Source: Oscillospiraceae bacterium (GTDB lineage: Bacteria > Bacillota > Clostridia > Saccharofermentanales > Saccharofermentanaceae). Taken from it: DNA of 33,527 nucleotides. Position 1 is the first letter of the stretch. Each line of letters begins with the position of its first letter. The notes under the pieces were generated by a model. It saw nothing but the letters and a program-made list of their open reading frames with translations. It made no database searches and was not told the DNA's origin. The stretch lies in the NCBI GenBank assembly GCA_902801755.1, contig CADCJM010000041.1, forward strand, positions 1 to 33,527, read 5' to 3'. The translations under genes and the position numbers were made by a program. Below, in pieces: positions 1-33,527 of this stretch.

Positions 1-216
1 ATGATGAACATGGAAAGAAGAAACGGTGCAGACAAGCCGGTTATCCGTAAGGCTCTTGTTGAGCTCGACGGCAAGCCGTTCAAGTATTTCGAAGCAAACC
101 GTGAGAGATGGGCAGTTGAGACTGCATTCACATTCCCCGGTGCTATCCAGTACTTCGGACCTTCCGACGTTTGCGACAGAACAACAATTACATTAGCTCT
201 CGAGAAGGGTGAGTAA
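1..216 (+). CDS. Pyrophosphate--fructose 6-phosphate 1-phosphotransferase, C-terminal end (partial)
   Basis: The reading frame is open from the first base, so the ATG codons at 1-6 are probably internal and the gene begins outside the window. The 71 visible residues end in an [20 protein letters not shown] stretch, which resembles the C-terminus of the long-chain pyrophosphate-dependent phosphofructokinases of clostridia and spirochaetes. That enzyme phosphorylates fructose 6-phosphate with PPi instead of ATP, reversibly, in cytoplasmic glycolysis. The gene is followed at once by a strong terminator, so it ends its transcript. The pairing with a PGK-TIM gene 15 kb downstream fits a sugar-fermenting anaerobe. 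The active site is outside the window, so the assignment rests on the tail alone. Confidence 0.8.
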
Positions 217-273
217 TAAAGGTTCACGGTTCCCCGCAACCGTTGTCACCTGAATAAGGACTCAAAACAGACG

Positions 274-308
274 ATCCCCGCATGGCATAGGCTTTGCGGG
301 GATTTTTT
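274..308 (+). terminator. Rho-independent terminator after the PPi-PFK gene
   Basis: A perfect 9-bp stem ATCCCCGCA / TGCGGGGAT (274-282 with 295-303) encloses a 12-nt loop and runs into six T residues at 303-308. It lies 58 nt after the stop codon. Confidence 0.9.
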
Positions 309-329
309 ATGCAGATTCATTGTCACATG

Positions 330-358
330 TTTAAATATCACGTCCGGCTTGCTAAAAT
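330..358 (+). promoter_or_regulatory. Putative sigma-A promoter for the zinc-ribbon membrane protein
   Basis: TTTAAA (330-335) and TAAAAT (353-358) are separated by 17 bp. Predicted transcription would start near 365, just before the 74-bp duplicated segment. The -35 box is weak (4/6 to consensus). Confidence 0.45.
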
Positions 359-374
359 ATAAGCGGAACAACTA

Positions 375-522
375 AGCAACGCATGGAAAGGGGGAACTCC
401 ATGGTTACTTGTAATGAATGTGGATATGAGAATCACGGCCGGAGGATCAGCAACGCATGGAAAGGGGGAACTCCATGGTTACTTGTAATGAATGTGGATA
501 TGAGAATCACGGCCGGAGGATC
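375..522 (+). repeat. Perfect 74-bp tandem duplication spanning the 5' end of a gene
   Basis: Bases 375-448 and 449-522 are identical over 74 bp, each running from AGCAACGCATGG to CGGAGGATC. The unit holds the ribosome binding site (GGAAAGGGGG), the start ATG and the first 16 codons of the downstream gene. Because 74 is not a multiple of three, translation started in the first copy (ATG at 401) reads out of frame and stops at 551-553, while the second copy (ATG at 475) is in frame with the full protein. It is either a recent duplication or an assembly artefact. Confidence 0.97.
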
Positions 523-1245
523 TGCAAAAGATGCGGAGCGCCTCTTGATCTGAGCGCCGAGAAAAATGGTATTTCCGTTGATGATCTTCCTGATATGAGC
601 CTTTATGAGGTCAATAAGGAACTTAAGAAGCTGATCAGATATTTCGATTTTATGCGCGCACAGTACAGCGAATACGAATTCTGCAATCAGAAGCTCGATT
701 TCCTTGATAAAAAGGGTTATGTACCTATAGGTGTTCTTATTTTCGGAATCATTATGATGGGCGTTACGACATGGCTGTCTGTTCTTGTAGCCCTGCGTGC
801 GTTCAAGCTTTATAACGGACTTATTCTCTGGCTTGCAATGTTCTTTGTTGACGGCCTTTATTCCGCAGTCGCTTATTCCCGGAGTCTGAAGGACAACCGC
901 AAGAAGATAAAGAAATATCTGGGCAGGGAAGTCGAGCTTGCAAAGCAGCTCACAAATTACTATAACGATTACGGTCCGTGTCTTTTAGAAGCGAAGTATA
1001 CTGATCCCAGGATATTGGACAGGCTGCAAAATATTATTAAATCGGGCAGAGCCAGTTCACTCGAGCAGGCTTTGGATTTGCTTTTCGAAGATTCCGGAAG
1101 GACAAAGGAGGAATCTGCCGAATATCTTGCGACAGTAGCATCAAGACAGGCAGAATTCGGAGAGAAGGATGCTCTGGTATTCTGTTCTTCCAGTTTCTTC
1201 GGTGCCTATCACAAAGTCGGCGAAAAGATCAGAAGTGTCGCTTGA
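475..1245 (+). CDS. Zinc-ribbon membrane protein of unknown function
   Basis: This 256-residue protein starts with a zinc ribbon whose ligands are C4, C7, C17 and C20. A soluble segment follows, then two closely spaced hydrophobic helices at about residues 86-135 (the GVLIFGIIMMGV and GLILWLAMFFV regions) and a basic, helical C-terminal half. The C-terminal stretch with ILDRLQNIIKSGRASSLEQAL resembles a short domain often seen at the end of small clostridial zinc-ribbon proteins, for which I know no function. I chose the ATG at 475 because GGAAAGGGGG sits 6-7 nt before it; the in-frame ATG at 457 would place that site inside the coding region. The whole 5' end is duplicated just upstream. It is probably monocistronic. 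Function is not recognised. Confidence 0.75.
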   Translation: MVTCNECGYENHGRRICKRCGAPLDLSAEKNGISVDDLPDMSLYEVNKELKKLIRYFDFMRAQYSEYEFCNQKLDFLDKKGYVPIGVLIFGIIMMGVTTWLSVLVALRAFKLYNGLILWLAMFFVDGLYSAVAYSRSLKDNRKKIKKYLGREVELAKQLTNYYNDYGPCLLEAKYTDPRILDRLQNIIKSGRASSLEQALDLLFEDSGRTKEESAEYLATVASRQAEFGEKDALVFCSSSFFGAYHKVGEKIRSVA

Positions 1246-1281
1246 GAAGACCGGAACCCCTTAAATAAATCATAAGTCTTG

Positions 1282-1322
1282 TATACATTGATCTTGCTCA
1301 TACATATAATTGTTGTATGAGC
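1282..1322 (+). promoter_or_regulatory. Promoter with start-codon inverted repeat; probable leaderless transcript
   Basis: A consensus TATAAT at 1305-1310 with a partial -35 (TATACA, 1282-1287, 17-bp spacing) lies exactly 6 nt before the ATG at 1317, so the predicted first transcribed base is the A of the start codon. No Shine-Dalgarno sequence is present. A perfect 9-bp inverted repeat, GCTCATACA (1296-1304) and TGTATGAGC (1314-1322), flanks the -10 box and includes the start codon, as expected for an operator. Confidence 0.55.
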
Positions 1323-1955
1323 AATAAAAACCGTCAGACATCAGAGATCTTATTTAATCTTGTTATCGTTATCTTAGCGGTAACAGGCATTATTCTCATG
1401 CTCACATCAGAAGCGGAAGAGGGCGCGCTGCAGTCGTCAGGTCTGGAGAATTTCAAGTTCTATACCGTTCTTTCGAACGTTTTCTGCGGAATAGTGGCGC
1501 TCATTTATCTTATCTGTATTTTCGCGAAAAAAGGCACGGGAAAGATGGCGGCATTAAAGCTCGCGGCCGTCTGCGGAGTTGCCATCACTTTCGCGGTCGT
1601 GGCCTTCATGTTCGGCCCTTTATACGGTTTTCCGAACTTCTATAAGAGAGGCAACCTTTTCTTCCACCTGCTTCTGCCCGTAACTGCGATGGCAGAATTC
1701 ATATTTGTAAAAAGAAAAAAGATTTCTTTCAGATATACTGTTTTCGCGGCAATACCAACACTCCTTTATGCTATAGGATATCTTCTGAACATTCTGATAA
1801 ACGGCATCGGAGGTCCGTGGCCCGATACGAATGATTTCTACGGGTTCCTTAACTGGGGCTGGCCTGCCGGGATCTGTATCTTTACGGGAATTCCGTTAAC
1901 GGCTTTTGCGGTTGCCTGTCTGTTCAGGCTAATAAGCAATAAGAGAGGTGAATAA
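1317..1955 (+). CDS. Pr6Pr-like integral membrane protein
   Basis: This protein of 212 residues is almost entirely membrane-embedded, with about six predicted helices. The first covers roughly residues 11-30 and the last roughly 184-205. Family-like features are the conserved aromatic loop with YGFLNWGWPAG near the C-terminus and a histidine-containing helix (FFHLLLPVTAMAEF). It resembles the Pr6Pr / FAR-17a/AIG1-like membrane family, whose bacterial members have no established role. It has no ribosome binding site and seems to be translated from a leaderless mRNA. The stop codon (1953-1955) is followed one base later by the start of the isomerase gene, so the two are probably co-transcribed and translationally coupled. 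The family call is by sequence character only. Confidence 0.65.
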   Translation: MSNKNRQTSEILFNLVIVILAVTGIILMLTSEAEEGALQSSGLENFKFYTVLSNVFCGIVALIYLICIFAKKGTGKMAALKLAAVCGVAITFAVVAFMFGPLYGFPNFYKRGNLFFHLLLPVTAMAEFIFVKRKKISFRYTVFAAIPTLLYAIGYLLNILINGIGGPWPDTNDFYGFLNWGWPAGICIFTGIPLTAFAVACLFRLISNKRGE

Positions 1956-1956
1956 C

Positions 1957-2643
1957 ATGAAAAGATCTGAGATAAACAAAGCACTAAAGCGTATGGAAGG
2001 CGTGATCAAGGACCTTAAGATCAGCCTTCCTCCTTTTTGTAATTTCACACCTGAGGAATGGCTTACCAAAGGCCATGAGTACGATGAGATAAGGGACAAT
2101 ATGCTCGGCTGGGATATTACTGATTACGGGCTTGGAGATTTTGAGAAGGTCGGCTTCTCATTGATCACGCTCCGCAACGGCAACCTCAAGGCGAAGGACA
2201 GATATCCGAAGCCCTATGCTGAGAAGCTTCTCTTCATCGAAGAAGGGCAGTATTCGCCTAATCATTTTCACTGGTTTAAGATGGAAGACATTATAAATAA
2301 GGGCGGCGGAAATCTTCTGATCCGTGTCTATAATTCGCTTCCCAATGAAGAGATGGATATGGAAAGCGACGTCACAGTCCATACAGACGGCAGGACCTAT
2401 CAGGTGAAGGCCGGAACCCAGATCAGGCTCACACCCGGTGAGAGCATCTCGATCCAGCCCCTTATGTATCACGATTTTGAAGTCGAAAAAGGGACGGGCG
2501 CAGTCCTCTTAGGTGAGGTCTCACAGGTCAATGATGATAACACCGACAACCGTTTCAACCCGCCTGTAGGCCGGTTCCCCGAGATCGAAGAAGACGAGGC
2601 TCCATACCGTCTTCTTTGTAATGAATATCCAAAAGCACAATAG
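1957..2643 (+). CDS. D-lyxose ketol-isomerase (cupin type, EC 5.3.1.15)
   Basis: This 228-residue cupin should interconvert D-lyxose and D-xylulose, and probably D-mannose and D-fructose, in the cytoplasm using Mn2+. Metal ligands are visible as H103, H105 and E110 in PNHFHWFKMEDI, and H172 in MYHDFE. As I recall, the spacing and numbering agree with the E. coli O157 sugar isomerase (H103, H105, E110, H171). Length matches the family's usual 225-230 residues. I chose ATG 1957 over the in-frame ATG 1948 because AGAGAGGTG lies just before it and 1948 overlaps the upstream gene. It follows the membrane protein by one base, so the pair could be a small sugar-linked operon. No terminator is evident downstream. 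Confidence 0.88.
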   Translation: MKRSEINKALKRMEGVIKDLKISLPPFCNFTPEEWLTKGHEYDEIRDNMLGWDITDYGLGDFEKVGFSLITLRNGNLKAKDRYPKPYAEKLLFIEEGQYSPNHFHWFKMEDIINKGGGNLLIRVYNSLPNEEMDMESDVTVHTDGRTYQVKAGTQIRLTPGESISIQPLMYHDFEVEKGTGAVLLGEVSQVNDDNTDNRFNPPVGRFPEIEEDEAPYRLLCNEYPKAQ

Positions 2644-2717
2644 CCTTTTTGAGCAATTGCCACATAAAAAACGGGGTTTTGCCTGAAATTGTAATCCGTA
2701 TGTAAGGTACGATTAAC

Positions 2718-2746
2718 TTGACTTAGCGTTAGAACTAACGCATTAT
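2718..2746 (+). promoter_or_regulatory. Putative promoter with palindromic operator in the spacer
   Basis: TTGACT (2718-2723) and CATTAT (2741-2746) are 17 bp apart. The spacer is filled by a perfect palindrome GCGTTAGAACTAACGC (2726-2741; 7-bp arms, 2-nt centre). Its position between the promoter boxes suggests a repressor site controlling the lysozyme operon. An alternative AT-rich -10 (TATAAT within 2769-2775) lies further downstream. Confidence 0.5.
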
Positions 2747-2795
2747 TATCATGAATATTTGCGTTTTTATATAATTTTATATAAGAGGTAACGTT

Positions 2796-4573
2796 TTGAA
2801 AAAGAAGGCAGAGAAAGAAAAGCAGGGCGCATTTGCGAGATTTTGTACTGCATCCGAGAAGACGGCAAGGCTGAGTCTTATACTTGCAGCAGTAATCGTG
2901 TTGGGTACGGTAGGCACTGTCTGCGCGGCTGCTATAAGTTCCAATTCCAATATCCAGGCTCCGTCCGAGAATGTTGAGCTCAATGCAGCTCAGCAGTATC
3001 TTGCCCAGGTCAACATGAACAGGGGCACTGATCCTGAGGAACCTGAACAGACTGAGCCTTCTGACGCAAGCCTACAAAGCGCGGCGCGCTTACCGGTGAG
3101 AACGTTGCCGATGTAAAAGATCTTAAGTCCTTATCTGATGAGGACCTCCTCAAGGCTGTTAAGCAGGGTAAGGTAAAGGTTATTGCCAAGAAGGACATCA
3201 AGCAGGACCAGTCACAGAACGTTAAGACTACCCACAAGGGTCCGATCGCAGATGCCCCTAAGGCTACCAATACACCGAAGCCGAAGCCTACCACAGCAAC
3301 GGCTACAAATAAGCCCACACCCACCATGGCTCCTATTACAGTCGTTAATTATGAGCTTGGAATAGATATCTCGGAGTTCCAGGGCGATATAAACTGGACT
3401 AAGGTCAAGAACGACGGAATCAAGTTTGCATTTATCAGATGCGGCGGCCGTGGTTATACAAAGGGTACCTGCTACGAAGATAAGAAGTTCGCCCAGAACG
3501 TTAAGAATGCCAGGAAGGCAGGCGTTAAGGTCGGAGTATATTTCTTCTCTCAGGCTATAACTGTTGAAGAGGCTATCGAAGAAGCTTCTCTGACGATCGG
3601 TATGTGCAAGGGATTAAATATCGACCTTCCTGTCGTTATGGACTGGGAGACCGGCAGCGGATACCGTACACAGCCGTTAAAGGGCGAAGCTTTTGCCAAT
3701 GTACTGGATGCTTTCTGCACCCTGATCGGCAAGAACGGTTATACACCGGCTGTATATCTCTGCTCTGACGATATCAATAACAGGCTCGGGAAATATCAGA
3801 GCCGCATCCTTGGTAATTACAAACTCTGGTATGCATATCCTTACAGCTGCTACTGGCCGGCAAGCAAGAGCTTCAAGTCTAATTACTATCAGACAGGCGA
3901 TACTGTTCCGCCGAGAAGCTTTGCTGTCGAATACTGGCAGTATTCATGGCACGGCAAGGTTGCCGGAATCGGTACAGAAGTAGACCTTAACATCAGGATC
4001 CTCGGCAAGACAACACTCAAGGCTCCTGAGATCAGCCTGACCAACAAGTCGATAACGTCGCAGGCAGGGCAGAACATAAATCCTATGGACGGCGTAAAGG
4101 CCAAGACCTCACAGGGCGACTGGACGACGAATAACCTGTCGTACTCTATAAAGACCGAGGCAGGGCAGGATATCACGCTCGATCAGGCTAAGAATACTGT
4201 AGGCAAATATACGATCACATATACATTTAAGGACCCGTTCCGTGGATCTATTCAGGTTACGGCACCGTGGGAGGTAAAGGCTGCGGCAGGCTCAGATGCG
4301 CCGTCTCCGACACCTCAGGGCAGCACAGAAAATCCGTCTCCGACTCCTCAGGGCGGCAGTACGGACACACCATCTCCTACACCTCAGGGCGGCAGTACGG
4401 ATACACCGTCTCCGACGCCTCAGGGCAGCACGGATTCACCGGCACCTACGCCGACAACGGCCGAGCCTTCTCCGGAACCCTCGCCTGCTCCCACCACTCC
4501 GCCGGAAACTACAAAACCGGAACCGACAAAGTCACAAGAACCTTCAGATACAAGCAGCGATTCAAATAACTAA
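2796..4573 (+). CDS. Membrane-anchored GH25 lysozyme (muramidase), frameshifted
   Basis: The protein should cleave the MurNAc-GlcNAc backbone of peptidoglycan outside the cell. It starts at a TTG (2796) behind AAGAGGT, has an N-terminal membrane segment around residues 27-47, then a Lys/Thr/Pro-rich linker. The GH25 domain (about 3350-3990) has the YELGIDISEFQG entry motif and the VVMDWE catalytic DxE motif. An Ig-like segment and a Pro/Ser/Thr tail with PSPTPQG repeats follow. The frame breaks between 3065 and 3113: the first frame stops at 3114-3116, while the second frame is open from 3065 and continues the linker without a start codon. One base missing near 3066-3069 would restore a protein of about 592 residues. 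As it stands the catalytic domain could only be made from ATG 3326, without export signal. It heads a probable operon with the GGDEF gene 34 nt downstream. Confidence 0.8.
4301..4438 (+). repeat. Four in-frame 33/36-bp tandem repeats coding for PSPTPQG units
   Basis: Units at 4301-4333, 4334-4369, 4370-4405 and 4406-4438 each encode PSPTPQG followed by (G)STxxx. They form the extracellular Pro/Ser/Thr stalk of the lysozyme. Units 2 and 3 are 36 bp, 1 and 4 are 33 bp, differing by one Gly codon, which suggests unit-wise expansion. Confidence 0.9.
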
Positions 4574-4607
4574 GGCAACATAAGCACATCTTACAGAGGT
4601 AACGCCT

Positions 4608-5726
4608 ATGGACAGCAGGCCGGTCAACGATCCCGCATTAAGGAATCTCGAAAGAACGATCAGGTTGGAATTTGAGAGGATCATTCTCTCAATGGCTATC
4701 GTCTGTGTAACGCTTGAGGTAGCGATATTTATCTATTACTATCTCACCGATAATGTCGGACAGCCTGTAAATACTTATGTCGAGTTCAGGATCCTGGTGC
4801 CCTTTGCAATCAACACTGTACTGTATATCATCACCAGGTTTTCGAACCGTTCGGCTACCAGCACGGACATTACCAAGAACAGGGTCGTCTCATTTGCGGG
4901 ACTCCTTATGTGCGGTGTAATATCCCTTGCCCACAGCTACTTCATTCCTCTGTGGGTATTCCCGCTTTTCGCGATCGTCTTCTGCTCGGTATTCCATGAC
5001 GGATTCATCCAGATCGTTCAGTCGGGCTTAAGCTTCGTGTTTATTCTCTACGCCGGAATCCTCCATATCTACGATTATCCTGATGAGAGAGCATATTCGA
5101 TCCTCTGCATCATAATCGCCGAGATAATGGCGATCGGCATAAGCATACTCGCGTTCAGGCTTGAGATCTTCAATACCAGGCTGCTTATGATAAGAGAGCG
5201 TAATTTTGCTGGTGCCAACAAGTTTGAGCATGGCTTTGAGACGGACAGGGTAACCGGCGTTTACAGCAAGAAATACCTTATCGAATCGGCTAATGAGATC
5301 CTGAAGAGCACAAATGAACTGGACCCTTGCGGAATCGCAGTGATCGACGTCGATGACTTCAAGAAGATCAACGATGAGCTGGGCAATGACAAGGGCGATG
5401 ATGTTCTCCGCGCTTTGGGCCAGGTCCTTCAGGGTGTTATCGATGAGGATACGATCGTCGGAAGATACGGCGGAGACACGTTTGTTATCGTTTTCGAAAA
5501 CGGACTGAAGGAAGAAAACTTCGAAGTCTTGAACCAGATCAGAAAAGATTTTTCAAAGAAGAAATTCTCATTTATGAAGGATACCGCCACTATAAGCGGA
5601 GGATATGCCTGGTTTGACGTTACAATGGATCTCGACAGCGCTCTGAAAGAGGCTGAAGCGGCATTGTCAAATGCAAAGAAATCAGGTAAGAATATTATTA
5701 TGACAAACGGCGAAAGCGAGGAATGA
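4608..5726 (+). CDS. Membrane GGDEF-domain protein with a degenerate GGDTF site
   Basis: This protein has 372 residues. Residues about 25-200 form six hydrophobic helices, a membrane sensor without a recognised named domain. Residues about 210-368 form a GGDEF domain, seen from TGVYSKKYL, the Asp-rich IDVDDFKKIND, GRYGGDTFVIVF and AKKSGKNII. GGDEF proteins make cyclic di-GMP from two GTP. Here the signature at 288-292 is GGDTF: the second acidic residue, which helps bind metal and activate catalysis, is Thr291. The RxxD inhibitory site is also absent. It may therefore be weak, or act as a GTP-binding receptor. The start has AGAGGT upstream. It lies 34 nt after the lysozyme gene and only 3 nt before the DUF308 gene, an operon-like arrangement. 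Confidence 0.85.
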   Translation: MDSRPVNDPALRNLERTIRLEFERIILSMAIVCVTLEVAIFIYYYLTDNVGQPVNTYVEFRILVPFAINTVLYIITRFSNRSATSTDITKNRVVSFAGLLMCGVISLAHSYFIPLWVFPLFAIVFCSVFHDGFIQIVQSGLSFVFILYAGILHIYDYPDERAYSILCIIIAEIMAIGISILAFRLEIFNTRLLMIRERNFAGANKFEHGFETDRVTGVYSKKYLIESANEILKSTNELDPCGIAVIDVDDFKKINDELGNDKGDDVLRALGQVLQGVIDEDTIVGRYGGDTFVIVFENGLKEENFEVLNQIRKDFSKKKFSFMKDTATISGGYAWFDVTMDLDSALKEAEAALSNAKKSGKNIIMTNGESEE

Positions 5727-5729
5727 TAT

Positions 5730-6416
5730 ATGGCAAAGGATAAGACCGGGAAAAAGAATAAGATAAGCGATTACAATTTAGCTTCGATACTTCTGGACAT
5801 CGTGATGCTCTTTCTGGGTCTTATATTCTTTATCGGAACACTCGCGGGAAAAGGCGACGAGATCGCTTCAGGCTTCGTAAGAGTCGTTGGCGGCGTGCTT
5901 ATCCTTGTCGGTATTTTCGAACTCATCAACTTCCTGAGGATAAAGGATAAGACGGTATTTGACTGGATCGTCTTCATCATCGGCTGCGCCATCGCCATTA
6001 CGGGAATCGTGTTTATCATCAACCCGCTTCCGATCATCACCATCTTCAACTTCGTATTCGGAATTATCATCGGCATCTATGCGGTCATCATCATCGTTGT
6101 TTCTGTAGGCACATTAAGACCTGCAGGCGCGAAATACTGGTGGTTCTCACTGCTGTTCGGCATTGCCGCACTCGGCATGGGCATCTTCGTCACATGCTTT
6201 AACGGCGCGACAAAGACTCTTACCATCATCATCGGAATCACGCTCGTTGTAGGTGCGATAGGCGGTATCGCAAATGCTATCCTGGCATCCCAGGCAAAGA
6301 AGGAATTCAAAGCCAATTCGAAGATTTTGGAAGATGCCACATATACTGTTGAGTCTGAGACAACTACCGAGGATAAAAAGGAACAGGCAGATGGCGACGA
6401 TACTGTAAAGTATTAA
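5730..6416 (+). CDS. DUF308 / HdeD-like membrane protein
   Basis: This 228-residue protein has about six hydrophobic helices between residues 18 and 190 in three pairs, rich in Gly and Ile, as in the DUF308 (HdeD-like) family. It ends in a charged, disordered cytoplasmic tail rich in Glu, Thr and Lys. In E. coli HdeD is linked to acid resistance; in Bacillota the role is unknown. A GAGG motif sits 8 nt before the ATG, inside the end of the GGDEF gene. The gap to that gene is 3 nt, so translation is probably coupled. The metallo-hydrolase gene follows 25 nt later. Confidence 0.75.
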   Translation: MAKDKTGKKNKISDYNLASILLDIVMLFLGLIFFIGTLAGKGDEIASGFVRVVGGVLILVGIFELINFLRIKDKTVFDWIVFIIGCAIAITGIVFIINPLPIITIFNFVFGIIIGIYAVIIIVVSVGTLRPAGAKYWWFSLLFGIAALGMGIFVTCFNGATKTLTIIIGITLVVGAIGGIANAILASQAKKEFKANSKILEDATYTVESETTTEDKKEQADGDDTVKY

Positions 6417-6441
6417 GCCGCATATTTTAGGAGAATACCCT

Positions 6442-7083
6442 ATGGAAGTAACATTCGTCGGACACGCATGCTTTCTGATAAGGTTTGATACAGGGCTTAC
6501 AGTATGCTTTGACCCTTATTCCCACGGGTCAGTTCCCGGCCTTTCTGATGCTAATGTATCAGCCGACGAGGTGTTCTGCTCACATTCGCATAAGGACCAC
6601 AGTGACTTTGAATCGGTAGGAAAGCCTTTTGAGCCCTATACAGGCTCTGAGCCGGAAGTAACGGTCATCAAGACTTTCCATGATGATGTCCAGGGCGCAA
6701 AGCGCGGCAGGAACAATATCACAAAGGTCAGATCCGGAGATGAGACTGTAGTTCACATGGGCGATATCGGATGTGATCTTACTGGAGACCAGATCGCTGT
6801 CATCAAGGGCTGTGATCTTCTCATGATCCCTGTAGGCGGGTACTATACGATCGGCTGTCAAAAGGCTTTTGAGATGGTGGGACAGATCGATCCGAAGGTC
6901 GTTATCCCGATGCACTACAAGAGCAAAAAGTTCGGATATGATGTTTTGTCCGGAAGGGAAGAATTCGTAGAGCTCATAGGCAATGAGGGTGAGCGCGAGA
7001 TAGTCAGCAGGAGATTCACCGCCGAAGAGCTTCCCAAGGAAAAATCACTTCTCCTGATGGAGCCTTTAAGAATTTTAAAATAG
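6442..7083 (+). CDS. UlaG-like metallo-beta-lactamase-fold hydrolase
   Basis: This 213-residue cytoplasmic protein has the MBL fold. The family motif is SHSHKDHSD (H48, H50, D52, H53), with further metal-ligand candidates in MGDIG and IPMHYK. The opening VTFVGHACFLIRF is typical of the UlaG/YtkL-like branch (Lactamase_B_2/3), whose members hydrolyse diverse phosphoesters or lactones. The substrate cannot be read from the sequence. AGGAG lies 9 nt upstream of the ATG. It is the last gene of the probable GH25-GGDEF-DUF308-MBL operon, though no clear terminator separates it from the next promoter. Confidence 0.8.
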   Translation: MEVTFVGHACFLIRFDTGLTVCFDPYSHGSVPGLSDANVSADEVFCSHSHKDHSDFESVGKPFEPYTGSEPEVTVIKTFHDDVQGAKRGRNNITKVRSGDETVVHMGDIGCDLTGDQIAVIKGCDLLMIPVGGYYTIGCQKAFEMVGQIDPKVVIPMHYKSKKFGYDVLSGREEFVELIGNEGEREIVSRRFTAEELPKEKSLLLMEPLRILK

Positions 7084-7118
7084 TGAATTTTGTAACATAA
7101 GATTTGTCTTCTTTGTAA

Positions 7119-7124
7119 TATAAT
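7119..7124 (+). promoter_or_regulatory. -10 element for the DUF1846 gene
   Basis: A perfect TATAAT is 24 nt before the ATG at 7149, with AAGGGGG between. No good -35 is seen at 16-18 bp, so the promoter call rests on the -10 box and the position. Confidence 0.45.
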
Positions 7125-7148
7125 TTTTCGCAAGGGGGTCTAAGTCCT

Positions 7149-8633
7149 ATGTTTAAGATCGGTTTTTCCAATGACAAATATGTAGAGCTGCAGAGCCAGC
7201 ATATCAGGGAGCGTGTCGACAAGTTCGGCGGCAAGCTCTATCTCGAATTCGGCGGCAAGCTTTTCGACGATTACCACGCATCAAGAGTATTGCCCGGCTT
7301 CGAACCTGACAGCAAGATCAGAATGCTCAAGGCCCTTTCCGAAGACGCCGAGATCGTTATCGCCATCAATGCTGATGCCATTGAGAAGAACAAGAGAAGA
7401 GGAGACTTGGGCATCACTTACGACCAGGAAGTTCTCCGCCTGATCGATGCTTTCACAGAGTTCGGACTCATGGTCGGAAGCGTTGTAATCACACAGTTTG
7501 CTGGTCAGCCTCTTGCAGAGAAGTTCGAAGCAAGATTAAGAGGCCTTGGCGTTAAGTCTTACAGACACTATCCTATCGCAGGATATCCTTCAGATATTCC
7601 GCTTATCGTAAGCGAAGACGGCTACGGCAAGAACGATTATATCGAGACATCAAGAAAGCTCGTTGTCGTTACGGCACCCGGCCCGGGTTCCGGAAAGATG
7701 GCTACATGCCTTTCCCAGCTTTATCACGAGAATAAGCGCGGCATCAAGGCAGGCTATGCTAAGTTTGAGACATTCCCTATCTGGTCGATCCCTTTGCAGC
7801 ACCCTGTAAACGTTGCTTATGAGGCAGCCACAGCAGACCTGGCTGACGTCAACATGATCGATCCTTTCCACCTTGAAGCTTACGGAAAGACAACAGTCAA
7901 CTACAACAGAGACGTTGAGATCTTCCCTGTAGTTAATGCTATTTTCGAGAAGATCTACGGCGAGAGCCCTTACAAGTCACCCACGGACATGGGCGTTAAC
8001 ATGGCCGGCTTTGCCATTGTTGACGATGAGGCCTGCCAGGACGCTTCCAGACAGGAGATCATCAGAAGATACTATGAGGCCAAGATGGCAACACGTGCCG
8101 GCAATTCCGACGGTTCTGACGTTACCAAGATCGAGTTCCTCATGAAGAAGTCCGGCATCGATATCTCAGACCGCCGTGTTATCGGAGCTGCACTGGTACG
8201 CGCCGAATCCACAGGTGCTCCCGCGGTTGCATTGGAGCTCCCTGACGGACAGATAGTTACGGGAAAGACAACGCCGCTTTTGGGACCTGCTTCAGCTGCA
8301 CTTCTTAATGCGCTTAAGGTCCTTGCAGGAATCTCCCACGACATCCCTTTGATCTCACCCAATGTTATCGAGCCTATCTCCGATCTTAAGATCAACCACT
8401 TAGGCAACCATAACCCCAGACTTCATACGGACGAAGTTCTTATTGCGCTTGCTATCAGTGCTGCCACCAACCCGGTTGCAGAACTCGCTATGCAGCAGAT
8501 CGGCAATCTCGTTAACAGCGATGCTCACTCCACGACCATGATGAGCTCCGTTGACATCAATATGTTCCACAAGCTTGGCATCAACCTCACATGTGAGCCT
8601 GTTTACGAGACAAAGAAGCTGTATCACAGATAA
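7149..8633 (+). CDS. DUF1846 family protein
   Basis: This protein of 494 residues has the usual full length of the DUF1846 family, which is widespread in Bacillota and Actinobacteria. The family's structure resembles P-loop and nucleotide-processing folds, but no reaction has been settled. A conserved GPGSGK loop ([20 protein letters not shown], near residue 180) looks like a phosphate-binding loop. The C-terminal part has the conserved [17 protein letters not shown] stretch. It has its own -10 box and a strong terminator, so it is likely monocistronic. It is highly expressed judging by its regular codon use. Function is not known to me. Confidence 0.85.
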
Positions 8634-8658
8634 TTTGAGTTATTTGTTTTTTGACTAT

Positions 8659-8686
8659 AAAAGCTGCCTTTCAAGGGCAGCTTTTT
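8659..8686 (+). terminator. Rho-independent terminator after the DUF1846 gene
   Basis: The stem AAGCTGCC / GGCAGCTT (8661-8668 with 8676-8683) with a short loop is flanked by AA on the left and a T run on the right. Confidence 0.9.
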
Positions 8687-8747
8687 AGTTTGGAGAAGAG
8701 GCTCCCGCGGGAAGGGACCATTTTTTGACTTTTCCTGATTTTCCCTG

Positions 8748-8776
8748 TTGACAAACGGCCGGATCAGTAAGATAAT
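8748..8776 (+). promoter_or_regulatory. Sigma-A promoter of the ctsR operon
   Basis: A perfect -35 TTGACA (8748-8753) and GATAAT (8771-8776) are 17 bp apart, immediately upstream of the CtsR box. A TATAAT at 8830-8835 downstream could be a second, weaker start. Confidence 0.85.
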
Positions 8777-8782
8777 CTCATT

Positions 8783-8810
8783 AGTCAAAGAAAGTCAAAG
8801 TCAAAGTCAG
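8783..8810 (+). promoter_or_regulatory. CtsR operator (heptad direct repeat) with extra half-sites
   Basis: AGTCAAAGAAAGTCAAA (8783-8799) is an exact match to the CtsR consensus RGTCAAANANRGTCAAA. It sits over the predicted transcription start, giving autorepression of the operon. The GTCAAA core then recurs at 6-bp spacing (GTCAAAGTCA, 8800-8809), which may provide extra or overlapping sites. Confidence 0.93.
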
Positions 8811-8863
8811 GAAAGAGCAAAGTCGAAAATATAATCACGATAAAGCGGAAGGAGGACGATCTT

Positions 8864-9325
8864 GTGGCAAGACTTGTTGATGTAATTGAACAGATGATCA
8901 AGGAGATGGTCGACGAGAATGACGGTACAGCTACTATCTGCAGAAGCCAGCTGGCAGAGCAGGCGAACTGTGTGCCCTCTCAGATCACATATGTGCTGTC
9001 TACAAGGTTTTCGGGCGGAAGCGGATATATAGTCGAGAGCAGAAGGGGCGGCGGCGGACAGATCACCATTACGAGGGTAAATCATGTCGGACCGGCTGAG
9101 TACCTTAAGGCTGTGATCGACAGCGTGGGCGACGACCTGTCACAGCAGCAGGCAAAGAACCTTCTGACCAACGCGGTTACCGTCGGAGCCATGACCTCCA
9201 AGGAAGGCACGGCGATAATGGCGGCTGTATCAGACAGGGCTCTTGCGAGAGTTGACTCGGATATCAGATCAGTCCTGAGAGCAGATATATTCAAGCATGC
9301 ATTGCTCGGACTGATGGTAACTTGA
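8864..9325 (+). CDS. ctsR: CtsR, transcriptional repressor of class III heat-shock genes
   Basis: This 153-residue dimeric DNA-binding protein represses clp genes by binding heptad repeats and loses DNA affinity at high temperature. Residues 1-70 are the winged helix-turn-helix (SQLAEQANCVPSQITYVLSTRF), with the glycine-rich wing RRGGGG that acts as the thermosensing loop and contacts DNA. The C-terminal helical domain follows. Length equals the usual 150-155. The start is GTG at 8864 behind a strong AAGGAGG. The operator immediately upstream shows that it regulates its own operon. mcsA follows after 28 nt. Confidence 0.96.
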   Translation: MARLVDVIEQMIKEMVDENDGTATICRSQLAEQANCVPSQITYVLSTRFSGGSGYIVESRRGGGGQITITRVNHVGPAEYLKAVIDSVGDDLSQQQAKNLLTNAVTVGAMTSKEGTAIMAAVSDRALARVDSDIRSVLRADIFKHALLGLMVT

Positions 9326-9353
9326 AATAAGGGATACAAAAGGAGAAAAATCT

Positions 9354-10022
9354 ATGAGATGTGAAAGATGCGGTAAGGAACTTACCAACAGGATAATAAA
9401 GATAAACGGTGTCACGTACTGCGAGAACTGCGCGAGGCTCATGGGCTATGACAGGTTCTTAAATGATCCGGCAGACTTTCTGGGCAATCCGTTCTCGCAG
9501 TTAGATGAGATCGCTTCATCTCTCATGCAGATGAATGAGCTCGACTTCGGCAACAGCACCCTCACATGCCCCAAGTGCGGCATGACTTTAAGGGAGTTTG
9601 AGACCGAGGGCCGCGTAGGCTGCATCGAGTGCTACAACACCTTTAATAACAACATCGTACGAGAGATGTTCAAGCAGCAGGGCAACAGCGAATACGCAGG
9701 CCGTCTCCCCGCACAGTCCGCAGATACTGATGCAGAGACCAGCGATGTTCCGCAGACAAAGAAGGCCGCAGCTTCCAAGACGATCGAGATGGAGATCCCG
9801 GAGAAAGCTGAAGAGCCCGTTAAGGAGACGAAGGCACCTGCTGCTAAATCCGGCAAGGGCGGCCTCACATTAGACCAGCTCATGAAGGCAGATCTGGGCA
9901 TGTTGTCCGACGAAGATCTCGAGAAGGGTATCAAAGTCGCAGCTGAAGCCGAGGAATACAAGCTCGCTTCAAGACTCAGAGATGAACTCAAGGGCAGAAA
10001 GGAAGGTGGAGACAATGTCTGA
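9354..10022 (+). CDS. mcsA: McsA, zinc-finger partner of McsB with UVR domain
   Basis: McsA is the zinc-binding adaptor that activates the McsB kinase and helps control CtsR and ClpC. The protein has four CxxC pairs (CERC, CENC, CPKC and CIEC, the first at residues 3-6), a flexible Ala/Lys/Glu/Pro linker at about 120-165, and a C-terminal UVR motif (SDEDLEKGIKVAAEAEEYKLA). At 222 residues it is longer than the B. subtilis protein (about 185), mainly in the linker. It has an AAAGGAG ribosome site. Its last 8 nt overlap the start of mcsB, so the two are translationally coupled. Confidence 0.93.
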   Translation: MRCERCGKELTNRIIKINGVTYCENCARLMGYDRFLNDPADFLGNPFSQLDEIASSLMQMNELDFGNSTLTCPKCGMTLREFETEGRVGCIECYNTFNNNIVREMFKQQGNSEYAGRLPAQSADTDAETSDVPQTKKAAASKTIEMEIPEKAEEPVKETKAPAAKSGKGGLTLDQLMKADLGMLSDEDLEKGIKVAAEAEEYKLASRLRDELKGRKEGGDNV

Positions 10023-11040
10023 ATGGTATATGAATGAGGGTAAAGATAACGACGTTGTTCTTTCCACAAAGGCGTGCATAGTACGTAATATCAAGGGCTA
10101 CAACTTCATGCCCAGACTGGACGACAAGGAGTGCAAGAGCCTTTTAGAGACGATAGACAAAGCAATCGATAAGAACAAATACACCGGCGGATGCGCAGCT
10201 GATTTTGATAAGCAGACGATCTTAAGACTTACAAGGCTTCAGATATTGGGACGCGAATCAAACCAGATGGCAACTCCCGAGAGAAAGGCATTCTACTATA
10301 ACGATGACGTCAGCCTTTCCATCGCCGTCGGAAGTGGTGAGCACCTGACAGTCAAGGCAATGGCTGCTGGCCACGACATAAGCGTTTATAAGCAGGCTGA
10401 AAAGGAAGCGTTGGATCTCGAGAGCAAGCTCGACATCGCGTTCTCGGAAAACTACGGATTCCTTACTTCACACGTAAGACTTGCAGGCACAGGACTTAAG
10501 ATCCTTTACACAGTATCGCTTCCGGCGATCTCAAAGACCGAAGGCGGCATTGCAGCTCTTACACAGCGTGTAAGCCAGTACGAATGGGCGATCTACCCGT
10601 TCGCGGAAAGAGGCGAGATCGCTGATTCTGACGTATATATCATTTCGAGCGTCAACACATTGGGCGTTACGGAAGATGAAGTATTAAAGAAAGGCGAGAT
10701 GCTTATAGCCGATGTCATCAAGGCGGAAAGAGCATTAAGGGAAGAGATAGCCACGAGCAAGAAGGACCAGTCAGAAGATATCTACGGCAGATCCTACGGC
10801 ACATTGAAGTATGCCGGCATGATCTCCAGGTCAGAAGCTCTTCAGGCTCTGGGGTGGCTCAGACTCTATCACGAATACGATGATTCAGGCGACATAAAGG
10901 TCTCCTGCAACACGATCAATAAACTTACGATGGATATCCTCTGGGAACCGGACGCTCCGTCAAAGAAATCAAGCCAGAGCGCCGCTTCACAGAAGTACAG
11001 GGCACAAGGAATCAAGAAGATACTGAAAGGGGATGATTAA
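10015..11040 (+). CDS. mcsB: McsB-like protein, predicted inactive protein-arginine kinase
   Basis: By position and overall sequence this is McsB, which phosphorylates arginines on CtsR and on ClpC substrates. Shared stretches include DVVLSTK, YGFLTS, LAGTGL, TLGVTEDEV and RSYGTLKYAG. Against the B. subtilis protein as I remember it, key residues are gone. The SSRIRLARN nucleotide site is STKACIVRN; the NEEDH loop is GSGEH; TSCPTN is TSHVRL, losing the catalytic cysteine; RASVM is KILYT; and the RGIYGEG glutamate loop has become PFAERGE. The phosphoarginine-binding C-terminus is also reduced, and length is 341 against about 363. It probably cannot transfer phosphate and may act as a scaffold with McsA. 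The ATG at 10015 overlaps mcsA; an earlier in-frame ATG (9982) lies inside it. Confidence 0.85.
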   Translation: MSEWYMNEGKDNDVVLSTKACIVRNIKGYNFMPRLDDKECKSLLETIDKAIDKNKYTGGCAADFDKQTILRLTRLQILGRESNQMATPERKAFYYNDDVSLSIAVGSGEHLTVKAMAAGHDISVYKQAEKEALDLESKLDIAFSENYGFLTSHVRLAGTGLKILYTVSLPAISKTEGGIAALTQRVSQYEWAIYPFAERGEIADSDVYIISSVNTLGVTEDEVLKKGEMLIADVIKAERALREEIATSKKDQSEDIYGRSYGTLKYAGMISRSEALQALGWLRLYHEYDDSGDIKVSCNTINKLTMDILWEPDAPSKKSSQSAASQKYRAQGIKKILKGDD

Positions 11041-11041
11041 T

Positions 11042-13720
11042 ATGAGAATTACTGAAGATACAGCTAAAGTGCTCGCGGTATCGAGCCTTATAGCGGAAGA
11101 AAGACATACATCACTTATAAGGGACACGATCCTTTTCGCAGCACTCTGCGTAACAGACACACCTGCAAAGGAGATCCTGTCCGAGAACGTTCCCGACATG
11201 TCGCTCATATTAGAGCGCCTCGGTGTCGAGGGCGAATACGATCTCGACAATAATGCGGTCAAGATGCTTGCAGACAGGGCATTCCAGACACTCCGTATCG
11301 ATGTCAGAAGGATCTTCTCCAACGCTTCGGATCTGTCCAGGAGAACGGGCTTTAACGGTGCCGTAAATCCTGAACATCTCCTGTTCGTAATCATGTCCCG
11401 TAAAGTATCCAACCACCCTGAGATCTTCAACTGCCTTGAGGCAGCAGGCTGCGATCTTGAGGGCATGAGATCTGCGATCATAAACGTATTTAATGAACAG
11501 GCAGAAGCTGCAAGAGCTGAGAAGAACGGCTTCGGCGATATCGGTCCTGACAGCTCCGACAGTGCTGACAGCGAGCCCTCCCAGGGTGTAAGAAAGACAG
11601 CCGGCAAATCCGGCAAGTCCGGCCATAAGACACTTGATAAGTACGGCAAGAACTTAACAGAGCTTGCCAAGCAGGGCAAGATCGATCCTGTAATTGGACG
11701 TGAGGAAGAGATCTCCCGTGTTATGCAGATCCTTATCCGCCGCACAAAGAACAATCCCTGCCTCGTAGGCGACCCTGGTGTAGGTAAGACTGCGATCGCA
11801 GAAGGCCTCGCATTGAAGATCGCTGAGAATAACGTTCCTGACGTTATCAAGGGCAAGATCGTATACAGCATGGAGATGGGTTCTATGGTAGCCGGCTCCA
11901 AGTACAGAGGCGAGTTCGAGGAGCGTATCAAGAATATGCTCGACGAAGCGGTTGCAGATCCTAACGTCATCCTCTTCATCGATGAGATCCACACTCTTGT
12001 AGGTGCAGGCGATACTTCCGGCGGTTCCATGGATGCAGCTAACATCATGAAGCCTCTTCTTACAAAGAACGAGCTCCAGATCATCGGCGCCACAACGCTT
12101 GATGAATATTCCAAGTTCATAGAGAAGGACCATGCTCTTGAGAGAAGATTCCAGAAGGTCCTTGTTGAAGAGCCCTCCATCGAGGATGCGATCGCGATCA
12201 TGAAAGGTCTTCGCCCGAAGTACGAAGAGCACCACAAGATCCACATTCCTGATGATGTTTTAGAGCAGTCCGTAAGACTTTCTGCAAGATATGTATCTGA
12301 CAGATTCCTTCCGGATAAGGCTATCGACTTAGTCGATGAGGCTGCAGCTGCAAAGCGCATCAACTACGCTGATTCCAAGGTCAGGAATGAACTCGAAAAG
12401 AAGATCGAAGAGATCAAGGACAAGAAGAAGGCTGCTGTCGACGCACAGGATTTTGAAGCTGCACAGACTCTTAAAGAAGAAGAGGAAAAGCTGGGCGAGA
12501 GACTCTCACTCCTCCAGGACAAGGTCAAGCCCGATAAGGACGGCTTTACAGGAACTCTTACTGTTGATGATGTGGCTGTTGTCCTTGCAAAGTGGACAGG
12601 CATTCCCACAACAAAGATCACCGAATCTGACGCCGACAAGCTCAAGAACCTTGAGTCTGAACTCGAGAAGAGAGTAGTAGGCCAGGACGAGGCTGTTCAC
12701 GCTATCGCGAAGGCTATCCGCAGAGGCAGACTGGGCCTTAAGGACGAGAAGAGACCTTCCGGTTCATTCATCTTCCTCGGCACAACAGGTGTAGGTAAGA
12801 CAGAGCTTGCAAAGGCACTTGCCGAAGTCATGTTCGGCAACGAGAGCGCTCTTGTAAGAGTCGATATGTCCGAATATATGGAGAAGCACGACGTCTCAAG
12901 ACTTATCGGTGCGCCTCCGGGATATGTCGGATACGATGAGGGCGGCCAGCTCACTGAAGCTGTCAGAAGACATCCTTATTCAGTCGTTCTTTTCGATGAG
13001 ATCGAAAAGGCACACCCTGAGATCTTTAACACGATGCTCCAGGTATTGGACGACGGACGTCTTACAGACGGCCACGGCAGAACGGTCGACTTCAGAAATA
13101 CGATCATCATTATGACTTCCAACATCGGCGCGAGAATGCTTGTCGGAAGCGAAGGCAGAAAGATCGGATTCTCCGTTGAAGACGACAGCGACAAGGATGA
13201 ACTCTCCAGAGAAGGCCTTTACGGCGGCAAGTCTTACGACGAGGCTAAGAAGGTCGTAATCGATGAGCTCAAGAAGACATTCACTCCTGAATTCGTTAAC
13301 CGTGTGGACGACATCATCTTCTTCCGTATGCTCGGCAAGGATTCGCTCATCAAGATCGTTGATATTCTTATGAAGCAGGTTGGCAAGAGGATCAGGGATC
13401 TCGGCATGGAGATCGAGCTTACAGACAGCGCGAAAGAACTCCTCGCCAAGAAGGGTTACGATCCGCAGTATGGTGCAAGACCTCTCAGAAGAGTCATTAC
13501 TTCCATGGTCGAGGACCGTTTCTCCGAAGCAATGCTCGACGGTATCGTAAAGCCCGGACACCTTGCGATCATCGATGCTGTAGAGACCACGGATCCTGAT
13601 GCGCTTCTTGCCCAGGGCAGTGCTGCAGAGGACGGAAAAGTCATCGTTATCAGGGATGGCGGAGAGCTTGAAATATCAAGCAATTCTGTTATTCAGGAAA
13701 CAGCAGGCACAGCGCTCTGA
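11042..13720 (+). CDS. clpC: ClpC, AAA+ unfoldase of the ClpCP protease
   Basis: ClpC is an ATP-driven unfoldase that feeds proteins to ClpP. The 892-residue protein has an N-terminal repeat domain (about 1-150), a linker rich in Ser, Gly and Lys, AAA domain 1 with Walker A GDPGVGKT at 243 and Walker B VILFIDEIH, and a coiled-coil M domain with UVR-like sequence around 455-490. AAA domain 2 follows, with Walker A GTTGVGKT at 580 and VVLFDEIEKAHPE. It is longer than the B. subtilis protein (about 810), with an acidic insertion near residues 715-735 and a C-terminal extension. I chose ATG 11042, behind AAAGGGG, over the in-frame ATG 11033 inside mcsB. It is the last gene of the CtsR-controlled operon; no terminator is evident. 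Confidence 0.95.
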   Translation: MRITEDTAKVLAVSSLIAEERHTSLIRDTILFAALCVTDTPAKEILSENVPDMSLILERLGVEGEYDLDNNAVKMLADRAFQTLRIDVRRIFSNASDLSRRTGFNGAVNPEHLLFVIMSRKVSNHPEIFNCLEAAGCDLEGMRSAIINVFNEQAEAARAEKNGFGDIGPDSSDSADSEPSQGVRKTAGKSGKSGHKTLDKYGKNLTELAKQGKIDPVIGREEEISRVMQILIRRTKNNPCLVGDPGVGKTAIAEGLALKIAENNVPDVIKGKIVYSMEMGSMVAGSKYRGEFEERIKNMLDEAVADPNVILFIDEIHTLVGAGDTSGGSMDAANIMKPLLTKNELQIIGATTLDEYSKFIEKDHALERRFQKVLVEEPSIEDAIAIMKGLRPKYEEHHKIHIPDDVLEQSVRLSARYVSDRFLPDKAIDLVDEAAAAKRINYADSKVRNELEKKIEEIKDKKKAAVDAQDFEAAQTLKEEEEKLGERLSLLQDKVKPDKDGFTGTLTVDDVAVVLAKWTGIPTTKITESDADKLKNLESELEKRVVGQDEAVHAIAKAIRRGRLGLKDEKRPSGSFIFLGTTGVGKTELAKALAEVMFGNESALVRVDMSEYMEKHDVSRLIGAPPGYVGYDEGGQLTEAVRRHPYSVVLFDEIEKAHPEIFNTMLQVLDDGRLTDGHGRTVDFRNTIIIMTSNIGARMLVGSEGRKIGFSVEDDSDKDELSREGLYGGKSYDEAKKVVIDELKKTFTPEFVNRVDDIIFFRMLGKDSLIKIVDILMKQVGKRIRDLGMEIELTDSAKELLAKKGYDPQYGARPLRRVITSMVEDRFSEAMLDGIVKPGHLAIIDAVETTDPDALLAQGSAAEDGKVIVIRDGGELEISSNSVIQETAGTAL

Positions 13721-13727
13721 AATGTTG

Positions 13728-13733
13728 TATAAT
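13728..13733 (+). promoter_or_regulatory. -10 element between clpC and the acyltransferase gene
   Basis: TATAAT lies 8 nt after the clpC stop and 44 nt before the next start codon. No matching -35 is clear, so independent transcription of the acyltransferase is possible but not certain. Confidence 0.4.
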
Positions 13734-13777
13734 ACTCACGCTATTTCTTTTTAAAAATGGATACACGGAGTAGATAA

Positions 13778-15109
13778 ATGCAGGAAAACGTGAGCAATGC
13801 GGCTTCCCGCTCTAAAGCGCCGCGCGATTATGATATAGGATGCGAACCCAGTAAATTCTATTTTGGATTTTTAGGTTCGAGGATCATCGTGCCTCTGGTA
13901 TGCGCTTATACGCATATCAAGGTCAAGCCTGACATGGAATTCGTTAACCACGAAGGTCCTATTATCGTCATCTCCAATCACGAATCCTATCTTGATCCGA
14001 TGATCATAAACCGCCTTACAAAGGCTAGACCTGCAAACTTCGTTACCGGCGAGTTCGTATTCAGGGCACCTGCATGGGGTCACTGGTTCAAGCTCGGCGG
14101 AGCTATCCCTAAGAAGCAGTTCGTCGTTGATACGGCAGCAGTTAAGGCAATGATGCGCGTTATGAAGCGTAACGGCGTCATCATCGTCTATCCTGAGGCT
14201 ACAAGACATGTTGACGGCAAGTCCGTGGGATTCGACGACGGCGTTGCAAGACTTGCAAAGAAGGCCGGCGCTTCAGTCTATATCGCACACATCCATGGCG
14301 CATATCTTGCATGGCCCAGATGGTCAAGATCCGGAATGCGCAAGGGCAGGATCAGTGCCGAGTTCGTAAAGAAGATCTATTCTGACGAGGTCAAGGAATT
14401 ATCGATCGAGGAGCTCCAGCAGAAGATCCTCGATGCCGTTGATTACAACGAGAACGACTGGATCCGTGAGAATCCCAGAAAATACAAGAGCAGAAAGCTC
14501 GCAGCAGGCCTCCAGAACATCGCTTATGCGTGCCCGAGATGCGGCTCCGAGTATACGATGCAGTACATGAATTCCGGCAAGCACGACATGATCCAGTGCT
14601 CCAACTGCGGAAACGCTGCAAGATATCTTCCCACAGGCCTTATCGAGAAGGTCGATCCCCAGTGTGTCGTTTTCGACGACCTCCACAAGTGGACAGAGTG
14701 GGAGAGGGGCCTTATCGAAGAGCAGCTTAAGGCAGGCGGCTTCAAGATGGAGATGAATGCTGATCTGTTCAAGGTTTTCGACAGGTTCACGTTCGCGAAA
14801 ACAGGCAAGGGCAGGATCACCATAACTGACAAGGAGATCACTTACGTCGGAACAGACTGTCCTGCTGAGGAAGGCATCCCGTACAAGAAGGGCAAGCCGA
14901 TGAGAAAGTATAAGGACAGGACGCTCGATGCATCGGCTCCTTTCCAGACCAAGGTCTTTGAGATCGATACGATGAGAGGTCTTGTTGCTTCCTATGGCAA
15001 GCATTTCGAGATCTACGACAAGGACGGAGAGCTCTACAGATTCCATGTGGACGGACAGAAAGTTTTCAAGATCCACGAGATCGTAACGCTCCTCGGAAAA
15101 AAGAAATAA
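13778..15109 (+). CDS. PlsC-type acyltransferase fused to a zinc ribbon and a C-terminal beta-rich domain
   Basis: The N-terminal half (about 45-230) is a 1-acylglycerol-3-phosphate acyltransferase domain that would esterify lysophosphatidate or a related lipid acceptor at the membrane. The HX4D motif NHESYLD (H68, D73), the VTGEF block and the YPEATR motif (near 138) are present. A four-cysteine zinc ribbon follows (C252, C255, C274, C277). The last 150 residues are charged and strand-rich, with ITITDKEITYVG and a final block FHVDGQKVFKIHEIVTLLG that looks like a PH- or GRAM-type fold. Typical PlsC proteins are about 240 residues; this one has 443, so the C-terminal half is an added module. 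GGAG lies before the ATG. A strong terminator follows. Substrate is not predictable. Confidence 0.82.
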   Translation: MQENVSNAASRSKAPRDYDIGCEPSKFYFGFLGSRIIVPLVCAYTHIKVKPDMEFVNHEGPIIVISNHESYLDPMIINRLTKARPANFVTGEFVFRAPAWGHWFKLGGAIPKKQFVVDTAAVKAMMRVMKRNGVIIVYPEATRHVDGKSVGFDDGVARLAKKAGASVYIAHIHGAYLAWPRWSRSGMRKGRISAEFVKKIYSDEVKELSIEELQQKILDAVDYNENDWIRENPRKYKSRKLAAGLQNIAYACPRCGSEYTMQYMNSGKHDMIQCSNCGNAARYLPTGLIEKVDPQCVVFDDLHKWTEWERGLIEEQLKAGGFKMEMNADLFKVFDRFTFAKTGKGRITITDKEITYVGTDCPAEEGIPYKKGKPMRKYKDRTLDASAPFQTKVFEIDTMRGLVASYGKHFEIYDKDGELYRFHVDGQKVFKIHEIVTLLGKKK

Positions 15110-15141
15110 TTTTCACTAGAACGTTTTCAGGTAAAAAACAA

Positions 15142-15180
15142 GCGGGTTTGGCACATTATTCGCCAAACTCGCCTTTTTTA
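15142..15180 (+). terminator. Rho-independent terminator after the acyltransferase gene
   Basis: The stem GCGGGTTTGGC / GCCAAACTCGC (15142-15152 with 15162-15172, one G-U pair) is followed by six T residues. Confidence 0.92.
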
Positions 15181-15207
15181 TTGCTTTAATATATCGCGCG
15201 AAGATAG

Positions 15208-15213
15208 TATAAT
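15208..15213 (+). promoter_or_regulatory. -10 element of the pgk-tpi transcript
   Basis: TATAAT lies 79 nt before the pgk ATG, giving a leader of about 70 nt. The leader contains a short GC hairpin (CGCCG-TCC-CGGCG, about 15236-15248). The -35 is poorly defined. Confidence 0.5.
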
Positions 15214-15291
15214 TTTCGCGTTAGTAAATTAAGAGGCGCCGTCCCGGCGTTTCCCAAAAACACAAAATATGAATCAGGAGTGTGAAAATCC

Positions 15292-16376
15292 ATGGCAATG
15301 TATGACAAGAAAAGCGTCGAAGATTTAGACGTAGCCGGCAAGAGAGTTATCGTCCGCGTTGACTTTAACGTACCGCTCGACAAGGAAACAGGCACAAAGA
15401 TCACAGACGACAAGCGTATCAAGGGTGCTCTTCCTACGATCAAGTATCTCGTAGACAACAAGGCAAAGGTTATCCTCGTTTCACATCTCGGCCGTCCGAA
15501 GAACGGTCCTGAGGCTAAGTTCTCAATGAAGCCCGCTGCTGACCGTCTCGCTGAGCTTCTCGGACAGCCTGTTACTCTGGCTGCTGACGTTATCGGCGAA
15601 GATGCAAAGGCTAAGGCTGCTGCTCTCAAGGAAGGCGAAGTTCTCATGCTCGAGAACGTCCGTTTCCACAAGGAAGAGACAAAGAACGATCCTAAGTTCG
15701 CAGCTGAGCTCGCTTCTATGGCTGACCTCTATGTTAACGATGCATTCGGTACAGCTCACCGTGCTCATGCTTCAACAGCAGGTCTTGCTAACTTCCTGCC
15801 TTCCGCTTGCGGTTATCTCATCAAGAAAGAGATCGACTTCATCGGCGGTGCGCTCGACAATCCTGCAAGACCGTTCGTTGCTATTCTTGGCGGTGCTAAG
15901 GTTTCCGACAAGATCGGCGTTATCACAAACCTTTTAGACAAGGCTGACACCATCATCATCGGCGGTGGTATGGCTTATACATTCATCGGCGCTCAGGGCG
16001 GCAAGATCGGTGATTCCCTCTTCGAAGCTGACAAGGTTGACCTCGCTAAGGAGATCCTCGCTAAGGCTGAAGAGAAGGGCGTTAAGCTCCTTCTTCCTAC
16101 AGACACAGTTGTTGCTGATGCTTTCCTAAGACAGTTATCTGGAATGGCCCTGCAGGCGTTTTCGAGTTCGAGAAGTTCGCAGTTGGTACAAAGGCTATCG
16201 CTCAGGCAATCGCTGATGCAGACTGCACATCGATCATCGGCGGCGGCGACTCCGCAGCTGCTATCGAGAAGCTCGGCTATGCTGATAAGGTTTCTCACAT
16301 CTCCACAGGCGGCGGCGCTTCTCTCGAGTACATCGAGGGTAAGGTTCTCCCCGGTATCGACTGCCTCAACGACAAG
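15292..16376 (+). CDS. pgk: Phosphoglycerate kinase part of a PGK-TIM fusion, with internal frameshifting deletion
   Basis: PGK makes ATP from 1,3-bisphosphoglycerate. The N-terminal lobe and start of the C-lobe are intact in the frame of ATG 15292 (AGGAG upstream): [40 protein letters not shown] and [12 protein letters not shown]. At VVADAF (16108-16125) the frame breaks. The rest of PGK resumes at 16128 in another frame with [27 protein letters not shown] and [10 protein letters not shown], and ends at CLNDK (16376). About 36 residues, including the expected LDIGP motif, are missing: 361 residues against about 395-400. A deletion of 3n+1 bases near 110 bp explains both the gap and the frame change. 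In the starting frame translation instead runs through unrelated sequence to a TGA at 16414-16416. There is no stop between PGK and TIM in the resumed frame. Confidence 0.9.
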
Positions 16377-17129
16377 AAGACAGGCAGAATCTTTGCTGCA
16401 GGCAACTGGAAGATGAACTGCGGTATCCCTGCAGATGCAGTTAAGCTCATCGAAGAGCTCAAGCCCCTCGTTAAGAATGCTGAGCACAGAATCGCTCTCG
16501 GCGTTCCTGCTACAGCACTTGCTGCTGCAGTTGAGGCTGCTGCTTACACAAACATCAAGATCGCTGCCCAGAACTGCCACTTCGAAGAGAAGGGTGCTTT
16601 CACAGGCGAGATCTCACCTCTCTGGCTTGCTAAGATGGGCGTAAATTACTGCATCATCGGCCACTCTGAGAGAAGAGAGTACAACGCAGAGACAGACGAG
16701 ACAGTTAACAAGAAGGCTCTTGCACTCCTCAAGTATGGTGTAAGACCTATCATCTGCTGCGGTGAGTCTCTTGCTCAGCGTGAAGCAGGCGAGACATTCG
16801 ACTGGATCAAGGGCCAGATCGTTGGCGCTTTCAAGGATATTCCTGCTGACAAGCTCTGCCAGATCACAATCGCTTATGAGCCTATCTGGGCTATCGGCAC
16901 AGGTAAGACAGCTACAGACGAGCAGGCTGAAGAAGTTTGCAAGTTCATCCGTGGCGTCATCGCTGAGCTCTATTGCCCTAAGTGCGCTGAGGCTATCACG
17001 ATCCAGTACGGCGGTTCCTGCAATGCCAAGAACGCTGCAGGCCTCTTCGCTCAGCCTGACATCAACGGCGGTCTCGTAGGTGGCGCTTCCCTCAAGGCTG
17101 AGGATTTCTCCATCATCTGCAACGCATAA
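16377..17129 (+). CDS. tpiA: Triosephosphate isomerase part of a PGK-TIM fusion
   Basis: TIM interconverts dihydroxyacetone phosphate and glyceraldehyde 3-phosphate. This half begins about three residues after the natural PGK end and runs in the same frame: [11 protein letters not shown] with the catalytic Lys, GHSERR with the catalytic His, and [14 protein letters not shown] with the catalytic Glu and the closing loop. YGGSCN and GLVGGASL phosphate-binding segments follow. Length (about 250) is the normal full TIM domain. There is no ribosome site or start codon at its front. The only ATG (16413) lies after the essential NWK residues, so a protein begun there would be inactive. The TIM domain must therefore be made as part of the fusion, as in Thermotoga PGK-TIM. 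A strong terminator follows. Confidence 0.93.
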
Positions 17130-17153
17130 GTTGAAATAAAACAGATACTTTTG

Positions 17154-17186
17154 GACCCGTGCTCGTTTGAGTACGGGTCTTTTTTT
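17154..17186 (+). terminator. Rho-independent terminator after pgk-tpi
   Basis: The stem GACCCGTGCTC / GAGTACGGGTC (17154-17164 with 17169-17179, one G-U pair) has a GTTT loop and a run of seven T residues. Confidence 0.93.
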
Positions 17187-17195
17187 CGCAGACAT

Positions 17196-17224
17196 AAAAA
17201 GGGCGCCCTGCTAAGGACGCCCTT
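17196..17224 (-). terminator. Rho-independent terminator after nfnB (minus strand)
   Basis: Read on the minus strand, AAGGGCG (17224-17218) pairs with CGCCCTT (17205-17199) and is followed by T residues. It faces the pgk-tpi terminator, isolating the convergent units. Confidence 0.85.
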
Positions 17225-17245
17225 AATAAACAGCCGTTTATCAGC

Positions 17246-18640
17246 TTACTGCTTTGAAAGATACTCGTCGATGCCCTTTGCGGCAGCCTTGCCCGCACCC
17301 ATCGCGAGGATGACCGTTGCAGCGCCCGTTACAGCGTCGCCGCCTGCGAAAACACCGGCTCTTGACGTCATCTCTGCTTCGTTGACGATGATGCCGCCGC
17401 GTTTATTGACCTCAAGTCCTGCCGTCGTCTTCTTGATAAGAGGGTTAGGTGATGTGCCGAGTGACATGATGACCGCATCGCACTCGATAGTAAATTCTGA
17501 TCCTTCGACAGGTACAGGTGATCTTCTGCCGGATGCGTCAGGCTCGCCAAGTTCCATTCTGATGCATGTGCAGCCCTTGACCCAGCCGTTCTCGTCAGCA
17601 ACGATCTCGACAGGATTTGTGAGGAGGTCGAAAATAATGCCTTCCTCTTTTGCGTGATGGACTTCTTCAGCACGTGCAGGGAGCTCAGCTTCAGATCTTC
17701 TGTATACGACGTGAACCTCAGCGCCAAGCCTCTTTGCAGTACGAGCAGCATCCATTGCAACGTTTCCGCCGCCTACGATGACTGCTTTCTTAGCTCTCAT
17801 GATAGGCGTTCTGGAATCAGGTGAGAAAGCGCCCATGAGGTTGGATCTTGTGAGATATTCATTAGCGGAGAACACGCCCAGAGCCTGCTCGCCGGGGATA
17901 TTCATGAAGCGGGGAAGACCTGCGCCGGAGCCGATGAATACTGCTGAGAAGCCCTCATTTTCGAAGAGGTCATCGATAGTAAGCGAACGTCCGATAACTG
18001 CGTCAGTCACGATCTTAACGCCTAATTCCTTAATATTCTCGACTTCTTTGGCAACTACCTTCTCCTTGGGGAGACGGAATTCGGGGATGCCGTAGACAAG
18101 AACGCCGCCTGCCTTGTGCAGAGCTTCGAAGATCGTTACGTCATAACCCATCTTTGCAAGGTCTCCGGCGCATGTAAGTCCTGAAGGGCCGGCGCCGATG
18201 ACTGCAACTTTCTTGCCTTTCTTAACCATATCAGCAGGAAGCTGGGGCCTGATGCCCATTTCCTTTGCAGAGTCAGCAACGAATCTCTCGAGGCGTCCGA
18301 TGGATACTGCCTCGCCTTTTACGCCTCTGATGCACTGTGCCTCGCACTGTGTCTCCTGGGGGCATACACGGCCGCATACCGCAGGAAGTGAGGAAGACAG
18401 GGAGATGACGTTATATGCGCCCTCAATATCGCCGTCCTTGAGCTTTGCGATGAAGCCCGGAATGTTGATGGATACAGGGCATCCCTGCATGCAGCGGGCA
18501 TTCTTGCAGTTAAGGCAGCGGGATGCTTCAAGAACTGCTTCTTCCTTTGTATATCCGAGGCATACCTCGTCAAAATTGGTGGCGCGGACCTGAGGATCCT
18601 GCTCTGATACCGGTACTTTCTTCATTACATCAAAATCCAT
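17246..18640 (-). CDS. nfnB: NfnB, large subunit of NADH-dependent ferredoxin:NADP+ oxidoreductase
   Basis: With NfnA this flavoprotein performs electron bifurcation: two NADPH reduce NAD+ and ferredoxin, or the reverse. The 464-residue protein has two N-terminal [4Fe-4S] motifs (CLNCKNARCMQGCP near residue 42, CGRVCPQETQCEAQC near 90), an FAD-binding GAGPSGL motif, the second nucleotide site VGGGNVAMDAARTAKRLG, and the C-terminal FAD motif FAGGDAVTGAATV. It is also homologous to the small subunit of glutamate synthase, and many databases name it gltA. The neighbouring NfnA gene and absence of a large GOGAT subunit favour Nfn. The ATG follows AAGGGGGATAAG and lies 13 nt after nfnA, an operon. 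Confidence 0.9.
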   Translation of the reverse strand: MDFDVMKKVPVSEQDPQVRATNFDEVCLGYTKEEAVLEASRCLNCKNARCMQGCPVSINIPGFIAKLKDGDIEGAYNVISLSSSLPAVCGRVCPQETQCEAQCIRGVKGEAVSIGRLERFVADSAKEMGIRPQLPADMVKKGKKVAVIGAGPSGLTCAGDLAKMGYDVTIFEALHKAGGVLVYGIPEFRLPKEKVVAKEVENIKELGVKIVTDAVIGRSLTIDDLFENEGFSAVFIGSGAGLPRFMNIPGEQALGVFSANEYLTRSNLMGAFSPDSRTPIMRAKKAVIVGGGNVAMDAARTAKRLGAEVHVVYRRSEAELPARAEEVHHAKEEGIIFDLLTNPVEIVADENGWVKGCTCIRMELGEPDASGRRSPVPVEGSEFTIECDAVIMSLGTSPNPLIKKTTAGLEVNKRGGIIVNEAEMTSRAGVFAGGDAVTGAATVILAMGAGKAAAKGIDEYLSKQ

Positions 18641-18653
18641 TATCTTATCCCCC

Positions 18654-19532
18654 TTATGAGCACATTCCGCAGCCGCCGCTGTGGGTGTCGCCTTCGGTGA
18701 GCCTTAACATAAGCTCGCCTTCCTGTGTCTTGTAGAGGCGTGAACGCTGCAGCGCCTGGTCGAAATCAACGGCATGTCCGTCGAATTCAGGACCGTCAAC
18801 GCATGCGAACTTTACTTCGCCGCCTACAAGGAGTCTGCAGGCGCCGCACATGCCGGTGCCGTCGACCATGATTGTATTCATGGAAACGACTGTGGGAATG
18901 CCGAGCTGCTTTGTGAGCTGGCAGGCGAACTTCATCATGATGACTGGTCCTATGACTACGCAGTGGTCATAGCGGACGCCCTCATCCCAGAGCTTCTGCA
19001 GGGCAACACAGACGTTGCCGTGGATTCCGTATGAGCCGTCGTCTGTCGCGAAATAAAGATTTTTAGTGACTGCCTTCATCTCGTCTTCGAAAATAAGGAG
19101 CTCCTTTGTCCTTGCACCCTGGATGCAGTCGACTTCGATGCCGTTATCGTGGAGCCACTTGAGCTGGTTATATACGGGAGCTGTTCCGACGCCTCCTGCG
19201 ATGAAGAGGATCTTTTTAGCTTTCAGTTCTTCAATGGAAAGATCGCAAAGATCAGAAGGATTGCCGAGAGGGCCGACAACATCTGCAAAGCATTCGCCGG
19301 CGTTCATTCTGCTCATTCTCTCAGTCTCTGCGCCTACCGTCTGGTAGACGATCGTGATGATGCCCTTTTCGCGGTCAAAATCACAGACTGTAAGGGGGAT
19401 CCTCTCGCCGTCCTTATCAGCTCTAACGATCAGGAACTGGCCGGGCATAGCTTTCCTGGCTACGAGCGGAGCCTCGATCTCCATCAGGAAAACCTTGGGA
19501 CCGAGCATCTTTTTGGTAATGATCTCAAACAT
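18654..19532 (-). CDS. nfnA: NfnA, small subunit of NADH-dependent ferredoxin:NADP+ oxidoreductase
   Basis: This 292-residue FAD/NAD(H)-binding subunit belongs to the dihydroorotate dehydrogenase electron-transfer family. It has an N-terminal flavin domain with the FAD motif RIPLTVCDF, an NAD motif IAGGVGTAPVYNQ, and the [2Fe-2S] cluster cysteines in MCGACRLLVGGEVKFACVDG. It ends in a Cys-rich tail GGCGMCS. Together with NfnB it links NADH, NADPH and ferredoxin pools in anaerobes. The family name is sometimes given as sulfide dehydrogenase subunit beta. AAGGAGG lies before the ATG (19532). It is the first gene of the two-gene minus-strand operon; the 260-bp region upstream is AT-rich and shared with the divergent peptidase gene. 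Confidence 0.9.
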   Translation of the reverse strand: MFEIITKKMLGPKVFLMEIEAPLVARKAMPGQFLIVRADKDGERIPLTVCDFDREKGIITIVYQTVGAETERMSRMNAGECFADVVGPLGNPSDLCDLSIEELKAKKILFIAGGVGTAPVYNQLKWLHDNGIEVDCIQGARTKELLIFEDEMKAVTKNLYFATDDGSYGIHGNVCVALQKLWDEGVRYDHCVVIGPVIMMKFACQLTKQLGIPTVVSMNTIMVDGTGMCGACRLLVGGEVKFACVDGPEFDGHAVDFDQALQRSRLYKTQEGELMLRLTEGDTHSGGCGMCS

Positions 19533-19735
19533 ATCCTTTATCCTCCTTAATGAGCGGAAGCTTTAAATGTCCGTTCACGGGTCTTACTTGTATGGTAGCA
19601 TACCAAACAGCAAGTGATGTGGCAATATAAAAATTCATTAAATTTTATTATTGTTTCTTATTGTATGGAAAATTAAATAAAAATCAATTTAAAGAACAGG
19701 CACCTTTTCTGTACGTGCTATCTCTCCTGGAAAGA

Positions 19736-19744
19736 TGTTAAAAT
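19736..19744 (+). promoter_or_regulatory. Extended -10 promoter for the peptidase operon
   Basis: TGTTAAAAT matches an extended -10 (TGn plus TAAAAT at 19739-19744), about 50 nt before the ATG at 19795. The remaining intergenic DNA (19533-19735) is AT-rich; apart from a short TGGTA-GCA-TACCA palindrome near 19594-19606 I see no clear element. Confidence 0.45.
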
Positions 19745-19794
19745 ATTCCCATAGAAAAGCTCTGAAATGGAATAAGAGATCTTAGGAGGAAGAT

Positions 19795-20532
19795 ATGTAT
19801 TGGTATTACAACCTGGGTGATTACAGTTTTATCTTTTATATACTTGCATTCGGCATCATGATCTGGAGCCTTATCGTAAGGGCAAGACTCAACAGCCTCG
19901 TAAAAAAGTACAGCAATGTGCCTGTGGCAAGCGGCAAGGATGCGAATACATGCGTCCATGAGATGCTTGCAGCAAATGAAGTCTACGGTGTTACCGTCAA
20001 GGCGACAGGCGGAGAGATGACAGATAATTACAATCCGAAAGAAGAGACTATCAATCTTTCCGAGACAACATACGGCAGGAATTCGATTACTGCGGTTGCT
20101 GTAGCTGCACATGAGTGCGGACATGCATGCCAGGCTCATTCAAGCATGGCTCTTTATAAAGTCCGTCAGGCTATAGCTCCTGTTGCAAGCATCACATCCA
20201 AGATCAGTGTCTGGATCGCAATTATCGGCGTGTTCATCATGTATGCTTCAAAGTCACTTGAGATGAACAAAATGGGCTACACGATCAGCACGATCGGAAT
20301 AGTGCTTTATTCAGTTGTATTTATCTTCTATCTCGTTACACTCCCGATCGAGCGTGATGCGAGCAGGAGAGGCCTTAAGGCTATGAAGGAATTCGGATGG
20401 GTTTCTGACGATCAGTACAAAGCTGCAAGGAGTGTACTCTGGGCAGCCGGTGATACATATGCGGTTGCACTCGCGAGTGCGGCGCTCACACTTCTGAGAT
20501 TACTTCTCATGAGAGGCAGAAGGAGAAGATAA
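19795..20532 (+). CDS. YugP-type membrane zinc metallopeptidase
   Basis: This 245-residue membrane protease has an N-terminal helix (about 8-28), a catalytic segment with AAHECGHACQAH (H106, E107, H110), and two further helices at about 138-182. The candidate third zinc ligand is the Glu of LPIERDASRRG. The family (B. subtilis YugP, DUF2268/M48-like) is common in Bacillota; its substrates are not known. Length is normal at 225-245, although the end is very basic (RGRRRR). AGGAGG lies before the ATG. The alpha/beta hydrolase gene follows 11 nt later with its own AAAGGAGG, so both are likely in one operon. Confidence 0.88.
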   Translation: MYWYYNLGDYSFIFYILAFGIMIWSLIVRARLNSLVKKYSNVPVASGKDANTCVHEMLAANEVYGVTVKATGGEMTDNYNPKEETINLSETTYGRNSITAVAVAAHECGHACQAHSSMALYKVRQAIAPVASITSKISVWIAIIGVFIMYASKSLEMNKMGYTISTIGIVLYSVVFIFYLVTLPIERDASRRGLKAMKEFGWVSDDQYKAARSVLWAAGDTYAVALASAALTLLRLLLMRGRRRR

Positions 20533-20543
20533 AGGAGGCCTTT

Positions 20544-21509
20544 ATGTCATTACTTAATCCCGAGAGAAAAGAATTTGTAAGTTCTATTGGAAAAGGTGTA
20601 AAGATCGCAGGATTCTTCTATCCGTCATCCGCTCCCGAGATAAAGGGTGTCGTCCAGATCTGCCACGGAATGGCAGAGTATCTGGAGCGCTATGAAGAGA
20701 TGATCTCCAGGTTCAATGAAGCAGGCTATCACGTCTGCGGAATGGACATGGCAGGCCACGGCCAGACTTATTATCTGAATAAAGATGCAGGTTTCCCCAA
20801 AGGGTATTTCGGCGGTATAAAGGATTCATGGAAAGCGATCCTCACGGATGAGATGGGCCTTCATGAATATGCGCAGGAGCGCTTTGGAAAAGAAGGCCTG
20901 AAGTATATCCTCTACGGACATTCGATGGGCTCATTTGTCGTAAGGTCCATCTTCTCCACGCCAAGATACAGCAGGCAGTTTGACGGCTTTGTATTCTCAT
21001 CCACAATGGGTCCCAACCCCGCTGTCGGAATGGGCAGATTCTTGGCAAGCTGTGCCTGCGTTTTCGGAGGCGCGAAAAAGAAAAACAAATTACTGAGCTA
21101 CATTGCTTTCGGATCTTATACGAAGAAGATCGACAAGCCCAGAACAAGCTACGACTGGCTCTCGACAGATGACAAGGAAGTTCAGAAATACATCGACGAT
21201 CCGATGTGCGGATTCTATTTCACCGGCGAAGGATTTAAGACGTTGTTCAGCCTCATAGCCTTCATGCAGAGCAAGGAAGCTTATGCGCTTATACCTGACC
21301 GTCCGTGTTTCTTCACATACGGCAGTGAAGACCCTGTAGGAAGCTACGGCACAGGCGTCGAAAAGGTAATTGCAAGGATGAAGGCAGCAGGCGCAAATCT
21401 TAAGTCAAAGAACTACGGCCCTTACCGTCACGAGATCCAGAATGAGCCCGTGAAGGAAGAGTACTTTAAAGATCTTATCGATTATTTTGATTCGGTGCCT
21501 TTAGCCTAA
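20544..21509 (+). CDS. Alpha/beta hydrolase, monoacylglycerol-lipase/lysophospholipase type
   Basis: This 321-residue cytoplasmic serine hydrolase is of the Hydrolase_4 type. The nucleophile is S127 in YGHSMGSF, the acid is probably in the YGSEDPVG loop, and the histidine is in GPYRHEIQNE near the C-terminus. The N-terminal block QICHGMAEYLERYEEMISRFNEAG is the family's oxyanion and cap-lead region (HGMxEHxxRY). Such enzymes hydrolyse monoacylglycerol or lysophospholipid; the exact substrate is not predictable. It follows the peptidase gene by 11 nt. Its last 9 nt overlap the 3' end of the convergent GH31-like gene and no terminator is visible between them. Confidence 0.85.
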   Translation: MSLLNPERKEFVSSIGKGVKIAGFFYPSSAPEIKGVVQICHGMAEYLERYEEMISRFNEAGYHVCGMDMAGHGQTYYLNKDAGFPKGYFGGIKDSWKAILTDEMGLHEYAQERFGKEGLKYILYGHSMGSFVVRSIFSTPRYSRQFDGFVFSSTMGPNPAVGMGRFLASCACVFGGAKKKNKLLSYIAFGSYTKKIDKPRTSYDWLSTDDKEVQKYIDDPMCGFYFTGEGFKTLFSLIAFMQSKEAYALIPDRPCFFTYGSEDPVGSYGTGVEKVIARMKAAGANLKSKNYGPYRHEIQNEPVKEEYFKDLIDYFDSVPLA

Positions 21510-23792
21510 GCTAATAACGAGCTCGTTGCTCAGGAACTCTATAGATGTACCGTAACTGAGCTTCTCAGGTACGGATTCCGAGAGACCTACGACATTAAAT
21601 ATTCCGGACAATACGAGATGCTTTGTGCCGCCCAGATTCTGGGTGCGTACTGTTATCTTGTTGCCGGATACTTCAGCAGTGATGATGCCTGAAGCTACTC
21701 CGCCGTCAGAAAAGACTTCGCAGGCAGCCTGAGTGCCCTGGCTTAAGCCGAAACATGTGAATGTGAGGTTGTCGAGAGAACCGATGCCGCTGTTGGAATC
21801 GGGTGTTCTTGTCGGAATGATGGAGTTCGGGCGCGCGAAAACAGGAGCCGAGAAGGGCGCTGTCTTGCGTGTGATATAACGGGGTCCCTGGATCTTCTCG
21901 TGAGTCATGAAATCAGTCCAGACACCGGAAGGAATATAGACTCTGACGTTGTCATTAGGATAGATAGCAGGTGCCACGAGAAGTGATGCGCCGAGCATAT
22001 ATTCCGTATCAAAATTCTCAGCTGTCGGGTCGCCCGCAAATTCCAGAGCCATCGCGCGGATAACGGGTGTGCCGTACTTAACGCTCTCGCAGAGACTGGA
22101 ATAGATATAAGGCGCTAGACCAGTCCTGATCGCAGTAAATGCCTTGATGGAATTTAAGGTCTTAACATTTTCGAGGAGCTTAAGAGAGCCCTTGAATCTT
22201 GAGTGCGGCGCATAAGCTGCAAAGCCTACATAGTGGTCGAAGAGCTTAGGGTCATTGAGCTCCTGCTCGGGGATATCGATATTGATCCCGCCAAAGCCCG
22301 TGAGACCGTAAGAAATGGCATTCTTTACCGCAGCGCCCAGGTCGGCATAGCTTGCCTTCAGCGTTGTGTAGATATTGCTGTAAGGAGACCTCTGGTCACC
22401 TGAACTGATCGAATCGGAAATGATGAACGAACCAAGGCGGCCGCGCTCTCTTGCCGATACGTCACTTAATGCAGTATTGAGAATGCTCGTGAAGTTCAAA
22501 AGATAATCTCTCTTGCCCGAAGCCTTCTCGAAAGCTTTAGTCATAGAGTATGTGTAGTTTGATTCGAAAACCGAGAAGCCCTGTCTTGCAAGTGCTGCGC
22601 ATGCATTAATGAACCAGCTTCTTGTCTCGGGAAGATTTAAGTCGAGCATGGCAACGCCGCCCTTTTCCGCATCGCAGAGAACTGCCCTGCCGTCGGGGAA
22701 GGAGACGAGGAGACCGGAGTCAAGGAGCTCGATATATTCAGGCGCTCTCTCAGAAACGAAAGGATTTACGGAAAGGCCTAATATGATGCCCATATCGGAT
22801 ATTGATTTTGCAAAGCCGACAGGATCCGGGAATCTTGCAGCATCGAATGTGAAGCCGTAAGGTGCATAGTCAGGACGCCATGAGTTGCCGATCCAGAGTT
22901 CCTTGATATTAACGCCTGCGCTCTTTGCGCTCTTAACAGCGTCAAGGATCTCCTGGGCTGTAAGCTTCTCGTCGTCATTTAAGGCAATGGAGATGCCGCC
23001 TGTCGCATATGTAAGAGCAGGGATCCTTCCGTTAAGCTGGCTGAAGACCTCTAAGATCTGCATAGGGGTATCGCCGGCGATGATGCTGTATTCGAGTTCC
23101 TCGCCTTCGACTTCGAAGCTTAATGTGCCACCGGATGAACCGGCATCGAAAGTAACAGGGCGGTTTGTATTTACGAAAAGACCATACTTGGAACCCGAGA
23201 GGATGAAAGGAATATGCTCGGCTCCGGCTCTGGAGTCTATAGTGTTGCACTTAACGATCTGTCCGTTACGAATTATGGAAGCGCCTGCGCCGCCAAGACC
23301 GTACAGGGATTCCTTGGGTTTAAGATCGATAGAAGCACCTAAGATCGCATTCTGAGAGAGTGTATAGTAGCTCTCTGAGCCTGAGTCAGTCTTATAGTAT
23401 ATCGGCATGTTTGCGTTCTGGTTCAGAAGCTCGGAACCGCAGTAGAAGAATCTGATATCAAAGACTTTCTTGCTGATCCTTGCTTCGAGATGTCCGCTCT
23501 TGAAAGTGAAATAATCACCGGTGTCTTCCAACGTGCCGAAGCTGGAGGGCTGGAGATCGATCACTGAATAGCCCTTTGTCCTGGGCTCTGCGTGATGGCT
23601 TAATACTCTTACTGAGATAATGTTATTTGCAGGGGAGAAAACTGATACCGTTATTCTTCCTTTCGCATCCTTGAAGCAGTCTTTACAACCCGTGAGCGTC
23701 TCGGAAAATGCCTGGCAGTCACATCCGATCCTCAGTGTGTTGTCCATGTAATAGACGGAATCGATCTGGTAAGGTTTTCTTGAAAAGAGCAT
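21501..23792 (-). CDS. GH31-family protein lacking catalytic residues (pseudo-glycosidase)
   Basis: The protein of 763 residues has the GH31 layout: N-terminal beta-sandwich, a (beta/alpha)8 barrel with the ELWIGNSWRPDYAPYGFTFD strand, and C-terminal beta domains with APVFARPNSIIPT. GH31 enzymes hydrolyse alpha-glucosides or alpha-xylosides with two Asp residues. Here the nucleophile motif KTDFGE is ESNYTY (N412 replaces the Asp), and the expected WxGDxxS acid/base segment is RSPYSNIYTTLK without the Asp. It is likely inactive on standard substrates, or uses a different mechanism. It has no export signal. I chose ATG 23792 with GGAGGG 5 nt before it; an in-frame ATG at 23849 is possible but lacks such a site. 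Its 3' end overlaps the hydrolase gene. It is divergent from cca. Confidence 0.85.
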   Translation of the reverse strand: MLFSRKPYQIDSVYYMDNTLRIGCDCQAFSETLTGCKDCFKDAKGRITVSVFSPANNIISVRVLSHHAEPRTKGYSVIDLQPSSFGTLEDTGDYFTFKSGHLEARISKKVFDIRFFYCGSELLNQNANMPIYYKTDSGSESYYTLSQNAILGASIDLKPKESLYGLGGAGASIIRNGQIVKCNTIDSRAGAEHIPFILSGSKYGLFVNTNRPVTFDAGSSGGTLSFEVEGEELEYSIIAGDTPMQILEVFSQLNGRIPALTYATGGISIALNDDEKLTAQEILDAVKSAKSAGVNIKELWIGNSWRPDYAPYGFTFDAARFPDPVGFAKSISDMGIILGLSVNPFVSERAPEYIELLDSGLLVSFPDGRAVLCDAEKGGVAMLDLNLPETRSWFINACAALARQGFSVFESNYTYSMTKAFEKASGKRDYLLNFTSILNTALSDVSARERGRLGSFIISDSISSGDQRSPYSNIYTTLKASYADLGAAVKNAISYGLTGFGGINIDIPEQELNDPKLFDHYVGFAAYAPHSRFKGSLKLLENVKTLNSIKAFTAIRTGLAPYIYSSLCESVKYGTPVIRAMALEFAGDPTAENFDTEYMLGASLLVAPAIYPNDNVRVYIPSGVWTDFMTHEKIQGPRYITRKTAPFSAPVFARPNSIIPTRTPDSNSGIGSLDNLTFTCFGLSQGTQAACEVFSDGGVASGIITAEVSGNKITVRTQNLGGTKHLVLSGIFNVVGLSESVPEKLSYGTSIEFLSNELVISLG

Positions 23793-23847
23793 ATTATCCC
23801 TCCATAAAAGCGCACATGTAAAGCTGGTTTGATTTACAAACAAATTC

Positions 23848-23853
23848 ATTATA
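23848..23853 (-). promoter_or_regulatory. -10 element of the GH31-like gene (minus strand)
   Basis: TATAAT on the minus strand, 55 nt before the chosen ATG. Transcription from it would not include the in-frame ATG at 23849, which supports the start at 23792. Confidence 0.5.
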
Positions 23854-23895
23854 ACTAAACAGCCCGCGTTATATTATTTCAAGAATATGACGATT

Positions 23896-23937
23896 CTGGT
23901 TGTTATAGCCCCCGCTCCGCTCAGGTATAGCAACCAG
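23896..23937. repeat. Imperfect inverted repeat between the divergent GH31-like and cca promoters
   Basis: CTGGTTGTTATAGC (23896-23909) and GGTATAGCAACCAG (23924-23937) pair at 12 of 14 positions around a GC-rich 14-nt centre. It lies just upstream of both predicted promoters and could be a regulator site. A hairpin in a leftover transcript is the other reading. Confidence 0.6.
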
Positions 23938-23948
23938 CTGGCAGCCCT

Positions 23949-23957
23949 TGTTATAAT
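23949..23957 (+). promoter_or_regulatory. Extended -10 promoter giving a leaderless cca transcript
   Basis: TGTTATAAT is a perfect extended -10 (TATAAT at 23952-23957). The ATG follows exactly 6 nt later at 23964, the normal distance to the transcription start, and there is no Shine-Dalgarno sequence. Confidence 0.6.
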
Positions 23958-23963
23958 TAATAT

Positions 23964-25349
23964 ATGAATAATATTCCTTCTAAAGAGTACAGGATCCCCG
24001 GCTATGTCGGAGGGATACTTAAACTGATCGTTAAAGAAGGCTTTCAGGCCTATGTTGCCGGCGGTGCTGTACGCGACATCGTTCTGGGCAACGTGCCTCA
24101 CGATTACGATGTGGCGACTTCTGCAAAGCCGGAACAGACTATAGAGATATTCAGAAAAGCAGGGATCAATTTCTACGACAATGCAGCAAAGCACGGAACC
24201 GTTACGGCTGTGACGGACGAAGGCGATGTCGAAGTTACGACTTTCAGGGAAGACGGATCTTATTCTGACCTCAGAAGGCCGGACGAAGTTATTTTCAAGA
24301 CATCGATCGAAGAAGACGTCAGAAGAAGAGACTTTACTATAAATGCGATGTATATGGATGCTGACGGCAGTATCCACGACCCGGAAGGCGGCAGGGAAGA
24401 CTGCGCAAAGCATCTTATAAGAACCGTGGGAGATCCTGCGGCGCGCTTTGAGGAAGATGCATTAAGGATACTGCGTGGCATAAGGTTCTGCGCAAGGCTC
24501 GGATTTGAGATCGAAAAAGAGACTCTGCTTGCTATGGAGACTCACCGCGATGAATTAAAAAAGATCTCCGGCGAGAGGATCGCTTCAGAACTTATAGGAA
24601 TAGTAACAGGCAAATATGCGCCGCAGGCAATAAGGACAGGCTGGAAAGTATTGAGCGAGGTGATACCCGAGATCGCCGTTTGCCGAGGCTTTGACCAGAG
24701 ATCCGCATACCACGACAGGGATGTTTTAGAACATACTCTGGATGTGCTTTCAGAGATCCCTTATATAGAGGGGTTAGGAAGAGATTCCGAGCTTGCCATG
24801 GCAGCGCTTTTTCACGATCTCGGCAAACCTTTATGCTTCAAGCTTGATGAAGACGGAACAGGCCATATGAAGGGTCATCCTCTTGTAAGCATGGCTATAG
24901 CGGAGAGGGTCCTGACAGATCTTAAGTGTTCAAAACAGTTTATAAATAATGTATCTCTGCTTATAAAACTCCACGATACGTATCTTAAGCCGGACAGGAT
25001 TAGGGTCCACAAGTTCATGTGTGAGTATCCTTCGGACATTCTTAATAAACTGAAGATATTGCAGAGGGCGGACATCCTCGCGCATTCACCTCTGGGCCTG
25101 GAACGCATGACCCGTCTTGAAGAACTCAATAAGTTATCAGAAGAGCTGATTGCTTCAGGTGCGGTTTTCGATATTAAAGATCTCGAAATAGACGGCAAAG
25201 ACATCATTTCGCTGGGCGTAAAAGAGGGTCCGGAAATAGGCCTTATATTATCTCAGGTCTTTAACAGCTATCTTGAGGAAAAATGCCCTAATTCTAAGGA
25301 GTTTTTGATTATTGAGGCCAAAAAGCTGCTTTCGAAAAAATCAGTTTAA
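23964..25349 (+). CDS. cca: CCA-adding tRNA nucleotidyltransferase
   Basis: This class II nucleotidyltransferase adds or repairs the 3' CCA of tRNAs. The 461-residue protein has the head motif VAGGAVRDIVLG with DYDVAT (catalytic Asp pair, near residues 32-52), RRDFTINAMY, the FEEDALRILRGIRF block, and a central HD domain (YHDRDVLEHTLDVL, ALFHDLGKP). A C-terminal helical region completes it. The HD domain suggests added phosphohydrolase activity, as in E. coli-type enzymes, although the overall length fits Gram-positive forms. It could alternatively be a poly(A) polymerase; the two cannot be separated by motif alone. There is no ribosome site; translation probably starts at the 5' end of a leaderless mRNA. 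Confidence 0.9.
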   Translation: MNNIPSKEYRIPGYVGGILKLIVKEGFQAYVAGGAVRDIVLGNVPHDYDVATSAKPEQTIEIFRKAGINFYDNAAKHGTVTAVTDEGDVEVTTFREDGSYSDLRRPDEVIFKTSIEEDVRRRDFTINAMYMDADGSIHDPEGGREDCAKHLIRTVGDPAARFEEDALRILRGIRFCARLGFEIEKETLLAMETHRDELKKISGERIASELIGIVTGKYAPQAIRTGWKVLSEVIPEIAVCRGFDQRSAYHDRDVLEHTLDVLSEIPYIEGLGRDSELAMAALFHDLGKPLCFKLDEDGTGHMKGHPLVSMAIAERVLTDLKCSKQFINNVSLLIKLHDTYLKPDRIRVHKFMCEYPSDILNKLKILQRADILAHSPLGLERMTRLEELNKLSEELIASGAVFDIKDLEIDGKDIISLGVKEGPEIGLILSQVFNSYLEEKCPNSKEFLIIEAKKLLSKKSV

Positions 25350-25401
25350 CGGTTTGTAACACATTGTTAAAAACGCCCTCATAAAATCAATATTCTGGTG
25401 A

Positions 25402-25431
25402 TTGAATTGTCAAAAACTGCTCCCGTATAAT
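25402..25431 (+). promoter_or_regulatory. Promoter of the prepilin-like gene
   Basis: TTGAAT (25402-25407) and TATAAT (25426-25431) are 18 bp apart, 48 nt before the chosen start codon. Confidence 0.55.
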
Positions 25432-25478
25432 TTAACTATCAGCGAAGGGAAAGCTTGATGCAAGGGAGTGTGATCTAT

Positions 25479-26249
25479 ATGAAAAAAATCCGTAACAGTA
25501 AGAGAGGCTTTACTCTCACCGAGATCATCGTAGTAGTAGCTATCATTGTAATTGTATCTGCGGCTGCCTTCGTTGGCATTGCTATCACGATCAACAATGC
25601 AAAAGCTAATTCAGCAAGAGTTGAAGCAAGACACGGCCAGGATTCGGACGGCAAGGAATTATTTGAAGCTGAAGCCTGGGACGCAGTCGATTCGTTAGCA
25701 AAGGGCGCTGCAAAATTCTTCGACGTAGCAACATACGATCCGGATACATCACCGAATGCAGTAGCAGTTGATGAAGAGACAATCAGCGGCGATCTTTCCG
25801 GCGAGAACGCAGGCGGTGGCGGCGGTGACACAAGTTCCGCAACACCTACAAAACCGGCATCTGCTACAAATACACCGGTACCGACAAGTACACCTGTTCC
25901 TACAACTCCGCCTGCGACAACAGCTCCCGGAGCACAGACAACGATCAGCGGAACGAATACAGTAACAAACATGGAAGGCGCAACTGCACCTGTGAATAAT
26001 TACTTAACCTGGGGCTCGCCTGTTATCGAGACAAGAGTATCGGTTCCTCAGAGTTCTAATTACAGCACAGTAACTATCGTCATTAAATATACGAGCCCTG
26101 TAGACAAGATTAACGACTATTGGAACGGCCAGTATTCTTTGGATTCTTCCAAAACGACAATGACGATTACAACAAAGCCGGGATCTGACTTCGGTATTCA
26201 GGCATATTCCGGCGGAAACGCAGAAGTTGTATCCATCATAGGATCATAA
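25479..26249 (+). CDS. Type IV prepilin-like protein with a Thr/Pro-rich stalk
   Basis: The N-terminus is a class III prepilin signal: a short basic leader, cleavage at G-F in KRGFTLTEIIVVV, and Glu at mature position 5, followed by a 20-residue hydrophobic helix. After a helical segment the protein has a GGGGG and Thr/Pro/Ala-rich stretch (about residues 115-165), then a strand-rich C-terminal domain of about 90 residues. Pilins polymerise after processing by prepilin peptidase. No assembly ATPase, platform or peptidase gene is in the window, so this may be a minor or orphan pilin. ATG 25479 is chosen for the usual short leader. An in-frame ATG at 25458 also has a possible ribosome site (GAAGGGA), so the start is uncertain. 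Confidence 0.75.
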   Translation: MKKIRNSKRGFTLTEIIVVVAIIVIVSAAAFVGIAITINNAKANSARVEARHGQDSDGKELFEAEAWDAVDSLAKGAAKFFDVATYDPDTSPNAVAVDEETISGDLSGENAGGGGGDTSSATPTKPASATNTPVPTSTPVPTTPPATTAPGAQTTISGTNTVTNMEGATAPVNNYLTWGSPVIETRVSVPQSSNYSTVTIVIKYTSPVDKINDYWNGQYSLDSSKTTMTITTKPGSDFGIQAYSGGNAEVVSIIGS

Positions 26250-26256
26250 CTCCTAA

Positions 26257-26361
26257 GCGTTTGCGGACAATACGGGTAAGGGCAAACGCATAAAACAGAC
26301 ATAAAGTGACAACACTTTATATAGATCACCCTTGAGATGGGCTGCTTCTTAGGAAGCAGCC
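26257..26361. terminator. Three hairpins between the prepilin-like gene and the ABC operon
   Basis: Three perfect stems stand in a row: GCGTTTGC / GCAAACGC (26257-26289), ATAAAGTG / CACTTTAT (26301-26320, ACAA loop), and GGCTGCTTC / GAAGCAGCC (26340-26361, TTAG loop). They lie between convergent genes and probably stop transcription from one or both sides. None has a strong T run; the last is followed on the plus strand by TGTCTTAATTATT. Confidence 0.55.
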
Positions 26362-26365
26362 TGTC

Positions 26366-28015
26366 TTAATTATTGGATGGTAAGATCACGTGGATCCGGC
26401 GCTCGGCATCAAGGAGCTTTGAAGTGGCTTCAGACTGCGGATTGGTGAGGACTTCGGAAGTTGTTCCCTCTTCGCAGATCTTGCCGTCACTCATGACGAT
26501 AACACGCGGCGCTATCTGTCTTACGATGTGGATATTGTGCGTGATCAGGAGGAATGCCGTATGCTGTTCCCTGTTGATATCCGTCATGAGCTTTAAAAGT
26601 TCAGCCGAGGAACTTGCATCCAGTGAGGAGAACGGTTCATCGGCGATTATAAGGGACGGGTCTTGGATAAGGCACATTGCTATAGCGACTCTCTGGCGCT
26701 GTCCTCCCGAGAGCTCGTTGGGATGACGCATAAGGTGTTCTTCGCCCAGGCCGCAGATCTCCAGTACAGCAGTAATGCGCGCAAGAGCTTTTGCTTTGCG
26801 TTCTTTGTAAGTTCCTTCGCCTTTTATCTCATTTGCTTTTCCGGAAGCTTCCAGAGCCTCTGACATATGCCATTTGATCGTATGGGCAGGGTTAAGGCAG
26901 GATACCGGATCCTGGAAGATAACGCCGATACGCGGGCTCTTGATCTCCACCGTGCCTGAATGGGGCAGGAGTCCGAGAAGTGATCTGATAAGTGTCGTCT
27001 TGCCGCTCCCCGAGCCGCCGATAAGTCCTACGATCTCGTTCGGATACACCTTAAGGGATACGTCGTGAAGGACTTTGTTGTCAGTCTTTTCATCCTTTTT
27101 TTTTCCGCGCTCGAAAAGCGTCCTTCCATAGCCTGCTGTAATATCACTGGCCGTTAGAACAGGGTCTTTTGTATAGTCGACCTTTATGGGCTCAAATCCC
27201 ATGATCCTCGTGTCGAGTCTGGCATTTGTAAGGAGTTCTGCCGTAAAAGCGTTTCTGGGATTTGAAAGGATGTCCGAAGCAGTATCCCTGTCTACGATCT
27301 TTCCGTCACGCATTACCATTACACGGTCGCAAAAACCCCTTACGACAGAGAGGTCGTGGGAGATGAAAAGGATCGTGATATGGAGATTGTGGCAGAGCTC
27401 TTTAAGGAGCTGCAGGATCGATACCGTGGTTACCGTATCCAGAGATGAAGTAGGCTCATCGCAAATGAGGAGTCTTGGCTTAAGAAGCGCTGCACCGGCG
27501 ATAAGTACCCTCTGGCGCTGTCCGCCGGATAACTGGTGGGGATAGCGGTGTATTATCTCTTCGGCATTTGTAAAGCCGACGAGTTCGAGCATATCCGTTA
27601 TGGCCTTGTGGCGCTCCTCTTTTGTCTGTACGTTTTCCTTATGCGCGGTTAAAACCTCTTCGAGCTGCTTTCCGACTGCCATGAGAGGATCTAAAGCAGT
27701 AGAAGGTTCCTGGAATATCATGCCGATATCTTTTCCGAGCATGGAGCGGCGCTCACGGGGACTCATTTCGAGAAGGTTTTTGCCGGCGAATTTGATCGAG
27801 CCGGATGTGATCTCAGCATTCTCGGGAAGAAGCCCTGCAATGGCCAGTGAAGTCATGGTCTTGCCGCAGCCGGAGTTGCCGATGAGACCTAATATCTCAC
27901 CGTCTCTTATACCGAAATCCACATCGTCCAGGACGGGCTTCGGGTTGGGATTCTTTCTCGTCGGGAAGGACAATGTCAGATGATGGACCTTGACGATATG
28001 AATATGTCTTGTCAT
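26366..28015 (-). CDS. Double ATP-binding subunit of a peptide-type ABC importer (DppD-DppF fusion)
   Basis: This 549-residue protein carries two complete ABC ATPase domains in one chain, like the separate DppD and DppF subunits. Domain 1 has Walker A GNSGCGKT, signature LSGGQRQRV, Walker B LLICDEPTSSLD and ISHD. Domain 2, after a linker near residue 265, has GGSGSGKTT, LSGGQRQRV, LIIADEPFSSLD and ITHN. It powers uptake of peptides or nickel-type ligands through the two permeases upstream. Its ATGA start overlaps the permease stop by 4 nt, so the chain is coupled. GGAGG is upstream. The substrate is not predictable. Confidence 0.9.
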   Translation of the reverse strand: MTRHIHIVKVHHLTLSFPTRKNPNPKPVLDDVDFGIRDGEILGLIGNSGCGKTMTSLAIAGLLPENAEITSGSIKFAGKNLLEMSPRERRSMLGKDIGMIFQEPSTALDPLMAVGKQLEEVLTAHKENVQTKEERHKAITDMLELVGFTNAEEIIHRYPHQLSGGQRQRVLIAGAALLKPRLLICDEPTSSLDTVTTVSILQLLKELCHNLHITILFISHDLSVVRGFCDRVMVMRDGKIVDRDTASDILSNPRNAFTAELLTNARLDTRIMGFEPIKVDYTKDPVLTASDITAGYGRTLFERGKKKDEKTDNKVLHDVSLKVYPNEIVGLIGGSGSGKTTLIRSLLGLLPHSGTVEIKSPRIGVIFQDPVSCLNPAHTIKWHMSEALEASGKANEIKGEGTYKERKAKALARITAVLEICGLGEEHLMRHPNELSGGQRQRVAIAMCLIQDPSLIIADEPFSSLDASSSAELLKLMTDINREQHTAFLLITHNIHIVRQIAPRVIVMSDGKICEEGTTSEVLTNPQSEATSKLLDAERRIHVILPSNN

Positions 28016-28851
28016 CTCTTGCCTCCTTTCGAGAGGTTCACGCGGAGACCCTCGGAAATGAAGTAGAGGCCCAGGATGTAGAAGACAAGCATAAGGGCAG
28101 GGAATATAACGAGCCAGGGTGCTACACGGATGTATGCCTGGCTGTCAGAGAGCATCTTGCCGAATGAAGCATCCGGGGGCTGCACACCCAGTCCGAGATA
28201 GCTCATGCCTGATTCGAAAAGGGTCATGTTTGCAAGGCCGATAACCGTTGCGGGCAAAAGCTGCGGAACGAGATTGGGGAAGATGTGGAAGCCCATGATG
28301 CGGTAAGGCTTAACTCCCATTACGCGCGCGTGCGCTATATAATCCAATTCCTTTATTTCCATAGTCCCGACGCGGCATACTCTCGCAAATGTCGGCGCGA
28401 AAACAAGACCCAGCGCCCAGATAACATTGGTTACGGAGGCTCCGAAAACCGCTACTGCGACGAGGGCCAGAAGGATTCCCGGGAAGCACATGATGCTGTT
28501 GCCGAGAAGCATGATCCCCTTATCTATGTAGCCGCCGAAATAACCTGCGGGGATACCTGCAAAAGTGCCAAGAATAAGCGCGATCGCTACGCCTGCAGCG
28601 GAAATGTAGATCGTGTATTTCGATGCTGACATGACGCGTGACAGCACATCTCTTCCGAAGTTATCCGTTCCGAAGGGGTGCTCTGCGCAGGGCGCTATGA
28701 GCTTTGCGGCAGCATCTGTCGCATCCGGAGAATAAGGTGTCCAGAAAAGTGAGACGAGGAATGCCGTAACGACTATTCCCAGGAGGATAAGACCTGCCGT
28801 GTAGAAGGCGGATGCTTCAGGTGATCTGTATTTTGTCTTAGTTGATAACAT
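28012..28851 (-). CDS. ABC transporter permease, DppC/OppC type
   Basis: This 279-residue inner-membrane permease has a characteristic N-terminal helix, then a periplasmic-type loop with HPFGTDNFGRDVLSRV, followed by five more helices. The EAA-like coupling loop is AHARVMGVKPYRIMGFHIFPN. The domain order and length match DppC/OppC/NikC. It pairs with the DppB-type permease 15 nt upstream to form the import channel. AAGGAGG lies before the ATG. It overlaps the ATPase gene by 4 nt at its end. Confidence 0.9.
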   Translation of the reverse strand: MLSTKTKYRSPEASAFYTAGLILLGIVVTAFLVSLFWTPYSPDATDAAAKLIAPCAEHPFGTDNFGRDVLSRVMSASKYTIYISAAGVAIALILGTFAGIPAGYFGGYIDKGIMLLGNSIMCFPGILLALVAVAVFGASVTNVIWALGLVFAPTFARVCRVGTMEIKELDYIAHARVMGVKPYRIMGFHIFPNLVPQLLPATVIGLANMTLFESGMSYLGLGVQPPDASFGKMLSDSQAYIRVAPWLVIFPALMLVFYILGLYFISEGLRVNLSKGGKR

Positions 28852-28866
28852 TCTTACAGATCCTCC

Positions 28867-29820
28867 TTATTTGAGCCTGATCCTCGGATCTGAGACAGCT
28901 GCTGCTATGTCAGAAAGGAAGTAAAGAAGGACTGTTATAAATGCAAGATAGAAGACGATACCCGACAGGAGCGGGAAATCTCTTCTGGAGATCGCAGCAA
29001 GAAGGAGTCTGCCAAGACCGGGCAGATTGAATACCTGTTCGACAATAAGGCTTCCGCCTAAGATGTCCGAGAGGATGATCGAGATTATCGTGATCGAAGA
29101 TACGTTGGAGTTCGGAAGAACGTGGCGGATAAGTATCCTGAGGTCTGAAAGACCGTGGCTCTTGGATGTGCGGACATAATCTGAAGACCTCTGCTCGATA
29201 ATGGAGGATCTTAAGAACTTAAAGCTCATAGCGATCTTCGGAAGCGCTACCGCAAAGGACGGCAGGAGCAGGCATACGACATAAGCCAGGAAGTCATCGG
29301 AGGGCTTTACATAAGTGCCTACCGTAATGAGCCTGAACATTGAACTTGCAATAAGGATCAGAAGGAGCGATGCGACATAGGGCGGGATGGCAAACAGGAC
29401 ATGGCCTATAACTGAGCATATCTGGTCGCCCAGGCGTCCCGGTTTTCTGGCGCTTAAAACAGCGAGAGGATAAGATATCGCGATTACCATGAGCATAGCA
29501 AAAACGCTCATGCCGAGTGTAACGGGGAGCCTTTGGGCAATAAGCGTTCCGACGCTCATGTTGTAAGCGTAAGAGGTTCCCGGATTAAAAGTGATGATGC
29601 CGAAAAGCCATGTGAAGTAGCGGACGATAAGGGGCTTGTCCAGTCCCATCTGCTGGCGCAGAAGCTCTACCTGTGCTTCGGTGGCGTCAGGGCCGAGCAT
29701 TACTCTTGCCGTGTCACCGGGGATAATGGAGAAGGCAATAAAAACGAGGAGTGATACCAGAAACAGTGTCACAACAAGTTCGATGAGTTTACCAACAAAA
29801 TAGCCGGTCTTACCCTGCAA
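28867..29820 (-). CDS. ABC transporter permease, DppB/OppB type
   Basis: This 317-residue protein has the first transmembrane helix at about 10-30, followed by the family signature IPGDTARVMLGPDATEAQVE and RQQMGLDKPLIVRYFTWL, then five helices. The coupling motif is YVRTSKSHGLSDLRILIRHVLPN. It is the partner of the DppC-type permease. The start is TTG at 29820 with GGGGG upstream; no ATG is nearby. The binding-protein gene lies upstream on the same strand but is separated by a hairpin terminator, so this gene is reached by read-through or from the TATAAT in the gap. Confidence 0.88.
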   Translation of the reverse strand: MQGKTGYFVGKLIELVVTLFLVSLLVFIAFSIIPGDTARVMLGPDATEAQVELLRQQMGLDKPLIVRYFTWLFGIITFNPGTSYAYNMSVGTLIAQRLPVTLGMSVFAMLMVIAISYPLAVLSARKPGRLGDQICSVIGHVLFAIPPYVASLLLILIASSMFRLITVGTYVKPSDDFLAYVVCLLLPSFAVALPKIAMSFKFLRSSIIEQRSSDYVRTSKSHGLSDLRILIRHVLPNSNVSSITIISIILSDILGGSLIVEQVFNLPGLGRLLLAAISRRDFPLLSGIVFYLAFITVLLYFLSDIAAAVSDPRIRLK

Positions 29821-29860
29821 ATCCCGATCCCCCTGAATTAATTACGTAAATTAGATGTCT

Positions 29861-29866
29861 ATTATA
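29861..29866 (-). promoter_or_regulatory. -10 element ahead of the permease genes
   Basis: TATAAT on the minus strand, 41 nt before the TTG start and just after the intercistronic hairpin. The -35 is weak. Confidence 0.35.
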
Positions 29867-29885
29867 TATCTTTTCGCGGCAAATC

Positions 29886-29921
29886 AAAAAAGAAAAAGGG
29901 CTGCCCTGATCAGGACAGCCC
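29886..29921 (-). terminator. Intercistronic terminator/attenuator between binding protein and permease genes
   Basis: On the minus strand GGGCTGTCC / GGGCAGCCC (29921-29898, one mismatch-type pair, TGATCA loop) is followed by a T-rich run. It should make the binding-protein mRNA more abundant than that of the membrane parts. Confidence 0.85.
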
Positions 29922-29948
29922 GGATAAGCATATAAACTCAAAAACTTA

Positions 29949-31292
29949 TCACTTGGTTACAGGCTTGACCTGTGACATATCCTGAACGTACATCGGATAT
30001 ACACTGTAGCCTTCAAGTCTTGTGGATACGGCTGTTATCGTTGCCGGATCCTGGAGATATACAGAGCATGCATCGTCTGTGAGGAGCTTTAATACCTGGT
30101 GGTAGAGCTCTGTCTTCTGCTTCGTGTCAGAGACAGTAGGGATCTTTGCCATAAGCTCGTCGACCTTGTCGTTCTTGTAGTTGATGAAGTTGCCGGAAGC
30201 AGTCGACTGGTAACGGTCAAGAACGTCGTAAGGTGCATAATCGCTTGTAAGGGCGATGACTGTTGTCTCATACTGGCGGCCTGTGTAGACAGTGTCGAGC
30301 CATGTAGCCCAGTCTACCTGCTTGATCTCCATGTTGATGCCTACTGCCTTGAGCTCGGATGCGAGTTCAACTGCTGTATTAACATGGATCACGGAGATAA
30401 TGTCTTTTCTGCTGACTGCATAGTTGATAGCCTGACGTACCTTAAGATCGTTCAGGGGCTCAACTGCATTGTTCAATGCGAAGATCTGTACCATGTTTGA
30501 ACCATTCGAAAGAATGTTGTACTTAGCCTTGTCGAGCTGGTTGGCACGGTCAGTAGTAAGGTAAGGGAAGATATCGATGCTTCCTGACGCAAGCTCTGTA
30601 AGACCTGCATCCATGTCTGCGCAAACCTTGAAAGTAACCTTATCAAGGTAAGGAAGGCCTTTCTGCCAGTAGTTATCGTTCTTTACAAGGATAACGTTCT
30701 GACCGGGATTGTAGGAATCGAACTTGAAAGGACCTGTGCCTACGGGAGCTGTCTGGCAGTTATCGTAGTTCTCAGGGATGATTCCTGTTGTAAAGTAGCT
30801 CAAAAGCTCTGTGTTTCCTGCCTCGAGAGTAACTTCGACCTTCCCTTCTGCAGTTGCCTTAACGTCCTTGATGGAATCAAGTTCGCCTACAAGGGCAACG
30901 CCGTCCTGATTGTCCAGAAGACCTGCAGCGCGCTTAAGTGAATAAACGACGTCTGCTGCATCGAAGTCAGAACCATCGTGGAACTTAACGCCTTCCCTGA
31001 GTGTGAATGTGTATACGGAAGCGTCGTCGGAGATAGCTACGTCAGTAGCAAGACAGGGATTAAGGTTACCCTTGCTGTCGTACTTGTAAAGACCCTCGTA
31101 AACGTTGAAGATGATCTCTCTGTCGCCTGCTGCAACTACAGTGTGCGGATCAAAGATACCGGGTTCCTGTGTGATTCCGACTACGGCATTGTTGTCAACA
31201 TTGCCGAGCTTTCTTGTGCATCCTGCAAAGCTTGTGAACATAAGTCCGAAAGCTAAAGCAGCGATTGTTGATTTGATAATTTTAGATCTCAT
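29949..31292 (-). CDS. Peptide-type ABC solute-binding lipoprotein, probable internal deletion
   Basis: This extracellular lipoprotein (family 5, DppA/OppA type) captures the ligand for the permeases downstream. It has a lipoprotein signal with TSFAGC at the cleavage site, the family motif YTFTLREGVKFHDGSDFDAADV, GTGPFKFDSY and the C-terminal block. The chosen ATG (31292) has CAGGAGGGG before it; the in-frame ATG at 31337 lacks one. At 447 residues it is 70-80 short of the family. The missing part seems to be one block: KVRQAINYAVSRKDIISVI joins directly to HVNTAVELASELKAVGI near 30370-30395, without the usual segment between. The reading frame is kept, so this could be a real variant or an in-frame assembly deletion. 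Confidence 0.85.
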   Translation of the reverse strand: MRSKIIKSTIAALAFGLMFTSFAGCTRKLGNVDNNAVVGITQEPGIFDPHTVVAAGDREIIFNVYEGLYKYDSKGNLNPCLATDVAISDDASVYTFTLREGVKFHDGSDFDAADVVYSLKRAAGLLDNQDGVALVGELDSIKDVKATAEGKVEVTLEAGNTELLSYFTTGIIPENYDNCQTAPVGTGPFKFDSYNPGQNVILVKNDNYWQKGLPYLDKVTFKVCADMDAGLTELASGSIDIFPYLTTDRANQLDKAKYNILSNGSNMVQIFALNNAVEPLNDLKVRQAINYAVSRKDIISVIHVNTAVELASELKAVGINMEIKQVDWATWLDTVYTGRQYETTVIALTSDYAPYDVLDRYQSTASGNFINYKNDKVDELMAKIPTVSDTKQKTELYHQVLKLLTDDACSVYLQDPATITAVSTRLEGYSVYPMYVQDMSQVKPVTK

Positions 31293-31319
31293 ATTCCCCT
31301 CCTGATGAACGGTTAATTC

Positions 31320-31325
31320 ATTATA
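31320..31325 (-). promoter_or_regulatory. -10 element of the binding-protein gene (minus strand)
   Basis: TATAAT on the minus strand, 27 nt before the ATG at 31292, with the ribosome site between. No convincing -35. Confidence 0.45.
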
Positions 31326-31377
31326 TGGATGGCGCAAATGCAGTAATATAGGGCATTACACACAAAAATAACCCGTG

Positions 31378-31396
31378 CGGAATGCACTGCGTTCCG
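31378..31396. repeat. Palindrome between divergent transporter and coiled-coil genes
   Basis: CGGAATGCACTGCGTTCCG is a near-perfect 19-bp palindrome (9-bp arms with one G-U type mismatch). It sits upstream of both the minus-strand binding-protein promoter and the plus-strand promoter at 31461, a good place for an operator. Confidence 0.6.
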
Positions 31397-31460
31397 AAAA
31401 TTAACTAAAAATTTATAAAAACCCTCTTAAGAAAACTTAATATTTTCAAGCGGCCTGGTA

Positions 31461-31466
31461 TATAAT
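31461..31466 (+). promoter_or_regulatory. -10 element of the coiled-coil protein gene
   Basis: TATAAT, with a weak -35 (TTAATA, 31437-31442, 18-bp spacing), gives a leader of about 54 nt before the ATG at 31527. Confidence 0.5.
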
Positions 31467-31526
31467 AAGGCATATCATTTTTTGCGCGCGTTCTTTTTCG
31501 CGTGCAATTTTGCAGGAGAATCTAGT

Positions 31527-33227
31527 ATGAAGAGATGTCCGGTTTGCGGCGTAATGATGGGCGACAACGTTGCTCGTTGCTCAATGTGCAAATACGATTT
31601 CCAGAAGGCTTCACAGGGCAATAACGATGAGGCTGCGGCCGAAGCGAAGAAGATCCTTGACCAGAAGCAGGCTGAGAATATAGCCCGTGCAGAAGCTAAG
31701 CGTTCCGAAGAGGAGAAGAGGATCCTCGAGGCTTTGGATAAGCTCAAAGGCGATTATGCCAACATGCAGCAGCAGTTCGAAGCAGAGAGAGCCAAGCTCG
31801 ACAAAGAGTTCACAACATTCCAGAAGAAGAAACTCGCTGAGCAGGAAGCATTAGAGAAGTCCGTCGATACTATCCGTGATGAGGTTATCGAGGCACGTGA
31901 CAAGAGAGATGCTCTCCGCAAAGAATGCAATGAGATGATGGATCTGGCTAAGAAGAAGTCTCAGAAAGAACATGATGAGATGATCGAAGCGGCCAGAATA
32001 GAGCAGCAGAAGATCTACGAAGAGACACAGAAGCAGACCGAACAGCTCGCAGCCCAGGTTGAGAAAGAATATGCGGCAGCTCTTGCCCAGAGAGATGAAC
32101 TCATCGCTCAGGCAAAGGAAGTCCAGAACATGATGGACAATGCCGATAAGATCAAGGCTGAGAAGGAAAAAGAGATTAAGGCAGCTGAAGACAGGATCGT
32201 TAAGCTCGGCGAAGATTTTGAGAAGGAAAAGCTCAAGATCGCAGAAGAGAACAAGAAGATCGCTGAGAAGCAGGCTGCAGAAGTTCTCAAGATGAAGCAG
32301 GAAGCTGAGCGCGACAGAGATATTGCAAATGCCGAGAAGGAGAAGCTTATCGCTGAAGCACAGGCTGAGAGAGATAAGATCATTGCCCACCTCGAAGAGC
32401 GCAATAATCAGGCACAGGCTGAACTCGATGATATGACAGAGAAGGCCAAGGCCGTAATGGTCGAAGCAGAGGCTGCCATGACCAGAAGAGACCAGCTCAA
32501 TACTGAGATCGCAACCTTTGAAAAGGAAGTTGCCCAGCAGCGCAGGGACCTCGACGAGACAATGGAAGCATCCAGGAAAGAGCTCGAAGAGGCTGAAGAC
32601 AAGAAGGCTCAGGCAGAGAAGGAATACAGCGAATACAAGAAAGAATCCGCTGATATCCAGGATCAGATCAAGGGCCTCCAGGCTGAACTTAAGGAAGCTA
32701 AGGAGATCATTGCTGACTCCAAGAACGCTACAGTTCTTGCTGAGGCTGCAGCACAGGAGATCGTTCTCAATGCCGAGAAGCAGTCCGTATTCCTTAAGCA
32801 GGCTGCATTAAGCGAGAGCGAGAAGGGCAAGATGCTCGATCAGATCGAAGAATTAAAAGAACAGGTTAAGGAGAAAGAGATGGAGAAGGCTGAGCTTGAG
32901 AAGAAGCTTGCATCACTCGACGCAGCTGTTGCAGAGTTGGAAAAGAGAGTCAGATCAGGTGGCGGAGCCGGCACACCGATGGATTATTCCGTTGAGGTAG
33001 TTGAGCACAATAAGTCTTCGGAAGTAAACGTTGAAGCACTTACAAAGCTCCTTAAGAAGAAGTCTTCTGAAGGCTGGACACTGATCCACGTTGTAGACGA
33101 TGACGGCGGTAAGCTCATCTCTTCAATGGGCGGCGGTTCCGAAGCAGGCTTGTCCTCACTTTCCGGAAGCCCCTTCGCACAGAAGGAAGACAGACTGGTA
33201 CTTATCTTCGGCAAGCCGAGAGTATAA
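31527..33227 (+). CDS. Zinc-ribbon, long coiled-coil protein with a DUF4177-like C-terminal domain
   Basis: This soluble 566-residue protein starts with a zinc ribbon (C4, C7, C18, C21), continues in a very long charged coiled coil from about residue 35 to 480, and ends in a compact domain of about 75 residues. That domain (VEVVEHNKSSEVNVEALTKL, SSEGWTLIHVV, then LVLIFGKPR) has the pattern of DUF4177. The Ala/Glu/Lys-rich coil looks like SMC or DivIVA-type structural rods, but no known rod-protein motif is seen. CAGGAG lies before ATG 31527; an earlier in-frame ATG at 31482 has no ribosome site. It has its own promoter and terminator. I cannot assign a function; a scaffold or cell-structure role is a guess. 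Confidence 0.8.
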   Translation: MKRCPVCGVMMGDNVARCSMCKYDFQKASQGNNDEAAAEAKKILDQKQAENIARAEAKRSEEEKRILEALDKLKGDYANMQQQFEAERAKLDKEFTTFQKKKLAEQEALEKSVDTIRDEVIEARDKRDALRKECNEMMDLAKKKSQKEHDEMIEAARIEQQKIYEETQKQTEQLAAQVEKEYAAALAQRDELIAQAKEVQNMMDNADKIKAEKEKEIKAAEDRIVKLGEDFEKEKLKIAEENKKIAEKQAAEVLKMKQEAERDRDIANAEKEKLIAEAQAERDKIIAHLEERNNQAQAELDDMTEKAKAVMVEAEAAMTRRDQLNTEIATFEKEVAQQRRDLDETMEASRKELEEAEDKKAQAEKEYSEYKKESADIQDQIKGLQAELKEAKEIIADSKNATVLAEAAAQEIVLNAEKQSVFLKQAALSESEKGKMLDQIEELKEQVKEKEMEKAELEKKLASLDAAVAELEKRVRSGGGAGTPMDYSVEVVEHNKSSEVNVEALTKLLKKKSSEGWTLIHVVDDDGGKLISSMGGGSEAGLSSLSGSPFAQKEDRLVLIFGKPRV

Positions 33228-33253
33228 GAGACAAAAACAAAGATTATTTGAAG

Positions 33254-33279
33254 AGGGTGTCTTAACGGCACCCTTTTTT
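33254..33279 (+). terminator. Rho-independent terminator after the coiled-coil gene
   Basis: The stem GGGTGTC / GGCACCC (33255-33261 with 33267-33273, one G-U pair) is followed by six T residues. Confidence 0.9.
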
Positions 33280-33418
33280 ATTTGTTGTTAAGCCGTGGCC
33301 TCCGGTAACTGATCGTTGTTTTGCACTAAAATCGTAATTTGTGTAGGTCGTCAAAACTATGCACAAAAAAACTATGACTTGCCACATATTTTTTGTGGAA
33401 TTGGCATATCGAATCCTA

Positions 33419-33424
33419 TATAAT
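33419..33424 (+). promoter_or_regulatory. -10 element of the EF-G-like gene
   Basis: TATAAT lies inside a small palindrome CCTATATAATAGG (33415-33427), 41 nt before the ATG. A CCACA / TGTGG inverted repeat (33382-33398) is just upstream. No clear -35. Confidence 0.45.
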
Positions 33425-33465
33425 AGGAAAGTATTTATTTTTGTCTTCGAAGGAGGAAAAGACTG

Positions 33466-33527
33466 ATGGAAAATTATTCCGCAGATAAGATTCGCAACAT
33501 AGCGTTGTTCGGCCACGTAGGTTCCGG
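33466..33527 (+). CDS. Elongation factor G-like GTPase, N-terminal end (partial)
   Basis: The window ends 62 nt into this gene. The 20 residues seen end in KIRNIALFGHVGSG, the start of a P-loop of translation GTPases. The KIRNxxLxGHxGSG pattern is that of the EF-G2 / FusA2-like branch in Bacillota rather than the main EF-G, but only the first 20 codons are present. A strong AAGGAGG is 8 nt before the ATG. Confidence 0.7.
   Translation, partial: MENYSADKIRNIALFGHVGS

Follow-up and report, generated by a model that had tools for sequence, protein, structure and literature searches.

The mcsB gene in the stretch of DNA analyzed here (the window; 33,527 nucleotides of contig CADCJM010000041.1, assembly GCA_902801755.1) probably encodes a catalytically dead protein-arginine kinase that is still needed by the cell. 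Its catalytic residues have almost certainly been lost, and McsB very probably makes no phosphoarginine in the genus to which the window belongs, as judged from the active sites of its members. Loss of catalytic residues together with purifying selection on the protein, which characterizes a pseudoenzyme, was observed both in McsB and in the domain of the arginine phosphatase YwlE. McsB normally marks damaged proteins by phosphorylating their arginines, and YwlE takes this mark off again; the heat-shock operon of this genus now probably runs without the phosphoarginine tag.

The gene order ctsR-mcsA-mcsB-clpC was intact in the window, with all four genes on the + strand. The ctsR gene (8864..9325) was assigned by Pfam CtsR and CtsR_C and by alignment with relatives, and mcsA (9354..10022) by the NCBIfam McsA model (61 bits, E 9.7e-17), its translation and an alignment of relatives. 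Pfam, NCBIfam, structure matches and alignments identified mcsB (10015..11040, 341 aa), and clpC (11033..13720, 895 aa), encoding the AAA+ unfoldase, was identified by Pfam and NCBIfam. The mcsB ORF is real, open and of full length, and its reading frame overlaps mcsA and clpC at its two ends. The CtsR operator, AGTCAAAGAAAGTCAAA (AGTCAAA GAA AGTCAAA), lies upstream of ctsR at 8783..8799 on the + strand and matches RGTCAAANNNRGTCAAA exactly; it was the sole site with at most two mismatches when the window was searched with the latter, and in relatives the operator is retained upstream of ctsR with 0–2 mismatches. The gene order and the perfect operator thus bear out the original prediction that the operon and its CtsR box are intact. 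That the other three proteins are intact as well was right only in part, since in ClpC the phosphoarginine-pocket residue E32 has been replaced by Thr. McsA retains both CXXC zinc-finger pairs and a C-terminal UVR-like helix, and has a long acidic linker.

McsB matched Pfam ATP-gua_Ptrans (PF00217) with 84.5 bits and the NCBIfam McsB models far under their cut-offs (148 vs. 385 and 120 vs. 500). Its motifs were compared with those of McsB of Geobacillus stearothermophilus (6fh1) and B. subtilis (8wtb), and this alignment confirmed that the catalytic residues are gone. All the segments concerned lie on the + strand. In the former first ATP site (10063..10089), SSRxRLARN (SSRIRLARN) has become STKACIVRN with the loss of both phosphate-binding arginines, and in the former catalytic loop (10330..10353) NEEDHIRI reads GSGEHLTV, so that both glutamates and the third ATP arginine are missing. 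The former active-site segment (10465..10500) has changed from TSCPTNVGTGLR to TSHVRLAGTGLK, losing the Cys, the Asn and the fourth ATP arginine; here TSCPTN aligns to TSHVRL and RASVM to KILYT. The former glutamate loop (10594..10614), RGxYGEG (RGTYGEG), is now YPFAERG, and these last three changes are as had been foreseen. Altogether, none of five ATP-binding arginines and neither of the two catalytic glutamates remain, and the active-site cysteine is gone. The 12 active-site positions, which we take to be R124, R126, R229, R280, R309, E224, E225, D226, H227, C271, N274, and E314 in Limulus arginine-kinase numbering, spell RRRRREEDHCNE in 6fh1 and 8wtb alike, as against KCTKYSGEHHLR in the window.

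Two of the predicted losses were only partial. The two phosphate-binding arginines of SSRxRLARN and both glutamates of NEEDH are indeed missing, but the final R-N of the former and the His of the latter are retained, and the R of this R-N and the His are each present in 31/31 sequences of the genus. In the C-terminal helix (10987..11022) the phosphoarginine-receptor motif RDxxRA is reduced to RA, and the residues R337/D338, which form the phosphoarginine receptor of McsB (PMC8370763), are absent. The anticipated loss of this C-terminus was therefore found, but it predates the loss of the kinase, since sister genera with intact active sites share it. As expected, a search of the window's genome (assembly 89% complete) revealed no second McsB, and mcsB was its sole guanido-kinase gene.

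The frame has nevertheless been maintained by selection. Using the NG86 method, for which some mcsB dS values were near saturation, dN/dS of the pseudo-mcsB genes was 0.02–0.10, as compared with 0.06–0.09 for clpC and 0.06–0.09 for the active mcsB of other families; in close pseudo-mcsB pairs (dS 0.17–0.54) it was 0.02–0.06. No internal stops were present in any mcsB copy, with proteins diverged to 24–35% identity. The purifying selection that had been proposed as a check was thus observed, and together with the open frames it led us to reject a pseudogene. Catalytic columns that were once invariant are now among the more variable ones (E314 at the 98th percentile and E225 at the 89th), and other McsB columns stayed fixed in the genus, with P195, a proline in the glutamate loop (30/31 in the genus), and W191 newly conserved. 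The AlphaFold2 model of the window McsB (pLDDT 91, pTM 0.90) was compared by Foldseek with the full-length McsB structures 6tv6, 6fh1, 6fh3, and 8gqd, giving TM scores of 0.81–0.87, and the solved structures most like it were those of McsB. The full-length fold has accordingly been kept, as anticipated, with the phosphagen-kinase catalytic domain and the McsB dimerisation/C-terminal domain both present.

The spread of the loss was followed in 40 relatives and in a PF00217 survey of 98 genomes of the family. All McsB-bearing genomes of the window's genus in the first sample had an eroded active site (23/23, including the window; one sequence was partial), and so did nine of nine further genomes, which brings the total to 32. 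The active-site string was intact both in the four sister genera, g12–g15 (RRRRREEDH[C/Y]NE, 11/11), and in other families of the order (RRRRR[E/D]EDHCNE, 12/12 genomes). PF00217 scores were correspondingly bimodal in the family, at 192.8–214 bits in the four sister genera and 67–126 bits in the window's genus; a single sister-genus piece of 58 bits was the remainder of a gene split over two contigs. One mcsB copy per genome was found across the survey. In addition, 40 loci were read on public contigs that overlap the 32 genomes and bear the titles Saccharofermentans sp., Ruminococcaceae or Clostridiales; neither catalytic Glu was retained in any of them, and 36/40 had none of the five arginines; the cultured isolates AB4001 and YAD3003 are among these loci and have an eroded McsB. 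The deep branch G064 of the genus retains two arginines in an otherwise eroded McsB, and in one genome, apparently G013, position 314 was Glu in one alignment and Lys in another. Three members of the genus (G023, G097, and G098; genomes 86–98% complete) showed no McsB, by real loss or by an assembly gap. That the losses are common to the clade was thus upheld, and within the family the loss of the McsB active site falls in a single genus, the rumen bacteria Saccharofermentans and relatives. In the sister genus g13 (L190, L194, L196, L198) the Cys of TSCPTN is replaced by Tyr (TAYPSN) and McsB is otherwise canonical, which makes it a natural Cys-less variant.

The phosphatase YwlE had been predicted to be absent. 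What the genus has instead is YwlE fused to TsaC, as a pseudo-phosphatase domain that is conserved. In other families tsaC and ywlE are adjacent genes in this order and the P-loop is intact (CTGNTCRS, in CTGNTCRSPM, with the nucleophilic Cys, the specificity Thr and the Arg), while throughout the window's family both are fused into a protein of 550–600 aa (Pfam Sua5, Sua5_C, and LMWPc). Orthology of the domain to YwlE is indicated by this tsaC (ywlC) synteny. The fusion of YwlE to TsaC (threonylcarbamoyl-AMP synthase) occurs with either an intact or a dead P-loop (L145–L165, L209–L249). Sister-genus fusions keep C[TS]GNTCRS in 11/11 cases; in the window's genus the CX5R P-loop is destroyed in all 51 fusions, none keeping both its Cys and its Arg (typically VDDNNTSLS or VCDDNTCLS), with the Asp-loop D retained in 50/51. 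The dN/dS of the YwlE domain (0.02–0.13, with many dS values saturated) was similar to that of the TsaC half. It must be noted that no LMWPc match and no fusion were found in the window's own assembly (G000, 89% complete). The genome nearest to the window (McsB 99% identical) has a fusion with VDDNNTSLS, and because near relatives carry it, the missing fusion is most likely an assembly gap; absence of YwlE was discarded once the TsaC fusion had been found. LMW phosphatases that stand alone in this genus were also rejected as YwlE, their P-loop being of the Tyr type (CHGNICRS), and a third LMW phosphatase match, in G013, looks ArsC-like (CVHNSCRSQ). No YwlE-type match was detected either in the genomes of the order that do not have McsB (G024, G029, G030, and G038).

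With respect to ClpC, B. subtilis ClpC and CtsR sequences served as alignment references, and the positions of E32 and E106 agree with the published ones. ClpC has two phosphoarginine pockets, centred on these two residues (PMC12583610). In the window, Thr32 (11126..11128, + strand; alignment with relatives) stands in place of Glu32, and Glu106 is retained. E32 is conserved in the sister genera and in other families, and is Thr in the window's clade; elsewhere in the genus this position is K, Q, R, V or H, with Glu in about a third, and E106 is mostly retained. The E32 loss could be compensatory, since the S. aureus substitutions E32A or E106A partially activate ClpC without phosphoarginine (PMC12583610). 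In two members that have diverged strongly from the rest of the genus (L041 and L042, from G013 and G021), McsA has no first zinc finger and ClpC has neither pocket glutamate.

In the ClpC tree the window's genus was monophyletic (support 0.90). Midpoint rooting broke up the family, an effect of the long branches within this genus, and rooting on other families kept it together. The sequences place the TsaC-YwlE fusion and the loss of R337/D338 in McsB before the origin of the genus, and the loss of both the McsB and the YwlE active sites maps to its base, so that writer and eraser died together and both survive as pseudoenzymes. Erosion of the ClpC pocket probably came later, since it is patchy within the genus.

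As for the role that is left, B. subtilis biology and the gene neighbourhood lead us to favour slightly a non-catalytic partner of McsA, CtsR, and ClpC. McsA of B. subtilis ordinarily keeps McsB bound and activates it, and oxidised McsA frees it; the freed McsB is kinase-inactive yet strips CtsR from DNA (review, PMC5506225). With the McsB/YwlE phosphoarginine cycle presumably gone from the genus, McsB might act through binding alone, under the control of McsA, taking CtsR off the DNA and/or passing CtsR and misfolded clients to ClpC, whose phosphoarginine-free activation could be aided by the loss of Glu32. A binding role controlled by McsA is favoured because the zinc-finger cysteines of McsA and the CtsR operator are retained across the window's clade. 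Against it, the adaptor and ClpC-activating functions of McsB require kinase activity in B. subtilis (PMC5506225), and what McsB still does here may therefore not be its known role. A more speculative proposal, which we regard as doubtful, is that pseudo-McsB and the TsaC-tied pseudo-YwlE form a non-enzymatic pair that would link CtsR/ClpC to the state of translation without arginine phosphorylation, ClpC being self-de-repressed at its former phosphoarginine pocket. If so, the two would go on binding one another or partners in common, and a whole reversible modification cycle would have turned into non-enzymatic signalling, with pseudo-YwlE covalently joined to the t6A-tRNA enzyme TsaC.

Some observations do not fit easily with a pseudokinase, namely that Glu106 of ClpC is mostly kept, that Glu32 is kept in about a third of the genomes read, that the TsaC-YwlE fusion falls in a gap of the window's assembly and that three genomes do not have McsB. 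In this regard, phosphoarginine signalling might persist through a non-homologous kinase, with pseudo-McsB and pseudo-YwlE as its regulatory subunits. Phosphoarginine from another enzyme has to be considered because Mycolicibacterium smegmatis, in which no McsB homologue is known, phosphorylates arginines (PMC9604228), and the retained ClpC glutamates would suit it; nevertheless, there is no candidate kinase, one pocket glutamate is missing in the window's clade and the catalytic residues of YwlE are gone too, which makes this quite improbable. Retention of nucleotide-dependent or new catalysis by pseudo-McsB, with a different pocket chemistry or as a nucleotide-sensing switch, is also unlikely. 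The invariant R of the first motif and His of NEEDH would agree with it, as would the Lys found at the first ATP arginine (27/31) and at the RAS arginine (13/31) and the new conserved residues in or near the old glutamate loop (P195 and W191), but the genus has lost both catalytic glutamates and no fewer than three of the five phosphate-binding arginines, and the lost catalytic columns are mostly highly variable, unlike those of a rebuilt active site.

TsaC is essential, and McsB and the YwlE domain could be decaying relics that persist through translational coupling with, and fusion to, essential neighbours. The overlaps of mcsB with mcsA and clpC and the fusion of YwlE to TsaC might slow their loss through polar effects, and the three genomes without McsB are compatible with decay. 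The low dN/dS of both coding regions, the absence of internal stops at 24–35% identity and the newly conserved McsB positions argue strongly in the opposite direction, and we consider decay very unlikely. As the window comes from a MAG and its McsB is only 24% identical to solved McsB, shifted residues or a chimeric assembly might also be invoked. The probability of such an artefact is negligible: the motifs are anchored by flanking conserved residues, two independent alignment methods and the structure match agree that the catalytic residues are not shifted elsewhere, 23 active relatives align readily, and the changes recur in dozens of independent assemblies, including those of the two cultured isolates. 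A catalytically dead McsB that the cell still needs remains our preferred explanation.

Canonical McsB (B. subtilis, G. stearothermophilus, and S. aureus) shares with the window McsB the fold, length, operon position, McsA neighbour and CtsR control, and differs from it in having the ATP-binding arginines, catalytic glutamates, active-site Cys and receptor RD. Bacterial Ser/Thr pseudokinases likewise have a dead kinase fold under selection, but they belong to another superfamily; the window McsB has the phosphagen kinase fold, and its cognate phosphatase is dead too. A literature search, in which few subscription papers were covered, found no earlier description of a pseudokinase McsB or of a pseudo-YwlE. 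The kinase and adaptor functions of McsB are hard to separate in B. subtilis (PMC5506225), and with them the question of which functions need arginine phosphorylation and which need binding. The genus represents an evolutionary separation experiment, with McsB, McsA, CtsR, ClpC, and the YwlE domain kept and the catalytic residues of both writer and eraser lost; the sister genera with intact active sites are its natural control, and the cultured isolates AB4001 and YAD3003 make the question testable.

A Treponema genus (L115, L117–L124, L256–L285) has mcsA-mcsB-clpC with no adjoining ctsR in the loci examined. In McsB of 30 of its species the YGE glutamate is absent in 30/30 and the second NEEDH glutamate in 29/30, so that nearly all are also without both catalytic glutamates, usually without the RGxYGE arginine as well. 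Unlike the window McsB, they have for the most part retained ATP arginines one to three. The single LMW phosphatase examined in this genus was of the Tyr type. This is probably an independent loss, because the residue pattern and the phylum differ, and two different losses suggest that a non-catalytic function of McsB is general.

Downstream of the operon, at 15292–17129 (+ strand) of the window, pgk is frameshifted near 16115–16130, and its C-terminal PGK half reads without stops into the N-terminus of triosephosphate isomerase. This suggests a PGK-TIM fusion in which an indel, probably introduced during assembly, breaks the frame.

Follow-up and report, generated by a model that had tools for sequence, protein, structure and literature searches.

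A gene on the minus strand of the window, by which we mean the whole 33,527-nucleotide stretch analysed here, encodes a glycoside hydrolase family 31 (GH31) protein that descends from the YicI-type alpha-xylosidase kept by its bacterial family, and from which the acid/base residue, the subsite arginine, the subsite aspartate and the stacking tryptophans are gone. It combines the three marks of a glycoside hydrolase pseudoenzyme, namely lost catalytic residues, an open frame and purifying selection. The protein is probably a cytosolic, non-catalytic GH31 pseudoenzyme that is retained for binding or scaffolding; judged from its residues, it would no longer hydrolyse glycosides and would instead serve a binding or scaffold role in the cytoplasm. 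The features on which this reading is built are collected in Table 1.

Table 1. Coordinates of the GH31 gene, its domains, key residues and neighbours in the window (residues numbered on the 782-residue frame P0001)
Feature	Position	Strand	Remarks
GH31 gene (probable pseudoenzyme)	21501..23792	-	763 aa, ATG at 23792
Shine-Dalgarno GGAGGG	23798..23803	-	5 nt upstream of ATG 23792; read directly
TIM barrel, catalytically dismantled	22170..22997	-	P0001 residues 285-560
Trp319-Ile-Gly321	22887..22895	-	replaces YicI His304 and Asp306
Glu429	22563..22565	-	YicI Lys414; Glu in 56/56 of the clade, Lys in 20/20 active enzymes
Asn431 (412 from Met 23792)	22557..22559	-	nucleophile position, YicI Asp416
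Asp479	22413..22415	-	replaces YicI Arg466
NIYTTLK, acid/base segment without acid	22356..22376	-	YicI Asp482 opposite Thr495 or Thr496
Asn523-Ile-Asp525	22275..22283	-	YicI Ser509, Asp511; Asn523 and Asp525 invariant 56/56
His549, Arg551	22197..22205	-	invariant 56/56; conserved in active enzymes too
Proximal C-terminal domain	21810..22127	-	P0001 residues 575-680
Distal C-terminal beta domain	21504..21782	-	P0001 residues 690-782; most constrained part in the clade
Alpha/beta hydrolase (Hydrolase_4)	20544..21509	+	convergent neighbour; end overlaps GH31 gene by 9 bases
CCA-adding-type tRNA nucleotidyltransferase	23964..25349	+	divergent conserved neighbour

The gene, its fold and its active site

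The open frame of the gene spans 21501-23849 and gives the 782 residues of P0001, from which the numbering of the protein counted from Met 23792 differs by minus 19. The start at 23792, proposed by the first-pass annotation, is the better one; the 763-residue protein is the most likely product because GGAGGG precedes this ATG and the relatives diverge upstream of that Met, and translation of the longer frame up to 23849 as the GH31 product is unlikely. The "good promoter" of the same annotation did not hold up, since the scan returned one site against 1.1 expected in shuffled sequences, and that single site ends one base upstream of the start codon. N-terminal hydropathy fits the proposal that there is no signal peptide, and the protein is apparently cytosolic.

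That the protein is a full-length GH31 member with a barrel and C-terminal domains was borne out by Pfam, where the N-terminal (PF13802), barrel (PF01055) and C-terminal (PF21365) GH31 models scored 56.7, 76.6 and 76.4 bits, above their cut-offs of 27, 23.5 and 24.4. The structure prediction and comparison with YicI that the annotation had proposed, made at fold level, gave the same fold. The AlphaFold model has a pLDDT of 89.1 and a pTM of 0.90, and when it was compared with solved structures the closest fold was YicI 1we5 (Z 41.1, 720 residues, 2.5 A), the YicI matches ranging from Z 41.1 to 41.9 at 2.5-2.7 A over 720-728 residues. YicI was also the closest solved relative by sequence (phmmer, E about 1e-74). 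The protein shares its whole-length fold, domain layout and ancestry with the YicI-type alpha-xylosidases of E. coli and Klebsiella (1we5, 8t7z), at 25% identity over 720 residues. The NCBIfam model for the YicI alpha-xylosidase (NF007940) scored 334.7 bits, below its equivalog cut-off of 606, which leaves the protein outside that family. Fold searches with the distal C-terminal domain alone returned as top match the ordinary YicI C-terminal domain, and a second copy of this domain, sought in the window's genome as a clue to function, was not found there.

In YicI we take Asp416 to be the nucleophile and Asp482 the acid/base, and the sugar in the -1 subsite is presumably held by Asp306, Arg466, His540, Phe277 and Trp residues. 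In agreement with the first-pass annotation, the KTDFGE motif of YicI aligns with ESNYTY in the window protein and Asp482 lands on a Thr within NIYTTLK; phmmer, MAFFT (alignments including relatives) and hhalign (profile against profile) concur, and none of the three places Asp or Glu at both catalytic positions. According to the accessible parts of PMC8063059 and PMC9061262, GH31 enzymes use an Asp nucleophile together with an Asp acid/base, and the window protein, with Asn431 at the first position and no Asp general acid/base at the second, has neither residue of a GH31 retaining glycosidase. As compared with YicI, D306, K414, D416, R466, W479, D482 and H540 have all been replaced.

Distribution in the genus and its sister genera

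A protein search found some relative in 69 of 85 genomes of the window's genus. The gene itself was called present at 28% identity or more over a long match, the remaining matches being other GH31 proteins or fragments, and by this measure it occurs in 57 of the 85 genomes. Fifty-five of these 57 copies are unbroken, and the frame is broken in G064 and G073. Among well-assembled genomes (at least 90% complete, at most 5% contamination) it is carried by 36 of 46 and absent from 10 by hand count. The unbroken gene is also carried by two cultured isolates, AB4001 and YAD3003, which are recorded under titles free of any MAG mark.

The clade alignment comprised 56 copies, the split copy of G073 being excluded, with members down to 28% identity to the window protein. 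In YicI numbering, the acid/base column holds Asp or Glu in 0/56 copies, Arg466 and Asp306 are each retained in none and His540 in two. Position 416 is more variable (Asp 27, Asn 20, Gly 4, Ser 3, Ala 2), so the claim that both catalytic residues are lost stands for the window protein and fails for the clade, in which nearly half of the copies keep the nucleophile. Of the sugar-holding residues, Trp345 has mostly become Ser or Thr, Trp380 Asp or Glu and Trp479 Asn; Phe277 is replaced by Asp or Gly, and position 540 is variable. A search for conserved replacement residues in homologues, suggested by the annotation, was productive. Glu is found at position 414 (Glu429 of the window protein) in every copy, as is Asn523, and Asp525, Pro527, His549 and Arg551 are likewise invariant. 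At six positions the clade is fixed for one residue and the active enzymes for another; V302E, H304W, K414E, W479N and S509N sit on predicted barrel strands, and the sixth is K566R. A shifted acid/base was also considered, and an Asp or Glu does lie between YicI columns 479 and 486 in 34 of the 56 copies; the window protein has no acid there, so this is not a general replacement.

As a control, 391 evenly drawn genomes of the class were searched, and 64 rows from outside the clade were hit by its profile at E 1e-60. Forty of the 59 rows lying outside the order were examined, and all 40 have Asp at 306, 416, 482 and 511, Arg at 466 and His at 540. An acid at the acid/base column in 0/56 copies of the clade against 40/40 intact homologues outside the family shows that the catalytic loss goes beyond chance. 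Within the family, the genera g4 (three sequences at this position) and g3 (one) keep the catalytic residues intact. In g5, where 22 genomes have a match, all 13 homologues examined (L099-L109, L111, L112) keep Asp416 and carry Asn at 482, His at 466 and Asn at 511, a half-dismantled GH31. The two g2 sequences (L097, L098) retain Asp416 and Asp306 and have lost Arg466 and the acid/base Asp482, the latter being replaced by Arg or His. In L097 the GH31 gene adjoins a gene for an RsgI-like anti-sigma factor, as does the intact g4 gene in L094.

In a tree of 43 sequences, 19 intact and 24 degenerate rows were split with support 100/98, the degenerate ones forming one clade. The tree was rooted with the intact enzymes as ancestral, a rooting that rests on their wide distribution. 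A clade of g1 and g5 alone was not rejected (p-AU 0.43), and the branching among g1, g2 and g5 is unsettled. Read from their active-site residues, the sister genera form a ladder from g3 and g4, intact, through g5, which has the nucleophile and Asn for the acid/base, to the window's genus with its apparently rebuilt site. Four viral contigs (L164-L167) carry weak, distant GH31 relatives at 24-29% identity.

The only other PF01055 match in the window's genome (L093:2-1954) reads like a GH36-type alpha-galactosidase by sequence, so the pseudoenzyme seems to be the only GH31 protein in this 89% complete genome. Several genomes of the genus (L083-L087) have an intact YicI-type enzyme, some beside the pseudoenzyme, and these intact copies group in the tree with enzymes of other families, as though the genus had regained the lost activity from an outside source.

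Selective constraint and gene order

Nei-Gojobori omega ranged from 0.031 to 0.105 in 13 close pairs of the clade, which is strongly purifying and, with the unbroken copies, agrees with the view of the first-pass annotation that the gene is maintained. Constraint is distributed differently from that in active YicI-type enzymes. Identity of a domain relative to the whole protein was 0.94 for the barrel and 1.36 for the distal C-terminal domain in the clade (1404 pairs at 75% identity or less), against 1.32 and 0.39 in intact enzymes (61 pairs) and 0.92 and 0.90 in g5. The pN/pS values follow the same pattern, with 0.132 for the barrel and 0.093 for the distal C-terminal domain in the clade (15 close pairs), 0.072 and 0.316 in intact enzymes (4 close pairs) and 0.134 and 0.180 in g5 (4 close pairs). 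Twelve classical pocket positions were compared with random barrel positions: only 0.002 of random sets were equally conserved in intact enzymes, as against 0.19 in the clade, i.e. not above background, and 0.98 in g5, where the pocket is less conserved than random barrel positions. The order of constraint is therefore reversed: active enzymes are most constrained in the barrel and least in the distal C-terminal domain, and the clade is most constrained in the latter. With constraint shifted from the former active site to the tail domain, the pseudoenzyme probably binds or organises something rather than cutting sugar.

The gene order around the GH31 gene is conserved and supports orthology. 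The nucleotidyltransferase gene lies head to head with it, within 1.5 kb, in 41 of 47 clade loci examined and in 13 of 13 g5 loci; of the remaining six clade loci, two stop at the GH31 gene and four show no match in the available stretch. An iron-dependent alcohol dehydrogenase gene is found between the two in 12 of the 47 clade loci and in all 13 of g5. In g4 the nucleotidyltransferase is 4.2 kb from the gene in two of three cases, the third contig ending at the gene, and it was not seen near the GH31 gene in g2 or g3. The alpha/beta hydrolase adjoins the GH31 gene in 39 of 47 loci; as a dedicated partner it was rejected, because it is present in 77 of 85 genomes of the genus, many of them without the GH31 gene, so the adjacency is not exclusive. 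Elsewhere in the window, a prepilin-like gene with a threonine/proline-rich stretch (25455-26249) lies downstream of the tRNA nucleotidyltransferase gene, and a 581-residue frame at 31482-33227 on the plus strand has no Pfam match.

Possible roles of the protein and their meaning

Under the reading that we favour, the pseudoenzyme would probably self-assemble in a YicI-like manner, oligomerisation being taken over from YicI only, which is described as a hexamer in the accessible part of PMC9061262. The conserved C-terminal domains would contact a partner or further copies of the protein, and the refitted barrel core (Glu317, Trp319, Glu429, Asn492, Asn523, Asp525) may hold the fold or a small ligand without cleavage. 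Some observations sit uneasily with binding or scaffolding. A pure scaffold would not need the full invariance of Glu429, Asn523, Asp525, His549 and Arg551, the nucleophile Asp persists in 27 of the 56 copies, the gene is missing from ten well-assembled genomes, and the adjoining hydrolase occurs also where the GH31 gene is lacking. The invariant residues could also mean that the active site has been rebuilt, with Glu429 and either Asp525 or His549 forming a new catalytic set for a non-classical substrate. Glu429 lies two residues before the old nucleophile on the same strand, the five residues are kept despite identities down to 28%, and the five switched positions on predicted strands point the same way. 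We nevertheless think this unlikely, for constraint on the protein does not peak in the barrel, the classical pocket is conserved no better than background and the stacking Trp residues are lost; Asp525, His549 and Arg551 are kept in active enzymes as well and may thus be structural. The option still draws some weight from the few invariant residues at the core of the barrel, and a barrel rebuilt round Glu429 with Trp319, Asn492, Asn523 and Asp525 for a reaction or small-ligand sensing new to GH31 would be an improbable outcome by our estimate.

Pseudoglycosidases are known in several GH families. It is quite unlikely that the protein is a lectin-like one that still binds the old alpha-xyloside or alpha-glucoside uncut, as inactive GH10 and GH18 proteins do. 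The GH fold is retained, and there is a precedent in BACOVA_03431, an inactive GH10 protein that binds xylan and, like the chitin-binding GH18 lectins, has a GH fold without catalytic residues (PMC4491172, accessible part). Those proteins bind their old substrate, the GH10 one at the cell surface, whereas the window protein has a dismantled subsite and is apparently cytosolic, without an apparent signal peptide. The stacking Trp and most other subsite residues are replaced (W345, W380, W479 and F277, with position 540 variable), and with the sugar-holding residues gone, the old substrate is less likely to be bound. The idea that the gene is a decaying pseudogene or an artefact of assembly, to which the two broken copies might point, has next to no chance, being refuted by the unbroken copies, the low omega, the conserved gene order and the presence of the gene in isolate genomes besides metagenome bins. 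As to another GH31 mechanism, GH31 glucan lyases keep the catalytic pair as well. The unconserved nucleophile and the lost acid/base led us to reject a lyase or transferase mechanism as a general reading. GH31 transferases keep the Asp nucleophile; the transglucosylase cjAgd31B, which has the GH31 fold in common (Z 32), uses Asp according to a PDB title ("D412N nucleophile mutant cjAgd31B"), and the window protein has Asn there and no acid/base. Of what the first-pass annotation had offered on function, the preference for a binding or regulatory protein over an enzyme is thus supported, another GH31 mechanism is not supported, and sugar binding in the old subsite is weakened.

We found no described GH31 pseudoenzyme when we searched a literature collection with few subscription papers for GH31 cases; among papers on glycoside hydrolase pseudoenzymes generally, no title or abstract opening named GH31, and the accessible part of PMC3981738 holds nothing on inactive GH31. 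The accessible part of PMC8063059 notes from sequence that some alpha-amylases of Lutzomyia longipalpis lack nucleophile and acid/base, and that a GH31 member has Glu as nucleophile. Those acid-less cases belong to GH13, not GH31, and in the GH31 member, despite its altered nucleophile, both positions are still acidic.

Automatic annotation may label dozens of rumen genomes as producers of alpha-xylosidase or alpha-glucosidase by way of this gene. If the active site proved to be rebuilt, g5, in which the nucleophile is Asp and the acid/base has become Asn, would represent an intermediate that has survived, and the route could be traced stepwise. Since the finished pseudoenzyme can be set beside relatives that are intact and a sister genus in which the site is half dismantled, the path from enzyme to non-enzyme becomes testable.
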